A stretch of 64,000 nt of DNA. Origin: Brevibacillus sp. JNUCC-41 (GTDB lineage Bacteria; Bacillota; Bacilli; Bacillales; DSM-1321). The DNA is taken from contig NZ_CP062163.1 in the NCBI RefSeq assembly GCF_014844095.1, forward strand, positions 1,612,001 through 1,676,000, read 5' to 3'. Within the stretch, counting starts at the first letter, position 1, and each line of letters starts with the position of its first letter. This document shows positions 1 to 64,000 of this stretch, piece by piece. Under the pieces are notes generated by a model. The model did no database searches, had not been told where the DNA came from, and saw only the letters and a program-made list of their open reading frames with translations. Both the position numbers and the translations under genes were made by a program.

Positions 1-387
1 CAGGATCAAAAATAACAAATAATACCCTTTCCAATCTTTTTTTATATAAATGGACGCGATTGCGGCAAGAGATGAAATGATTGTTGTCAGTAATATGAAG
101 ATGAGGCTTAAGCCATCCAGCCCCAACTCAAAGTCAACCGTGAAGAGTTTGGGATCATACATCTCCAAGTTCCCAAACCTGATCCAATTCAATTTAATGT
201 CAAATTCGGATAGGGCCACACCCGAATAATATTGGCTGCATAGAAAGAACGATAGGAAAAGGGGAGGCAGTGTTCCGAAAAAGCCAAATTGTTTAATCGT
301 TCTTTCCTCTTTTTTCGGCATGAGGGCAACCATCACTATGCCCAGCAGCGGTGAAAACACTAATAGCGAGAGCAAATAGACATTCAT
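1..387 (-). CDS. nuoM: NADH-quinone oxidoreductase subunit M (5' part, runs off left edge)
   Basis: About 129 N-terminal codons can be read before the window edge, beginning MNVYLLSLLVFSPLLG. The peptide is hydrophobic and ends in a region resembling the LGLDGLSL segment typical of NuoM/ND4, an antiporter-like proton-pumping subunit in the membrane arm of complex I. The ATG at 387-385 overlaps the nuoL stop by four bases (ATGA), and a GGGGGG ribosome binding site lies just upstream. The rest of the gene, and any nuoN, lie outside the window. Identity rests on this peptide and on position after nuoL. Confidence 0.93.
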   Translation of the reverse strand, partial: MNVYLLSLLVFSPLLGIVMVALMPKKEERTIKQFGFFGTLPPLFLSFFLCSQYYSGVALSEFDIKLNWIRFGNLEMYDPKLFTVDFELGLDGLSLIFILLTTIISSLAAIASIYIKKDWKGYYLLFLIL

Positions 388-2255
388 CTTAGATACCCCC
401 CAGTCACTGCAAAAATCACCAACAGTACCGCAAGTCCCAGAAAGGCTATCATGCCATATTGCTGTACCTGTCCCGTTTGCAGTTTAGACCCTATTTTCCC
501 CAACCCTTCTATTGAACTTGTTACAGTGGAAACAAGGCCACCGACAATGAACCTTTCAATATAAGATAGGAATAAACTAAAGCCTTTGATTGCATAACCT
601 GCAGTAAAATGGTAAATCTCATCAATATAATACTTATTTTCCAAAACCCTATAGACCCCGGAGTTTTCTTTGACAAGCCAATCCCGAGGTAATTTCTTTT
701 TAGCATATATCATATAAGCAAGGCATATCCCGGCCAGCGATACAATCACTGCCATCAACATGACCCAAACAGGCCCCTCACTATGGCTGGCGCCTAGAAG
801 AGATTCATTTCCCTCCACAAGCCACTCCCCAAGGAAGGTTCCAAACCATGGTGTTTGGATATACCCACCGATTATTGCAAGCAAAGCCAATGCGAGCATC
901 GGAATTAACATGATGGAAGATGACTCCTTGACCTGTTTGACTTGACTGCGTGAATCGCCTGCAAATATCATGAAAAACAGCCGGAACATATAAAACGCAG
1001 TTAAAAAGGAGGTAACCACCGCTAGACCAAACAATATATAACTACCATTCTCCCAGGCTGCCATCAGAATTTCATCTTTACTGAAAAAACCCGAGAGCAA
1101 TGGAAACCCGGATATCGCCAAAGTGCCAGTCAAGAACAGCGGCCCAGTCCAATTCAACTTACCCCATAAGCCACCCATCTTTTCCATATCCTGTGTATGT
1201 ATAGCGTGAATAACACTGCCTGCAGCCAAAAACAGCAATGCTTTAAAAAAGGCATGGGTCATTAAATGAAACACCCCGGCCACATATCCCGAAGTACCCA
1301 AGGCAAGCATCATAAAACCAAGCTGAGAGATTGTCGAGTAGGCCAATACACGCTTAACATCCTTTTGCACTATGGCAATGCTTGCGGCAAATATGGCTGT
1401 AATTCCACCTGTTATTGCGACGACCTGCATCGCAGCAGAACTAGCCATGAATAACGGAAACATGGCCGCTACCAGGTAAACCCCTGCAGCAACCATCGTT
1501 GCTGCGTGTATCAATGCGGAAACCGGAGTCGGGCCTTCCATTGCATCCGGAAGCCATGTGTGAAGTGGAAATTGTCCAGACTTCCCAACCGCACCGATAA
1601 AAATCAAAATAGCGATTAATGTCAGTTTTCCACTTGATATCATGCCCGATTGAACAGCTTGAAAGATCTCTCCATATTCAAAGCTGCCTGTTTCCCAGAA
1701 TAGAAGAATGATGCCGATTAAGAGCCCTACATCCCCAATCCTGGTCATGATGAATGCCTTCTTCGCTGCAGCCTTAGCTTCCAGTTTATAAAAGTAAAAC
1801 CCGATGAGCAGGAAAGAACCCACCCCGACCAATTCCCAGAAGATATAAAGCTGTAATAAATTGGGTGCCATGACTAGACCAAGCATGGCAAAGGTGAAGA
1901 AGCCCAGATAAGCATAAAAAATGGAGAATCGCACTTCACCCTTCATATACCCCTTCGAATATATCTGGACAAGCAGGCTGACAAGGGAAACGATCACAAG
2001 CATCAAGGCATTAAGCTGATTGATTTCGAATCCGGCTGTAAGTTGCGTCCCTCCGAAGGAAAGCCAGTCTATCGATATATTATACGTAGGTTCTTTAAAT
2101 CGTTCTAACAGGACAAGCAACGATAAAACAAACGAAGCCAATGTACATATTATTCCTATTATAGCCCCTCGTTCCCGCAAACGCCCGCCTGATAGAAGCA
2201 GAACCAGAAACGTGACGAGTGGAAAGATCGGTATGAGCCATGCGTGCTCCATCAT
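384..2255 (-). CDS. nuoL: NADH-quinone oxidoreductase subunit L
   Basis: This is the 623-residue antiporter-like subunit of the complex I membrane arm, which takes part in proton translocation. It is hydrophobic throughout. Residues around 225-260 carry the family-typical FPLHTWLPDAMEGPTPVSAL segment, followed by HAATMVAAGVYL. The C-terminus has the long amphipathic region before the last membrane helix expected of NuoL, and the length fits the family (about 610-660). Two ATG codons are adjacent at the start; an AAGGGG motif lies about ten bases upstream. The gene follows nuoK and overlaps nuoM, so it is clearly within the operon. Confidence 0.97.
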   Translation of the reverse strand: MMEHAWLIPIFPLVTFLVLLLSGGRLRERGAIIGIICTLASFVLSLLVLLERFKEPTYNISIDWLSFGGTQLTAGFEINQLNALMLVIVSLVSLLVQIYSKGYMKGEVRFSIFYAYLGFFTFAMLGLVMAPNLLQLYIFWELVGVGSFLLIGFYFYKLEAKAAAKKAFIMTRIGDVGLLIGIILLFWETGSFEYGEIFQAVQSGMISSGKLTLIAILIFIGAVGKSGQFPLHTWLPDAMEGPTPVSALIHAATMVAAGVYLVAAMFPLFMASSAAMQVVAITGGITAIFAASIAIVQKDVKRVLAYSTISQLGFMMLALGTSGYVAGVFHLMTHAFFKALLFLAAGSVIHAIHTQDMEKMGGLWGKLNWTGPLFLTGTLAISGFPLLSGFFSKDEILMAAWENGSYILFGLAVVTSFLTAFYMFRLFFMIFAGDSRSQVKQVKESSSIMLIPMLALALLAIIGGYIQTPWFGTFLGEWLVEGNESLLGASHSEGPVWVMLMAVIVSLAGICLAYMIYAKKKLPRDWLVKENSGVYRVLENKYYIDEIYHFTAGYAIKGFSLFLSYIERFIVGGLVSTVTSSIEGLGKIGSKLQTGQVQQYGMIAFLGLAVLLVIFAVTGGYLR

Positions 2256-2289
2256 CGTATCAAATCCCCTTCTTCATTTATATAAACCT

Positions 2290-2604
2290 TCAATTCTTCA
2301 TTATTTCCATTTCATCGACATTGACCGTCTTCCGATTGCGATAAAGGGACATTAGTATAGCCAGCCCTACAGCAGCCTCGGCCGCAGCAATCGTAATCGT
2401 GAATAAGGAAAAAACTTGACCCGTAATGGATGGCGTTACCCCGAATTTACTGAAGGCAACTAAATTGATGTTCGCGGCGTTCAGCATCAGCTCGATTGAA
2501 ATCAAAACAATGACCGCATTTCTTTTCGTCAAGGCCCCATACAGCCCTATACAAAATAAAACGAGTGCCAATACAAGGTAAGCCGACAAGGGAACTCCCG
2601 TCAT
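2290..2604 (-). CDS. nuoK: NADH-quinone oxidoreductase subunit K
   Basis: This 104-residue protein has three predicted membrane helices and matches NuoK/ND4L in length. The conserved stretch [15 protein letters not shown] carries the membrane-embedded glutamate that the family uses in the proton pathway. The second conserved carboxylate segment ([11 protein letters not shown]) is also present. The start overlaps the nuoJ stop by four bases, which implies translational coupling. Confidence 0.96.
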
Positions 2605-3119
2605 GATCGATCTCCCTCCTCATCATCTTTTTTAGCCAATACGATGGCACCGACTAAAGCAACAAGCAGGAGTACCGACATCACTTCAAATGGAATCACA
2701 TATTTTGAAAAAAGTTCGATTCCTATTTGCTTTGTATTTTCCTCATGCAAGGCCGTTGGCTGTACAGGTATATCCAGATTATAAATCCCCAGATAAACCG
2801 CCACGGCGAATCCAGCAACCGCTGCGAGCACGGAGAATTTCCCCCAGCCCCCTTTAGCGGGTGCATCATTTTCCTGGTGCTTTGTCAGCATAATTCCGAA
2901 TAGCATCACGATCGTGATTGCCCCTGAATAAATAAGGATTTGGACAATGGCGACAAACTCGGCTGAAAGCAACATATAAATGCCTGCAATGCCCAAGAAA
3001 GTAAAAACAAGTGCAATTACCATGTGCACCACTTTTGTTAACGTAATCAGCAGCACCCCGCCCAATATCGCGACGAGTGCCAAACCAATAAAGGCAATTA
3101 ATTCACCCGACAAGCTCAT
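2601..3119 (-). CDS. nuoJ: NADH-quinone oxidoreductase subunit J
   Basis: This is a 172-residue, five-helix membrane protein of the NuoJ/ND6 type. Visible family features are a first helix with [14 protein letters not shown] and the [22 protein letters not shown]-like third-helix region (here split by numbering), rich in small residues. NuoJ lies at the interface between the peripheral and membrane arms and takes part in coupling. It overlaps nuoI by four bases upstream and nuoK by four bases downstream. Confidence 0.95.
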
Positions 3120-3535
3120 ACTTTATTCACCTTCCGGATATTTTCATCATTTTCATCCAGCCATTCCAGATTTTTAAATAGATGATCACGGCTATACTCG
3201 GCCAGCTCGAATTGGTTCGTCATCACGATCGCTTCTGTAGGGCAGACCTCCGTACATAAATCACATAAAATGCAAATCTCGAAATTGATGTCATACGTAT
3301 CGATGATTTTCCCTTTTTTCGATGGGTCCGGATGTTTCTTACCAGTTAATTGAATACAATCCGTTGGACAAATCGTCACGCATTGATTGCATACAATACA
3401 CTTTTCAGGATAGAATTTTTGGATTCCTCGGAATCGGTCAGGGAGCGGAAGCGGCTCATTAGGGTAGTCATAGGTCACTTTTTTCCTCGTCAAGTTCTTT
3501 AATGTATAGGTTAAACCTTTTGCTAAACCAAGCAT
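3116..3535 (-). CDS. nuoI: NADH-quinone oxidoreductase subunit I (2x[4Fe-4S] ferredoxin-like)
   Basis: This 139-residue peripheral-arm subunit has two classical ferredoxin motifs: CIVCNQCVTICP near residues 46-57 and CILCDLCTEVCP near residues 86-97. These bind clusters N6a and N6b, which pass electrons towards NuoB and quinone. It is shorter than the Escherichia coli protein (180 aa) but complete in both motifs, as in other Bacillus homologues. The ATG is preceded by a GAGGGAT-like site. It sits between nuoH and nuoJ. Confidence 0.96.
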   Translation of the reverse strand: MLGLAKGLTYTLKNLTRKKVTYDYPNEPLPLPDRFRGIQKFYPEKCIVCNQCVTICPTDCIQLTGKKHPDPSKKGKIIDTYDINFEICILCDLCTEVCPTEAIVMTNQFELAEYSRDHLFKNLEWLDENDENIRKVNKV

Positions 3536-3568
3536 ATAAATCCCTCGCTTTCCGACCAGCTTATGTTT

Positions 3569-4576
3569 CTAAAAAAAGTTAATCAATTCTTTTATTAGTG
3601 CCGTCAAAAATATATTTGCTAATGCAACCGGAAGCAGTACCTTCCATCCGAATTCCATCAATTGGTCGGCCCTTATACGAGGAAAGGTTACACGAATCCA
3701 GACCAATACATAGAATACGGCACTGAACTTCAGACCGAACCAGATGGCATCCGGAATAAAATCCAAAAACGGAATAGAATTCCATCCCCCTAAAAATAAT
3801 ACAGTGGTTAGAGTTGCCATTGCAAACATATACACATATTCGGATAACATGAAGAAGGCCCATCGAAATCCAGAGTATTCAACATGATAGCCTGCAACAA
3901 GTTCGGATTCCGCTTCCGGAAGGTCAAAAGGAACCCTGTTCAACTCGGCAACCGCTGCAATAAAAAACACGATAAACGCAATCGGCTGAAGAAAAATGAA
4001 CCAAACCTTTTCCTGGGCTGCAACTATATCATTCAAGTTTAAACTTCCTGTTAGAAGAACGATTCCGACTAGCGACATCACCAAGGGGATCTCATAAGAT
4101 ATCATTTGCGCGGCTGCCCTCATTCCGCCAATCAAAGAATATTTATTATTGGATGCCCAACCCGCAGTGACGATTCCGATGGTCGATATACCGGAAATCG
4201 CAATATAATAAAGCAGTCCGACACCTATATCCGCAAATTGAAAGGCATTGGTGAACGGCAAGGTGGCAAGGACCATGAAAGCAGGAGCAAAAGCAATTAC
4301 CGGGGCTAAAATATATAACGGCTTATCAGCTTTTTTTGGTATCGTATCTTCCTTGATCAGGAGTTTCAAAACGTCAGCAACCGTCTGCAAGAGACCCCAT
4401 TTCCCCCCAATTTGGTTTGGGCCGACACGCATTTGCATGAATCCCATGATTTTTCGCTCTGAAAGGATTCCATAGGTTACAAACCCTAATACGACGAACA
4501 GGAGCAGGACTGCCAGACCAAAAAAAATGCCAAAATTCAGTAGGCTTGGAGCGGAGTGGAGAAGATCCTTGATCAT
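3569..4576 (-). CDS. nuoH: NADH-quinone oxidoreductase subunit H
   Basis: NuoH/ND1 is the membrane subunit that forms the quinone access channel against NuoB and NuoD. The 335-residue protein has about eight hydrophobic segments. It carries the conserved cytoplasmic loop RKIMGFMQMRVGPNQIG, the NRVPFDLPEAESELVAGYHVEYSG region split over residues 205-230, and the RVTFPRIRADQLM segment near the C-terminus. The start codon directly abuts the end of nuoD. In most complex I operons nuoE, nuoF and nuoG lie between nuoD and nuoH; here they do not. Confidence 0.97.
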   Translation of the reverse strand: MIKDLLHSAPSLLNFGIFFGLAVLLLFVVLGFVTYGILSERKIMGFMQMRVGPNQIGGKWGLLQTVADVLKLLIKEDTIPKKADKPLYILAPVIAFAPAFMVLATLPFTNAFQFADIGVGLLYYIAISGISTIGIVTAGWASNNKYSLIGGMRAAAQMISYEIPLVMSLVGIVLLTGSLNLNDIVAAQEKVWFIFLQPIAFIVFFIAAVAELNRVPFDLPEAESELVAGYHVEYSGFRWAFFMLSEYVYMFAMATLTTVLFLGGWNSIPFLDFIPDAIWFGLKFSAVFYVLVWIRVTFPRIRADQLMEFGWKVLLPVALANIFLTALIKELINFF

Positions 4577-5674
4577 TTATCCATCAACCTCCCCTAAAAC
4601 GATATCGATTGCACCTAATATCGTTATCAAGTTCGCCATATTTTCCCCTTCCAATAATTTCGGTAGAATTTGCAGATTATAAAATGAAGGTCTGCGAAAT
4701 TTCAAACGGTATGGCTCCTTTTTCCCTTCACTCGCGATATAACAGCCTATTTCTCCTCTTGGCGATTCAATTCGGACAAATGCTTCACCCTTGGGAACCT
4801 TTATTATTTTAGGAACCTTAGCAAGGATCGGCCCTTCTGGAAATTGCTCAACCGCCTGCTCGATGATTTTCAGTGATTGTTCGATTTCCTCCATTCTACA
4901 GTGATAGCGTGAAAACGCATCACCCTCTTCCCTTGTAGGAACATCGAATGTGAACCTGTCGTAAATGGAATATGGCTCATTTTTTCGTAAATCCCATTTC
5001 ACACCTGTACACCTTAAATTGGCACCGCTAAGCGAATACTGCAGGGCTTCCTCCTTCGTATAGATGCCCACCCCTTTAACCCGATTAACAAAGATTTCAT
5101 TCCCTGTCACAAGCTCATGGTAACCGGCAAGCTGCTCCCTCATATAAGGGACAAACTCGGCAACCTTCGCAATCCAGTCTTCAGGAGCATCCCATTTCAC
5201 ACCTCCGACACGCATATAATTGAATGTAAGGCGTGCCCCTGACAATTCAGTCAATAAATTAACGATCATTTCACGTTCTCTAAATGCGTAAAGGAAAGGG
5301 CTCGTCGCACCTATATCCAGCAAGTATGTACCCCACCAGACAAGGTGGCTTGCCACTCTGCCCAATTCCATTGCGATAACCCGCAAATATTCTGCCCTTT
5401 CGGGGATTTCCACCCCCATCATTGTCTCAACTGCATGGCAAAGCACATAATTATTTGTCATTGCCGCCAGATAATCGAGCCGATCGGTATATGGGATTAT
5501 TTGTGTATATTGCAGATTTTCCGCTAGTTTTTCCGTACCGCGATGCAAATACCCAATGACAGGTGTTGCCTCTTTTATAATTTCACCGTCAATCTTGATG
5601 ACAAGCCGAAAAACACCATGTGTACTCGGATGCTGCGGCCCGACATTGAGAAGCATTTCTTCGGTCCTTAACAT
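4577..5674 (-). CDS. nuoD: NADH-quinone oxidoreductase subunit D (49 kDa subunit)
   Basis: This 365-residue protein is the 49-kDa/NuoD subunit, derived from [NiFe]-hydrogenase large subunits, which forms most of the quinone-reduction cavity. The N-terminus reads LLNVGPQHPSTHGVFRL, which contains the quinone-site histidine loop. The C-terminus IDIVLGEVDG is the usual family ending. GGAGGTG lies before the chosen ATG. It is separate from nuoC, not fused as in E. coli, and ends exactly where nuoH begins. Confidence 0.97.
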   Translation of the reverse strand: MLRTEEMLLNVGPQHPSTHGVFRLVIKIDGEIIKEATPVIGYLHRGTEKLAENLQYTQIIPYTDRLDYLAAMTNNYVLCHAVETMMGVEIPERAEYLRVIAMELGRVASHLVWWGTYLLDIGATSPFLYAFREREMIVNLLTELSGARLTFNYMRVGGVKWDAPEDWIAKVAEFVPYMREQLAGYHELVTGNEIFVNRVKGVGIYTKEEALQYSLSGANLRCTGVKWDLRKNEPYSIYDRFTFDVPTREEGDAFSRYHCRMEEIEQSLKIIEQAVEQFPEGPILAKVPKIIKVPKGEAFVRIESPRGEIGCYIASEGKKEPYRLKFRRPSFYNLQILPKLLEGENMANLITILGAIDIVLGEVDG

Positions 5675-5679
5675 TGGGC

Positions 5680-6939
5680 TTACACCTCCACATCATAAGG
5701 CTGGTAATCTTTTCTAAGGGGGTACCCTTTCCATTCTTCACCAAGCAAAATCCGCTTTAAATCAGGGTGTTCATAAAAGTTAATACCTAATAAATCATAC
5801 GCCTCACATTCTGGCCAATTTGCTCCTGCCCATAATGGGACCAATGATGGAATAACAGGGGAATCCCTATCAAGTTTCACCTTCAAGGCAACTGATTGGT
5901 TCATTTTGAATGAATGTAAATGTACATAGATTTCCATATGGGTTTCAAAGTCCGTACCATGAAGTTCAGATAAATACGAAAAGTTAAGCTGTTCATCGTA
6001 GCGCAGAAATTTTGCTATTGAGAAATATGTATCCTGACTGGCCACTAAAGTGGGTACATCTTTTGATAATCTATTAATATAGTGCTCTAATAATGCCCCT
6101 TGTCCTATATGGCTCTCAATAGCAGAAACAATTTGATCGAGTTTCGACTGATTTGGGGAAAGTTCGCTAGGGGTGTTAATTTCCTCGCTTTCCTTTACAG
6201 CAGTCCTGTTCTTCGCAGCCGCCGCTTTCGCTTTGGCAGCGGCGGCTGCCTTCGCCTTGGCCGCAGCTGCCGCCTTTTGCTTCGCTTTATCCATTTCGCC
6301 TTCCGGCTTTTCCTCCGCCTCTTCTTTCGCCTGTTTTCGGGCCATTGCTGCTGCCTTCGCCTTAGCCGCAGCTGCCGCCTTTTGCTTCGCTTTATCCATT
6401 TCGCCTTCCGGCTTTTCCTCCGCCTCTTCTTTCGCCTGTTTTCGGGCCATTGCCGCTGCCTTCGCCTTGGCCGCGGCCTCCGCCTTTTGCTTCGCTATAT
6501 CCTTTTCGCCTTCCGGCTTTTCCTCCGCTTCTTCTTCTTTCGCCTTTTTTCGGGCCATTGCTTCAGCCTTCGCCTTGGCCGCGGCCTCCGCTTTTTGCTT
6601 CGCTTTATCCTTTTCACCTTCCGGCTTTTCCGCCGTTTCTTCTTTCGCCTTTTTTCGGGCCATTGCTTCAGCCTTCGCCTTGGCCGCGGCCTCCGCTTTT
6701 TGCTTCGCTTTATCCTTTTCGCCTTCAGGCTTTTCCGCCGTTTCTTCTTTCGCCTTTTTTCGGGCCATTGCTTCAGCCTTCGCCTTGGCCGCGGCCTCCG
6801 CTTTTTGCTTCGCTATATCCTTTTCGCCTTCAGGCTTTTCCGCCGCTTCTTCTTTCGCCTTTTTTCGGGCCATTGCTTCAGCCTTCGCCTTGGCCGCGGC
6901 CACCGCTTTTTGCTTTGCCAAGTCCTCCTTTTCACTCAT
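5680..6939 (-). CDS. nuoC: NADH-quinone oxidoreductase subunit C with long N-terminal repeat extension
   Basis: Residues from about 265 to 419 are the normal NuoC/30-kDa core, which docks on NuoD. Family marks are the WPECEAYDLLGINFYEHPDL region and the ending GYPLRKDYQPYDVEV. Residues 1 to about 245 are an extension built from roughly six copies of a 35-36 residue unit plus a shorter, decayed one. Each unit holds an Ala/Lys block (KQKAEAAAKAKAEAMARKK) followed by a short acidic linker with EKPEGEKD. The unit looks helical and highly charged, with no cysteines and no signal peptide. The ATG directly follows the nuoB stop. Extensions of similar flavour are known to me in other Bacillus NuoC proteins; their role is not known to me. 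Confidence 0.93.
   Translation of the reverse strand: MSEKEDLAKQKAVAAAKAKAEAMARKKAKEEAAEKPEGEKDIAKQKAEAAAKAKAEAMARKKAKEETAEKPEGEKDKAKQKAEAAAKAKAEAMARKKAKEETAEKPEGEKDKAKQKAEAAAKAKAEAMARKKAKEEEAEEKPEGEKDIAKQKAEAAAKAKAAAMARKQAKEEAEEKPEGEMDKAKQKAAAAAKAKAAAMARKQAKEEAEEKPEGEMDKAKQKAAAAAKAKAAAAAKAKAAAAKNRTAVKESEEINTPSELSPNQSKLDQIVSAIESHIGQGALLEHYINRLSKDVPTLVASQDTYFSIAKFLRYDEQLNFSYLSELHGTDFETHMEIYVHLHSFKMNQSVALKVKLDRDSPVIPSLVPLWAGANWPECEAYDLLGINFYEHPDLKRILLGEEWKGYPLRKDYQPYDVEV
6205..6925 (-). repeat. Tandem 105/108-bp coding repeats inside nuoC
   Basis: About six near-identical 105-bp units (one is 108 bp, having an extra Glu codon) lie head to tail and encode the Ala/Lys/Glu repeats of NuoC. The units fall into two subtypes. 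The upstream ones have MARKKAKEE followed by AEKPEGEKD. The downstream ones have MARKQAKEEAEEKPEGEMD and more alanine, and the array ends in a short run of KAKAAAA. The high DNA identity suggests recent expansion by unequal recombination or slippage. All unit changes preserve the frame. Confidence 0.93.
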
Positions 6940-7452
6940 CTATATCACCCGCTTTCCGGTTTTCGCTTCGTAACGGATTTTTTCTTTTAATTTATTGATC
7001 CCATAAATAAGTGCAGCTGGATTGGGGGGACAACCCGGTATATATACATCGACAGGTACAATTTGATCTACCCCCTTGACCACTGAGTAAGAGTGAACAT
7101 AAGGTCCACCAGCAGTTGCACAGGATCCCATTGCAATAACCCATTTCGGTTCTGGCATTTGTTCGTATAATCTACTTATTATTGGCGCCATTTTTTTCGT
7201 TACCGTTCCTGAAACAATCATGACATCCGATTGTCTGGGTGATGTCCGAAAAAATGAACCAAAGCGGTCCAAATCATAATGGGAGGAACCGACACCCATC
7301 ATTTCAATTGCACAACATGCCAAACCGAAAGTCATTGGCCAGAGTGAGTTACTTCTAGCCCAGCCTTTTATTTGCTCAAGTGTGGATAAAAAAATGCTAT
7401 GGCGTATTTCTTCCATTTCTTTGGGGGTAAGTTCATCCAGCTTCAATTCCAC
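6940..7452 (-). CDS. nuoB: NADH-quinone oxidoreductase subunit B
   Basis: NuoB carries the terminal [4Fe-4S] cluster N2, which reduces quinone. The ligands are visible: adjacent cysteines in [10 protein letters not shown], one in [10 protein letters not shown] and one in [10 protein letters not shown] chose the GTG at 7452, giving 170 aa, because AGAAGGTG lies five to six bases before it. An in-frame TTG at 7473 would add seven residues but has no such site. With the GTG start the gene overlaps nuoA by ten bases. The TAG stop is followed at once by the nuoC ATG. Confidence 0.95.
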
Positions 7453-7817
7453 TTTAACACCTTCTTTTTCCAAGCGTAAATTAGCCCAAGCATTAGGATC
7501 AGGACAAAAAACAGCATTTCAATCAATGCAAACAGTCCGAGTTCATCATAGGCAACCGCCCATGGGTAAAGAAAAACCGTTTCTACATCAAATATGACGA
7601 ACATCAATCCGAATAGATAATACCTGACATTGAATTGAACCCTTGAATCCTGAAAAGGCTCGATCCCACTTTCATACGTCGTATATTTCATATCTGTCGG
7701 CTTATAAGGCCTTAGCAGTCTACCAAGAAATAAAGCGATCACAGGTAGTAAAATGCCGAGACAAAGGAAAACAAATACAATTAAATAATTATTTTGGTAA
7801 ATATGCAGCTGTCCCAT
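7443..7817 (-). CDS. nuoA: NADH-quinone oxidoreductase subunit A (first gene of the operon)
   Basis: This is a three-helix membrane subunit (about 124 aa) at the junction of the two arms. The conserved loop TTYESGIEP holds the key Cys/Glu region of the family (Ser replaces Cys, as is common in Bacillus), followed by [20 protein letters not shown] with the conserved Asp and Glu. Two starts are possible. The ATG at 7823 touches the AAGGGAG site, while the ATG at 7817 has normal spacing and is preferred. It is the promoter-proximal gene. Confidence 0.94.
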
Positions 7818-7958
7818 GTTCATCTCCCTTTATGGATAAATCATGTTAAATGGGTACGATTCAAATTTGCTTGTCTTCTTTTTGGATAGCGTTTTAAATA
7901 TTATGCAGGGTAACACTCTTTTAGAAGCAACGTGAAAGGAGGGGATATGAAGTAATAA

Positions 7959-7974
7959 ATGTAAGCGTATACAT
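7959..7974 (+). promoter_or_regulatory. cre site (CcpA binding) overlapping the nuo transcription start
   Basis: ATGTAAGCGTATACAT matches every fixed position of the Bacillus catabolite-responsive element consensus WTGNAANCGNWWNCAW. It touches the -10 box and covers the predicted start point of the nuo promoter. For CcpA a site at the start point usually means repression in glucose. Binding is inferred, not shown. Confidence 0.78.
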
Positions 7975-8001
7975 TATAACATTAGGATAAAATCATGTCG
8001 A
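7973..8001 (-). promoter_or_regulatory. Sigma-A promoter of the nuo operon
   Basis: On the minus strand TCGACA (7996-8001) is separated by exactly 17 bp from a perfect TATAAT (7973-7978). The predicted start is near 7966, leaving a leader of about 150 nt before nuoA. No other promoter-like pair of this quality was noticed between the atp terminator and nuoA. Confidence 0.8.
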
Positions 8002-8101
8002 CGAGTTAAGGTTTAAAATGGAAAATACTTTACTCTATAATTCGACCTTTTTTTACTAATTCCTATATTAAATGCCAATAATCCTCAAAAACCTTTTGAA
8101 T

Positions 8102-8146
8102 AAAAAAACACCTGATCTTACCACGAATGGTTTGATCAGGTGTTTT
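8102..8146 (-). terminator. Rho-independent terminator of the atp operon
   Basis: An 11-bp stem (AACACCTGATC with GATCAGGTGTT) has a loop that can itself pair ACCA with TGGT, followed on the minus strand by seven U. It lies 13 bp after the atpC stop and separates atp from nuo. Confidence 0.93.
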
Positions 8147-8158
8147 CATAAATTAAAG

Positions 8159-8581
<423 letters not shown>

Positions 8582-8585
8582 TTAA

Positions 8586-10004
<1,419 letters not shown>

Positions 10005-10071
10005 TTATAACGACTATCGAGATTATGGAACGGCCAAGCTTCGTCCGGGCTGACCGTCCCCTTTTATGATT

Positions 10072-10932
<861 letters not shown>

Positions 10933-10969
10933 TCATTCTCACCACCCTTTATAAATTAGTTAGACCTTA

Positions 10970-13675
<2,706 letters not shown>

Positions 13676-13696
13676 ATTGAACTTTTTCAAGTTATC

Positions 13697-13948
<252 letters not shown>

Positions 13949-13993
13949 TTATTTTTTCATCAATATAATGTTCATAATGAACAATATTTATAA

Positions 13994-14716
<723 letters not shown>

Positions 14717-14732
14717 TCACCTCTCTTCTTTA

Positions 14733-15101
14733 CTACCTACGTATGTTTTGCATAAAATAATCTATCATAATGACAAAGTAAACTGTCATTAATCCCAATA
14801 CCACGCAGACCACTTGAAACTCGTCAGGATATCTCAATGCAATAATTGCAGCTAAACCCGCTACAGACATTCTAGTTAAACTACCAAGGGAGCGCGTTTT
14901 CTTGCCCTCGGCAACCTCTTGGGCGAACTTTTTGTTCTTTTTGACCATTGACCAGAATATAAATAGGCTGAAGGCAGTTCCAAGCAATAATCCTTGGAAG
15001 ACTGAATCATGTGAAGTGAAGCCCACCCCGAGTATATAAATACCCATTAAATACAACATGTATTTTAGCTGCCTATTGAACATTTTTTCCAATTCTAGCA
15101 T
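14733..15101 (-). CDS. atpI: ATP synthase protein I
   Basis: This 122-residue protein has four predicted membrane segments and opens the ATP synthase operon, as in B. subtilis. AtpI proteins help assemble the c-ring and have been linked with magnesium transport. Sequence conservation in this family is low, so the call rests on size, topology and position before atpB. Confidence 0.9.
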   Translation of the reverse strand: MLELEKMFNRQLKYMLYLMGIYILGVGFTSHDSVFQGLLLGTAFSLFIFWSMVKKNKKFAQEVAEGKKTRSLGSLTRMSVAGLAAIIALRYPDEFQVVCVVLGLMTVYFVIMIDYFMQNIRR

Positions 15102-15171
15102 TTTGTCATGTAATCTCCCTAGAAATATTGTAGTATCTGTGTTTAGCTAGGGAATTTGCCCGTAACAAGTC

Positions 15172-15218
15172 CAAATAGAAGGTCAAAAACCATCTTCTAT
15201 TTGACACGTTATTAACGT
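15172..15218 (-). promoter_or_regulatory. Stem-loop in the atp operon leader
   Basis: CAAATAGAAG (15172-15181) pairs perfectly with CTTCTATTTG (15194-15203) around a 12-nt loop. Next to it, 15206-15218 is a short palindrome (ACGTTATTAACGT). Both lie between the predicted atp start point and atpI. There is no U run, so a transcript-stabilising or regulatory role is more likely than termination. Confidence 0.55.
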
Positions 15219-15249
15219 ATGAAACCCCTCTCATTTTACATCCTTAGTT

Positions 15250-15278
15250 AGCATACAATAGGCTAGAATCATTGTCAA
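15250..15278 (-). promoter_or_regulatory. Sigma-A promoter of the atp operon
   Basis: A perfect TTGACA (15273-15278) lies 17 bp upstream of TATGCT (15250-15255) on the minus strand. The leader to atpI is about 140 nt. Confidence 0.78.
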
Positions 15279-15386
15279 TGAGTGGTTAGTGAAATTTGTC
15301 ACAGGTTTGTAATTATTAACGAATTGTTCACAAATTATCTTTTTTATACTATTGACATCCATTTTATTTTACTTATTAACCTCTAT

Positions 15387-17615
15387 TCACTCAATAAGTA
15401 ACGTCTTTTCTATCCGATCTTCCCTTCCACCCTTTCTCGCAAAAATTATCGCTTTATACACACCTTTAGGCGGTAAGTTCTTTTTCAATACATCTTTTTT
15501 GATCAAACCGGAAGGTGCCGATTTGGACCAATCCAAATATCCAGCGAATTTCAAGCTATCTTCCTCATAAAGGGCAATACCGAATTCTTCAGCCCCGCGC
15601 GGAAGGTACATTTCGTATCGATATGTGCCTTTCTGGTCCCCTTGGCCAAAATCGAATCCCATTATCCTTGGGTAATCAGGCTCTTCTTTTACATATAAAT
15701 AAGGAAGGGATATTTTTTTGGTTCCTTCCATTATTATGAGGTATCCATCAAAGACTCCTTTTTTAAGCTTGGCTGGGTTGACCTGAAGCCCCACTTTTAT
15801 CCGTTTTTTCTCCTTCGGATTCAAAGTAAGGGATTTTGGCAATTCCCAAGTAAGTCCCGTCTCTTTCAATGGAACCATGAAGGAGTACTTCCTCATTTCC
15901 GTTCCGGTATTTTCTATGACTATCGTTTCATGATGTTCTTCAATTCCTTCTTTTTTCGTATACATCCCAAAGGACAATGAGCTCGGACTCAAGAGCGTGT
16001 CCGCTTTTAATGCTTCGTCGACCTGGATGCGTCCAGCCCCCTGTTCGTATGTGTGATACAATTGATTCGTAGATTTCCTTAATGGTTTGGAAGTGCTCAT
16101 CAATGCAGATTTCACTTGCTCAGGATTCCATTCGGGGTGTTTTTGCAGGATTAAGGCGCATGCTCCTGCAACATGCGGTGCGGACATACTTGTTCCATCC
16201 AAGGACATATATCCTTTAGGGATGGTACTTTCAATTTCCACTCCCGGTGCCAATACGTCAGGCTTTATTCCCCATGAGACGGTTACCGGGCCCCTGGAGC
16301 TAAAATCTGCGAGCTTATCCTGCTCGTTCTTATAAACAAATTGAACGGTTTTGCTCTGTCCTTGCTCCATGATTTGCTTTAGCTGCAATCCATCTCTTCT
16401 ATTAATAGAAGCAGCCGGGATGTTCATTTCTTTTTCCAAGCTTCCAGTAAAGGTCCCGCTTGTATTATTATAAACAATTACCCCCTTTGCACCTGCCTTT
16501 TCTGCATTGGATACTTTCTGCTGGAAGGTAAGAGTGCCACGTTCCATCAACACAATCTTATCCCGAACATGTTTCAAGTCCTCTTCATTGCCCAGCCCCC
16601 CAAATATGACATCCTCGGAAAACGTCAGGTTCCATTTTTTAGAGCCTTGAAACAAGGTTAAATGCGATTGATGCTTTTTCGACCCAAGCCCGTAAATCAT
16701 ATACGGAACCCTTAAGGGAGGAGTCGATGCCCCAACGGAAATCGCTTTTTCCGCTGTTCCGGGTGAGCCTACGGTCCATACAGCCGGACCGGAATTCCCG
16801 TTGGATGTCACGGCAACGATGCCGCTTTCCACAGCCTTATTCAATGCAAGGGAAATAGGTAAATCAGGGCCATTTACGTTATTGCCAAGAGAGAGATTCA
16901 ATACATCCACCTTATCCTTCATGGCTGACTCAATAGCCATCAAGACTTGGTCTGTATCTCCTGCACCGCCTGGTCCCAAAGCTCGATATGCATATATCTC
17001 CGCTTCTGGTGCAACGCCTTTCATTTTTCCATTGGCTGCAATGATGCCCGCCACATGAGTCCCATGTAATGTATCCAGGTCGCCTTGATTTTTGGTTTCC
17101 ATCGGATTTTCATCACCATCTACCAGATCCTTCCCTCCTTTATAAGCACGTTGCAAATCCGGATGTGTATAATCGATGCCGGTATCTATGATTCCTACTT
17201 TTACCCCTTTCCCGGTAATCCGGTGATTCTCCTTATCAAAGAAACCCCTGGCCCTTCCCCCTCCTATGTATGGGACACTTTTATCCAACACCGCTTGATA
17301 AACGGATACTTCCGTTACAGCCTGAATTTCATCCTCCTTTTTGAGTTGTTCTATCTCATTCATTTTCCCCTGAACGGAAAATCCATTCAGGGCAACTGAA
17401 TAAACATTCCTTAATTGAAGGGACGGATATTTTTCAATCAGTTTTTCGATTTTTTTTCGTTGAAACACCTTATCCATCGTGACAACAACCGTTACTTCCT
17501 TAGATTCAGATAGTTTTGGTAAAGGCGGCAGAATGACGGATGCAAATCCCTTTTCATTTTGATAAATAAATATAAAAAGGAAAACAAACACTATAAACGT
17601 TTTCTTTCCCAACAT
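15387..17615 (-). CDS. Secreted subtilisin-like (S8) serine protease with PA insert, Vpr-like
   Basis: The protein (742 aa) begins with a signal peptide (GKKTFIVFVFLFIFIYQ) and an inhibitor-I9-type propeptide to about residue 105. The catalytic triad is visible as Asp in VGIIDTGIDYTHPDL, His in LHGTHVAGIIAANG and Ser in LDGTSMSAPHVAGAC. A protease-associated domain is inserted between His and Ser (the KIVLMERGTLTFQQKVSNAEKAGAKG region). After the protease come beta-rich, Fn3-like segments. It is smaller than B. subtilis Vpr (806 aa). The ATG at 17615 has AAGGGG six bases upstream; the ATG at 17621 abuts that site. It lies between mnaA and atpI, where B. subtilis has no gene. Confidence 0.9.
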   Translation of the reverse strand: MLGKKTFIVFVFLFIFIYQNEKGFASVILPPLPKLSESKEVTVVVTMDKVFQRKKIEKLIEKYPSLQLRNVYSVALNGFSVQGKMNEIEQLKKEDEIQAVTEVSVYQAVLDKSVPYIGGGRARGFFDKENHRITGKGVKVGIIDTGIDYTHPDLQRAYKGGKDLVDGDENPMETKNQGDLDTLHGTHVAGIIAANGKMKGVAPEAEIYAYRALGPGGAGDTDQVLMAIESAMKDKVDVLNLSLGNNVNGPDLPISLALNKAVESGIVAVTSNGNSGPAVWTVGSPGTAEKAISVGASTPPLRVPYMIYGLGSKKHQSHLTLFQGSKKWNLTFSEDVIFGGLGNEEDLKHVRDKIVLMERGTLTFQQKVSNAEKAGAKGVIVYNNTSGTFTGSLEKEMNIPAASINRRDGLQLKQIMEQGQSKTVQFVYKNEQDKLADFSSRGPVTVSWGIKPDVLAPGVEIESTIPKGYMSLDGTSMSAPHVAGACALILQKHPEWNPEQVKSALMSTSKPLRKSTNQLYHTYEQGAGRIQVDEALKADTLLSPSSLSFGMYTKKEGIEEHHETIVIENTGTEMRKYSFMVPLKETGLTWELPKSLTLNPKEKKRIKVGLQVNPAKLKKGVFDGYLIIMEGTKKISLPYLYVKEEPDYPRIMGFDFGQGDQKGTYRYEMYLPRGAEEFGIALYEEDSLKFAGYLDWSKSAPSGLIKKDVLKKNLPPKGVYKAIIFARKGGREDRIEKTLLIE

Positions 17616-17666
17616 AATCATCCCCTTAGCAGTTATCTTTTCTCAACAACCTTGGAGTATGCAAAT

Positions 17667-17701
17667 AAAAAAAGGAAAAGCGCATGGCTTTTCCTTTTTT
17701 A
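17667..17701 (-). terminator. Terminator after mnaA
   Basis: A 14-bp stem (AAAAAAGGAAAAGC with GCTTTTCCTTTTTT) around GCATG overlaps the mnaA stop and ends in a U run on the minus strand. It isolates the protease gene from the upp-mnaA unit. Confidence 0.88.
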
Positions 17702-18850
17702 TAAGTCAAATCTAGCTGGCGGCATGTCTGCTTGCTTAAAATAGTAACGGATGGCTTCAGCGATGCGGACCGAAGCATTTCCATCCCCATAAGGATTGGA
17801 AGCTTTGGACATTTTTTCGTGCATCTCTTGATCGGTAAGCAATTCATGTGCCAAGTTATATATGTTTTTTTCATCAGTCCCCGCCAGTTTTAAGGTTCCA
17901 GCAGCAATCCCCTCAGGACGTTCAGTCGTATCCCTTAAAACTAGGACAGGTACACCAAGTGACGGTGCCTCTTCCTGGATTCCTCCAGAATCAGTCAAAA
18001 TCAGATAGGCTCTTGAAGCGAAGTTGTGGAAATCCAATACATCCAGCGGTTCAATCAAATGAACCCGCGGATCGTCCCCGAGAATCTCGTTTGCCAATTC
18101 CTGAACAAGCGGATTTAAATGGACAGGATATACTACTTGAACGTCATCATGCTCTGCAATGATTCTCTTTACGGCCCTAAAGATATTCCTCATGGGTTCT
18201 CCAAGGTTTTCCCTGCGATGGGCGGTAAGCAAAATGAGCCTGTCTTCTCCAAGTCCATTTAAAACCGGGTGGGAATATGTGGAACGCACAGTAGTTTTTA
18301 AAGCATCTGTTGCCGTATTCCCCGTCACGAAGATATTATCCTTCTTGTTTTCGTTAAGCAGATTCTCCTCCGCTTTCGATGTCGGCGCAAAATGCAAATC
18401 TGCCATAGTACCAGTAAGCTGCCGATTCATCTCTTCCGGATAGGGGGAATACTTATTCCATGTGCGCAGCCCCGCTTCAACATGCCCAATGACAATTTGA
18501 TTATAAAAAGCTGCCAGACTTGCGACAAACGTCGTGGTTGTATCACCGTGTACAAGAACAATATCAGGTTTAGCTTCCTTCATTACTGAATCAAGACCAT
18601 TTAATGCTCTTGTTGTAATGTCAGCAAGCGTTTGCCTTTCCTTCATTATGTCCAAGTCATAGTCCGGCTGTATGGAAAATAGTTCGAGAACTTGATCTAA
18701 CATTTGCCGATGCTGAGCCGTAACAGCAACGATCGGCTTGAAATTTTCTGGGTGTTTTTGAAATTCGAGTACTAAGGGAGCCATTTTGACAGCTTCTGGT
18801 CTCGTTCCGAAAATGGTCATGACTTTTATCGGTTCATTCATTCGTGACAC
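17699..18850 (-). CDS. mnaA: UDP-N-acetylglucosamine 2-epimerase (non-hydrolysing)
   Basis: This 383-residue enzyme interconverts UDP-GlcNAc and UDP-ManNAc, the precursor for wall teichoic acid linkage units and other wall polymers. Family marks are the N-terminal IFGTRPEAVKMAPL, the HVEAGLRT segment, LLTAHRREN near residue 210, and the ILTDSGGIQEEAPSLG loop with its catalytic acid residues. The start is 14 bp after the upp stop, so the two genes are probably co-transcribed. Also called wecB or yvyH. Confidence 0.96.
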   Translation of the reverse strand: MSRMNEPIKVMTIFGTRPEAVKMAPLVLEFQKHPENFKPIVAVTAQHRQMLDQVLELFSIQPDYDLDIMKERQTLADITTRALNGLDSVMKEAKPDIVLVHGDTTTTFVASLAAFYNQIVIGHVEAGLRTWNKYSPYPEEMNRQLTGTMADLHFAPTSKAEENLLNENKKDNIFVTGNTATDALKTTVRSTYSHPVLNGLGEDRLILLTAHRRENLGEPMRNIFRAVKRIIAEHDDVQVVYPVHLNPLVQELANEILGDDPRVHLIEPLDVLDFHNFASRAYLILTDSGGIQEEAPSLGVPVLVLRDTTERPEGIAAGTLKLAGTDEKNIYNLAHELLTDQEMHEKMSKASNPYGDGNASVRIAEAIRYYFKQADMPPARFDL

Positions 18851-18864
18851 CTCAGTTTCTTTCC

Positions 18865-19494
18865 TTATTTTGTGCCGAATAAACGATCTCCCGCGTCTCC
18901 AAGACCTGGAACGATATACCCGTGTTCATTCAGTTTTTCGTCAAGACCCGCAATATAAATATCAACATCAGGATGGGCTTCTTTCAATGCCTCTACACCC
19001 TCTGGAGCTGCAATCAAACACATGAATTTAATATTGACTGCACCGCGCTTTTTAATGGAATGGATCGCTTCGATGGCTGATCCGCCAGTGGCTAACATCG
19101 GGTCAACGACAATGCATTCCCTTTCTGCCAAATCGCTTGGCATTTTGGCATAGTACTCCACCGGTTTCAATGTTTCAGGATCACGGTAAAGTCCAACATG
19201 TCCGACCTTTGCAGCAGGAATCAGCTTAATGATCCCGTCCACCATCCCTATGCCTGCACGTAAAATCGGGACGATACCCACTTTTTTACCAGAAAGCATT
19301 TTCACTTTCGCTGTGCTTACAGGCGTTTGGATTTCCACTTCTTCCAGTGGCATATCCCTCGTGATTTCAAATGCCATCAATGATGCAACTTCATCCACTA
19401 GTTCACGGAATTCTTTTGTTCCTGTATTTATATCACGTATATAGGCTAATTTGTGTTGAATTAACGGGTGATCGAAAACATAAACTTTTCCCAT
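18865..19494 (-). CDS. upp: Uracil phosphoribosyltransferase
   Basis: This 209-residue salvage enzyme makes UMP from uracil and PRPP. The PRPP-binding loop [14 protein letters not shown] is visible near residues 131-144, and the uracil-binding [18 protein letters not shown] end is typical. Length equals B. subtilis Upp. It lies between glyA and mnaA as in many Bacillus genomes, with 235 bp to glyA containing the glyA terminator. Confidence 0.98.
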
Positions 19495-19689
19495 TTAGCA
19501 TCTCTCCAATTCCATTGCTTAGTTTTGCGCTTTTTTATGATTTCCCTAATCGAATAGAAAAATTTTCGTGTCTTTTAAAATTCACTTCAACCTATTTTAC
19601 AGAAAAAAGGTTCAATCTTCAATAAAGGTTTAGATGTCAGACCTATTTTCACTATTCGGATTCTTCTAACACCAGCCTTACAATAAGAT

Positions 19690-19720
19690 AAAAAAAACCG
19701 CTCCCTTTAAAAGGGAGCAG
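19690..19720 (-). terminator. Terminator after glyA
   Basis: A GCTCCCTTT/AAAGGGAGC stem lies just after the glyA stop, followed on the minus strand by GGTTTTTTT. Confidence 0.9.
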
Positions 19721-19728
19721 CTACGATA

Positions 19729-20970
19729 TTACAATGAAGGATATAATTCAAATTTGCTCGCTAATGATTCAACACGCTGTTTTGCTTCTTCAAGTTTAGC
19801 TGCGTCTTCATTATTTTTCAAAACAAGTCCGATGATTGCAGCTATTTCATCCATGTCTTCCAATCCGAAGCCACGTGATGTCACCGCCGCAGTCCCAATG
19901 CGTATACCGCTGGTAACGAATGGTTTTTCCGGGTCATAAGGAATCGCATTTTTGTTCACGGTAATACCAATTTCATCCAAAACATGTTCTGCGATTTTTC
20001 CCGTTAATCCAGTAGAGCGCACATCAAGAAGAATCAAATGATTGTCCGTTCCATCAGAAACAAGGGTGAACCCTTCTTTCTTCAAACCTTCGCCCAAACG
20101 TTTAGCATTATCGATGATTTGTTGTGCATATACTTTAAATTCATCTTGAAGCGCTTCGCCGAATGCAACAGCCTTAGCGGATATAACATGCATCAACGGG
20201 CCGCCTTGAATTCCAGGGAAAATGGATTTATCGATTTTCTTACCGAATTCTTCTTTACAGATGATCATCCCTCCGCGTGGTCCGCGAAGTGTTTTATGAG
20301 TGGTTGTCGTTACAAAGTCAGCATAAGGAATCGGGCTTTGATGTAATCCAGCCGCAACCAAACCTGCAATATGCGCCATATCGACCATTAAATAAGCCCC
20401 GACTTCATCTGCAATTTCACGGAATCGCTTGAAGTCAATTTCCCGCGGATATGCACTCGCACCCGCTACGATCAATTTAGGTTTGTGCTGACGCGCTTTT
20501 TCCAATACATCATTGTAATCGATACGGTGATCTTTTTCGTCTACACCATATTCAACAAAATTATAGTTAACGCCACTGAAGTTAACTGGACTTCCATGTG
20601 TTAAGTGACCTCCATGCGAAAGGTTCATCCCAAGCACTGTGTCTCCAGTTTGAAGAACAGTAAAGTAAACGGCCATATTGGCTTGAGCTCCAGAGTGGGG
20701 CTGTACGTTCACATACTCCCCTCCGAAAATTTCTTTCGCACGCTCACGCGCTAGATCTTCAACGATGTCTACATACTCACATCCGCCATAGTAACGTTTT
20801 CCAGGGTATCCTTCCGCATACTTATTAGTCAAGACCGATCCTTGTGCTTCCATGACAGCTTCACTCACGAAGTTTTCAGAAGCAATAAGCTCAATTTTAC
20901 TTCTTTGACGCCCTAATTCCAGTTGAATTGCGTTAAACACTTGCTCATCTTGCTTTGCTAAACGATTCAT
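19729..20970 (-). CDS. glyA: Serine hydroxymethyltransferase
   Basis: This PLP enzyme converts serine and tetrahydrofolate to glycine and methylene-THF, feeding purine and thymidylate synthesis. The PLP lysine lies in [15 protein letters not shown]. The folate-site region begins [17 protein letters not shown] chose the ATG at 20970 ([13 protein letters not shown], 413 aa) because GAGGAGG lies eight bases before it and family members start here. An upstream ATG would add 19 residues with no site. Candidate PurR boxes lie about 150 bp upstream. Confidence 0.97.
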
Positions 20971-21269
20971 TCCGTAATTCCTCCTCAAATTGTGCGTGAT
21001 TCGCTTTTTAGTATTTATGTGCAACATGCCTTCAAAAAAGCATGAAAAAGCCTTACCAATAGTTATTAGAAAATTCTACTCCATTTTAACATGTCTAATT
21101 TAGAAGTGATAGTCTAATTTTATCGAACGTTAAATGTTTTTTCTTTTAATAACGTTCGTATTTAACATCAAAATTATGCTAATTAGCTCTTTCACCCTAT
21201 ATTTCATAAGCAAAATCACTATTCTATTAGCACTATAAAGTGGCTTTACGATTTCGAACTCATTCAATT
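20971..21269 (-). other. glyA leader and promoter region
   Basis: This stretch is A/T-rich. It carries the PurBox-like pair, and further downstream on the minus strand a TGTTAAAAT sequence near 21085-21093 that could be an extended -10. No good -35 was found at the expected distance. No reading frame of note was seen. Confidence 0.45.
21121..21165 (-). promoter_or_regulatory. PurBox-like inverted pair upstream of glyA
   Basis: TATCGAACGTTA (21121-21132) and TAACGTTCGTA (21150-21160) form two facing copies of a CGAAC-centred box in an A/T-rich setting. PurR of B. subtilis binds pairs of boxes with a CCGAAC core, and B. subtilis glyA is in the PurR regulon. Here the first core base differs from C in both copies. 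The spacing between the cores is 25 bp, slightly longer than the classical arrangement. Confidence 0.6.
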
Positions 21270-21302
21270 AAAAAACAGCATTCTCCATCCGAGAAATGCT
21301 GT
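21270..21302 (-). terminator. Terminator after the DUF436 (ywlG) gene
   Basis: ACAGCATTTCTC and GAGAATGCTGT form a near-perfect stem 13 bp after the stop codon, followed by a U run on the minus strand. Confidence 0.88.
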
Positions 21303-21314
21303 CCCCCTTATCCA

Positions 21315-21908
21315 TTAAGTACAACTCTTATTATCAGAAATGTCCTGATAAACGGCCCGCTCCCCGCCAATCAGTTTCGGACGTGTTTTTGCCATGGTCA
21401 CATGTGCATGCCCTATTTCTTTAATGGCAGAGCGAATCGGAACCGCCACATGCTTCAGATGCATGCCAATGAAGGTGTCCCCAATGTCAATCCCCGCATC
21501 CGCTTTAATATGCTCGACAACGACAGCATCCTTCCATTGCTGATAGGCATACGTCGCCATCGATCCCCCAGCTGTTCTTACAGGTACAACAGAAACTTCT
21601 TCATAATCATATCGAACCGCGGTTTCCCTTTGTAAAACCAAGGCCCTGTTTAGATGTTCACAACATTGATAGGCAACCTGAACACCCGTTTTCCCTTGAA
21701 AATCCCTAACTACGGAAAAAATCATCCCTGCAACATCGAGCGTACCTTCAGTACCGATCCTTTTCCCGATCACTTCACTTGTACTGCAGCCGATCACTAG
21801 TAGCTGTTTCTCTTTTAAAGCTGTCTGTTCTTGAAACTCATGTAAAAGTTCCCGAAACTGGTTTTCCCATATCCCAAGCTCATTTGAAAATGTAGCATCA
21901 CTTCTCAT
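21315..21908 (-). CDS. ywlG: YwlG family protein (TIGR01440/DUF436), function unknown
   Basis: This 197-residue protein belongs to a conserved Firmicute family of unknown function. Recognisable segments are [18 protein letters not shown] and [21 protein letters not shown]. The ATG at 21908 is preceded by AAAGGATG; the longer frame would need a TTG six codons earlier. It lies 70 bp after rpiB and before glyA, as in B. subtilis, and probably ends the transcript. Confidence 0.88.
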
Positions 21909-21978
21909 GAAAACGCATCCTTTCAATAAAAAAACTTGCTATCGGTAGAAAAGGGTTCTCTCCAAAAAACCATAGAAA

Positions 21979-22425
21979 TTAGTTATGTTTACCTTCATAC
22001 TCCGCAATCTTACCGATCCTGTTTTGATGACGCCCGCCTTCAAATTCCGAAGTCAGCCATGTTTGGACAATTTCCCTGGCCAGACCCGGGCCAATGACAC
22101 GTTCCCCCATCGCTAACATATTGGTATCATTATGCTGACGGGTCAATTTCGCACTATAGACATCATGAACCAATGCACATCGTATTCCTTTGACTTTATT
22201 GGCAGCAATGCTCATTCCAATTCCTGTTCCACAGATTAAAATACCCCGATCGAACTCACCCCGCGCCACTTTTTCAGCAACCGGCAAGGCATAATCAGGA
22301 TAATCCACCGACGTACTGCATTCACAGCCAAAATCCTCAAATGGAATCTGTAACTCATTCAATAAATTCCTTATTTCTTCACGGATATGTATACCACCAT
22401 GATCCGAAGCAATCGCAACTTTCAT
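21979..22425 (-). CDS. rpiB: Ribose-5-phosphate isomerase B / sugar-phosphate isomerase
   Basis: RpiB/LacAB-type isomerases interconvert ribose-5-phosphate and ribulose-5-phosphate. The N-terminus reads MKVAIASDHGGIHIREEI. The catalytic cysteine lies in GILICGTGIGMSIAANKVKG (20 residues, near 66-85), and NDTNMLAMGERVIG follows. Of two adjacent ATGs, the second (22425) has the better distance from AAGGAGG. In B. subtilis this is ywlF. Confidence 0.94.
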   Translation of the reverse strand: MKVAIASDHGGIHIREEIRNLLNELQIPFEDFGCECSTSVDYPDYALPVAEKVARGEFDRGILICGTGIGMSIAANKVKGIRCALVHDVYSAKLTRQHNDTNMLAMGERVIGPGLAREIVQTWLTSEFEGGRHQNRIGKIAEYEGKHN

Positions 22426-22510
22426 CATAATCCTCCTTAGCTTTCTCGTTTGATTTTATTGTGTCACAAAATTATGAAAAGATAAAGGATGTCCACCCTT
22501 TTTCCCCGCA

Positions 22511-22541
22511 AAGAAGCAGGAAACCAACTCGGGCTTCCTGC
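22511..22541 (-). terminator. Weak hairpin downstream of the receptor remnant
   Basis: GCAGGAA and TTCCTGC form a 7-bp stem around a 12-nt loop, followed on the minus strand by TTCTTTG. It may be the old terminator of the receptor gene. Confidence 0.45.
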
Positions 22542-22550
22542 AGTAAAATG

Positions 22551-22743
22551 TCAAGTGTGAAAGCGGGTAAGGGTCCTGTTAACCCTTTTCCGCTTTAACT
22601 TTAAAATTTCCATTGCCGATTTTTCGACATTTTCCACGACTAGAGCTTATTCGCTTGTCCTGGCCGTCACTTCTTCCGCTCCAGCAGATGCTTATTCTGC
22701 AATGGCAGCCTTGAGACTGCCTTGATTCTTACACTTTGCACTG
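22551..22743 (-). pseudogene. Decayed C-terminus of a methyl-accepting chemotaxis protein
   Basis: One minus-strand frame reads KAAIAE-stop-ASAGAEEVTARTSE-stop-ALVVENVEKSAMEI, then NRTLTRFHT and a stop. This is the tail pattern of a chemotaxis receptor, in which SAGAEEVTASTEEQ and a final V.RFK-type end are typical. Both internal stops are TAA where a Gln codon (CAA) would fit the family. No start, no transmembrane part and no signalling hairpin can be found in the 370-bp gap, so only the last 60 or so residues survive. Identification is by motif only. Confidence 0.7.
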
Positions 22744-22799
22744 ACGGTCAACAAGCTTAGTAATATCTTTTTACTTCAGCGACCACATTATGTACCCGT

Positions 22800-23243
22800 T
22801 CATTCTTTAAGCCTTTTGACTAATTCTTCTATTAATTCCTGCAGCTCCCTGAACGTTTCCCGGTAAATGCCTTCAGAACCGCCAAACGGATCTATTATAT
22901 CTCTATCATATTTATCCTCAATAACGAATTCCTTTAAAGTAAAAGTCTTATCGATCATCTGGGGGTATGCACGGGTAATGGCAGATTTATGCCCTTCCGT
23001 CATGGTGAAAATATGAGTTGCCCATTCCATTTCCTTCTCGGATAAGGGCGTTGAATGATGATTATGCACTATGTCATTTTCAACCAATACATTTTTAGCA
23101 TGCAGCGAAGCATCCTGGCCTGATGAAGCATACACGCCTGCGGACTTCACTTCAACACCCGCAATATTCTTATGTTTCAGTATCGCTTCTGCCATCGGGC
23201 TTCTGCATGTGTTACCTGTACATACAAATAATACTCGGATCAT
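22800..23243 (-). CDS. ywlE: Protein arginine phosphatase (low-molecular-weight phosphatase family)
   Basis: This 147-residue phosphatase has the LMW-PTP P-loop VCTGNTCRSPMAE at residues 7-19 and the general-acid segment IDPFGGS near residue 117. In YwlE the threonine after CTGN is the residue that selects phosphoarginine, and it is present here. YwlE reverses McsB arginine phosphorylation, a degradation mark for ClpCP and CtsR control. The ATG at 23243 has AAAGGAGG upstream. The frame could extend eight codons further, but those codons overlap that site. Confidence 0.9.
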   Translation of the reverse strand: MIRVLFVCTGNTCRSPMAEAILKHKNIAGVEVKSAGVYASSGQDASLHAKNVLVENDIVHNHHSTPLSEKEMEWATHIFTMTEGHKSAITRAYPQMIDKTFTLKEFVIEDKYDRDIIDPFGGSEGIYRETFRELQELIEELVKRLKE

Positions 23244-23328
23244 TTTAACGCCTCCTTTTTTATTCATTATAAGCTATCGCCCGTTTATTATAGTCAAAAA
23301 AATCACTCTCATTATGTCCGAAGAAAAA

Positions 23329-23357
23329 TAAAAACCGCTCCAGTAATCGGAACAGTT
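23329..23357 (-). terminator. Possible terminator after mntP
   Basis: ACCGCTCC and GGAACAGT can pair with G-U pairs around AGTAATC, followed on the minus strand by TTTTTATTTTT. It lies between mntP and ywlE. Confidence 0.55.
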
Positions 23358-23386
23358 GAGGAAGGAACGATATGAATTCAAGCGGA

Positions 23387-23953
23387 TCAAAAAGAGAACA
23401 ATAATTTCAATCCAAACGCACACAGGATGCTTCCGCCAAGAATCTCACTATACACGCCAAGCAAGCCCTGCATTTTTCTACCCAGTAAAAGGCCAGCCCA
23501 CGTTAATAGGGTGGCTGCAAACCCAAAACAAAGAACGGTTAAAATCGTTTTTGCACCGTAAATTCCCAGTGTCAATCCTACCGAGAAGCTATCCAGGCTT
23601 ACCCCTATGGCAAAAATGAATAGACCTTTTCCGACAGGAGCCAGCATCTTATTTTCCCTGGCACCAGCTCCATCCTTTTTACCAGGGATAAACATCTGTA
23701 TACCAAGAATGATCAGCAATAGACCGCCAGCGTATGTAGCAAAGGTCCCGAATTTTTCTGAAATGAATCGGCCCGCCCCCATTCCAAGCAAGGGCATCCA
23801 AATATGAAAAATACCTACTGTTAGCCCTATAAAAAGTATTTGCCTCAACCTTAGCTTAAACATTCCCATTCCAAGGCCAACTGAAAAGGCATCCATTCCC
23901 AGCGCGAATGCCATTAGCAATAAGGTGATGATTTCTCCAGCAAATGTATTCAT
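23387..23953 (-). CDS. mntP: Manganese efflux pump MntP
   Basis: This 188-residue protein has six predicted membrane helices arranged as two similar halves. Each half carries the family aspartate motif: [14 protein letters not shown] near residue 18 and [15 protein letters not shown] near residue 117. MntP exports Mn(II) and protects against manganese excess. In B. subtilis this gene is ywlD. No yybP-ykoY riboswitch was recognised upstream; only 74 bp separate it from ywlC. Confidence 0.93.
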
Positions 23954-24027
23954 TCAAATCCCCCTCGGACGTGCCTACTACATGTTATGCATGTCCGAAA
24001 AGAAATAGAAGGATAAATCAGTTCTTA

Positions 24028-25077
24028 TTACACATGTTCCTTGATGATTTGATGACCTGCAGCCTTCTCAAGCCGGTTCATGACCGCCGCTCCTATTCCA
24101 TGGTCAGGAAACATTTCACTAAAAATGACATCGACCTCCAGCTCGTCAAACTGTCTTAAAGCATCATATAAGCCTGTTGCAACAGTATGTAAATCCGCTA
24201 ATGAACCTGGGACAACCACATAATCCGCCTTATAATCCTGTTGATGTTCGTAAGCCGCTATGATGCCCACCTTTAACCCGTCAGTTCTTTTTGCATCCAC
24301 AAGCTGCTGAAGGAAAGTTTGATTACCCTTGACTAAATATAGGGGGGCCTTCGGAGCATAGTGGGTATACTTCATGCCCGGGGCTTTTGGCGCTGTTTCC
24401 TGATTCTTCAACGCGACATCTTGCCTGACTTCACCTATTACCGCTTCCAGCTGTTCCAGGGTCACCCCGCCAGGCCTTAAAATAACAGGTACTTCCACAG
24501 TGCAGTCAAGTACTGTGGATTCTAAGCCCACACCCGTAGTCCCGCCATCGACTATACCTGCAATCCGGCCCATCAAGTCATCTTCAACATGTTTCGCTGA
24601 AGTGGGGCTTGGTTTCCCGGAAGTATTTGCACTTGGAGCCGCAATGGGCAAATCACTTGCACGAATAAGGCCTAGGGCAACCTGATGATCTGGCATCCTG
24701 ACAGCCACTGTGTCCAATCCAGCTGTCACAAGGTTTGATAGCTGGCCCGGTTTTCGTTTCATGATCAAAGTCAAAGGACCCGGCCAAAATTCTGCCATCA
24801 GCTTCTTGGCCTGTTCCGGAATCTCTTCTACAATATCTGACAACTGGTCATCGGAGGCTATGTGAACGATCAAAGGATTATCACTCGGACGCCCCTTCGC
24901 TTCAAACACTTTTTTGACTGCCTCGTCATTTTTGGCATTCGCCCCCAGTCCATAAACAGTCTCTGTAGGAAAAGCCACCACTTGATTTGCCTTTAATAAT
25001 TCAGCTGATTTTGTAATCTGGGGATAACTTTGTAAATTATCCACATTTTTATCCACTGACCAAATTTTCGTTTTCAT
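24028..25077 (-). CDS. ywlC: L-threonylcarbamoyladenylate synthase
   Basis: This Sua5-type enzyme makes threonylcarbamoyl-AMP for the t6A37 modification of ANN-decoding tRNAs. Residues about 25-215 are the YrdC domain with VVAFPTETVYGLGANA, KGRPSDNPLIVHI and LPIAAPSANTSGKPSPTSA. A linker with PGMKYTHYAPKAPL leads to the C-terminal Sua5 domain. I give the ATG at 25077 (349 aa), matching B. subtilis. In-frame GTG (25086) and ATG (25089) starts nearer to an AAAAGG site cannot be ruled out. DnaA-box-like repeats lie just upstream. Confidence 0.95.
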   Translation of the reverse strand: MKTKIWSVDKNVDNLQSYPQITKSAELLKANQVVAFPTETVYGLGANAKNDEAVKKVFEAKGRPSDNPLIVHIASDDQLSDIVEEIPEQAKKLMAEFWPGPLTLIMKRKPGQLSNLVTAGLDTVAVRMPDHQVALGLIRASDLPIAAPSANTSGKPSPTSAKHVEDDLMGRIAGIVDGGTTGVGLESTVLDCTVEVPVILRPGGVTLEQLEAVIGEVRQDVALKNQETAPKAPGMKYTHYAPKAPLYLVKGNQTFLQQLVDAKRTDGLKVGIIAAYEHQQDYKADYVVVPGSLADLHTVATGLYDALRQFDELEVDVIFSEMFPDHGIGAAVMNRLEKAAGHQIIKEHV

Positions 25078-25212
25078 CTTGAACACCATCGCCTTTTAAC
25101 GTTTCTTATTTTATATAATTGCTTTTATATGAACGATATTCTCAAATTATTGTAATAAATTCACTTTAAGATACTTTGAAAGTATAAAAGAAGTATTCAC
25201 ATAATTCAAGTG

Positions 25213-25318
25213 TTATCCACAAATTGGGGATAACCACATCGAATCCGTGGATAAGTTTGTGGATATTAATGATTAATGACAGACTTTTTTGATTTTTTGT
25301 TAATAACCCTGTGGATAT
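25213..25318. promoter_or_regulatory. Cluster of DnaA-box-like sequences between spoIIR and ywlC
   Basis: Five 9-mers related to the DnaA box TTATCCACA lie in 106 bp. An exact TTATCCACA is at 25213-25221 (plus). Single-mismatch boxes on the other strand are at 25225-25233 (TGGGGATAA), 25246-25254 (CGTGGATAA), 25258-25266 and 25310-25318 (both TGTGGATAT). A/T-rich sequence separates the last two. In B. subtilis, as I recall, chromosomal DnaA-binding regions outside oriC include one at ywlC, which would make this a conserved site. Confidence 0.78.
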
Positions 25319-25330
25319 GTTTACGAAATT

Positions 25331-25369
25331 ATCTGATTTTAAAAAAAGAGGGCATCTGCCCCCTTTTTA
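25331..25369 (-). terminator. Terminator after spoIIR
   Basis: AAAGGGGGC and GCCCTCTTT pair around AGAT, with a long U run on the minus strand. The spoIIR stop codon sits in the stem base. Confidence 0.9.
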
Positions 25370-26299
25370 AAATAGATCATTGAAGATTTCTGCAAACAGG
25401 GACTTCACTTCCACCTCAGGCTCCTTTTCCCCTTCATATAATTGTTGACCTTGTTTATCTGATGCCGCAAGTTCAACCTGGTTTTCTTCAACATTCCCAT
25501 CAATGGTTTTTTTCGTCACTTGTTCCTTGTCTTTTACTTCTGTCACTTCTTCCTTTACTTCCGGCTCTGTAACCTTTTCTTTTAGCGTTCCTACCGATAC
25601 TTCTCTTACGCTCTCCTCCACTACCTTTTCTTCAACCACTTCCTCGGGCTCTTTTTCCTTTTCAACCAGCACTTCTTCTTCAACTTCTTCCGCTGCAACG
25701 GGCTCACCCTCTTCATTTGTTGCAGCATGCGCCTTCCCTTCCGAATTCAACGATCCTTCACCCTCATCCTCGACAATCGGACTTTGACTTACAGCCGTCC
25801 CATTTGAAAAATCCAGGAAACATAATGGGGGAAATAGAACACACCACCAATTTGCGCCTTCCCCTTCCCCAAGCGTGATAATCACCGCTTCATAATCCCC
25901 TGCCGGATATAAATACTGCCCGTAGAGTTTTGTCGGAAATTCCGCTTGTCCAAAATCCACTTTAACTGACTGCTCCATACCCTGTTCCTTTATAACTGCC
26001 TCAGCCGTCGCTTGGATATCCGGCAGATGCGAGGTGATCACATCCCTCGCTTCATCCAAAGAAGTAAGTTCCTCGACCCACTTTGTGATATCTTCATTTA
26101 CCTCATCCCTAATCAGCCGTTTAACCGCTTGATCCTTTTCTGCATCACTATTAGCAAGTATCCGCAGACGAATCGCCTCATCCGGGATCACCTTCGTATC
26201 TTCTGCACCGACCATCTCCGCTTTAGGCATATATATACTTACGATCGTTCCTATAGTTAAGATTAATAGATAAATAATGGCTAAATGTTTAGTTTTCAT
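25367..26299 (-). CDS. spoIIR: Stage II sporulation protein R with long Glu-rich tail
   Basis: SpoIIR is made in the forespore under sigma-F and is exported to trigger SpoIIGA to process pro-sigma-E in the mother cell. Residues 1-25 are a signal/anchor segment. The conserved core runs to about residue 170 with EAIRLRILANSDAEKDQAVK and WWCVLFPPLCFLDFSNGT. The rest, about 130 residues, is a low-complexity Glu/Val/Lys-rich tail, so the protein is 310 aa against 224 in B. subtilis. A sigma-F consensus promoter precedes it. Confidence 0.94.
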   Translation of the reverse strand: MKTKHLAIIYLLILTIGTIVSIYMPKAEMVGAEDTKVIPDEAIRLRILANSDAEKDQAVKRLIRDEVNEDITKWVEELTSLDEARDVITSHLPDIQATAEAVIKEQGMEQSVKVDFGQAEFPTKLYGQYLYPAGDYEAVIITLGEGEGANWWCVLFPPLCFLDFSNGTAVSQSPIVEDEGEGSLNSEGKAHAATNEEGEPVAAEEVEEEVLVEKEKEPEEVVEEKVVEESVREVSVGTLKEKVTEPEVKEEVTEVKDKEQVTKKTIDGNVEENQVELAASDKQGQQLYEGEKEPEVEVKSLFAEIFNDLF

Positions 26300-26322
26300 C
26301 GCCTTCGCCCCCTCACATGAAT

Positions 26323-26352
26323 TAGTCTCACCATTTTCCAGCTATCTTAAAC
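26323..26352 (-). promoter_or_regulatory. Sigma-F promoter of spoIIR
   Basis: On the minus strand GTTTA (26348-26352), a 15-bp spacer, and GGTGAGACTA (26323-26332) match every defined position of the sigma-F consensus (GYWTA, then GGNRANANTW). It lies 24 bp before the spoIIR ATG, the expected place for this forespore-specific gene. Confidence 0.83.
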
Positions 26353-26386
26353 TAGTAAAAAAATAAAAAATGTTGATAGCTGGAAA
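26335..26386. repeat. 12-bp inverted repeat across the spoIIR promoter
   Basis: TTTCCAGCTATC (26335-26346) and GATAGCTGGAAA (26375-26386) are perfect inverted copies separated by 28 bp of nearly pure A/T. One arm lies inside the sigma-F promoter spacer, the other upstream. An operator or cruciform-prone site is possible. Confidence 0.75.
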
Positions 26387-26421
26387 TATAGATTCCAAAG
26401 GATAATGAGGATGGTTTCCAT

Positions 26422-26452
26422 AAAAAAATCCGTCTCACATAGGAAGACGGAT
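26422..26452 (-). terminator. Terminator after prmC
   Basis: ATCCGTCT and AGACGGAT form a perfect 8-bp stem overlapping the prmC end, followed by seven U on the minus strand. Confidence 0.92.
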
Positions 26453-27327
26453 CACTTTAATACAGCGAAGACCATTCGATCTTTTTCATTAATGTCATTT
26501 GCAATGGATACTTCTGCAGCAGGAAAGGCTCGCTTCAATAAATCGGCAACCGCCTCACCCTGTCCAGTACCCACTTCAAAACCGATCAGCCCAGGCACCT
26601 TCATGATCAGAGGTAACTGTTCCATAAAGCGGCGGTAAAAATCCAGCCCATCGATACCGGCAAATAATGCACGATGCGGTTCATGACCTGTCACGACTAC
26701 TGACATTGATTCATGATCATCATCTGGTATATATGGCGGGTTCGATAAAAGGACGTCCACCTTCTGTTTTTTGTTTATGAAAGGCAAAAGCAAATCACCT
26801 TGCGTGAACTCCACTTCGGCACCAAGCGTTTCGGCATTTTTCCGCGCCACCTCAAGCGATGGTTCCGCTATGTCCGTGGCGGTCACCAATAAGTTTGGCT
26901 TTTCAAGTTTCATTGTTATGGCGATTGCGCCGCTGCCGGTCCCAATATCAGCTAAACAAAGCTTCTGTCCCTCCATAAAAATGGCTGGGATTTTACGTAA
27001 AGTATAATAAATCAATTCTTCTGTTTCAGGTCTCGGTATGAGCACTTCTTCATTCACAAAGAAGGTCCGTCCATAAAATTCTTCATGGCCGATAATATAT
27101 TGGATGGGCGTTCCCTCAGCATGCAGCTCAATAGCGGCCTTAAATTGCCCAAAAACCGCTTCACTAAGCTCATCATGAAGGTTGGCCAGCATTTGGGAGC
27201 GAGTTTGTTTTAAAAAGTGCTGTAACAGAATTTCCCCAGCATTGGCATCACGATCATTTTCCTTTAAAAAAGAAGAAGCCCATTTAAGGGCTCCGAACAC
27301 TTTCACGGCAGAGTTACTCATCTGCAT
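26452..27327 (-). CDS. prmC: Peptide chain release factor N5-glutamine methyltransferase
   Basis: PrmC methylates the GGQ glutamine of release factors. The N-terminal helical domain recognises the release factor and the C-terminal half is a Rossmann SAM domain. Visible marks are [26 protein letters not shown] near residues 129-143 and the substrate-binding [12 protein letters not shown]. At 291 aa it is normal length. The start overlaps prfA by 14 bp, joining enzyme and substrate genes in one transcript. Confidence 0.96.
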
Positions 27328-28384
27328 TTTCCAGCCTTGAAGATTGGTCTTCCATGATTAATGCATCAACGACTTCATCCAATTTACCTTCCATGATTTG
27401 ATCCAGTTTTTGAATCGTTAAACCAATACGGTGGTCGGTAACGCGGTTTTGCGGGAAGTTATAAGTGCGAATCCTTTCGGACCGATCGCCCGTTCCAACG
27501 GCAAGCTTCCTATTTTGATCATATTCCGCCTGTACTTCGCGATGGATTTTATCGTACACCCTGGCGCGCAAAACCTTCATTGCTTTTTCTTTGTTCTTGA
27601 TTTGTGATTTTTCATCTTGACAGGATACAACCGTATTAGTCGGAATATGAGTCAAGCGCACCGCCGACATTGTCGTATTGACACTTTGCCCTCCAGGACC
27701 GCTTGATGCAAAGGTATCGACACGTACATCCTTATCATGGATTTCAACTTCCACTTCCTCAGCTTCAGGTAATACGGCAACCGTGGCTGTAGATGTATGA
27801 ATCCGTCCGCCTGATTCAGTTTCAGGTACCCGCTGAACGCGATGTGCTCCATTTTCGAACTTCAATTTTGAATAAGCACCATTTCCATTAATCATGAATA
27901 TGATTTCCTTGTAACCGCCAAGCCCTGTAGGACTAGCTTCAATGACTTCGGTCCGCCAACCTTGCACCTCGGCAAAACGGCTATACATTCGGTATAGACT
28001 ACCCGCAAATAAGGCCGCCTCATCTCCGCCTGCTGCTCCGCGGATCTCCATGATCACGTTTTTATCATCGTTAGGGTCCTTCGGAATAAGCAATATTTTC
28101 AGTTTACCCTCAAGGCCTTGTATGGTCTCATCAAGTTCATTGATCTCTTCTTTTACCATTTCACGCATATCCGCATCAAGTTTCTCCTCCATCATAGCTT
28201 TCGCTTCCTGGAGTTGCTCACGAACCGCTTTATATTCCTTATAAGTCGATGCGGTCTCTTGAATGCTGGATTGCTCCTTAGAATATTCCCTTAGCTTCTT
28301 AGAGTCATTAATGATCTCCGGGTCACTCAATAGTTCATTCAATCTTTCATATCTATCTTCTACTGCTTGTAAACGATCAAACAA
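27314..28384 (-). CDS. prfA: Peptide chain release factor 1
   Basis: RF1 decodes UAA and UAG. The hydrolysis motif [17 protein letters not shown] is near residue 230 and [13 protein letters not shown] is in domain 2. I chose the TTG at 28384, which gives [19 protein letters not shown] (356 aa, the B. subtilis length), because GAGGTGA lies five bases upstream. An in-frame ATG ten codons earlier has no ribosome binding site and would add residues foreign to the family. Confidence 0.95.
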
Positions 28385-28543
28385 ATTATTCACCTCATAA
28401 ATTTTCCAAAACATCTGAAACGAATTGGAAGTAATCCATCTCTTCTAACTATAAATAAGTACTTAGTGCCCCAGCTCAGTTCACTTCTAGGTTAATTATA
28501 GTATAGGTGAATAATCAACGTCAAAGAGGATTCAAAAATGTCG

Positions 28544-28999
28544 TTATTTCTTTAATTTGACATCTAAATTATATTGTGGCACAACCCTGTTTATCATGCC
28601 TTGTATTCGCTGCAATTCCTCATTTCTTTCTTTTTCCGTCTTGATTTTGCCTTTATCATGGACTGTAACATGTATGGTATTTCCATTAAACCAAACGGAG
28701 CCCGCCTCATAATTAGTTTCCGATTCGATGACTTCGCGGATTTTATCAATTTGCTGCCCCATGGATGGAGAATTATTGGATGTATGATGAGGTGTGTTGA
28801 GGACCTGATCTGATGGTCGTTCCGTTTCATTGTCCCAATCCTTATTGGATACCTGATTTAAACCCTTGCCAACAAAATCCCTGCCATCACGGGATTGATC
28901 CCCATATTCCGAATCATTATTTATTGCATTGTCATTTTGGCCGCATGCCGTTAGTACAGCAAACAGAAAGGCCGTCATAATAAGCAGTTTCGATTTCAT
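28544..28999 (-). CDS. YhcN/YlaJ-type sporulation lipoprotein
   Basis: The 151-residue product has a lipoprotein signal (KSKLLIMTAFLFAVLTAC, with cysteine near residue 19), then an Asn/Asp-rich linker. The C-terminal domain of about 80 residues contains VWFNGNTIHVTVHD and ends NLDVKLKK. This arrangement is that of the YhcN/YlaJ family, several members of which are spore or germination associated. The ATG at 28999 follows GGAGGG; the longer frame includes that site. It lies between prfA and tdk where B. subtilis has ywkF. The exact family member is uncertain. Confidence 0.72.
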   Translation of the reverse strand: MKSKLLIMTAFLFAVLTACGQNDNAINNDSEYGDQSRDGRDFVGKGLNQVSNKDWDNETERPSDQVLNTPHHTSNNSPSMGQQIDKIREVIESETNYEAGSVWFNGNTIHVTVHDKGKIKTEKERNEELQRIQGMINRVVPQYNLDVKLKK

Positions 29000-29156
29000 A
29001 TTTTTTCCCTCCATTTTGACTGGTTAAGAAGAACATTTCCCCGTTAGCCTGCCCAAAATGGGGCAATATTCATCTTTTATTTCCCTTCCATGTATTGGTC
29101 ATGCAACCTCCAGCAGTTTTTCCGCCCCTTATAATCATTCCCAACCATTTCTTCAT

Positions 29157-29194
29157 AAAAAAAGCACCCTACGATCTCAGTGGATCATAGGGCA
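29157..29194 (-). terminator. Terminator after tdk
   Basis: A 13-bp stem with two G-U pairs (GTGCCCTATGATC with GATCGTAGGGTGC) lies just past the tdk stop and ends in seven U on the minus strand. Confidence 0.88.
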
Positions 29195-29201
29195 CCATCA
29201 T

Positions 29202-29807
29202 TCAAATATGTTCTTTAATCCCAACAGCCTGCTTACCCGGAACTTCGTGATGATGGCGGCAGCGGGGCTCGTATGATTCCGATGCACCCACAAGGATGAT
29301 CGGCTCATCATAGGAGGCCGGCTCCCCATCTATCAATCGCTGTGTCCTGCTCGCAGGCGATCCGCACACTTCACACACAGCCTGCAGCTTAGTCACCGAT
29401 TCTGCAAGCGATAATAGAACAGGCATAGGACCGAATGGTTCACCTCTGAAATCTTGATCGAGTCCAGCCATGATCACTCGATAACCGCTGTCCGCAAGAT
29501 GCTGGGCAACCCCGATAATTTCATGATCAAAAAATTGCACTTCATCTATTGCAATGATATCCAGGGGCTTGTCCAAATACTTAAAAATATCCGTTGAATG
29601 GGCAATCGGTTTTGCCATCACAGAAGAGCCATTATGTGATACGACAGCCTCTTCCGCATAGCGATTATCAATAGCTGGTTTAAATACAGCTATTTGCTCT
29701 TTAGCAAATTGAGCACGGCTGACTCGTTTAATCAATTCCTCAGATTTACCTGAAAACATGCTTCCGCAAATAAGCTCGATCCAGCCTGTTTGTTTCATTA
29801 CATACAT
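29202..29807 (-). CDS. tdk: Thymidine kinase
   Basis: This is a type II thymidine kinase (201 aa). The P-loop [11 protein letters not shown] lies near residues 15-25, the [11 protein letters not shown] segment carries the catalytic acid, and the lasso and zinc region has [14 protein letters not shown] with a later Cys-rich tail ([12 protein letters not shown]). It phosphorylates thymidine in the salvage route. Two starts are possible (29807 and 29798). Position next to rpmE matches B. subtilis. Confidence 0.96.
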
Positions 29808-29897
29808 GGAAACAGCTACTCCCTTCCACCTGTCGATCCCTTGGCCATAATTGAAGTCGACCCGGCTTTATATAAATTCTTACTTGTTTATGGAAAA

Positions 29898-29935
29898 GAA
29901 AAAACAGGCAAGAAAAATACTTGCCTGTTTTTTAA
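29898..29935 (-). terminator. Terminator after rpmE
   Basis: AAAACAGGCAAG and CTTGCCTGTTTT pair perfectly around AAAAATA (12 bp), with a U run on both strands. It lies 11 bp after the rpmE stop. Confidence 0.93.
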
Positions 29936-29945
29936 AAAGTCCGGC

Positions 29946-30146
29946 TTATTTAATACCGTATTTTTTGTTGAAACGATCAACACGTCCGCCAGCTTCAGCG
30001 AATTTTTGACGACCAGTATAGAATGGGTGGCATTCTGAACAAGTCTCAACTTTGATCTCTTCTTTAACTGAACCAGTTTCAAAAGTGTTTCCGCAAGAGC
30101 AAATTACTTTTGAAAGCTTATAATTTGGATGAATTCCAGTTTTCAT
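29946..30146 (-). CDS. rpmE: 50S ribosomal protein L31 (zinc-binding type)
   Basis: This is a 66-residue L31. Zinc ligands are visible as the CSC pair in [10 protein letters not shown] and the CSEC motif in [13 protein letters not shown], so it is the zinc-containing C+ form rather than the Zur-induced paralogue. The real start is [11 protein letters not shown] at 30146 behind AAGGAGCTG. The open frame extends 34 codons further upstream, but that part lies in the leader. Confidence 0.97.
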
Positions 30147-30246
30147 TCTTTTCAGCTCCTTATGCCCTGAATCATTCGAAACAGAGTTATATACTTCAAG
30201 TTGAGGGAATAGCACCCTCACATTTATTGTAAAAACACATGAACTC

Positions 30247-30275
30247 ATTATAACAACTTAAGACTAGTTGTGCAA
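30247..30275 (-). promoter_or_regulatory. Sigma-A promoter of rpmE
   Basis: TTGCAC (30270-30275), 17 bp, and a perfect TATAAT (30247-30252) lie on the minus strand. The leader of about 95 nt has a short TGAGGG/CCCTCA hairpin (about 30204-30223), which could be involved in L31 autoregulation. Confidence 0.75.
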
Positions 30276-30295
30276 CTGTTTGTTTCTTACAGGGT

Positions 30296-31585
30296 TTAAG
30301 AACGTTTTACGCTCGCTGGCCCCTTTTTCATTTCTGTCATCTCTTCATCCAGCTTACTGAAAAATTCTTCATTACCCTTTGTCTGTTTTAGACGGCGAAG
30401 GAATTTCTCCGAGAAATCAGGTGAATCTGACATCGTTTTCCTAATGGCCCATAGTTTATCCAGGCGATCCTTCGGAATTAACAATTCTTCTTTACGAGTG
30501 CCCGAGCGACGAATATCGATTGCCGGGAAGATGCGTCTTTCGGCAAGTGCACGATCTAAATGCAGCTCCATATTGCCCGTACCTTTAAATTCTTCATAAA
30601 TGACATCGTCCATTCTTGAACCCGTATCTACCAATGCTGTAGCAAGGATTGTCAGGCTGCCGCCTTCCTCGATATTCCTCGCCGCACCGAAAAAGCGTTT
30701 TGGACGGTGGAATGCAGCAGGGTCAATACCCCCTGATAGTGTACGCCCGCTCGGCGGAATGACAAGGTTGTATGCACGGGCAAGCCGGGTGATGCTGTCC
30801 ATTAATATGATGACATCCCGTTTATGCTCCACAAGGCGCATGGCTCGTTCCAATACCAGCTCAGCCACCTTGATATGGTTTTCCGGCACTTCATCGAAAG
30901 TTGAACTTACCACGTCTCCTGCGACGGAACGTTCAATGTCCGTCACTTCTTCCGGGCGTTCATCGATCAACAGCACAATCAATTCCGATTCGGGATGGTT
31001 TGTGGTTATCGCATTGGCGATTTCCTTGATAAGCATCGTTTTACCGGCTTTTGGCGGTGCGACAATCAGACCACGCTGCCCAAAACCGACCGGTGCCAGC
31101 ACATCCATGATCCTGGTCGATAAGTTCTTCGGTGTCGTTTCCAGTTTAATTTGCCTGTTTGGATACAGCGGCGTTAAACCCGGAAAGTGGACACGCTCTT
31201 TAGCCGATTCCGGATTATCGCCATTGACTGCTTCGACATGCAGCAATCCATAATAGCGCTCGTTTTCTTTTGGAGGCCTTACCTTACCGGACACTTTATC
31301 TCCATTTCGCAAATCGAACCTGCGGATCTGTGAAGCAGAAATATAAATATCCTCCGAGCTTGGAGAATAATTAATTGGACGCAGGAAACCAAAGCCCTCT
31401 GAAGGTATGATCTCTAAAACGCCCTCCATGAATAGGAGACCATCCTGCTCAGCTTGTGCTTTCAGGATAGCGAATATAAGTTCCTTTTTTGAAAGTTTGC
31501 TGTAATAGGAAACTTTATATTCACGCGCGTGCTCATATAGATCCTTTAGTTTCATGTTTTCTAAATTAGAAATAGTTAAATTCAT
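30296..31585 (-). CDS. rho: Transcription termination factor Rho
   Basis: This 429-residue hexameric RNA helicase ends transcription. The N-terminal SAP-like helices are followed by the cold-shock RNA-binding domain with [19 protein letters not shown]. The ATPase has the P-loop [13 protein letters not shown] near residues 177-189, [12 protein letters not shown], the Q-loop region with [15 protein letters not shown] and the [13 protein letters not shown]-loop. The start at 31585 agrees with B. subtilis Rho, although only a weak GTGGTG precedes it. Confidence 0.97.
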
Positions 31586-31837
31586 TATGACACCACACTT
31601 TTATTAATTAAACGTTTTCACCCATACTGAAAAAGAAATGGTTTGTTAGATGGAAGAAAAACCTCAATCCATGTACCCGACCAGAGTTTTCTTAGAAAGG
31701 ATGATACATTTTTACATGTAAAGAAGAAAATTATTTGAAGGCTTCTTGAAGTTTGGAGTGAAAGGGCAGATTTTCAATTTATTAATAGTAGACCAAGCTT
31801 TATTTTACTTTTTTTATTTTAATTATTCAACTTAAAT
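31586..31837 (-). other. rho upstream region
   Basis: This is an A/T-rich spacer of about 250 bp with a 12-bp palindrome TTTACATGTAAA at 31711-31722. I saw no gene and no promoter pair I would defend. B. subtilis rho is autoregulated through its leader, so transcription control here is plausible but not visible. Confidence 0.4.
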
Positions 31838-31877
31838 TTTTTTAAAGAGAAAGCGAGCGATGAAACCGCTCGCTTTT
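31838..31877 (-). terminator. Terminator after glpX
   Basis: AAAGCGAGCG and CGCTCGCTTT pair around a 7-nt loop, followed on the minus strand by TCTCTTTAAAAAAATTT. It lies 28 bp after the glpX stop. Confidence 0.82.
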
Positions 31878-31904
31878 TAAAAGTGATTTTTCTAAAACAC
31901 GCTA

Positions 31905-32867
31905 TCAGTCAATCAAGCCATTCGGTTTAATCTTAAGACTGTGACGCCCATCAATGAATCGAACGGTACCGGATTTAGCACGCATGACCACGGATTGTGT
32001 TTCACCGTAATGTCCTTTAAATTGTACACCGCGTAAAAGTTCTCCATCAGTCACACCTGTTGCAGCAAAAATTGCGTCATCTCCGCGAACAAGGTCTTCC
32101 ATTCTGAGGACTTTTCCTAAATCAAGGCCCATTTTTCCACAGCGTTCCACTTCTTCATCGCTATGAGGAACAAGCTTACCCTGAATTTCCCCTCCAAGGC
32201 ATTTCAAGGCAACGGCTGCAATAACTCCCTCTGGAGCCCCGCCAGAACCGAATAAGATATCGACACCGGTAAGATCGAAGGCCGTATTTATGGCTCCCGC
32301 TACATCTCCATCGTTGATCAACTTGATACGTGCCCCCGCCTCACGAAGTTCATGAATGATCTTCGAATGACGATCACGGTTCAATACTGTTGCAACCACG
32401 TCTTCGATATCTTTATTCTTTGCCTTGGCTACCGCTTTCAGATTGTCCAAGACGGAAGCATTGATATCAATCTGGCCAACAGCCTCGGGTCCGACAGCTA
32501 TTTTATCCATATACATATCCGGGGCATGAAGCAAGTTCCCCTTATCGGCTATCGCCAATACAGCCAATGCATTCCAGCCGCCAGATGCAACGATGTTCGT
32601 TCCTTCCAAAGGATCAACAGCAACATCCACTAGCGGCCCAAGACCAGTACCAAGTTTTTCGCCAATATAAAGCATTGGCGCTTCATCCATTTCCCCTTCA
32701 CCGATTACAACCGTTCCTTGCATGGGAATAGTATTGAAAACATCCCGCATTGCAGTTGTTGCTGCATCATCTGCTTCGTCTTTCTTTCCTCTTCCCATCC
32801 AACGAGCTGAATTCAGTGCCGCCGCCTCTGTTACGCGGACAAGCTCCATCGATAAACTTCTTTCCAT
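31905..32867 (-). CDS. glpX: Fructose-1,6-bisphosphatase class II
   Basis: GlpX dephosphorylates fructose-1,6-bisphosphate in gluconeogenesis. The 320-residue protein has metal-binding and catalytic segments [18 protein letters not shown] near residue 55, [15 protein letters not shown] near residue 83 and [16 protein letters not shown] near residue 210. GAGGGGGAA precedes the ATG. With fba and tal close by, the locus is rich in triose/hexose phosphate enzymes. Confidence 0.95.
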
Positions 32868-32966
32868 TTCCGGTTCCCCCTCATGTACACTAGCATGATT
32901 TATTTATATATTAGTATAACACATTATATCATATATAGTAACACAATGAGGTAACAAGAAAAGGGA

Positions 32967-34250
32967 TCAGCTTTTAAGCTGCTCCACTTCTTCTTGCGTC
33001 ATTTCTTCACGCCAAATCGTCGCTCCCAAACCAGAAAGTTTTTCAACAAGATGGCTATATCCGCGATCTATATGTTCAAGCCCAGTCACTTCCGTAATCC
33101 CCTCAGCCATTAAACCAGCGATTACAAGAGCTGCTCCGGCACGTAAATCGCTTGCCTTCACTTTTGCCCCATGAAGTTGGACAGGACCATCGACGATGCC
33201 TGCTCTGCCCTCGACTTTGATCTTCGCATTCATGCGTCGCAGTTCATCAATATGCTTAAACCGTGCCCCGTATATCGTATCGGTCACCATGCTAGAACCG
33301 CTTGCTTTTGTTAAGAGGGAAGTGAAAGGTTGCTGAAGATCTGTTGGGAATCCAGGGTAAACCAATGTCTTGATATCAACGGCTTTATATTTTTCTCCCG
33401 GTGAGACAAATATCTGGTCATCACCCGCTTCAATATTAATCCCCATTTCCCTCAATTTGGCAGTCAATGACTCCAAATGCTGGGGAATGACATTATCGAT
33501 TAGAATCCCTTCACCAACAGCAGCGGCTAAAATCATGAAAGTACCGGCCTCAATCCGATCCGGTATGATCGTATGCTTGCACCCATGCAAACTTTCCACA
33601 CCATCAATACGAATGATATCCGTTCCTGCACCCTTTATTTTCGCTCCCATATTGGTCAACAGTGTGGCAACATCGATGATTTCCGGTTCTTTCGCGGCAT
33701 TTTCAATCACAGTGCGGCCTTTGGCCAAAACGGCGGCAAGCATGATGTTGATCGTTGCCCCTACACTAACGACATCCAAATATATGCGTGCTCCCCGGAG
33801 CTCGTCCGCCCTAAGGTAAATGGCTCCTTGTTCATTCGTCACTTGAGCGCCTAGTGCTTCGAACCCCTTAATATGCTGATCTATCGGACGGGGTCCTAAA
33901 TGGCAGCCTCCAGGCAAGCCGATCACTGCCTTTTTGAATTTACCAAGCATTGCCCCCATCAAATAATAAGAGGCACGTAACTTCTTGACCCTTCCATTGG
34001 GGAGAGGCATTGAAATCATCCTGCTTGGATTGACTGTCATTTCTCCTTCATCAAAGGATACCTCACCGCCAATTTCCTCCATTAACGCTTTCAGCATCTG
34101 TACATCCGAGATATCAGGCAGGCCTTCAATCGTTACGGGAGAGTCCGCTAAAATTGTTGCCGGAATAAGGGCAACCGCACTATTTTTTGCTCCGCTGACA
34201 CGAATGCTTCCCTTTAAAGGATAGCCACCGGCAATTTTAAGTTTTTCCAT
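32967..34250 (-). CDS. murA: UDP-N-acetylglucosamine 1-carboxyvinyltransferase (MurA2/MurZ type)
   Basis: This enzyme performs the first committed step of peptidoglycan synthesis, transferring enolpyruvate from PEP to UDP-GlcNAc. The active-site cysteine is in [16 protein letters not shown] near residue 116. The N-terminus [21 protein letters not shown] has the conserved Lys-Asn pair. At 427 aa it is normal. Position beside fba and tal indicates the second Firmicute MurA copy (murAB/murZ in B. subtilis); the other copy usually lies near the atp/spoIID region but is not in this window. Confidence 0.95.
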
Positions 34251-34458
34251 AATAAACTCCCTTCCACGCTAAGCACTTAGAAGCTACTTTCAAAAGTAAT
34301 ATTTTACCACAGGAAAATTGCATAATCCGACAACATTTACTATCTAGTTCTTTAGTTTACACAAAAGTAGAAAATTCATGTAAAAAAAAGATAAAAATTT
34401 CTAATTTATGTTAATTTTATTAAAAAGGTGCAATCTATAGCGACTTAGCGGCAAGGCA
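34251..34458 (-). other. tal-murA spacer
   Basis: These are 208 A/T-rich bases with no frame of note. A weak GCGACTTAGCG self-complementary stretch (34439-34449) close to the tal stop is followed on the minus strand by a run of U, and could be an inefficient terminator. Confidence 0.35.
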
Positions 34459-35109
34459 TTATGCTTCAGTACGTGAATTCCAATCGTTCAAGAAAGCTTC
34501 AATCCCTTTATCCGTTAATGGGTGGTGGAATAATTGCATTAAAACTTTATAAGGGATTGTTGCAATATGTGCCCCTTTAAGAGCCGCTTCTGTAATATGC
34601 ATTGGATGGCGGATGGAAGCTGCAATGATCTCAGCATTGATATCATGGATCGCAAATATGTCGGCAATATCCGAAATTAAATCAAGTCCATTTTGGCCGA
34701 TGTCGTCCAAGCGTCCTAAAAATGGCGATACATAAGTTGCTCCTGCCCTAGCTGCCAATAAAGCTTGGTTGGCACTGAAAATAAGCGTGACATTCGTTTT
34801 GACACCTTGTTTTGTAAGTGCTGAAACAGCCTTCAAGCCGTCTGGGGTCATTGGCACTTTAATCGTGATATTAGGTGCAATGGCAACGAGTTCCTTGGCT
34901 TCAGCCATCATTCCTTCAAAATCAAGCGCAATGACTTCAGCAGAAACGGATTCTTTAACAAGGCTTGTGATTTCTTTTAGCCGGTCATGGAAAGAAACTC
35001 CCTTTTCTCTTGCAACAAGGGACGGGTTAGTCGTAACGCCTGCTAAAACGCCAAGTTCGTGCGCTTGTTTGATTTCTTCCATGTTTGCTGTATCTATAAA
35101 GAATTTCAT
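34459..35109 (-). CDS. tal: Transaldolase / fructose-6-phosphate aldolase-like (TalC type)
   Basis: This small (216 aa) class I aldolase belongs to the transaldolase subfamily. The N-terminus [20 protein letters not shown] and the Schiff-base lysine in [14 protein letters not shown] are diagnostic, along with [16 protein letters not shown]. In B. subtilis this gene is ywjH and acts as a transaldolase. It lies 189 bp after fba with a strong terminator in between. Confidence 0.95.
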
Positions 35110-35202
35110 AAAATATCCTCCGTATGTAATCGATTTTTTATTTCCCTATATGCCTCTGAATTCTAATTGTTCTAAAAATGGAGCCCGGATTCAGCCCTGC
35201 AT

Positions 35203-35240
35203 CTAAAAGAAACCATTAGGGGGGAGCCCCCCCAATGGGA
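35203..35240 (-). terminator. Terminator after fba
   Basis: CCATTGGGGGGGC pairs with TCCCCCCTAATGG, an unusually G/C-rich stem, followed on the minus strand by TTTCTTTTAG. It lies about 60 bp past the fba stop. Confidence 0.85.
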
Positions 35241-35298
35241 ATATAGCCTTTATCATCTTACATTTAAGGGGATGGAACCCTTATGTTACGTTTCTAAA

Positions 35299-36156
35299 TT
35301 ATGCTTTGCCGTTTGAACCGAATTCACGTATTTTGCCGATGACAGTTTCTTTAATGGCTTCACGGCCAGGTACCATGTATTTACGTGGATCGTACACTTC
35401 AGAATCATTATTCAAAATTTCACGAACCGCTTTTGTGAACACAATTTGATTTTCCGTATTCACATTGATTTTTGATGTTCCAAGTGAAATGGCTTTTTGG
35501 ATATCTTTCGTGGGTATGCCTGTACCGCCATGAAGAACAAGTGGTTTCTTCGTTAAATCACGTACTTCTTCCATTTCTTTATAGCCTAGGTTAGGTTCAC
35601 CTTTGTATGGTCCGTGAACGGATCCCAAAGCTGGAGCAAAACAGTCGACATCCGTTTCTTTAACTAACTGTTCACATTCTTGAGGGTCTGCATATACGAC
35701 TCCATCAGCGATTACATCATCTTCTTGTCCGCCAACCGTGCCCACTTCCGCTTCAACCGAAACATTCCGTGCGTGAGCGAATTCGACAACCTTCTTGGTT
35801 GTTTCGATATTTTCATCGATCGGATGATGTGAAGCATCGATCATTACTGAAGTGAATCCGGCTTCGATAGCTTCCTTACATTTATCAAAACTTGAACCAT
35901 GGTCAAGGTGAATCGCCACAGGAACAGTGATTTTCATGTCTTCCAACAATCCTTGAACCATCATGACAGTCGTTTTAAAACCACCCATATGACGGGCAGC
36001 ACCTTCGGAAACACCAAGGATGACTGGAGATTTTTCTTGTTCTGCAGCGGCTAAAATAGCTTGAGTCCATTCAAGGTTATTAATATTGAATTGACCTACT
36101 GCATATTTTTCATCAAGAGCTTTATTAAGCATATCTTTCATAGAAACTAAAGGCAT
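35299..36156 (-). CDS. fba: Fructose-bisphosphate aldolase class II
   Basis: This zinc-dependent aldolase of glycolysis and gluconeogenesis is 285 aa long. Zinc and catalytic residues are visible in [14 protein letters not shown] (His and Asp) and [13 protein letters not shown] (His), with [14 protein letters not shown] between them. Normal length. It follows spo0F as in B. subtilis. Confidence 0.97.
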
Positions 36157-36330
36157 TTGATTTCCTCCTACTAGTGGATGTTATGATTTTTAAAGTTAAT
36201 TCTTTCTAGATATTCCCTAAAAACAAAGTAGCATACGCTTATAAATCAGAATATCTCTCCTCTTTTAGGATATCAATACATCAAAAAAACAGCAACAATT
36301 AGCACTATTCCATGCCTCAAATTTTATTCC

Positions 36331-36367
36331 AAAAAAACACGGCCCATCTAAAAAAAGATAGCCGCGG
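36331..36367 (-). terminator. Terminator after spo0F
   Basis: A GCGGCTATCT/AGATGGGCCGT imperfect stem around a U-rich loop is followed on the minus strand by seven U, about 40 bp after the spo0F stop. Confidence 0.75.
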
Positions 36368-36404
36368 CAATTTCCCCGTCAATAATATTAAATTTTCAAG
36401 ACCG

Positions 36405-36776
36405 TTAACTTGATTGAATCGGTAAGTATTCTCGAACGGCCTTTCTAATATCATCAATATCAAACGGCTTTGCAAAATGTGTCATTGCCCCTAAATCCTT
36501 TGCTTCCTGAATCATATCAAGTTCACCATATGCCGTCATGATGATAACCCGGATGTCCGGATCGACGACTTTCATCCTTTTCAAGATCTCAATGCCATCC
36601 ATTCCCGGAATCTTCATATCCAGCAATACCAGATCAGGTGAATGATTATTTAGCACTTCCAAGGCTTGAATGCCATTAGCCGCTTGAAATGTTTCATACC
36701 CTTCTTTATGTAAAACCTCGTTCAATAAAATACGAATCCCGAATTGATCATCAACAATCAATATTTTCCCTGGCAT
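36405..36776 (-). CDS. spo0F: Sporulation phosphorelay response regulator Spo0F
   Basis: Spo0F is a single receiver domain (123 aa) that carries phosphate from the Kin kinases to Spo0B. The acid pocket is VDDQFGIR (Asp 9 and 10), the phosphorylated aspartate is Asp 53 in [13 protein letters not shown], and Lys 103 is in FAKPFDI. Conservation with the B. subtilis protein is very high. AGAGGTGA precedes the ATG. A sigma-H promoter and a Spo0A-like box lie upstream. Confidence 0.98.
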
Positions 36777-36916
36777 TTTATCACCTCTCCCCTTCCCGAT
36801 TCATCAATAAAATATATTAGCCTATTCGGCCATAATACCCGAAAAAGGGTAGTTACATAGATTGCGTTAAATCACTTGAGGTCCAACGCATTTATTCCAT
36901 CATGATTTCTATGTTC

Positions 36917-36945
36917 ATATTCGATAATTGTAACAAAATTCCTGC
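36917..36945 (-). promoter_or_regulatory. Sigma-H promoter of spo0F
   Basis: GCAGGAATT (36937-36945), 11 bp, and ATCGAATAT (36917-36925) on the minus strand match the sigma-H consensus RNAGGAWWW and RNNGAATWW at all positions. B. subtilis spo0F is known to use sigma-H. Confidence 0.85.
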
Positions 36946-36980
36946 CTTATGGCTAAAAGGAATTTCAATTTTTTTGTTTT

Positions 36981-36987
36981 TTCGACC
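36981..36987 (-). promoter_or_regulatory. Spo0A-box-like sequence upstream of spo0F
   Basis: GGTCGAA on the minus strand matches six of seven bases of the Spo0A box TGTCGAA and lies about 36 bp upstream of the sigma-H -35 element, a position suited to Spo0A~P control as in B. subtilis spo0F. Confidence 0.6.
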
Positions 36988-37091
36988 GATTTAGTAAATT
37001 CAGTCCTTCCGGGTCAATAGCCCTGAAACCTGTCAATGCAAAGGAAAGTCCATTATAATAAGTATATTATTTTTTAAAGGAGTCCCTGATC

Positions 37092-37622
37092 ATGTTAAAA
37101 ATTTTCTCGACACAGATAAGCGGTTTATTTAAAAAAATGATTGAAAATGAGGCATTTGAAATGGAGGATGCCGGACGCTTGCTCGCTCAGGCTGCGGTTG
37201 GGGACGGTTCTGTGTTCATTCATGGTTTTGGTGAAATGCAGGGCGTCACTGCCGAGGCTTTGAATGGGGCAGAACCCTTTCCCAAGGCAAAAAGATATGA
37301 ATTAGGAGAAACCATTTCCAGGGAAGATCGATTTCTTATATTCAGCCGCCATTCGGCCGATTCTGAAGCATTGATGCTGGCAAAACAACTCAAGGAAAAA
37401 GATATACCATTTGTTGCAGTTTCTACATCCGTCCCTTCTGAAGAAGATTCTCTTTTGGAGTTGGCTGACGTTCATATTGATCTACGCATCCAACGGGGAT
37501 TGATTCCCGATGAAACTGGAAATCGATATGGGTACCCTACCCTCATTGCCGCTCTTTTCGCTTATTATGGGATTAAATTCACTCTTGAAGAAATCATAAA
37601 AGAATATGAAGATGAAGAATGA
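37092..37622 (+). CDS. ywjG: DUF2529 protein (YwjG family)
   Basis: This 176-residue soluble protein is of unknown function. It is divergent from spo0F and convergent with pyrG, the B. subtilis ywjG position. The fold-like pattern (a segment LIFSRHSADSEALMLAKQLK followed by IPFVAVST) resembles a SIS-type phosphosugar-binding domain, which is how the family is usually described. AAAGGAG lies before the ATG, and a TATAAT (37055 area) could be its -10. Confidence 0.82.
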   Translation: MLKIFSTQISGLFKKMIENEAFEMEDAGRLLAQAAVGDGSVFIHGFGEMQGVTAEALNGAEPFPKAKRYELGETISREDRFLIFSRHSADSEALMLAKQLKEKDIPFVAVSTSVPSEEDSLLELADVHIDLRIQRGLIPDETGNRYGYPTLIAALFAYYGIKFTLEEIIKEYEDEE

Positions 37623-37638
37623 TGTCTTCATCCAAAAC

Positions 37639-37669
37639 AAAAAAAACAGCCACATGGGCTGTTTTTTTA
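37639..37669. terminator. Bidirectional terminator between ywjG and pyrG
   Basis: AAAAAACAGCC pairs with GGCTGTTTTTT around ACATG, giving U runs on both strands between two convergent genes. Confidence 0.92.
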
Positions 37670-37673
37670 TTTA

Positions 37674-39571
<1,898 letters not shown>

Positions 39572-39610
39572 AAACAAAAACGCTCCGCTTACAATAAAAG
39601 TAAGGGAGCG
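39572..39610 (-). terminator. Terminator after rpoE
   Basis: CGCTCCCTTAC pairs with GTAAGCGGAGCG (one bulge), followed on the minus strand by GTTTTTGTTTTT, about 85 bp after the rpoE stop. Confidence 0.82.
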
Positions 39611-39693
39611 ATATAATTTAATCATTGTGTCCTTTTTTAAGGAGCCCAAAAATGATTCTACAAATTTCGCCTCAAAAAGTCAAGGGCGATTAT

Positions 39694-40290
39694 TTATTTC
39701 TCATCCTCTTCATCCAAGTCATCTGCGTCTTCATCTTCATCTTCATCTTCATCATCTTCCAGGACAAATGCATCATCTTCGATTATTTCTTCTTCCAGAT
39801 CGTCGTCATCATCCACGTCATCATCCAAAAGCACTTCGTCGATGACTGGAGAACCTAGAATATCATCATCGTCGTCATCTTCATCCTCGTCCAGATCATC
39901 GATATCTTCTTCAAAGTCAAGGTCTTCGTCTTCCAGTTCATCGAAATCGTCGATAACGACGGCAGCCTTTTTGGCTTTCTTTTTCTTTTTAGGTTTTACA
40001 ACATGTACGACTTCTTCTTCAATTTGGTCAACCGGGTACCATGTTTTCAATCCCCAGCGGTTATCTCCAAGTGAAGTGAAACGGCCATCCACATTTAAAT
40101 CCGTATAGAATTGTGCAATTTTCTTTTCCACTTCCGCTTTAGATAAATGGTGCAGCGAAGCTAATTCACTAATTAAGTCTTTAAATGGAATCGGTTCATT
40201 TCTTTCCACTAACAAATCATATGCCATCTCTATCAAGGACATTTCCAACAATTGCTCTTTTGAGTATTGTTTTAAACTCAAATTCCGCAC
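39694..40290 (-). CDS. rpoE: RNA polymerase delta subunit
   Basis: Delta is a Firmicute RNA polymerase subunit that speeds recycling and lowers binding to weak promoters. Residues 1-90 are the folded HARE-type domain (LSLKQYSKEQLLEMSLIEMA and GRFTSLGDNRWGLKTWYP). The remainder has a lysine patch (KPKKKKKAKKA) and then a long Asp/Glu tail. At 198 aa it is longer than in B. subtilis (173 aa) because of the acidic tail. Confidence 0.96.
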   Translation of the reverse strand: MRNLSLKQYSKEQLLEMSLIEMAYDLLVERNEPIPFKDLISELASLHHLSKAEVEKKIAQFYTDLNVDGRFTSLGDNRWGLKTWYPVDQIEEEVVHVVKPKKKKKAKKAAVVIDDFDELEDEDLDFEEDIDDLDEDEDDDDDDILGSPVIDEVLLDDDVDDDDDLEEEIIEDDAFVLEDDEDEDEDEDADDLDEEDEK

Positions 40291-40493
40291 TTCCCTTCTC
40301 TATTCAAACACTGAATTCCGTGTTTTTTCACATAAAAAAATAATCTAAAACAGTATTTCGATAAAATAACGACAATTCCTGCTAGACATATACTCCATTA
40401 TAAACAATCTAAATGGGTTTATGCTAGTTCTATATGATACTTTCACACATTTACCTAATTGTCTATCATTCAAAGGAAACCAAAAGGTATAGA

Positions 40494-40655
40494 TCATTCC
40501 TTTTTCTTTTTGGATTTCTGATGATAGGCTGCAGTAAAAAAGACAACCGTCAGAATAAAAAAAGAAATGGCGCCCAGTTGATGCTCATACAGTTCAAATA
40601 AAAAAATGATGGCAAGAATGTAACCTATGATTAATCCAATCATTTTCAGGTTCAT
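40494..40655 (-). CDS. Small membrane protein (53 aa), unknown
   Basis: A frame of 53 codons begins MNLKMIGLIIGYILAII behind TTGAGGAA with good spacing. It has two predicted membrane helices (residues 5-22 and 28-46, the latter ISFFILTVVFFTAAY) and a basic tail QKSKKKKE. Codon use and ribosome binding site look genuine. It is in the gap between icmF and rpoE on the same strand, after the icmF terminator on the coordinate map but upstream of rpoE's far end only in position, so it is probably its own unit. I do not recognise the family. Confidence 0.68.
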   Translation of the reverse strand: MNLKMIGLIIGYILAIIFLFELYEHQLGAISFFILTVVFFTAAYHQKSKKKKE

Positions 40656-40752
40656 TTCCTCAACTCCAATAGGGCTGATTCTTCATTTTTGCCCCTTTTC
40701 CAAATAATTATAAGGTAAAATCTTCATTTTGTTAAAAAAGAGGGGAATTATT

Positions 40753-40786
40753 TAAAAAAGAGGCCCCTAAACGTTCGGGCCCCTTC
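40753..40786 (-). terminator. Terminator after icmF
   Basis: AAGGGGCCC and GGGCCTCTT pair around AACGTTT, followed by six U on the minus strand, just after the icmF stop. Confidence 0.9.
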
Positions 40787-40791
40787 TTGAT

Positions 40792-43700
40792 TTACATATT
40801 CCTTCGATATTGACCGCCTACATCATAAAGCGCCCTCGTTATCTGACCCAGACTGGCCACTCTCACGCAGTTCATGAGTTCGGCAAAGATATTTTCCCCA
40901 TTCATTGCTGCCAATTTCAGTTTAGTTAGCGCCTCATCCGAGAACTCCTTATTTCTTTCCTGGAATGCCCGGAGATTCATGATTTGCCCTTCTTTTTCAT
41001 CCTTTGTTGCACGGGCAATTTCCATGCTATTCACCGCTTCTTCGGAAGGAGGATTTGGATTCAAATACGTATTGACACCAATGATCGGCAATTCTCCCGT
41101 ATGCTTTTTCATTTCGTAATGCATCGATTCATCCTGAATTTTCCCGCGCTGATACTGCGTCTCCATTGCACCCAGGACACCGCCTCGATCGTTGATGCGA
41201 TCGAACTCTTGCAGGACGGCCTCTTCAACCAGATCCGTCAATTCCTCTACGATGAAGGCACCTTGCATCGGGTTTTCATTTTTTGAGAGACCATGCTCCT
41301 TTGTAATGATCATTTGTATGGCCATTGCGCGGCGCACGGATTCTTCGGTAGGCGTCGTGATGGCTTCATCGTACGCATTAGTATGCAGGGAGTTACAGTT
41401 ATCCTGCAGTGCCATTAAAGCCTGAAGCGTCGTTCTGATATCATTAAAATCAATTTCCTGCGCATGAAGGGAGCGCCCAGAAGTCTGTATATGGTATTTG
41501 AGCTTCTGGCTACGGTCATTCGCACCATATTTATCCCTCATGACTGTCGCCCAAATCCTTCTCGCCACCCTCCCGATAACCGTATATTCCGGGTCGAGTC
41601 CATTTGAGAAGAAGAACGACAAATTCGGGGCAAAGTCATCAATATTCATTCCTCGACTTAAATAATATTCGATGTAAGTAAAGCCATTCGCTAATGTAAA
41701 GGCCAGCTGTGAAATGGGATTGGCACCCGCTTCTGCAATGTGATAACCGGAAATGGATACAGAGTAGTAGTTCCTGACTTTCCGATCGATGAAATATGCT
41801 TGAATGTCCCCCATTAACCTTAAAGCAAATTCCGTAGAGAAGATGCATGTATTCTGACCTTGGTCCTCTTTCAGAATATCCGCTTGAACAGTTCCGCGTA
41901 CCGTTTGAAGGGTATAAGCCTGCACTTCTTCAGCTTCGGCTTCAGTAAGGGGACGGCCCAACTCTTCTTCTTTCCGTTGAATCTGCTGATCGACTGCAGT
42001 ATTCATATACATGGCCAAAATGATTGGTGCCGGTCCATTGATGGTCATGGAAACAGATGTTGAGGGGTGGCAAAGGTCAAAGCCTGCATACAGCTTTTTC
42101 ATGTCATCCAACGTACAGATGCTGACTCCGCTTTCCCCTACCTTTCCATAGATATCAGGCCGGTGATCAGGGTCCTCGCCATATAAAGTTACAGAATCGA
42201 AAGCCGTACTAAGCCGTTTAGCGGTATCATCCTTTGACAAATAATGAAAACGCCTGTTGGTTCGGTCGGGCGATCCTTCACCGGCAAATTGCCGCTTCGG
42301 GTCTTCCCCTTCACGCTTGAATGGAAAGACTCCCGCTGTGTAAGGAAAGAAGCCCGGAACGTTTTCACGGAATACCCACCCTAAGATCTCTCCATAATCC
42401 ACGTATTTAGGAAGTGATACTCTCGGAATCATTAAACCTGATAAACTTTTGGTTTTCAGCTTTGTTACGATTTCTTTATCCCTGACTTTCGTTACAAACT
42501 GCTCTCCTGCATACTTTTCTTTTAAATCCATCCATCCAGAAAGGATTTTTTTAGATTCAGGTGATAAATTCAAAGCGGTTTCCTTTTTCAATTTTTCTAA
42601 AGAAGACACCATCTCATCGTTGTTATCATTTTCCTTAATTGCATCAATTGCCCCTTCAAGCTGGAAAAGCCTCCGGGCAATACGTACCTGGTCAGCCGCA
42701 CGCTTATGATACGATCTGACCGTATCACTGATTTCACGTAAATAATACCGACGGTCATTAGGAATGATGACATTTTGCTTGTAAACATCCGCTTCTTTCG
42801 AAAAGGACGTACTCCAAACCGTCCCTGATTTTTCATTAAGCTTTTCAATCAGGGCAGCGAATAATGCATTGGTGCCCGGGTCATTGAATTGGGAAGCGAT
42901 CGTACCGTATACTGGCATTTCCGATGGATCTTGATCAAAAAGTGTACGGCTCCTTTGGTATTGCTTTTGAACTTGGTTTTTTGCATCCTCGGAGCCTTTG
43001 CGTTCGTATTTGTTAATGACTATCAAGTCTGCATAATCAATCATATCGATTTTTTCAAGTTGAGAAGGTGCACCGAATTCACTCGTCATTACATACATGG
43101 ATACATCGCATATTTCTGCAATTTCTGCATCTCCCTGACCAATTCCGCTCGTTTCGACGATGATTAAATCGAAGCCAGCTGCCTTCACGACTGAAATGGC
43201 ATCTTTTATCGCCAAAGACAACTCACTTTTTGAATGGCGCGTGGCTAGGCTCCTCATATAAACGCGCTCTGAAAAGATCGAGTTCATCCTGATCCTGTCA
43301 CCCAGCAGGGCACCGCCCGTTTTCTGTTTGGTCGGGTCCACAGATAGGATGGCGACTCTCTCGTCTGGAATTTCGTTAATGAACCTTCGTATCAATTCAT
43401 CCGTCAATGAACTTTTTCCAGCGCCGCCAGTCCCTGTAATTCCTAGAACGGGAACCTTCTTTTCGGAAGTCTTGATCTGCTCAAAAAGACTCTCCACCGC
43501 TGCCGCTGATTCCTGTAAAACATCGAGTCTATTTTCGGCAAAGGTAATAAATTGGGCAATGGCATTTGTTCCCCCAGCAATCAATTCATCAAAACGTTCT
43601 TGTAAAGATGGTTTGACTGTCGAGAAATCACATTCCTCCATCAATACGTTTATCATTCCTTGAAGCCCATATTCCCGTCCTTCATCAGGCGAAAAAATAC

Positions 43701-44058
43701 GGGCAATCCCATAATCATGCAGTTCTTTAATTTCCCTTGGGATGATGACCCCGCCGCCCCCGGCAAAAATCCGAATGTGCTCGGCTCCCTTTTCCTTCAG
43801 CAGGTCATACATATATTTAAAATATTCCACATGTCCGCCTTGATAAGATGACATGGCTATGCCTTGAACATCTTCCTGGATGGCCGCATTCACGATCTCT
43901 TCTACCGAACGATTATGACCTAGGTGAATAACTTCCGCCCCGCTGGACTGAAGGATTCTCCTCATTATATTGATGGATGCGTCATGCCCATCAAATAAAC
44001 TCGAAGCTGTGACGAATCTAATATGGTTCTTCGGTTTATACACCTCAACTGTACTCAT
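40792..44058 (-). CDS. icmF: Fused isobutyryl-CoA mutase IcmF
   Basis: This 1088-residue protein fuses three parts. The N-terminal B12 domain (about 1-140) has the DGHDASI cobalt-ligand motif. A MeaB/ArgK-type GTPase chaperone (about 195-420) has the P-loop [13 protein letters not shown]. The mutase substrate-binding barrel (about 520-1088) carries [19 protein letters not shown] and the [15 protein letters not shown] region. IcmF interconverts isobutyryl-CoA and n-butyryl-CoA, or isovaleryl-CoA and pivalyl-CoA, with adenosylcobalamin. It follows the TetR gene by 30 bp and ends an acyl-CoA catabolic operon. Confidence 0.95.
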
Positions 44059-44088
44059 ATAGCTCCTCCTTATTGAAACTTATTTATA

Positions 44089-44721
44089 TCAGTGCTTTTT
44101 GGAACCCGATACATTTTGAATCAATAATTGCGTCTGCAGTTCAACATACTCTTGAAGCGTATACTGTTTATGCAAAGCCCATCTTCTAAAACTCCACATC
44201 TGTCCCTGAACGAAAATGTTATGTGAAACAAGGCTTATTTGTTTTTCCGTTAACGAGAGCTCCCCATTCTCGACACATTTCGTTATCACTTTTTCGAACA
44301 TGCCAACCATACGAATTTCTTTGTTCAGAACATATGGTAAAGCATCTTTCGTCAGGGCCTTCACTTCCTGATACATGACCAGCACTTCGTCCTGCATATC
44401 ATCCATCACTTTATAAAAATAGGCGATCGTCAGCTTCAAACTTTCAAGTGTCCCGTCACTCTGTTCTATTTCTTTCTGAAGCTTTTCCTGGACTTCATCA
44501 TAGATAAAGTCACAAACGAGATATAATATATCTTCCTTGGTTCGGATATATTCGTATAACGTGCCAATACTAAAGCCTGCAGCTTTGGCAATTTCCCTGG
44601 TAGTCGTACGGTGAAATCCCTTTTCCTTAAAAAGGGTAACTGCTCCTTTAATCATTTGTGTACGCCTTTTTTCAACCAGCCGCTCATCCTTTACAGATGC
44701 AAGAACCTCTCTTTTTTCCAT
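44089..44721 (-). CDS. TetR/AcrR family regulator (acyl-CoA responsive type)
   Basis: This is a 210-residue repressor. The N-terminal helix-turn-helix (residues 20-65) reads IKGAVTLFKEKGFHRTTTREI, then AKAAGFSIGTLYEYIRTKEDIL. The C-terminal helical domain is the ligand pocket. The ATG at 44721 has AAAGGAG seven bases before it; a TTG two codons upstream is too close. It sits between an acyl-CoA dehydrogenase and icmF. It is most likely a FadR-like repressor controlling this operon and fadF, responding to acyl-CoA. The ligand is inferred. Confidence 0.88.
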   Translation of the reverse strand: MEKREVLASVKDERLVEKRRTQMIKGAVTLFKEKGFHRTTTREIAKAAGFSIGTLYEYIRTKEDILYLVCDFIYDEVQEKLQKEIEQSDGTLESLKLTIAYFYKVMDDMQDEVLVMYQEVKALTKDALPYVLNKEIRMVGMFEKVITKCVENGELSLTEKQISLVSHNIFVQGQMWSFRRWALHKQYTLQEYVELQTQLLIQNVSGSKKH

Positions 44722-44832
44722 TTCCAAACTCCTTTTGAAAGCCCGTTATTCAATTTTCAAAGACATTCTGAAGAAATTGAAAAGGGAATTCCGGTAAAGG
44801 CAGTGCCTCATCGGAAAACCTCAGTTTCAACC

Positions 44833-45972
44833 TTATTTAGTAACCATACGTGAGATGACCAGCTTTTGAATTTCCTGTGTACCCTCGTAAATCTGGGTTA
44901 TTTTCGCATCGCGCATATACCGCTCCACTGGATAATCCTTTGTATATCCATAACCCCCGAAAACCTGCACGGCCTCCGTCGTCACTTTCATTGCTGTATC
45001 ACCAGCAAAAAGTTTGGACATCGCCGATTCTTTTCCATAAGGAAGGCCCACTGATTCCAACCACGCTGCCTGATAGGTTAATAGCCTTGAAGCCTCAACA
45101 CCCGTTGCCATATCCGCCAATTTAAAACCGATTCCTTGCTGTGCAGAAATTGGCTTGCCGAATTGGACGCGCTCTTTTGCATAATCAACCGCGGCATCCA
45201 ATGCACCTTGGGCTATGCCTACAGCTTGGGCTGCAATTCCATTACGGCCGCCATCAAGCGTCATCATCGCAATTTTAAAGCCTTCTCCTTCTTTTCCAAG
45301 GAGATTTTCTTTAGGCACTCGACACTCATCAAAGATGATTTCCGTGGTCGGTGATGAACGGATTCCAAGCTTCTTCTCTTTTTTACCAACACTGAAGCCT
45401 GGGAAGTCCTTTTCAATGATAAAAGCACTCGTTCCTTTTTGTTTCGATTCAGGGTCCGTCAATGCAAAGACGACATATGTATCCGCGATCCCGCCGTTCG
45501 TAATGAAGATTTTTGAACCGCTTATGACATATTCATCACCTACAAGCTTTGCAGTCGTCCTCATACCGCCTGCGTCTGAGCCTGAGCTAGGTTCAGTCAG
45601 TCCGTATGCACCGATTTTTTCACCCTGTGCCATCGGGCGAAGGTATTTTTGTTTTTGGTCTTCAGACCCAAATTTATATATTGGCCATCCTGCGAGCGAA
45701 GTATGGGCTGATAAAGTCACCCCAGTGGATGCGCAAACGCGGGAAAGTTCCTCAATCGCTATGCAATATGCTAAGTAATCGCTGCCGATTCCGCCGTATT
45801 CCTCAGGCCATGGAATCCCAGTCAATCCAAGCTCAGCCATTTTATCGAAGATCTCACGGTCAAATCGTTCTTCTTCATCCCTCTCGGCAGCGGTCGGAGC
45901 CACTTCATTCTGGGCAAAGTCGCGCACCATTTTCCTGATCATTTCATGTTCTTCCGTTAGTTTAAATTGCAT
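44833..45972 (-). CDS. acdA: Acyl-CoA dehydrogenase (AcdA-like)
   Basis: This 379-residue FAD enzyme catalyses alpha,beta-dehydrogenation of acyl-CoA. Family marks are [19 protein letters not shown] near residues 125-143, [15 protein letters not shown], the FAD/dimer segment [23 protein letters not shown] and the catalytic Glu in IYEGTQEIQ. The ATG at 45972 follows GGAGGG; upstream codons contain that site. It equals B. subtilis AcdA in length and is next to its paralogue. Confidence 0.94.
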
Positions 45973-45998
45973 GAATATGCCCTCCAAATTTTTCGTGA

Positions 45999-47135
45999 TT
46001 ATAGATTCTTACTGATGACCATTCTCTGTATTTCGCTGGTACCCTCATAAATTTCAGTTACCTTTGCATCCCTGAAATAGCGTTCAACCGGATATTCGGT
46101 TGTATATCCATAGCCTCCGAACACTTGGACCGCTTCTATCGCCACATCGACAGCCGTTCTCGAAGCGAATAACTTAGCCATTGCCGCCTCTTTACCGCAC
46201 TTCGATCCCTGCGAGCGTAAATAAGCCGCCCGATAGACCAGTAGCCTCGAAGCCTCTATGCCCGTTGCCATTTCGGCCAGTTTGAAACCAACTCCTTGTT
46301 GTTGTGCAATAGGTTTGCCGAATTGCACCCTGTCTTTTGCATATTTGACAGCATGTTCCATGGCACCCTCAGCAATTCCCAGCGCTTGAGCGGCAATCCC
46401 GATCCTTCCAGCATCCAGGTTGGCCATTGCGATCTTAAAGCCCTCACCTTCTTTGCCAAGGAGATTGGCTGTAGGGATTTTCATATCCTCGAACGTTACC
46501 TGCACGGTGCTCGAGCCATGAAGGCCCATTTTACGTTCATCTTTGCCGATGATTAAGCCCGGCGTCCCTTTTTCCACGACAAAAGCAGAGATTCCCTTGC
46601 TTCCCTTCTGAGGGTCGGTTGAAGCAAAAACAATAAACACATCCGCTTCCCCGCCATTGGTGATAAAAACCTTGGACCCATTTATTCGATATTCTCCGCC
46701 TTCCTTGACTGCCACTGCCTTCGATTTCAAACTCGCAGCATCGGAACCTGAGCTTTGCTCAGTCAAGCAAAAGGCGCCTAAATATTTACCAGCGGCTAAC
46801 TTGGGCACATACTTTCGCTTCTGCTCTTCCGTTCCAAAATAAACGATTGGATTTGTTCCAACAGAAGTATGTACGGACAGTATGACACCGAGAGTGGGAC
46901 TTACTTTGGAAATCTCATTGATGGCAATGATATAAGACATGAAGTCCATACCCGCGCCACCGTATTCTTCTGAAATCGGAATTCCCATCAAACCAAGCTC
47001 ACCCATTTTTTGCAGAATCGCTTTTGGAAACACGCCTGTTTCCATTGCCTCGATATGAGGAGTGATCTCTTTCTCCGCAAAAGCGCTTACCATTTTCCGC
47101 ATCATTTCCTGTTCTTCTGTAAACTTGAAATCCAT
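45999..47135 (-). CDS. Acyl-CoA dehydrogenase (short-chain, MmgC/butyryl-CoA type)
   Basis: This 378-residue paralogue of the next gene shares the whole ACAD layout. The FAD-binding segment is [17 protein letters not shown], the substrate loop contains [20 protein letters not shown], and the catalytic Glu lies in [13 protein letters not shown]. Similarity to short-chain enzymes (MmgC, Bcd) is suggested by [24 protein letters not shown]-like wording, split here. It lies 26 bp before acdA and 35 bp after the hydroxyacyl-CoA dehydrogenase gene. Confidence 0.92.
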
Positions 47136-47170
47136 CCTTCATCCCCCCATAGCTGCACATCTTTCCATGA

Positions 47171-48022
47171 TTAGTTATATTCGTAAAAGCCCCGTCCTGA
47201 TTTCTTGCCTAGCCACCCAGCTTTTACATATTTCCTTAACAGCGGACACGGTCGGTATTTATCGTCTCCCAGCCCTTGGTGAAGGGTTTCCATTATATAC
47301 AAGCACGTGTCCAGCCCAATGAAGTCAGCTAGAGTAAGCGGGCCCATCGGATGGTTCATTCCCATTTTCATTACGTCGTCGATCGCCTCTTTAGTAGCTA
47401 CGCCCTCATATAGTGTATAGATGGCCTCATTGATCATCGGCATTAAAATCCGATTAGCTACAAAACCTGGAAAATCATTGACTTCCACCGGTACCTTGTT
47501 CAAGGATTCAGCCATCTTTTCGACTTCTTTATAAACTTCATCCGATGTAGCAAGGCCTCGAATGACCTCAACCAGCTTCATGACTGGAACGGGGTTCATA
47601 AAATGCATGCCAATTACCTTTTCCGGCCTTTTCGTGGCAGCGGCTATCTCGGTTATCGGAAGCGAAGAAGTATTGGAGGCAAGAATGACGTGTTGCGGTG
47701 TGATTTCATCCAGCTCGGCGAATATTTTTGTTTTTATTTCCATGTTTTCCACCGCAGCTTCAATCACTAAATCTACCTCAGCCGCATTTTTCAAATTCGT
47801 CGATGAAGTCAACCGGGAAAGGATTGCATCTTTCTCCCCGGATTCCATTTTCCCTTTTTCAACCTGACGGGAAAGGTTCTTGGTAATTGTCCCTAACCCC
47901 TTTTCCACATATTCAACTTTTAAATCGTGTAAAAGAACTTCGTAACCGCTCATTGCACAGACCTGGGCAATGCCAGATCCCATCTGTCCCGCACCAATGA
48001 CCATCACTTTTTGAATGCCCAT
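47171..48022 (-). CDS. mmgB: 3-hydroxybutyryl-CoA dehydrogenase
   Basis: This 283-residue NAD enzyme oxidises 3-hydroxyacyl-CoA to 3-ketoacyl-CoA. The Rossmann motif is [16 protein letters not shown] at residues 6-21. Catalytic and substrate marks are [30 protein letters not shown] with the catalytic His, and [12 protein letters not shown]. The end with [14 protein letters not shown] is typical of Hbd/MmgB. Gene name follows the B. subtilis mmg operon homologue. Confidence 0.94.
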
Positions 48023-48053
48023 GAAAATCCCCCCTCATTTATCTATGAAACTA

Positions 48054-49247
<1,194 letters not shown>

Positions 49248-49271
49248 TATTTCCCCCTATAAGTAACATTG

Positions 49272-49289
49272 ATTGAACGCTCGCTCAAT
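49272..49289. promoter_or_regulatory. Candidate TetR operator upstream of mmgA
   Basis: ATTGAACGCTCGCTCAAT is an 18-bp imperfect palindrome (two mismatched pairs) between the predicted promoter and the thiolase start. Its TTGA..CG..CG..TCAA layout is typical of TetR-family fatty-acid regulators. Confidence 0.6.
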
Positions 49290-49310
49290 TTGGAGTAAAA
49301 AAAATAGTGT

Positions 49311-49324
49311 TGTAAGCGCTTTAT
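49311..49324 (+). promoter_or_regulatory. Candidate cre site upstream of mmgA
   Basis: TGTAAGCGCTTTAT fits TGWAARCGYTWNCW with a single mismatch. It directly follows a possible -10 TATTAT (TTGAGA, 18 bp, TATTAT on the minus strand). The B. subtilis mmg operon is under CcpA control. Confidence 0.6.
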
Positions 49325-49387
49325 AATATATTATATTACACATTATTCTCAAAAATGAAAATATTTAGTTTATAAAATTTGAAAATA

Positions 49388-49431
49388 TTGCCTGCTTCCA
49401 TTTGATCTAACCATTTAGAAGAAGCAGGCAA
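49388..49431 (-). terminator. Terminator after fadF
   Basis: TTGCCTGCTTC and GAAGCAGGCAA pair perfectly (11 bp) around a 22-nt loop, followed on the minus strand by TATTTTC. It separates fadF from mmgA. Confidence 0.85.
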
Positions 49432-49438
49432 TTTAAAA

Positions 49439-51574
49439 TTAAGAGGCAATCGATTTATTTTCACCAATGACCGCTTTTTCCAGTAGTTCAGCTACATCAT
49501 ACGTTTTAACATTTTCCTCAACTTCTTTTGCTTTCGTCCCATCAGATAGCATGGTCAGGCAATAAGGACACCCTGAACTGATCACTGTTGGACTGACGGC
49601 TAGCGCTTGTTCGGTACGGGCCACATTAATGCGGTTTCCTGTTTCCTCTTCCATCCACATCAAACCGCCTCCAGCTCCACAGCACATTCCCTTCTCGCGA
49701 TTACGCTCCATCTCAATAAGTTTCACACCATCGATGGACTGCAAGATTTCACGAGGCGGGCTGTAAACTTCATTGTACCTTCCCAAGTAACAGGAATCGT
49801 GAAATGTAATCGTCTCATTCACGGGATACTGAGGCACCAACCTGCCTTCACTGACAAGTGTGGCTAACAGTTCAGTATGATGGTACACTTCCGCTTCCAA
49901 GCCAAAATCCGGATACTCATTCTTAAAGATATTGTATGCATGCGGATCGATCGTCACGATTTTCTTGATTTCATTCTTCTGGAATTCTTCTATATTTTTC
50001 ATTGCAAGCTCCTGAAAGACAAACTCATTACCCAATCGACGCGGAGTATCCCCTGAGTTTTTCTCCTTATTTCCGAGAATTGCAAATTTGACGCCCGCTT
50101 CATTCAATAGTTTAGCAAAGGAAAGGGCAATCTTCTGGCTACGGTTATCGTACGATCCCATTGAACCTACCCAGAATAAATACTCGAATTCTTCGTCTGC
50201 CTTTTTCAATTCCTTCACGGTAGGTATGCTGACATCTTCCCGAAGGCTTCGCCAATCTTCCCTCTCTTTACGGTTCAGTCCCCACGGGTTTCCTTGACGC
50301 TCAATATTCGTCATGGCACGTTGCGCATCGGGATCAAGTCTGCCCTCTGTCAACACTAGGTAACGGCGCATATCGATGATTTTGTCGACATGTTCATTCA
50401 TTACCGGGCATTGATCTTCACAATTCCGGCATGTAGTACAAGCCCAAAGCTCTTCTTCCGTTATGACTTCGCCAATCAGGCTCGGACTGTAAGCCTCGGT
50501 TGCTGCAGCAGATTCCTGCGCCCCCTGTGCGGCACCAGCCAAAGCTATCTTATTTCCCTTCGTATTCCCAAAAACAAAAGATGGCACCCATGGCTGCTTC
50601 GTTGTAACGGCAGCGCCTGTATTTGTTAAATGGTCACGCATCTTGATTATGATATCCATCGGTGACAGCATTTTACCGGTGCCTGTAGCCGGACACATAT
50701 TCGTACAGCGCCCGCACTCCACACAGGCATAGAGGTCCACCATTTGGTACTGCGTCAAATCTTCAATATATTTGGCACCGTAATATTGGTTGCCTTCTTT
50801 GTCGAAAACCTCTTCTTCCAAATCAACCGGTTTCAATTTCCCCGGATTGTCCAGCCGGTTCAGGAAAACATTTATTGGACCGGCAATCAAGTGTGCATGC
50901 TTAGATTGCGGGATATAAACAAGGAAAGATAATATGATCAGTAAATGCAGCCACCAAGCTACATAAAAAACGACTGTTGCCGCTGTTGACCCCATCCAGC
51001 CGAATAGGAAAGCGATGCTTGATGCGACTGGCTCTGACCAAGTTGCATCGTGTCCATGCCAGATCATTCCCATTCCATTCCCCAGTAATACGGTGATCAT
51101 GATACCGGTGATGAAGATGACAACCAAACCTGCTTTGAAATCCCTTTTCAAGCGAACGAGCTTTTCGACATAACGGCGGTATGCCGCCCACAGGATTGCA
51201 ACAAGAACGGTAAGCGTCACAATTTCCTGAAAAAAAGTAAAGGCTGGATAAACAGGGCCAAACGGTAAATGCCACCCCGGTCTTAAGCCTTTAACGAAAA
51301 AGTCAAGTGCACCAAATTGCACTAAAATGAAACCATAAAATAACATGGCATGAATGATCCCGCTCTTTTTATCTTTAAAGAGCTTCTTCTGTCCAAATAC
51401 ATAAACCCCTATTTTAACAAGACGATCTTTCACACGGTTATCAAATTCCACTTTTTTGCCAAGTTTTATATAAGCTATACGGGTCTTTATCAAGTAGACA
51501 AACAAACCGGCGGCGTAAGCGGTTACAAGCAGGAATGCAACTAAGTTGATCCACAGTAAACCATTCATTTCCAT
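49439..51574 (-). CDS. fadF: Membrane (Fe-S)-binding oxidoreductase FadF
   Basis: FadF is thought to pass electrons from acyl-CoA dehydrogenases, via electron transfer flavoprotein, to menaquinone. The first 250 residues hold about six membrane helices resembling nitrate reductase gamma. Two 4Fe-4S motifs follow: CVECGRCTNMCPATGTGK and CTTCRNCEDQCPV. The C-terminal half has CCG-type domains (HDSCYLGRYNEVY, MCCGAGGGLMW and SSGCPYCLTML), as in heterodisulfide reductase. I chose the ATG at 51574 (711 aa) behind GAGGGGG. Confidence 0.92.
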   Translation of the reverse strand: MEMNGLLWINLVAFLLVTAYAAGLFVYLIKTRIAYIKLGKKVEFDNRVKDRLVKIGVYVFGQKKLFKDKKSGIIHAMLFYGFILVQFGALDFFVKGLRPGWHLPFGPVYPAFTFFQEIVTLTVLVAILWAAYRRYVEKLVRLKRDFKAGLVVIFITGIMITVLLGNGMGMIWHGHDATWSEPVASSIAFLFGWMGSTAATVVFYVAWWLHLLIILSFLVYIPQSKHAHLIAGPINVFLNRLDNPGKLKPVDLEEEVFDKEGNQYYGAKYIEDLTQYQMVDLYACVECGRCTNMCPATGTGKMLSPMDIIIKMRDHLTNTGAAVTTKQPWVPSFVFGNTKGNKIALAGAAQGAQESAAATEAYSPSLIGEVITEEELWACTTCRNCEDQCPVMNEHVDKIIDMRRYLVLTEGRLDPDAQRAMTNIERQGNPWGLNRKEREDWRSLREDVSIPTVKELKKADEEFEYLFWVGSMGSYDNRSQKIALSFAKLLNEAGVKFAILGNKEKNSGDTPRRLGNEFVFQELAMKNIEEFQKNEIKKIVTIDPHAYNIFKNEYPDFGLEAEVYHHTELLATLVSEGRLVPQYPVNETITFHDSCYLGRYNEVYSPPREILQSIDGVKLIEMERNREKGMCCGAGGGLMWMEEETGNRINVARTEQALAVSPTVISSGCPYCLTMLSDGTKAKEVEENVKTYDVAELLEKAVIGENKSIAS

Positions 51575-51660
51575 GCAGACTTTCCCCCTCTTTAGTAAAT
51601 TGCAAAATGCCAGGTACCTTTTTGGGAAATTTGGCATTTTTCTGAAATTTAATTAATTCC

Positions 51661-51688
51661 ATTATATAATGAATGAGCATTCAGTCAA
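51661..51688 (-). promoter_or_regulatory. fadF promoter with operator in the spacer
   Basis: TTGACT (51683-51688), 16 bp, and a perfect TATAAT (51661-51666) lie on the minus strand. The spacer is filled by the palindrome TGAATGAGCATTCA (51670-51683). B. subtilis FadR recognises TGAATGA...TCATTCA, so a TetR regulator bound here would block RNA polymerase directly. Confidence 0.78.
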
Positions 51689-51859
51689 CTTTTTTCTTTC
51701 TAAAACCATTTAATTTTTCTGCATCTTAATATTATAATTCGACAGTTTCTCGTATTACCCTTCTTCATTCTAAAAAAATGAAATCCTCTCCCCACTTTTT
51801 AATGGTTACTAACAGGGAATTAGAGCCAAACTAAATATAATCATTTAGGGGGGATTTTT

Positions 51860-53062
51860 TTGAAGATAATCACTACGATTGCCTCTATATTTTTATTGAT
51901 CTTCTCTTGGTGCTGGGTTGATTTCAAGATAGGGCATAAGCGTTATTTGAAGCACGCAACCAACATAAAATACCCGACTCGGAACAGCGACATGACTGTA
52001 TTCACATCAGGGAAACTCCTGTTTGATGATTACATGAAGGAAGTAGAGCAAGCTAAGGATTCAATCCATATTCTTTTTTATATTGTAAAAAATGATAAAT
52101 TCAGCAAGGACTTTTTGAAGTTACTACAATCAAAAGCGGAAGAGGGCGTGGAAGTGCGTCTTTTAGCCGATTGGGTAGGAAGTAAAAAGATGTCCCGCCA
52201 AATCATTCAGGAGCTAACTAAAAGCGGTGTTCATTTTTCTTTCAGCTTTAAGCCGAAACTCCCCTTCCTTTTCTATACAATACAAAAAAGAAATCACCGT
52301 AAGATTACGGTGATAGATGGAAAAATCGGCTATCTTGGCGGCTTTAATATCGGTAAGGAGTATATAAACCAAGGGGAGAAGCTGAACCCGTGGAGAGATT
52401 ACCATTTAAAACTGACCGGGGAAGGGGTAAAGGACCTTCAGGAAGTCTTCCTCTCGGATTGGTTCTATGATACAAACGAGGATTACAGAGGAACGCCTGC
52501 TTATTTCCCGACATTGACTCCCGGAACGCAGGCACAGCAGTTTGTCGTCACGAATGGCAGTGATCTTGAACAGTCACTTACACACATAATTCGGCAAGCC
52601 ACTAAAAAAATCATTATCGGGACTCCATATTTCATTCCCAGTGAAACTTTATTTCAAGAATTAAGGGAAGCACTTGCACGCAATGTCTCCGTTACGATCA
52701 TCGTACCTGAGATTTCAGACCATGCCCTTGTCAAGGAGGCTTCTTTTCCCTATTTCCGGGTACTAATAAAAGAAGGGGCTGAAATCATGCAGTTTCAAAG
52801 AGGGTTCTACCATTCTAAAGTGATTCTGATCGATGATATAATGTGTGATATCGGTACGGCTAATTTTGATAAACGCAGTTGTTTTTTAAATAGTGAAATC
52901 AATTGCATCGTATTTGACCGGACATTCATAGAAGATGTAGAAAAGGAGTTGGCGGTGGACCTAGCCGAATCCAAGCCGCTAAACGGGGACGCGCTTTCCA
53001 ACATCAATGTAGTCCGTTCAGCAAAAGAATCGCTTGCTGCCATCCTTTCTCCTTTTCTTTGA
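51860..53062 (+). CDS. Cardiolipin synthase-like phospholipase D family protein (YwjE/ClsB)
   Basis: This 400-residue protein has one N-terminal membrane helix and two PLD repeats, each with an HKD motif: HRKITVIDGKIGYLGGFNIG (20 residues, about 145-164) and HSKVILIDDIMCDIGTANFD. It joins two phosphatidylglycerol molecules if it acts as a true cardiolipin synthase. It begins with TTG, preceded by AGGGGGG. It runs divergently from fadF and is followed by uvsE with an overlap-free 28-bp gap. The B. subtilis homologue is ywjE. Confidence 0.86.
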   Translation: MKIITTIASIFLLIFSWCWVDFKIGHKRYLKHATNIKYPTRNSDMTVFTSGKLLFDDYMKEVEQAKDSIHILFYIVKNDKFSKDFLKLLQSKAEEGVEVRLLADWVGSKKMSRQIIQELTKSGVHFSFSFKPKLPFLFYTIQKRNHRKITVIDGKIGYLGGFNIGKEYINQGEKLNPWRDYHLKLTGEGVKDLQEVFLSDWFYDTNEDYRGTPAYFPTLTPGTQAQQFVVTNGSDLEQSLTHIIRQATKKIIIGTPYFIPSETLFQELREALARNVSVTIIVPEISDHALVKEASFPYFRVLIKEGAEIMQFQRGFYHSKVILIDDIMCDIGTANFDKRSCFLNSEINCIVFDRTFIEDVEKELAVDLAESKPLNGDALSNINVVRSAKESLAAILSPFL

Positions 53063-53090
53063 CATCCAGTTCCTCAAGGAGAAAAATATA

Positions 53091-54044
53091 ATGAAAATAA
53101 GATTTGGATTCGTATCCAATGCCACCTGTTTATGGGAAGCTTCTCCGGCTAAGACACTTACTTACAAGCGATATAGTTCACTTGGCGCCGAAAAAGGAAT
53201 GGAAAAACTCCTGGATGTGACAAGGCAGAACATTGAAAATACCTTAAGGGTCCTTCAATATAACACGGCACACCAAATAGAAATATACCGGATGTCCAGT
53301 TCCATTGTTCCTTTAGCCACACATCCCGAACTAGAATGGGATTTCGTTACACCTTTAAAAAAGGAGTGGAAACAGCTTGGCGATTGGGCCACTGAACACA
53401 AGATGAGGATCAGCTTTCATCCCAATCAGTTTACTCTGTTTACCAGCCCAAAACCCGAGATTACACAAAATGCCGTAAAAGATATGGAGTTCCATTATAA
53501 AATGCTTGATGCAATGGGCATTGCGGACACCTCTTTCATCAATATCCATGTCGGTGGGGCCTATGGTGATAAAGAGTCCGCCCTTGTAAGGGTTCATGAC
53601 AACCTTAAATCGCTGCCTATGCACGTCAAGGAAAGAATGACTTTTGAGAATGATGATAAAACCTATACAGCATCTGAAACCCTGAGCGTATGTAAGGGGG
53701 AAGGCATCCCACTTGTATTCGATTATCACCATCATCTCGCAAATCTTTCAGATGAGCCGCTTAACGAACTGCTCACCGAGGTATTCACCACTTGGAGACA
53801 AGCAGGAGCGGTACCAAAGATTCATATTTCATCCCCAAAATCGGCAGGTGCATTTCGCTCGCACGCAGATTATATCGATTTGGACTTCATCATGCCCCTT
53901 TTTAAAGTGCTGAAGGGTCTTGGACAGGACGTCGATTTCATGATCGAGGCCAAGATGAAGGATCGGGCAATGTTGCAGCTGATTGAAGATATAGCTAAGG
54001 TTCGTGGTGTAAAAAGGGTAAGCGGCGGTGCCGTCGAGTGCTAA
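53091..54044 (+). CDS. uvsE: UV DNA damage endonuclease
   Basis: UvsE/UVDE nicks 5' to UV photoproducts and is mostly found in spore formers. The 317-residue TIM-barrel enzyme shows MKIRFGFVSNATCLW, ISFHPNQFTLFTSP (metal-binding His and Gln), TFENDDKTYT, VFDYHHHL and DFMIEAKMKD. I chose the ATG at 53091 behind AAGGAG; the frame extends 19 codons upstream into the preceding gene. The B. subtilis homologue is ywjD. Confidence 0.95.
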   Translation: MKIRFGFVSNATCLWEASPAKTLTYKRYSSLGAEKGMEKLLDVTRQNIENTLRVLQYNTAHQIEIYRMSSSIVPLATHPELEWDFVTPLKKEWKQLGDWATEHKMRISFHPNQFTLFTSPKPEITQNAVKDMEFHYKMLDAMGIADTSFINIHVGGAYGDKESALVRVHDNLKSLPMHVKERMTFENDDKTYTASETLSVCKGEGIPLVFDYHHHLANLSDEPLNELLTEVFTTWRQAGAVPKIHISSPKSAGAFRSHADYIDLDFIMPLFKVLKGLGQDVDFMIEAKMKDRAMLQLIEDIAKVRGVKRVSGGAVEC

Positions 54045-54051
54045 TTAACCT

Positions 54052-54092
54052 AAAAAAAAGCGGCTTGTTTCGTTAGAAACAGCCGCTTTTTC
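54052..54092. terminator. Bidirectional terminator between uvsE and argS
   Basis: AAAGCGGCTTGTTTC pairs with GAAACAGCCGCTTT (one bulge) around GTTA, with U runs on both strands between convergent genes. Confidence 0.92.
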
Positions 54093-54094
54093 CA

Positions 54095-55765
54095 TTACAT
54101 TTTTTCCGGTGCCGATACCCCGATGATGGCTAATGCATTCTTTAAGGTAATTTGGACGGATTTGACCAGTCCTAAACGCGCCTTACTTCTTTCCATCTCT
54201 TCAACATCCAAAACCTTATCTGCATTGTAGAAACTGTGGAATGTAGAAGCCAGGTCAAATATATAATTCGTCATGCGGTGAGGCATCCGTTTTTCGGCTG
54301 CTTCCGCAATTGCCTGCGGGAATTCTCCTAATTTCTTCAAAAGCTCCACTTCTTTTTCAGTAGCCAGGGCAGAGAAATCAGTGACGCCCTCATAGCTGAT
54401 CCCTTGTTCCACACCTTGGCGTAAAATGCTAGAAATCCGGGCATGGGCATACTGTGCATAATAAACCGGGTTTTCATTGGACTGTGAAACTGCAAGATCC
54501 AAATCGAAATCCATATGAGTATCCGCACTTCTCATCGCAAAGAAATAACGGGTTGCATCGAGACCCACTTCATCAATAAGGTCACGCATCGTAACTGCTT
54601 TACCGGTACGCTTACTCATCTTCATTTTCTCGCCATCCTTGTACAGGTGAACAAGCTGGATGATTTCCACTTCAAGCTGCTCGCGTTTGTACCCCAATGC
54701 TTCGATCGCCGCTTTCATACGCGGTATATAGCCGTGGTGGTCTGCACCCCAGATATTGATCAGCGTTTCAAAGCCGCGCTCCAATTTATTACGGTGATAG
54801 GCAATATCCGGTGTCAGATATGTGTAAGACCCATCCTGCTTAATAAGCACCCGGTCTTTATCATCGCCTAGTTCAGTAGAGCGGAACCATGTAGCCCCAT
54901 CTTCCTCGTAGACATGGCCCCTGTCCCTCAACACTTTGAGTGCCTCATCAATTTTACCGTCTTGATATAGAGATGTTTCGGAGTACCATACATCGAATCC
55001 GACACGGAAATTAGCCAAATCCGTTTTCAGTTTTTCCATTTCATATTTCAAGCCATACTCACGGAAAAATTCAAAACGTTCCTTTTCATCGGCATTTACA
55101 TATTTATCCCCAAATTCACTGGAAAGCGTTTTACCGATGCCAATGATATCTTCGCCATGATAGCCGCCCTCCGGCATATCCTTTTCGAGGCCAAGTGCCT
55201 GGAAATAGCGGGCTTCTATGGAAATGGCCAAATTATTAATTTGGTTTCCTGCGTCATTGATATAGTATTCACGTGAAACATCATAACCTGCTTTAGATAG
55301 GACATTACATAATGTATCACCTACTGCTGCACCACGGGCATGACCAAGGTGAAGATCACCGGTCGGGTTCGCGGAAACGAACTCCACTTGGATTTTTTCG
55401 CCTTTACCAAAGTCACTTTCCCCATATGCTTCATCCACTTTCAAAATGACAGGAACCAATTCTGTCAAATAGGAATTATTCATGTAGAAGTTGATGAAAC
55501 CAGGTCCTGCAATCTCAATTTTTTCGATGGATGCTTTTGAGTTGTCAAAGTTTTCGATGATTGCCTCTGCTATCATCTTTGGCGCTTTCTTTGCAATCTT
55601 CGTTAATTGCATGGCCATATTCGTGGAATAATCTCCGTGTGTCTTATCTCTTGGCAGTTCCAATACAACATTTGGAATCTGCTCTTCCGTTGCCAACCCA
55701 GCTTTAATGACTGCCGCTTTAATCTCTTCTTTCAGTTTTTCCTGTACCTCTTTTACTATATTCAT
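54095..55765 (-). CDS. argS: Arginyl-tRNA synthetase
   Basis: This is a 556-residue class I synthetase. The HIGH signature is in [14 protein letters not shown] near residue 130 and the KMSKR signature is intact ([14 protein letters not shown]). The N-terminal Add1 domain and C-terminal anticodon domain are both complete. GGAGGAAGC lies before the ATG. No T-box leader was seen between it and the DUF1934 gene, only 3 bp away. Confidence 0.98.
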
Positions 55766-55768
55766 GCG

Positions 55769-56209
55769 CTATGCTTCCTCCTTGTAGGAAATCGTCATCT
55801 CATATTGACCGGGTTCGCTTCCCTGCATATGTAACGTATATTTAAGGACAAGTTTCCCTTGTTTGGTCTGTTCATCCCATTGATGATGTATCTTCTTCGC
55901 GGTCGTCCGTAATCCTAACCTGCCATATATACTTTCATAATGTCCATTTGTCGCTTCCTGCAGGCGGAAAAGCTGCCTCATTTTAATGGCGCCATTTCTA
56001 AGCAGGATCGTTTCATCCGGTTTGTGCTTGATGGTCGTTTGTGTTTGACCGGCTTCATTTTCCTCTTTATATTGCAAATATAAATCTGCACCTTTATACA
56101 TTTTTGTACCAAATGTCACCAGCTCATACGTTTCCGTTTCTGAGCCGTGCATGATTTTTGTCTGTAAAGTCACTTTAATAGCATGCTTATCTATATCATG
56201 AAGAGTCAA
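55769..56209 (-). CDS. ywiB: DUF1934 beta-barrel protein (YwiB)
   Basis: This 146-residue protein is of unknown function and consists of alternating beta strands (lipocalin-like barrel family). Recognisable parts are KHAIKVTLQTKIMHG, TTIKHKPDETILLRNGAIKMRQ (part) and the end with YTLHMQGSEPGQYEMTISYK (20 residues). It ends 3 bp before argS and is co-transcribed with it, as in B. subtilis. Confidence 0.88.
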   Translation of the reverse strand: MTLHDIDKHAIKVTLQTKIMHGSETETYELVTFGTKMYKGADLYLQYKEENEAGQTQTTIKHKPDETILLRNGAIKMRQLFRLQEATNGHYESIYGRLGLRTTAKKIHHQWDEQTKQGKLVLKYTLHMQGSEPGQYEMTISYKEEA

Positions 56210-56431
56210 AGCTACACTTCCTTCATCATGTCGTTCTTAACTTTATAAGTATAAATATTCTTCAAGGAAGTTTCAACTTGGAGCGGAAAATAAAGTGTAA
56301 AACCAAAAGTGTGGGGATAAACTGTCGAAATCATGTTGTTGCCATTCATTTGATTTTAACGCAATAATGACTCATTGGGGCGGAATTATTCAAAAAGGGT
56401 CCTTCAGTATAAAATTCTTTTCCTGAATGGA

Positions 56432-56470
56432 TAAAAAAAGACCATTCCCGCAAAAAAAACGGGAACAGTC
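56432..56470 (-). terminator. Terminator after speB
   Basis: GACTGTTCCCG and CGGGAATGGTC pair around a U-rich loop, followed by seven U on the minus strand, directly after the speB stop. Confidence 0.87.
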
Positions 56471-56483
56471 AAGTCTTCCATCA

Positions 56484-57362
56484 TTAACCTTTTTGAACCC
56501 AACCTAGAATCATTTCGCGAATCAGCTTGCTCGCCGTGTTCGCAGTTTGCTCGGATGGATCATAAATCGGTGCCACTTCTACTAAATCGCAGCCGACTAC
56601 ATTAATCTCGGACCGTGCTATCTCATGAATCGAAGCCAAAAGCTCTTTGGAAGTGATGCCTCCACAATCAACGGTTCCTGTCCCTGGCGCGTGCGCAGGA
56701 TCAAGAACATCGATGTCGATCGTCACATATACAGGACGACCAGCTAACTGCGGCAGTACTTCTTTCAGAGGTTCAAGAACTTCAAATTTAGAGATGTGCA
56801 TGCCATTTTCTTTTGCCCATTGGAATTCTTCCTTCAAACCGGAACGAATGCCGAAAGAGTATACATTTTTCGGGCCGATAAGTTCTGCGGATTTACGGAT
56901 GATGGACGCATGGGAAAGCGGCTCCCCTTCATAATCCTCACGTAAATCTGTATGGGCATCCATATGGATTATGGCCATATCGGGATACTTTTTGAACATG
57001 GCTTTAATGACTGGCCATGTGACAAGATGTTCCCCTCCCATGCCCATTGGGAACTTACCTGCATCCAACACGCTGTCGACAAATTTTTCAATCATATCGA
57101 TACTGCGCTGCGGATTGCCGAATGGTAATGGAATATCCCCGGCATCAAAGAATTTAACTTCCTCTAATTCACGATCTAAATATGGACTGTACTCTTCCAA
57201 ACCAATCGAAACTTCACGAATCCGGGTAGGGCCGAATCGAGAACCCGGACGGAAACTTACCGTCCAGTCCATCGGCATGCCGTATAGTACAGCTTCTGAT
57301 TCCTCAAAAACAGGGTGGCTTTTAATGAATACATTGCCTGAATAAGCTTCATCGAATTTCAT
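56484..57362 (-). CDS. speB: Agmatinase
   Basis: This manganese enzyme (292 aa) splits agmatine to putrescine and urea. The ureohydrolase signatures are GMGGEHLVTWPV (His), AIIHMDAHTDLREDYEG (Asp-His-Asp) and YVTIDIDVLDPAHAPGTGT (Asp-Asp). With spermidine synthase 14 bp upstream it forms the B. subtilis-type polyamine operon speE-speB. Confidence 0.96.
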   Translation of the reverse strand: MKFDEAYSGNVFIKSHPVFEESEAVLYGMPMDWTVSFRPGSRFGPTRIREVSIGLEEYSPYLDRELEEVKFFDAGDIPLPFGNPQRSIDMIEKFVDSVLDAGKFPMGMGGEHLVTWPVIKAMFKKYPDMAIIHMDAHTDLREDYEGEPLSHASIIRKSAELIGPKNVYSFGIRSGLKEEFQWAKENGMHISKFEVLEPLKEVLPQLAGRPVYVTIDIDVLDPAHAPGTGTVDCGGITSKELLASIHEIARSEINVVGCDLVEVAPIYDPSEQTANTASKLIREMILGWVQKG

Positions 57363-57376
57363 GGTCCATGCCTCCC

Positions 57377-58204
57377 TTATTTCACTAAATCTTGAACGAA
57401 TTTAGGCAGAACGAATGCTGCTTTATGAAGTTCTTTTGTATAATATTTAGTCTCCATTTCATGGAAACGATCTTCAGTCACTTCTAATGGATTATATTTT
57501 TTCGACCCGATCGTGAATGCCCAAAGGCCGCTTGGATATGTCGGGATATTCGCTAAATACAGGCTGGTGATTGGGAATATTTCTTTCACATCTCGTTGTA
57601 CATCGCGAATTAAGTCCGCTTTAAACCAAGGGTTGTCGGATTGTGCCACAAAAATCCCGTCTTCTTTCAAAGCTTTGGAAATCCCGGCATAAAAACCTTT
57701 TGTGAATAAATTGACAGCAGGTCCGACAGGTTCAGTCGAGTCAACCATGATCACGTCATATTCATTTTCACTTTTGGCGATGTGCATGAAACCATCCCCA
57801 ACTTGTACGTCTACACGCGGATCTTCAAGCATGCCTGCAATTTCAGGCAGGAATTTCTTTGAGTATTCGATAACTTTCCCATCGATATCAACCAATGTAG
57901 CTTTTTTTACGCTTGGATGTTTTAGGATTTCACGGATAACTCCTCCGTCCCCTCCGCCTACAACCAAAACGTTTTCTGGATTAGGATGGGTAAATAAAGG
58001 AACATGGGCTACCATTTCATGGTAAACGAATTCATCGCGCTGTGAAGTCATTACCATGTCATCCAGCAATAGCATATTGCCCCACTCTTCCGTTTCAATC
58101 ATATCAAGCTTTTGAAACTCGGTTTGCTCCGTATGTAAAGTACGATTCACTTTCATCGTAATACCAAAATTCTCTGTTTGTTTTTCAGTAAACCAAATGC
58201 TCAT
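57377..58204 (-). CDS. speE: Spermidine synthase
   Basis: This enzyme (275 aa) transfers aminopropyl from decarboxylated SAM to putrescine. The N-terminal segment LWFTEKQT-like start is followed by [20 protein letters not shown], the SAM-binding [16 protein letters not shown] near residue 80, and [15 protein letters not shown] with the catalytic Asp. It is the first gene of the speE-speB unit. The divergent PBP gene starts 208 bp away. Confidence 0.96.
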
Positions 58205-58411
58205 TTATTAACGCTCCTTTTCCATTTCATATTGTCAGTTACCTTATAGGTTCCCCAAAATCGGTATAGTCATTAGCTAGAAAAATTATAGACGAATCTA
58301 GCAGAATTGCAAGATAAATTTCATAAATGCAGTTCTTATGTTTAAAATTTTCTTTTTTTTCCATAATAGTAATAGATACTAGATTCTTACCTGATAAGAG
58401 AGGTGAAAGCA

Positions 58412-60478
58412 ATGGAATTGATTCCAAGCGAACGATTTAAAAGGACAACTAAATATGTACGGGCCATCATCATCCTTGCCACAATCGGGCTCACGATACT
58501 CTTTGTATTGCTTCTCTCCTTACTGATTTATGCAAAAATATTAGGTCCTCCCCCTTTGGTCGTACCGCAGTCCACTCTCTATTATAGTGATAATGGAAAT
58601 GTGATCGGTGAAACTGATAATGGCCAGAAACGTTATTGGGCCGGAATGGAGTCGATTTCACCACAGCTCATCCAAGCGACTGTCGCCGTTGAGGACCGCC
58701 AGTTTTACACTCATAATGGATTTGATATAAAGCGGATCGGCGGTGCCATCCTTGCTGATATTAAGGCAATGTCCAAAGTCCAGGGTGCAAGCACCATAAC
58801 CCAGCAGTATGCCAGGAACCTGTTTCTTGGGCATGACAAAACGTGGTCGCGTAAGTTTAATGAGGCTTTTTATACGATACGTTTAGAAATGAACTACTCC
58901 AAAAAGGAAATTCTAGAAGGCTATTTAAATACGATTTACTATGGCCACGGCGCATATGGAGCCCAAGCTGCAAGTCAATATTACTTTGGCAAGGATGCCA
59001 AGGATTTGACTCTTCCTGAAGCGAGCATGCTGGCCGGAATACCAAAAGGGCCGTCAAACTATTCACCATTGGATAACTTTGAAAAAGCGAAATCCAGGCA
59101 GAAAGTTGTCCTGCAAGCCATGAAAAACAAAAACTACATTTCAGGAAAAAATATTGCGGAAGCGTTACGGACATCCCTTACATTAAAGGGCGAGCACGGA
59201 ATGGTCACCAATAAGACCGCTCCCTATTTCCAAGATGCCGTCAAACAAGCTTTAAAGTCCCAGCTTCATTTGGATGACCGGACGATCGAGCTCGGCGGGC
59301 TTAAGGTCTATACTACTCTGGACGAAACCCAGCAGGATGCCGCCGAAGAGGTTCTTTCCAATACCATACCCAAATCTTCAGGCATTCAAGCCTCGATCGT
59401 GGCAATGGATCCTGATTCCGGGGAGGTCCGTGCGCTCGTCGGCGGTAAAGATTATTCCGAGTCGCCATTCAATCGAGCTACACAGGCCGTTCGCCAGCCT
59501 GGTTCAACCATGAAGCCATTGCTATATTATTCAGCGCTGGAGAACGGGTTCACACCGTCCACCACCTTAAAGAGTGAGACAACTACATTTTCTTTCGATG
59601 ATGGTCACTCATCTTACACACCGCATAATTACAACCATCAATATGCGGAAGGCGAAATCACGATGGCCCAAGCCATTGCTCTTTCCGATAATATCTTCGC
59701 CGTAAAAACGCACTTGTTCCTTGGGGAACAGACATTGGTCGATACGGCGCATCGTTTCGGAATCACGGCAAAGATGGATGCGGTTCCTTCCCTGGCACTC
59801 GGTACGTCGGGTGTAAGGGCGATTGAAATGGTGAACGCATATAGCATTCTGGCCAACGGCGGCAAGAAGGTTAAGCCCGTGTTTATCAAAAAGGTTGAAA
59901 ATCAAAAAGGTGAAGTGATTTTTGATGAAAATGAGAAACCGGAACAGATTTTGGATGAGGACAAGGCATTTGTCATGACCCAGATGCTAACAGGTGTTTT
60001 CGATAAAACCTTAAATGGCTATACGAAAGTGACCGGCAGCACCATCAGTTCCCAGCTGACCCGCCCATATGCCGGCAAATCAGGCTCCACCCCGACGGAT
60101 AGCTGGATGATCGGTTACACACCGGAGCTTGTAGCAGGAGTATGGACTGGATATGATCAAGGCAAAAAGATCGAGATCCCTGCTGAAAAAGGCTATGCAA
60201 AGAAAATCTGGGCTTCCTATATGGAAAAGGGTCTAGAAGGGAAACCGGCAAAATCGTTTAAGGAAACCAAAAACGTAATCGGGGTGAAGGTAAATCCCGT
60301 AAGCGGAAAATTGGCCACAAAGGATTGTCCTGTCTCAAGATTGACTTATTATGTTAAAGGAACCGAGCCTGTCGAATACTGTGCCGAGCACTTTAAGGGT
60401 GAGGATCCGAAACATGCCCCAAAAGAAGAACATAAAAAGGCCCCGTGGTACAAAAAAGTCTTAAAACCTTGGGGATAA
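58412..60478 (+). CDS. Class A penicillin-binding protein (PBP2D/PbpG-like)
   Basis: This 688-residue bifunctional peptidoglycan synthase has a cytoplasmic start, one membrane helix (about 19-45) and a glycosyltransferase domain with VAVEDRQFYTHNGFD and TITQQYARNLFLG. The transpeptidase domain has SXXK in QPGSTMKPLLYY, SXN in ALSDNIFAVK, and KSG in YAGKSGSTPTDSW. I chose the ATG at 58412 behind GAGAGGTGA; a GTG three codons earlier is inside that site. B. subtilis pbpG at this locus is sporulation-linked, but I did not find a clear sigma-F promoter here. Confidence 0.9.
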   Translation: MELIPSERFKRTTKYVRAIIILATIGLTILFVLLLSLLIYAKILGPPPLVVPQSTLYYSDNGNVIGETDNGQKRYWAGMESISPQLIQATVAVEDRQFYTHNGFDIKRIGGAILADIKAMSKVQGASTITQQYARNLFLGHDKTWSRKFNEAFYTIRLEMNYSKKEILEGYLNTIYYGHGAYGAQAASQYYFGKDAKDLTLPEASMLAGIPKGPSNYSPLDNFEKAKSRQKVVLQAMKNKNYISGKNIAEALRTSLTLKGEHGMVTNKTAPYFQDAVKQALKSQLHLDDRTIELGGLKVYTTLDETQQDAAEEVLSNTIPKSSGIQASIVAMDPDSGEVRALVGGKDYSESPFNRATQAVRQPGSTMKPLLYYSALENGFTPSTTLKSETTTFSFDDGHSSYTPHNYNHQYAEGEITMAQAIALSDNIFAVKTHLFLGEQTLVDTAHRFGITAKMDAVPSLALGTSGVRAIEMVNAYSILANGGKKVKPVFIKKVENQKGEVIFDENEKPEQILDEDKAFVMTQMLTGVFDKTLNGYTKVTGSTISSQLTRPYAGKSGSTPTDSWMIGYTPELVAGVWTGYDQGKKIEIPAEKGYAKKIWASYMEKGLEGKPAKSFKETKNVIGVKVNPVSGKLATKDCPVSRLTYYVKGTEPVEYCAEHFKGEDPKHAPKEEHKKAPWYKKVLKPWG

Positions 60479-60480
60479 CG

Positions 60481-60518
60481 AAAAACCCCCGAAGCCGGCA
60501 GCGGCTTCGGGGGTTTTT
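60481..60518 (+). terminator. Terminator after the class A PBP gene
   Basis: AACCCCCGAAGCC and GGCTTCGGGGGTT pair perfectly (13 bp) around GGCAGC, followed by TTTTC, two bases after the stop. Confidence 0.95.
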
Positions 60519-60628
60519 CTGTCCTAGTTCCACAGTGACTAAACTGCTGTCTTTAAGTTTACTGATTTTATCGCTTTCCTACAAGTGCATTTTTCACTAA
60601 ACTTAACATTTCATCCATTAAACAAGAT

Positions 60629-61138
60629 TCAAACCGTCAATGATTCCTTCAGCTGATCTGAAGAACGCTCCCACATTCCTGCATCATGGTTTTTCAGGAA
60701 GTCTGCAAGCACACGCTTTGATTTATCGTCCATGTCCTCGACGATGATTTTTCGTTTCAGCGATTTATCCATCCGGTTAACATGCTCCGGAAGCGATTTG
60801 TAACCGCGTCTAATTGACCTGTCGACCATCATTTCACATGCCGTCACACCTGCATAGTGAGGACCGTTTTGAGTGGCTTCAATGGTCACCCAAACAAGCC
60901 AGTAAGGTTTGGCATTCGGGACTTCCTCTTTAGTCTTTAAAAACTTGATCCCTTTTTCCACTGCACTTCTTGCATGCATCGCGCCGATATCGACCTCTGC
61001 TTCACCTGCATCCACATCGATGATGACCGGAGAAATATTATCGAGCGTCAAAACCCCTGCTCCATATCCGCCATGACCTTCTGTAGGGTCGTTTTTTATA
61101 ATATTGAAGCCGACCTTTTTCTTTGGTTGTTCTTCCAT
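60629..61138 (-). CDS. ywhD: YwhD family protein
   Basis: This 169-residue soluble protein is of unknown function, conserved in Bacillus next to the site-2-type protease gene. Recognisable segments are KKVGFNIIKNDPTEGHGGYG, VDAGEAEVDIGAMHARSAVE (20) and RIIVEDMDDKSKRVL-like wording. No signal peptide or membrane helix. It starts 34 bp after ywhC and is probably co-transcribed. Confidence 0.88.
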   Translation of the reverse strand: MEEQPKKKVGFNIIKNDPTEGHGGYGAGVLTLDNISPVIIDVDAGEAEVDIGAMHARSAVEKGIKFLKTKEEVPNAKPYWLVWVTIEATQNGPHYAGVTACEMMVDRSIRRGYKSLPEHVNRMDKSLKRKIIVEDMDDKSKRVLADFLKNHDAGMWERSSDQLKESLTV

Positions 61139-61172
61139 GTTTGTATCCCCCTTTATCGTTTGTCATTCCTTA

Positions 61173-61853
61173 TTATTGATTAAAAAACAAAAGTGAAAAA
61201 AATTGACTCAGGATGCCTCCTACAAATTTAATACCAGTATCCATAATCGGTCTGATTGTATAATCGCCCAGCGGTGTGATGATCAGAATCAAAAAAATAA
61301 GGGAGCCATATTGTTCATACTGGGTCATTTTTGCCCGCAAGTCAGCTGAAACAAGATCCTGTACGATCCTATAACCATCGAGCGGCGGCAGCGGTATCAG
61401 ATTAAATACAAATAAAAGGACATTTAAATTTATGAGTATCTTTAAGAACGGCTCGACGAAAAACGGTAAATCAGGTCCAACTCCTGCTGCAAGCAATCCG
61501 TAAAAAATCAAAAACCCCAAAATTGCAACAATCAAATTACTGAACGGACCGGCAAAAGAGACGAGCACTCCTGCCAATTTTGGATTTTTGAAATGAAAAC
61601 GATTAACCGGTACAGGTCTCGCCCAACCAAATCCGGCTATTAATATCAGCAATGTTCCGATCGGATCCAAATGGGAAATCGGATTCAATGTGACTCTTCC
61701 TTCATTCTTTGCAGTCGGGTCACCGAACTTATAGGCCACATAAGCATGGGAAAATTCATGAACCGTAAATGCGATTAACAGTGACACAATGACATATGGA
61801 AGCTGCTCCAAAGGATAAACCAAAAACCGTTCTATTTGCTCCAAGAATTGCAT
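61173..61853 (-). CDS. ywhC: Site-2 protease family membrane metalloprotease (YwhC)
   Basis: This intramembrane zinc protease has about 226 aa and five or six helices. The zinc motif HEFSH is in [20 protein letters not shown] near residue 35. The third ligand region [13 protein letters not shown] has the NPDG-like Asp. I chose the ATG at 61853 (MQFLEQ) with GGGGGAG nine bases upstream; the ATG six codons earlier lies before that site. Substrates are not known to me. Confidence 0.9.
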
Positions 61854-61993
61854 CGATAGCTTCTCCCCCATTGTTTATTACCGTTAGTATACATCAAAAG
61901 TCCAAGAAGTGAAAAAACTCTGACTTCCGTGTCTTGCAATTCTTTTTCCATTGTGAAACACTACAAGATAAGAGAGGAAGGGGGGGAAAAGAG

Positions 61994-62179
61994 ATGCCAT
62001 ATGTAACAGTCAAAATGCTTGAAGGCCGTACAGACGAACAAAAAAAGGCTTTAGTCGAAAAGGTGACTGCAGCCGTTACGGAAACAACTGGAGCACCAGC
62101 TGAAGCCGTGACGATTTTCATTGAAGAAATGTCAAAAAATCATTTAGCAGTAGCCGGTGTCCGTAAAAGCGATTTATAA
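61994..62179 (+). CDS. 4-oxalocrotonate tautomerase family protein
   Basis: This is a 61-residue tautomerase of the small 4-OT type. After Met removal the N-terminal proline acts as general base: the protein starts MPYVTVKMLEGRTDEQKKAL, followed by VTIFIEEMSKNHLAVAGV with the conserved arginine region replaced partly by Lys/His. I chose the ATG at 61994, with AAGGGGGG before it; the longer frame upstream would bury the proline. B. subtilis ywhB is the homologue. Its physiological substrate is unknown. Confidence 0.92.
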   Translation: MPYVTVKMLEGRTDEQKKALVEKVTAAVTETTGAPAEAVTIFIEEMSKNHLAVAGVRKSDL

Positions 62180-62195
62180 GCTTTACATAATGGGG

Positions 62196-62233
62196 AAAAG
62201 CTAAGCCGTCAATTCGGCTTAGCTTTTGTTTTT
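62196..62233. terminator. Bidirectional terminator between the tautomerase gene and ywgA
   Basis: AAAAGCTAAGCCG and CGGCTTAGCTTTT pair perfectly (13 bp) around TCAATT. The ywgA stop codon is in the stem. Confidence 0.92.
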
Positions 62234-62718
62234 AACTGCTCAATATATTCATATGCCTCATCAATTTCTTCAAGCGTATATTTTTGTTTGCTTTTCAGCG
62301 TGAAAATTTTCTCGGTGACTTCCTCTTTTTCAAGCGTGTCGAAGTATAACACCGTTGAAACCAGCTCCAAAAACCGGGCATTCTGTTCGTTCATATCCAA
62401 TAAGCATGCCTCAAGTGCCGGCATCTCCACTTCCTGTATGGATAGGAAATCCTGGCCGGCATCCGTTATCGAATAACAATATTGATAATAGCCTGCTTTT
62501 TTTTCCCTCACTTCATTCAAGTAACCCATTTCGCAGAGCTCTTCAATCCGTAAGGTCAACTCCTCCGAATACGGTCCGTAAAAGTGAAATTGAAACTTTT
62601 CATGAAATGGGAAGGAAAGCTTCTTCGCGATATAAACGATTTTTTGCAACTTTTTCCGACCCGAGATTTCACCTGCAGTAGAAATTGCATTGATAATGTT
62701 TGCATGATCCTTAAACAA
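62209..62718 (-). CDS. ywgA: YwgA family protein
   Basis: This 169-residue protein is of unknown function, conserved in Bacillus between ywfO and ywhB-type genes. The N-terminal part reads HANIINAISTAGEISGRKKL, then QKIVYIAKKLSFPFHEKFQF and HFYGPYSEELT. The Lys-Ile-Val-Tyr and YGPYS pattern resembles small HTH-containing regulators of the Panacea/SocA type. That similarity is a suggestion only. It follows ywfO by 32 bp. Confidence 0.83.
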   Translation of the reverse strand: MFKDHANIINAISTAGEISGRKKLQKIVYIAKKLSFPFHEKFQFHFYGPYSEELTLRIEELCEMGYLNEVREKKAGYYQYCYSITDAGQDFLSIQEVEMPALEACLLDMNEQNARFLELVSTVLYFDTLEKEEVTEKIFTLKSKQKYTLEEIDEAYEYIEQLKTKAKPN

Positions 62719-62750
62719 GGCTCGTCACTCCTCACCAAAAATGTACCACT

Positions 62751-64000
62751 TTAATCCGATAGCTCCAAAAGCTTACGAATCTGTTTTTTTATATTTTTCT
62801 TCGTAGATTCATCACGCAATAAATCCGCTGGATAATACAACTTATGATCCGTTCTTCTTTTCCCTGAAATTGCATCGACAATTTCGGATTCACGCGATAA
62901 TTCACGAATTTCGCCATTATTTTTCAGCAAGTGAATCGGCAGTCTCTCCTCTTCCTCACCTGGCCGGTAAAAATCATACGGCAGATCTGATGAAGAATCG
63001 ACGACAAGATAATAATCCGGATCGATGCCTGCCTTCTTGAATAGCGTCCTTAATTCCATCAACCTGTTCATTTGACTGTTCGATGGATGGAATTCCACAT
63101 ATTTAAATAGTTTACGGTTAACGAAGCGAGTGCATAAATCTTTTAAAATCGCATCGTTCTCCTCTTCCCATGCTTCGAAATAATAGAGCATCACCGCTTC
63201 ATCCATTTTCAAGTAGTCCGTTAAAGTCACTTCTCCCTTGAACAATGAATAAAAATGGTGCGGTTCTTGAGCAAACTCATAACCGGATTCATATAAATGC
63301 TTCGCCCTATGTAGAATCTTGGTAAGTATGACCTCCGCACTTCTCGTAACTGGATGGAAATAAACCTGCCAGTACATTTGGTAGCGACTCATGATGTAAT
63401 CCTCAACCGCATGCATCCCGCTTTGTTTTATGACGGCATGTTCTTCCCTTGGCCTCATTACACGCAAAAGCCTTTCCATATCGAAATGTCCATAACTAAC
63501 GCCAGTGAAGTAAGCATCACGCTGTAAATAATCCATTCTATCGGCATCGATCTGACTTGAAATCAGGCTGACTACTAATTTGCCTTTATAGGTTTTCGCT
63601 ATGACTTCTGCCACTTTTTTAGGAAAATCACGTCCAACTCTAAGGAGGATCTTATTCACTTCCGTATCGCCGAGGATTATTTGCCGCGTGAATTGCTCAT
63701 GATCCAGGTCAAACACTTTTTCAAAAGAATGAGAGAAAGGACCATGTCCCAAATCATGCAGCAGTGCTGCGCATAAGGATAGTAACCGTTCCTCAGGTTT
63801 CCATTCCGGTCTGCCCTCGAAAACATCATCCACGATTCTCCGGACAATCTCATATACTCCAAGCGAATGGCTAAGCCGACTATGTTCCGCACCATGAAAG
63901 GTCAAATAAGTCGTTCCCAGCTGTTTGATCCTTCTAAGACGCTGGAATTCCTTCGTCCCTATTAAATCCCATATAACCCGGTCACGAACATGTATATATC
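62751..64000 (-). CDS. ywfO: HD-domain phosphohydrolase YwfO (5' end outside window)
   Basis: The frame runs in from the right edge: VRDRVIWDLIGTKEFQRLRR, then IKQLGTTYLTFHGAEHSRLS. This matches the N-terminal part of YwfO, with only the first 15 or so residues missing. The HD motif HDLGHGPFSHSFE is intact with a preceding conserved His (HSLGVYEIVRR). HD proteins of this group are dNTP- or nucleotide-hydrolysing enzymes, and YwfO is reported to act on guanosine tetraphosphate-related or nucleotide substrates in some studies; I treat the substrate as open. A TTG in the frame (63905) is not the real start. Confidence 0.88.
   Translation of the reverse strand, partial: YIHVRDRVIWDLIGTKEFQRLRRIKQLGTTYLTFHGAEHSRLSHSLGVYEIVRRIVDDVFEGRPEWKPEERLLSLCAALLHDLGHGPFSHSFEKVFDLDHEQFTRQIILGDTEVNKILLRVGRDFPKKVAEVIAKTYKGKLVVSLISSQIDADRMDYLQRDAYFTGVSYGHFDMERLLRVMRPREEHAVIKQSGMHAVEDYIMSRYQMYWQVYFHPVTRSAEVILTKILHRAKHLYESGYEFAQEPHHFYSLFKGEVTLTDYLKMDEAVMLYYFEAWEEENDAILKDLCTRFVNRKLFKYVEFHPSNSQMNRLMELRTLFKKAGIDPDYYLVVDSSSDLPYDFYRPGEEEERLPIHLLKNNGEIRELSRESEIVDAISGKRRTDHKLYYPADLLRDESTKKNIKKQIRKLLELSD

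Follow-up and report, generated by a model that had tools for sequence, protein, structure and literature searches.

The core subunits of complex I are strongly conserved, yet one of them, NuoC, can bear a tail that is longer than its own core. Among the closest described systems are the 11-subunit enzymes of Desulfitobacterium hafniense (PMC11238625) and Brevibacillus massiliensis (PMC9424855), which, in the available parts of both papers, are encoded by the set nuoABCDHIJKLMN without nuoE, nuoF and nuoG. As far as the same portions go, the electron donor of such an enzyme is unsettled (PMC11238625), and for B. massiliensis a complex I fed by ferredoxin has been argued (PMC9424855). A long form of NuoC is known to annotation, because the NCBIfam model NF005832 (PRK07735.1) describes a 430-aa NADH-quinone oxidoreductase subunit C, long enough to span a tail, and is matched nearly over its whole length by the protein described below. 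Our literature searches on tails, repeats, extensions and 11-subunit complex I, which covered mostly titles and the openings of abstracts and few subscription papers, found no discussion of the NuoC tail.

Two kinds of helical elements offer themselves for comparison. Domain II of TolA is a known helical spacer of 110-335 aa, helical or proline-rich according to lineage, and deletions in it are tolerated until the arm becomes too short, as the accessible part of the source describes (PMC12204202). The NuoC tail would resemble it as a long helical spacer whose length and composition are lineage-specific, which is a likeness of working principle and not of descent, while TolA differs in being periplasmic and in having terminal domains of its own. 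Single alpha-helix (SAH) domains, as presented in the available portion of PMC5347031, are likewise charged helices built from repeats with alanine fillers.

The nuoC gene and the nuo operon

The window, that is the whole stretch of 64,000 nucleotides that was analysed, is part of a genome that belongs to the genus Peribacillus, and the nuo genes lie on its minus strand. The open reading frame of nuoC (5680-6939) encodes subunit C of complex I with an N-terminal tail, 419 aa in total. Its core has 155 aa (5683-6147), just as the first-pass annotation had estimated, and is recognized by PF00329 (Complex1_30kDa) at residues 301-413 with an E-value of 2.4e-36 and 125.4 bits against a cut-off of 22.5. 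The fold of residues ~252-415 matches the 30-kDa subunits of complex I from bacteria, mitochondria and plants with Z of ~20. Core domain, operon position and fold are thus shared with the known 30-kDa subunit, and what differs is the tail. That annotation had put the extension at about 240 aa; a long N-terminal tail is indeed there, but it is slightly longer, 264 aa (6148-6939), and is composed of a cap, a repeat array and a linker to the core.

The cap, the first seven amino acids (6919-6939), directly follows the stop of nuoB. Comparison of unit DNA divides the array into units 1 (6814-6918), 2 (6709-6813) and 3 (6604-6708), each of 35 aa, and unit 4 (6496-6603), a 108-bp variant of 36 aa, all of subtype A, followed by units 5 (6391-6495) and 6 (6286-6390), of 35 aa each and of subtype B. 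A partial unit 7 (6205-6285), delimited by Tandem Repeats Finder and by reading of the protein, is the helical half without the acidic hinge. Tandem Repeats Finder reports 6.3 copies of a 105-bp unit over 6248-6915, with 94% matches and a score of 1078. Units 1-4 are 94-98% identical in DNA and units 5-6 95%, while identity between both groups is 87-92%. Thus the earlier description of about six near-identical units of 105/108 bp, of recent in-frame duplication and of two subtypes stands, with six full units and a partial seventh. With the tail alone as query, no other protein of its own genome was matched at E-values up to 10, and neither a PDB chain by sequence nor a Pfam family was hit. The whole protein matches NF005832 with an E-value of 1.5e-128, the best stretch being profile positions 79-430; its 429.7 bits fall 1.3 short of the curated cut-off of 431, so that it is filed under PF00329 only.

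Upstream of nuoC lie nuoA (7443-7823; PF00507, E 1.1e-37) and nuoB (6940-7473; PF01058, E 1.3e-31). Downstream come nuoD (4577-5674; PF00346, E 1e-96), nuoH (3569-4576; PF00146, E 1e-123), nuoI (3116-3535; two 4Fe-4S stretches, PF00037, named by its position), nuoJ (2601-3119; PF00499, E 2.8e-38), putative nuoK (2290-2604) and nuoL (384-2255), both assigned from size, position and sequence, and the start of nuoM (1-387), which runs past the window edge and is followed just outside by nuoN, the last two being recognized by NCBIfam. The operon therefore reads nuoABCDHIJKLMN, with A, B, C, D, H, I and J supported by Pfam. No nuoE, nuoF or nuoG is found within it, as had been noticed at first sight, and the gene set is the same as that of the 11-subunit enzymes. 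No match to NuoF (PF01512) was obtained anywhere in the one-contig genome, with the control positive in 9 of 14. A genome-wide search for NuoE (PF01257) gave just two weak partial matches over the cut-off, in frames of 114 and 136 aa, which we take for thioredoxin-like ferredoxins. The place of nuoC between nuoB and nuoD in the window is also kept upstream among relatives: nuoB precedes nuoC on the same strand in all 162 loci examined, and in 150 of them the chosen nuoC start lies -20 to 30 nt from the nuoB stop.

Distribution of the tail

Is the tail a peculiarity of this locus? NuoC is present in 32 of 36 genomes of the genus. Thirty of these loci were fetched (the remaining two have frames of 235 aa), and 22 carry intact Ala/Lys-rich tails, the shortest having 50 aa (L027); in four the contig stops inside the tail, and in four more the tail is interrupted by Ns or a shift of frame. 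The four remaining genomes of the genus (G009, G010, G011 and G022) are nominally complete and have no NuoC or NuoD match, and therefore complex I seems to be dispensable in Peribacillus. In addition, 80 loci from Bacillus and related genera were processed identically. In the class Bacilli as a whole PF00329 was found in 178 of 398 sampled genomes, and the tail is present throughout the class: among the 150 matches listed, second copies counted, 133 NuoC frames have at least 200 aa and eight have 175 aa or less, frame length being a proxy that may count bases ahead of the start. Elsewhere in the phylum such long frames are rare, numbering 7 of 71 among the matches listed (those below E 1e-30, with frames over 500 aa and the own genome left out), and four of these seven come from one family. 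By these counts of frames, the tail is a trait of the class Bacilli and not a novelty of this locus.

The sequence of the unit is lineage-specific, while its composition is kept. One type of unit is found in Bacillaceae and another in a second large family, which we take to be Brevibacillaceae; further families of Bacilli have a non-repetitive tail rich in Ala, Pro, Lys and Glu, of about 50-160 aa. Two Bacillaceae-type loci are exceptional in their short tails, L027 with 50 aa and L080, from Bacillus methanolicus PB1, with 76 aa, and L153, L159, L164, L168 and L174 are essentially without a tail (5-15 aa), which indicates that the tail can be lost. With this natural series of tail lengths, from 5 to 353 aa, it can be tested directly whether length matters.

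PF00329 has two matches in some Bacilli (G056, with L162 and L163, and G076, G079 and G109); in G056 one NuoC has almost no tail and the other an Ala/Pro/Gly-rich one. It was also observed that 16 of 92 distinct Bacillaceae-type loci are broken within the repeat: six stop inside the tail (L007, L023, L028, L029, L102 and L107), nine hold Ns (L018, L019, L022, L058, L073, L075, L078, L081 and L109) and one shifts frame (L013). Lengths of NuoC taken from draft genomes are therefore unreliable.

Turnover of units and bounded length

How do the units evolve? Sixteen of the 30 fetched Peribacillus genomes have clean units, and among their 79 units the nearest relative of 62 resides in the same genome, where 4.2 are expected and 13 is the maximum in 1000 shuffles. 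Units of one genome lie at a mean DNA distance of 0.091 from each other, those of different genomes at 0.198. Units at the ends of the array are barely more diverged (0.098 and 0.100) than those in the middle (0.080), and the position of a unit does not clearly carry over from one of these genomes to another, since first units were nearest to first units in 8 of 16 cases and last to last in 6 of 16. Even two species, L005 and L006, whose cores differ by 0.4% in DNA, have five and four units, respectively; a constant copy number with divergent DNA, which would have spoken against the recent expansion first proposed, did not occur among the relatives compared. Thus the units are renewed species by species: whole units are gained and lost in frame and are homogenised within a genome. 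At the same time they are under purifying selection, with a pN/pS of ~0.25 (0.28 within genomes and 0.24 between), compared with 0.16 for the core.

For the analysis of length, 19 named loci were dropped by hand, including the window's own and the short or tail-less, non-Bacillaceae-type L139, L159, L162 and L171, and 132 loci remained, 75 of them Bacillaceae-type. Seventeen distinct Bacillaceae-type loci stand outside the 75, namely that of the window (264 aa) and the 16 broken ones described above (six ending in the tail, nine with Ns, one frame-shifted), and none of them is a short intact tail. Tail length in the 75 is 250 +/- 52 aa, 73 fall within 180-350 aa and 73 exceed their own core in length, counts that are not independent since tails of different species share ancestry. 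In the 21 pairs whose cores are less than 2% apart, tail length already differs by 34.8 aa on average, or about one unit, and the difference reaches a plateau of about 53-65 aa at core distances from 12% to 36%. The one-unit difference between close relatives, the plateau and the narrow range together indicate fast turnover under a bounded total length, of which the NuoC tail is a clear case. Either selection on length or a balance of gain and loss without selection could explain the bounds.

Charge and predicted structure

The tails are rich in Ala, Lys and Glu, and the hinges of the window's tail are acidic. Their charge is near neutral: in all 135 countable tails of at least 100 aa (double-fetched genomes counted twice) the net charge per residue does not exceed 0.10 in either direction, and the median share of charged residues is 36%. 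A wider set holds 158 tails of any length, 16 duplicates among them, after removal of open-ended loci, of tails that contain X and of five loci where no start was identified. In this set the net charge is positive in 132, negative in 22 and zero in four, in a range of -8 to +19.

AlphaFold predicts seven tail helices for NuoC of the window and six for that of Anoxybacillus tepidamans, of 20-43 residues, which agrees with the probable helicity suggested at the outset. The two models have pTM values of 0.42 (Peribacillus) and 0.40 (Anoxybacillus), with confident cores, low-confidence hinges and tail helices of low to middling confidence. Amphipathicity is low: among tails of at least 150 aa, the helical hydrophobic moment falls short of the mean of shuffled sequences in 73 of 73 of the Bacillaceae type and in 29 of 30 from other Bacilli. 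Individually, z lies under -2 in 38 of the former and 12 of the latter, and is -1.9 in the window. Pairs of Lys/Arg at i,i+4 are less than half as frequent as in shuffled sequences (324 compared with 744). The predicted tail may thus be described as a helix without a sticky face. Over the 75 tails, Glu followed by Lys/Arg at +4 occurs 356 times, compared with 421 in shuffled sequences, and Lys/Arg followed by Glu at +4 469 times, compared with 425. Unlike SAH domains, the tail shows no surplus of i,i+4 Glu-Lys pairs overall and is interrupted by hinges about every 35 residues; judged by its sequence, it departs from the classical single alpha-helix.

What is the tail for?

The reading that we prefer, with a probability of about 0.48, is that the tail is a soluble helical spacer arm, in which length and helicity matter more than sequence. 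The repeat would then be the species-specific version of an old NuoC tail, one that belongs to the 11-subunit enzyme of Bacilli. This tail would form a chain of soluble alpha-helical rods with short, acidic, Gly/Pro-containing hinges between them, and this arm would project from the peripheral arm of the enzyme into the cytoplasm, with reach and solubility, rather than sequence, as the presumed objects of selection. In favour of this reading are the bounded length in spite of fast turnover, the purifying selection on units, the near-neutral charge, the low amphipathicity, the predicted helices, a composition that persists while unit sequence changes, and the similar pattern of TolA domain II; the short and missing tails, the modest confidence of the modelled helices and the possibility of balanced gain and loss speak against it. 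What could such an arm do? It might hold the N-terminal end of NuoC at a distance, where it could contact a putative partner in the cytoplasm or the membrane. Or, an exposed arm might be kept apart from its neighbours.

A tail without any job remains a serious rival to the spacer arm, though we consider it unlikely. According to this explanation the array changes by recombination as a tolerated passenger, and selection does no more than clear away variants prone to aggregation or wrong binding or with a shifted frame. The rapid changes in copy number and the homogenisation of units speak for it, L027, L080, L153, L159, L164, L168 and L174 have come close to or reached the loss of the tail, and low amphipathicity and near-neutral charge are the very needs of a harmless tail. 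Such indifference is more difficult to reconcile with the 180-350 aa that 73 of 75 Bacillaceae-type tails keep despite the high turnover, and with the 133 of 150 listed Bacilli matches whose frames reach 200 aa or more. Moreover, several positions of the cap hardly vary in the 75 tails: K11, for instance, is present in 74 and L7 in 69, counting the cap alone.

A more specific form of the spacer arm appears rather doubtful to us: a tether whose length itself is selected, with interchangeable helical rulers turned over by recombination, by which the N-terminus of NuoC, held at a fixed distance, would dock a soluble donor or a neighbouring respiratory complex. If true, it would be a cytoplasmic counterpart of the TolA spacer on a core respiratory enzyme.

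The first-pass annotation had further suggested that the extension could hold an alternative electron donor in place of the NADH module. In its more explicit form, Lys-rich helices would recruit a soluble donor, ferredoxin or 2-oxoacid:ferredoxin oxidoreductase. The alpha subunit of the latter (KorA-type, TIGR03710; one at G000:C1:3563289-3565001) is found in 175 of 178 NuoC-bearing Bacilli compared with 84 of 220 without NuoC, in raw counts that ignore kinship. Within Peribacillus it is present in all seven NuoC-bearing genomes tested (of 32, the window's own included) and missing from three of the four without NuoC. This co-occurrence fits the accessible part of PMC9424855, in which a complex I dependent on ferredoxin is argued for B. 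massiliensis. It ties the complex to ferredoxin, however, and not the tail, and the NuoC-less G011 retains the oxidoreductase.

Can the enzyme without NuoF do without the tail? Among the 178 NuoC-bearing Bacilli, PF01512 has a match in nine and none in 169, and one of them, G210, has neither PF01512 nor a tail but does have the oxidoreductase. In other classes, PF01512 finds nothing in G477, G490, G542 and G557, where the best NuoC frames, counted as frames alone, have 148-173 aa; in G557 PF00329 also matches a second frame, of 257 aa, and G542 is only 78% complete. G499, also without PF01512, gives a weak PF00329 match (2.1e-8) in a 132-aa frame. Four genomes of one family without PF01512 (G440, G486, G524 and G610) have NuoC frames of 235-307 aa, and in the three that were read the upstream part is rich in Pro, Ala and Arg, has no A/K repeats and in some portion probably precedes the start. 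The 11-subunit complex of the window thus differs in its NuoC from these sampled other-class genomes, which lack such a tail. From G477, G490, G542, G557 and G210, the NuoF-less enzyme does not seem to need the tail, and the tail, with its net charge near zero, is not the strongly basic surface that would attract ferredoxin. The suggestion of a tail-held donor, as it was made, thus finds no support here, and recruitment by Lys-rich helices is improbable; the co-occurring 2-oxoacid:ferredoxin oxidoreductase is the likelier donor link of the 11-subunit enzyme. The tail itself is a removable and countable part with which experiments can be done.

Self-association is very unlikely. Here the basic helices of one tail would be drawn to the acidic hinges of its neighbours, so that complex I would gather in clusters in the membrane. 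In two units of the window that were checked, the charge is +4 to +5 in the helix and -2 to -3 in the hinge, and segregation of charge exceeds that of shuffled sequences in many Bacillaceae tails, with z up to 6.9. The same z is only 0.3-0.9 in the window and mostly about -0.4 to 2.4 in the long tails of the second large type (L116-L141), and low amphipathicity speaks against coiled coils. Binding of the Ala/Lys helices to membrane or nucleic acid, or their assembly into a coiled coil, which the high Lys content might suggest, can hardly be believed, because the hydrophobic moment and the i,i+4 Lys/Arg pairs are below those of shuffled sequences and the net charge is near neutral.

Base composition and other features of the window

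The segment that encodes the tail (6148-6939) is a GC-rich island, with 56% GC compared with 43% for the window. Its third-position GC is 0.57, against 0.37 in reference genes, and AAG makes up 0.65 of its Lys codons, against 0.30. Preference for AAG is higher in the tail than in the core at 92 of 119 loci. High third-position GC was considered as a signature of gene conversion and was dropped since it is not general: the tail exceeds the core at only 65 of 119 loci, duplicates counted. Elsewhere in the window, a 744-aa open reading frame (15387-17621) just upstream of the ATP synthase genes has a subtilase-like sequence, as named by eye, and a TCATCT hexamer is repeated 5.8 times at 39719-39753.
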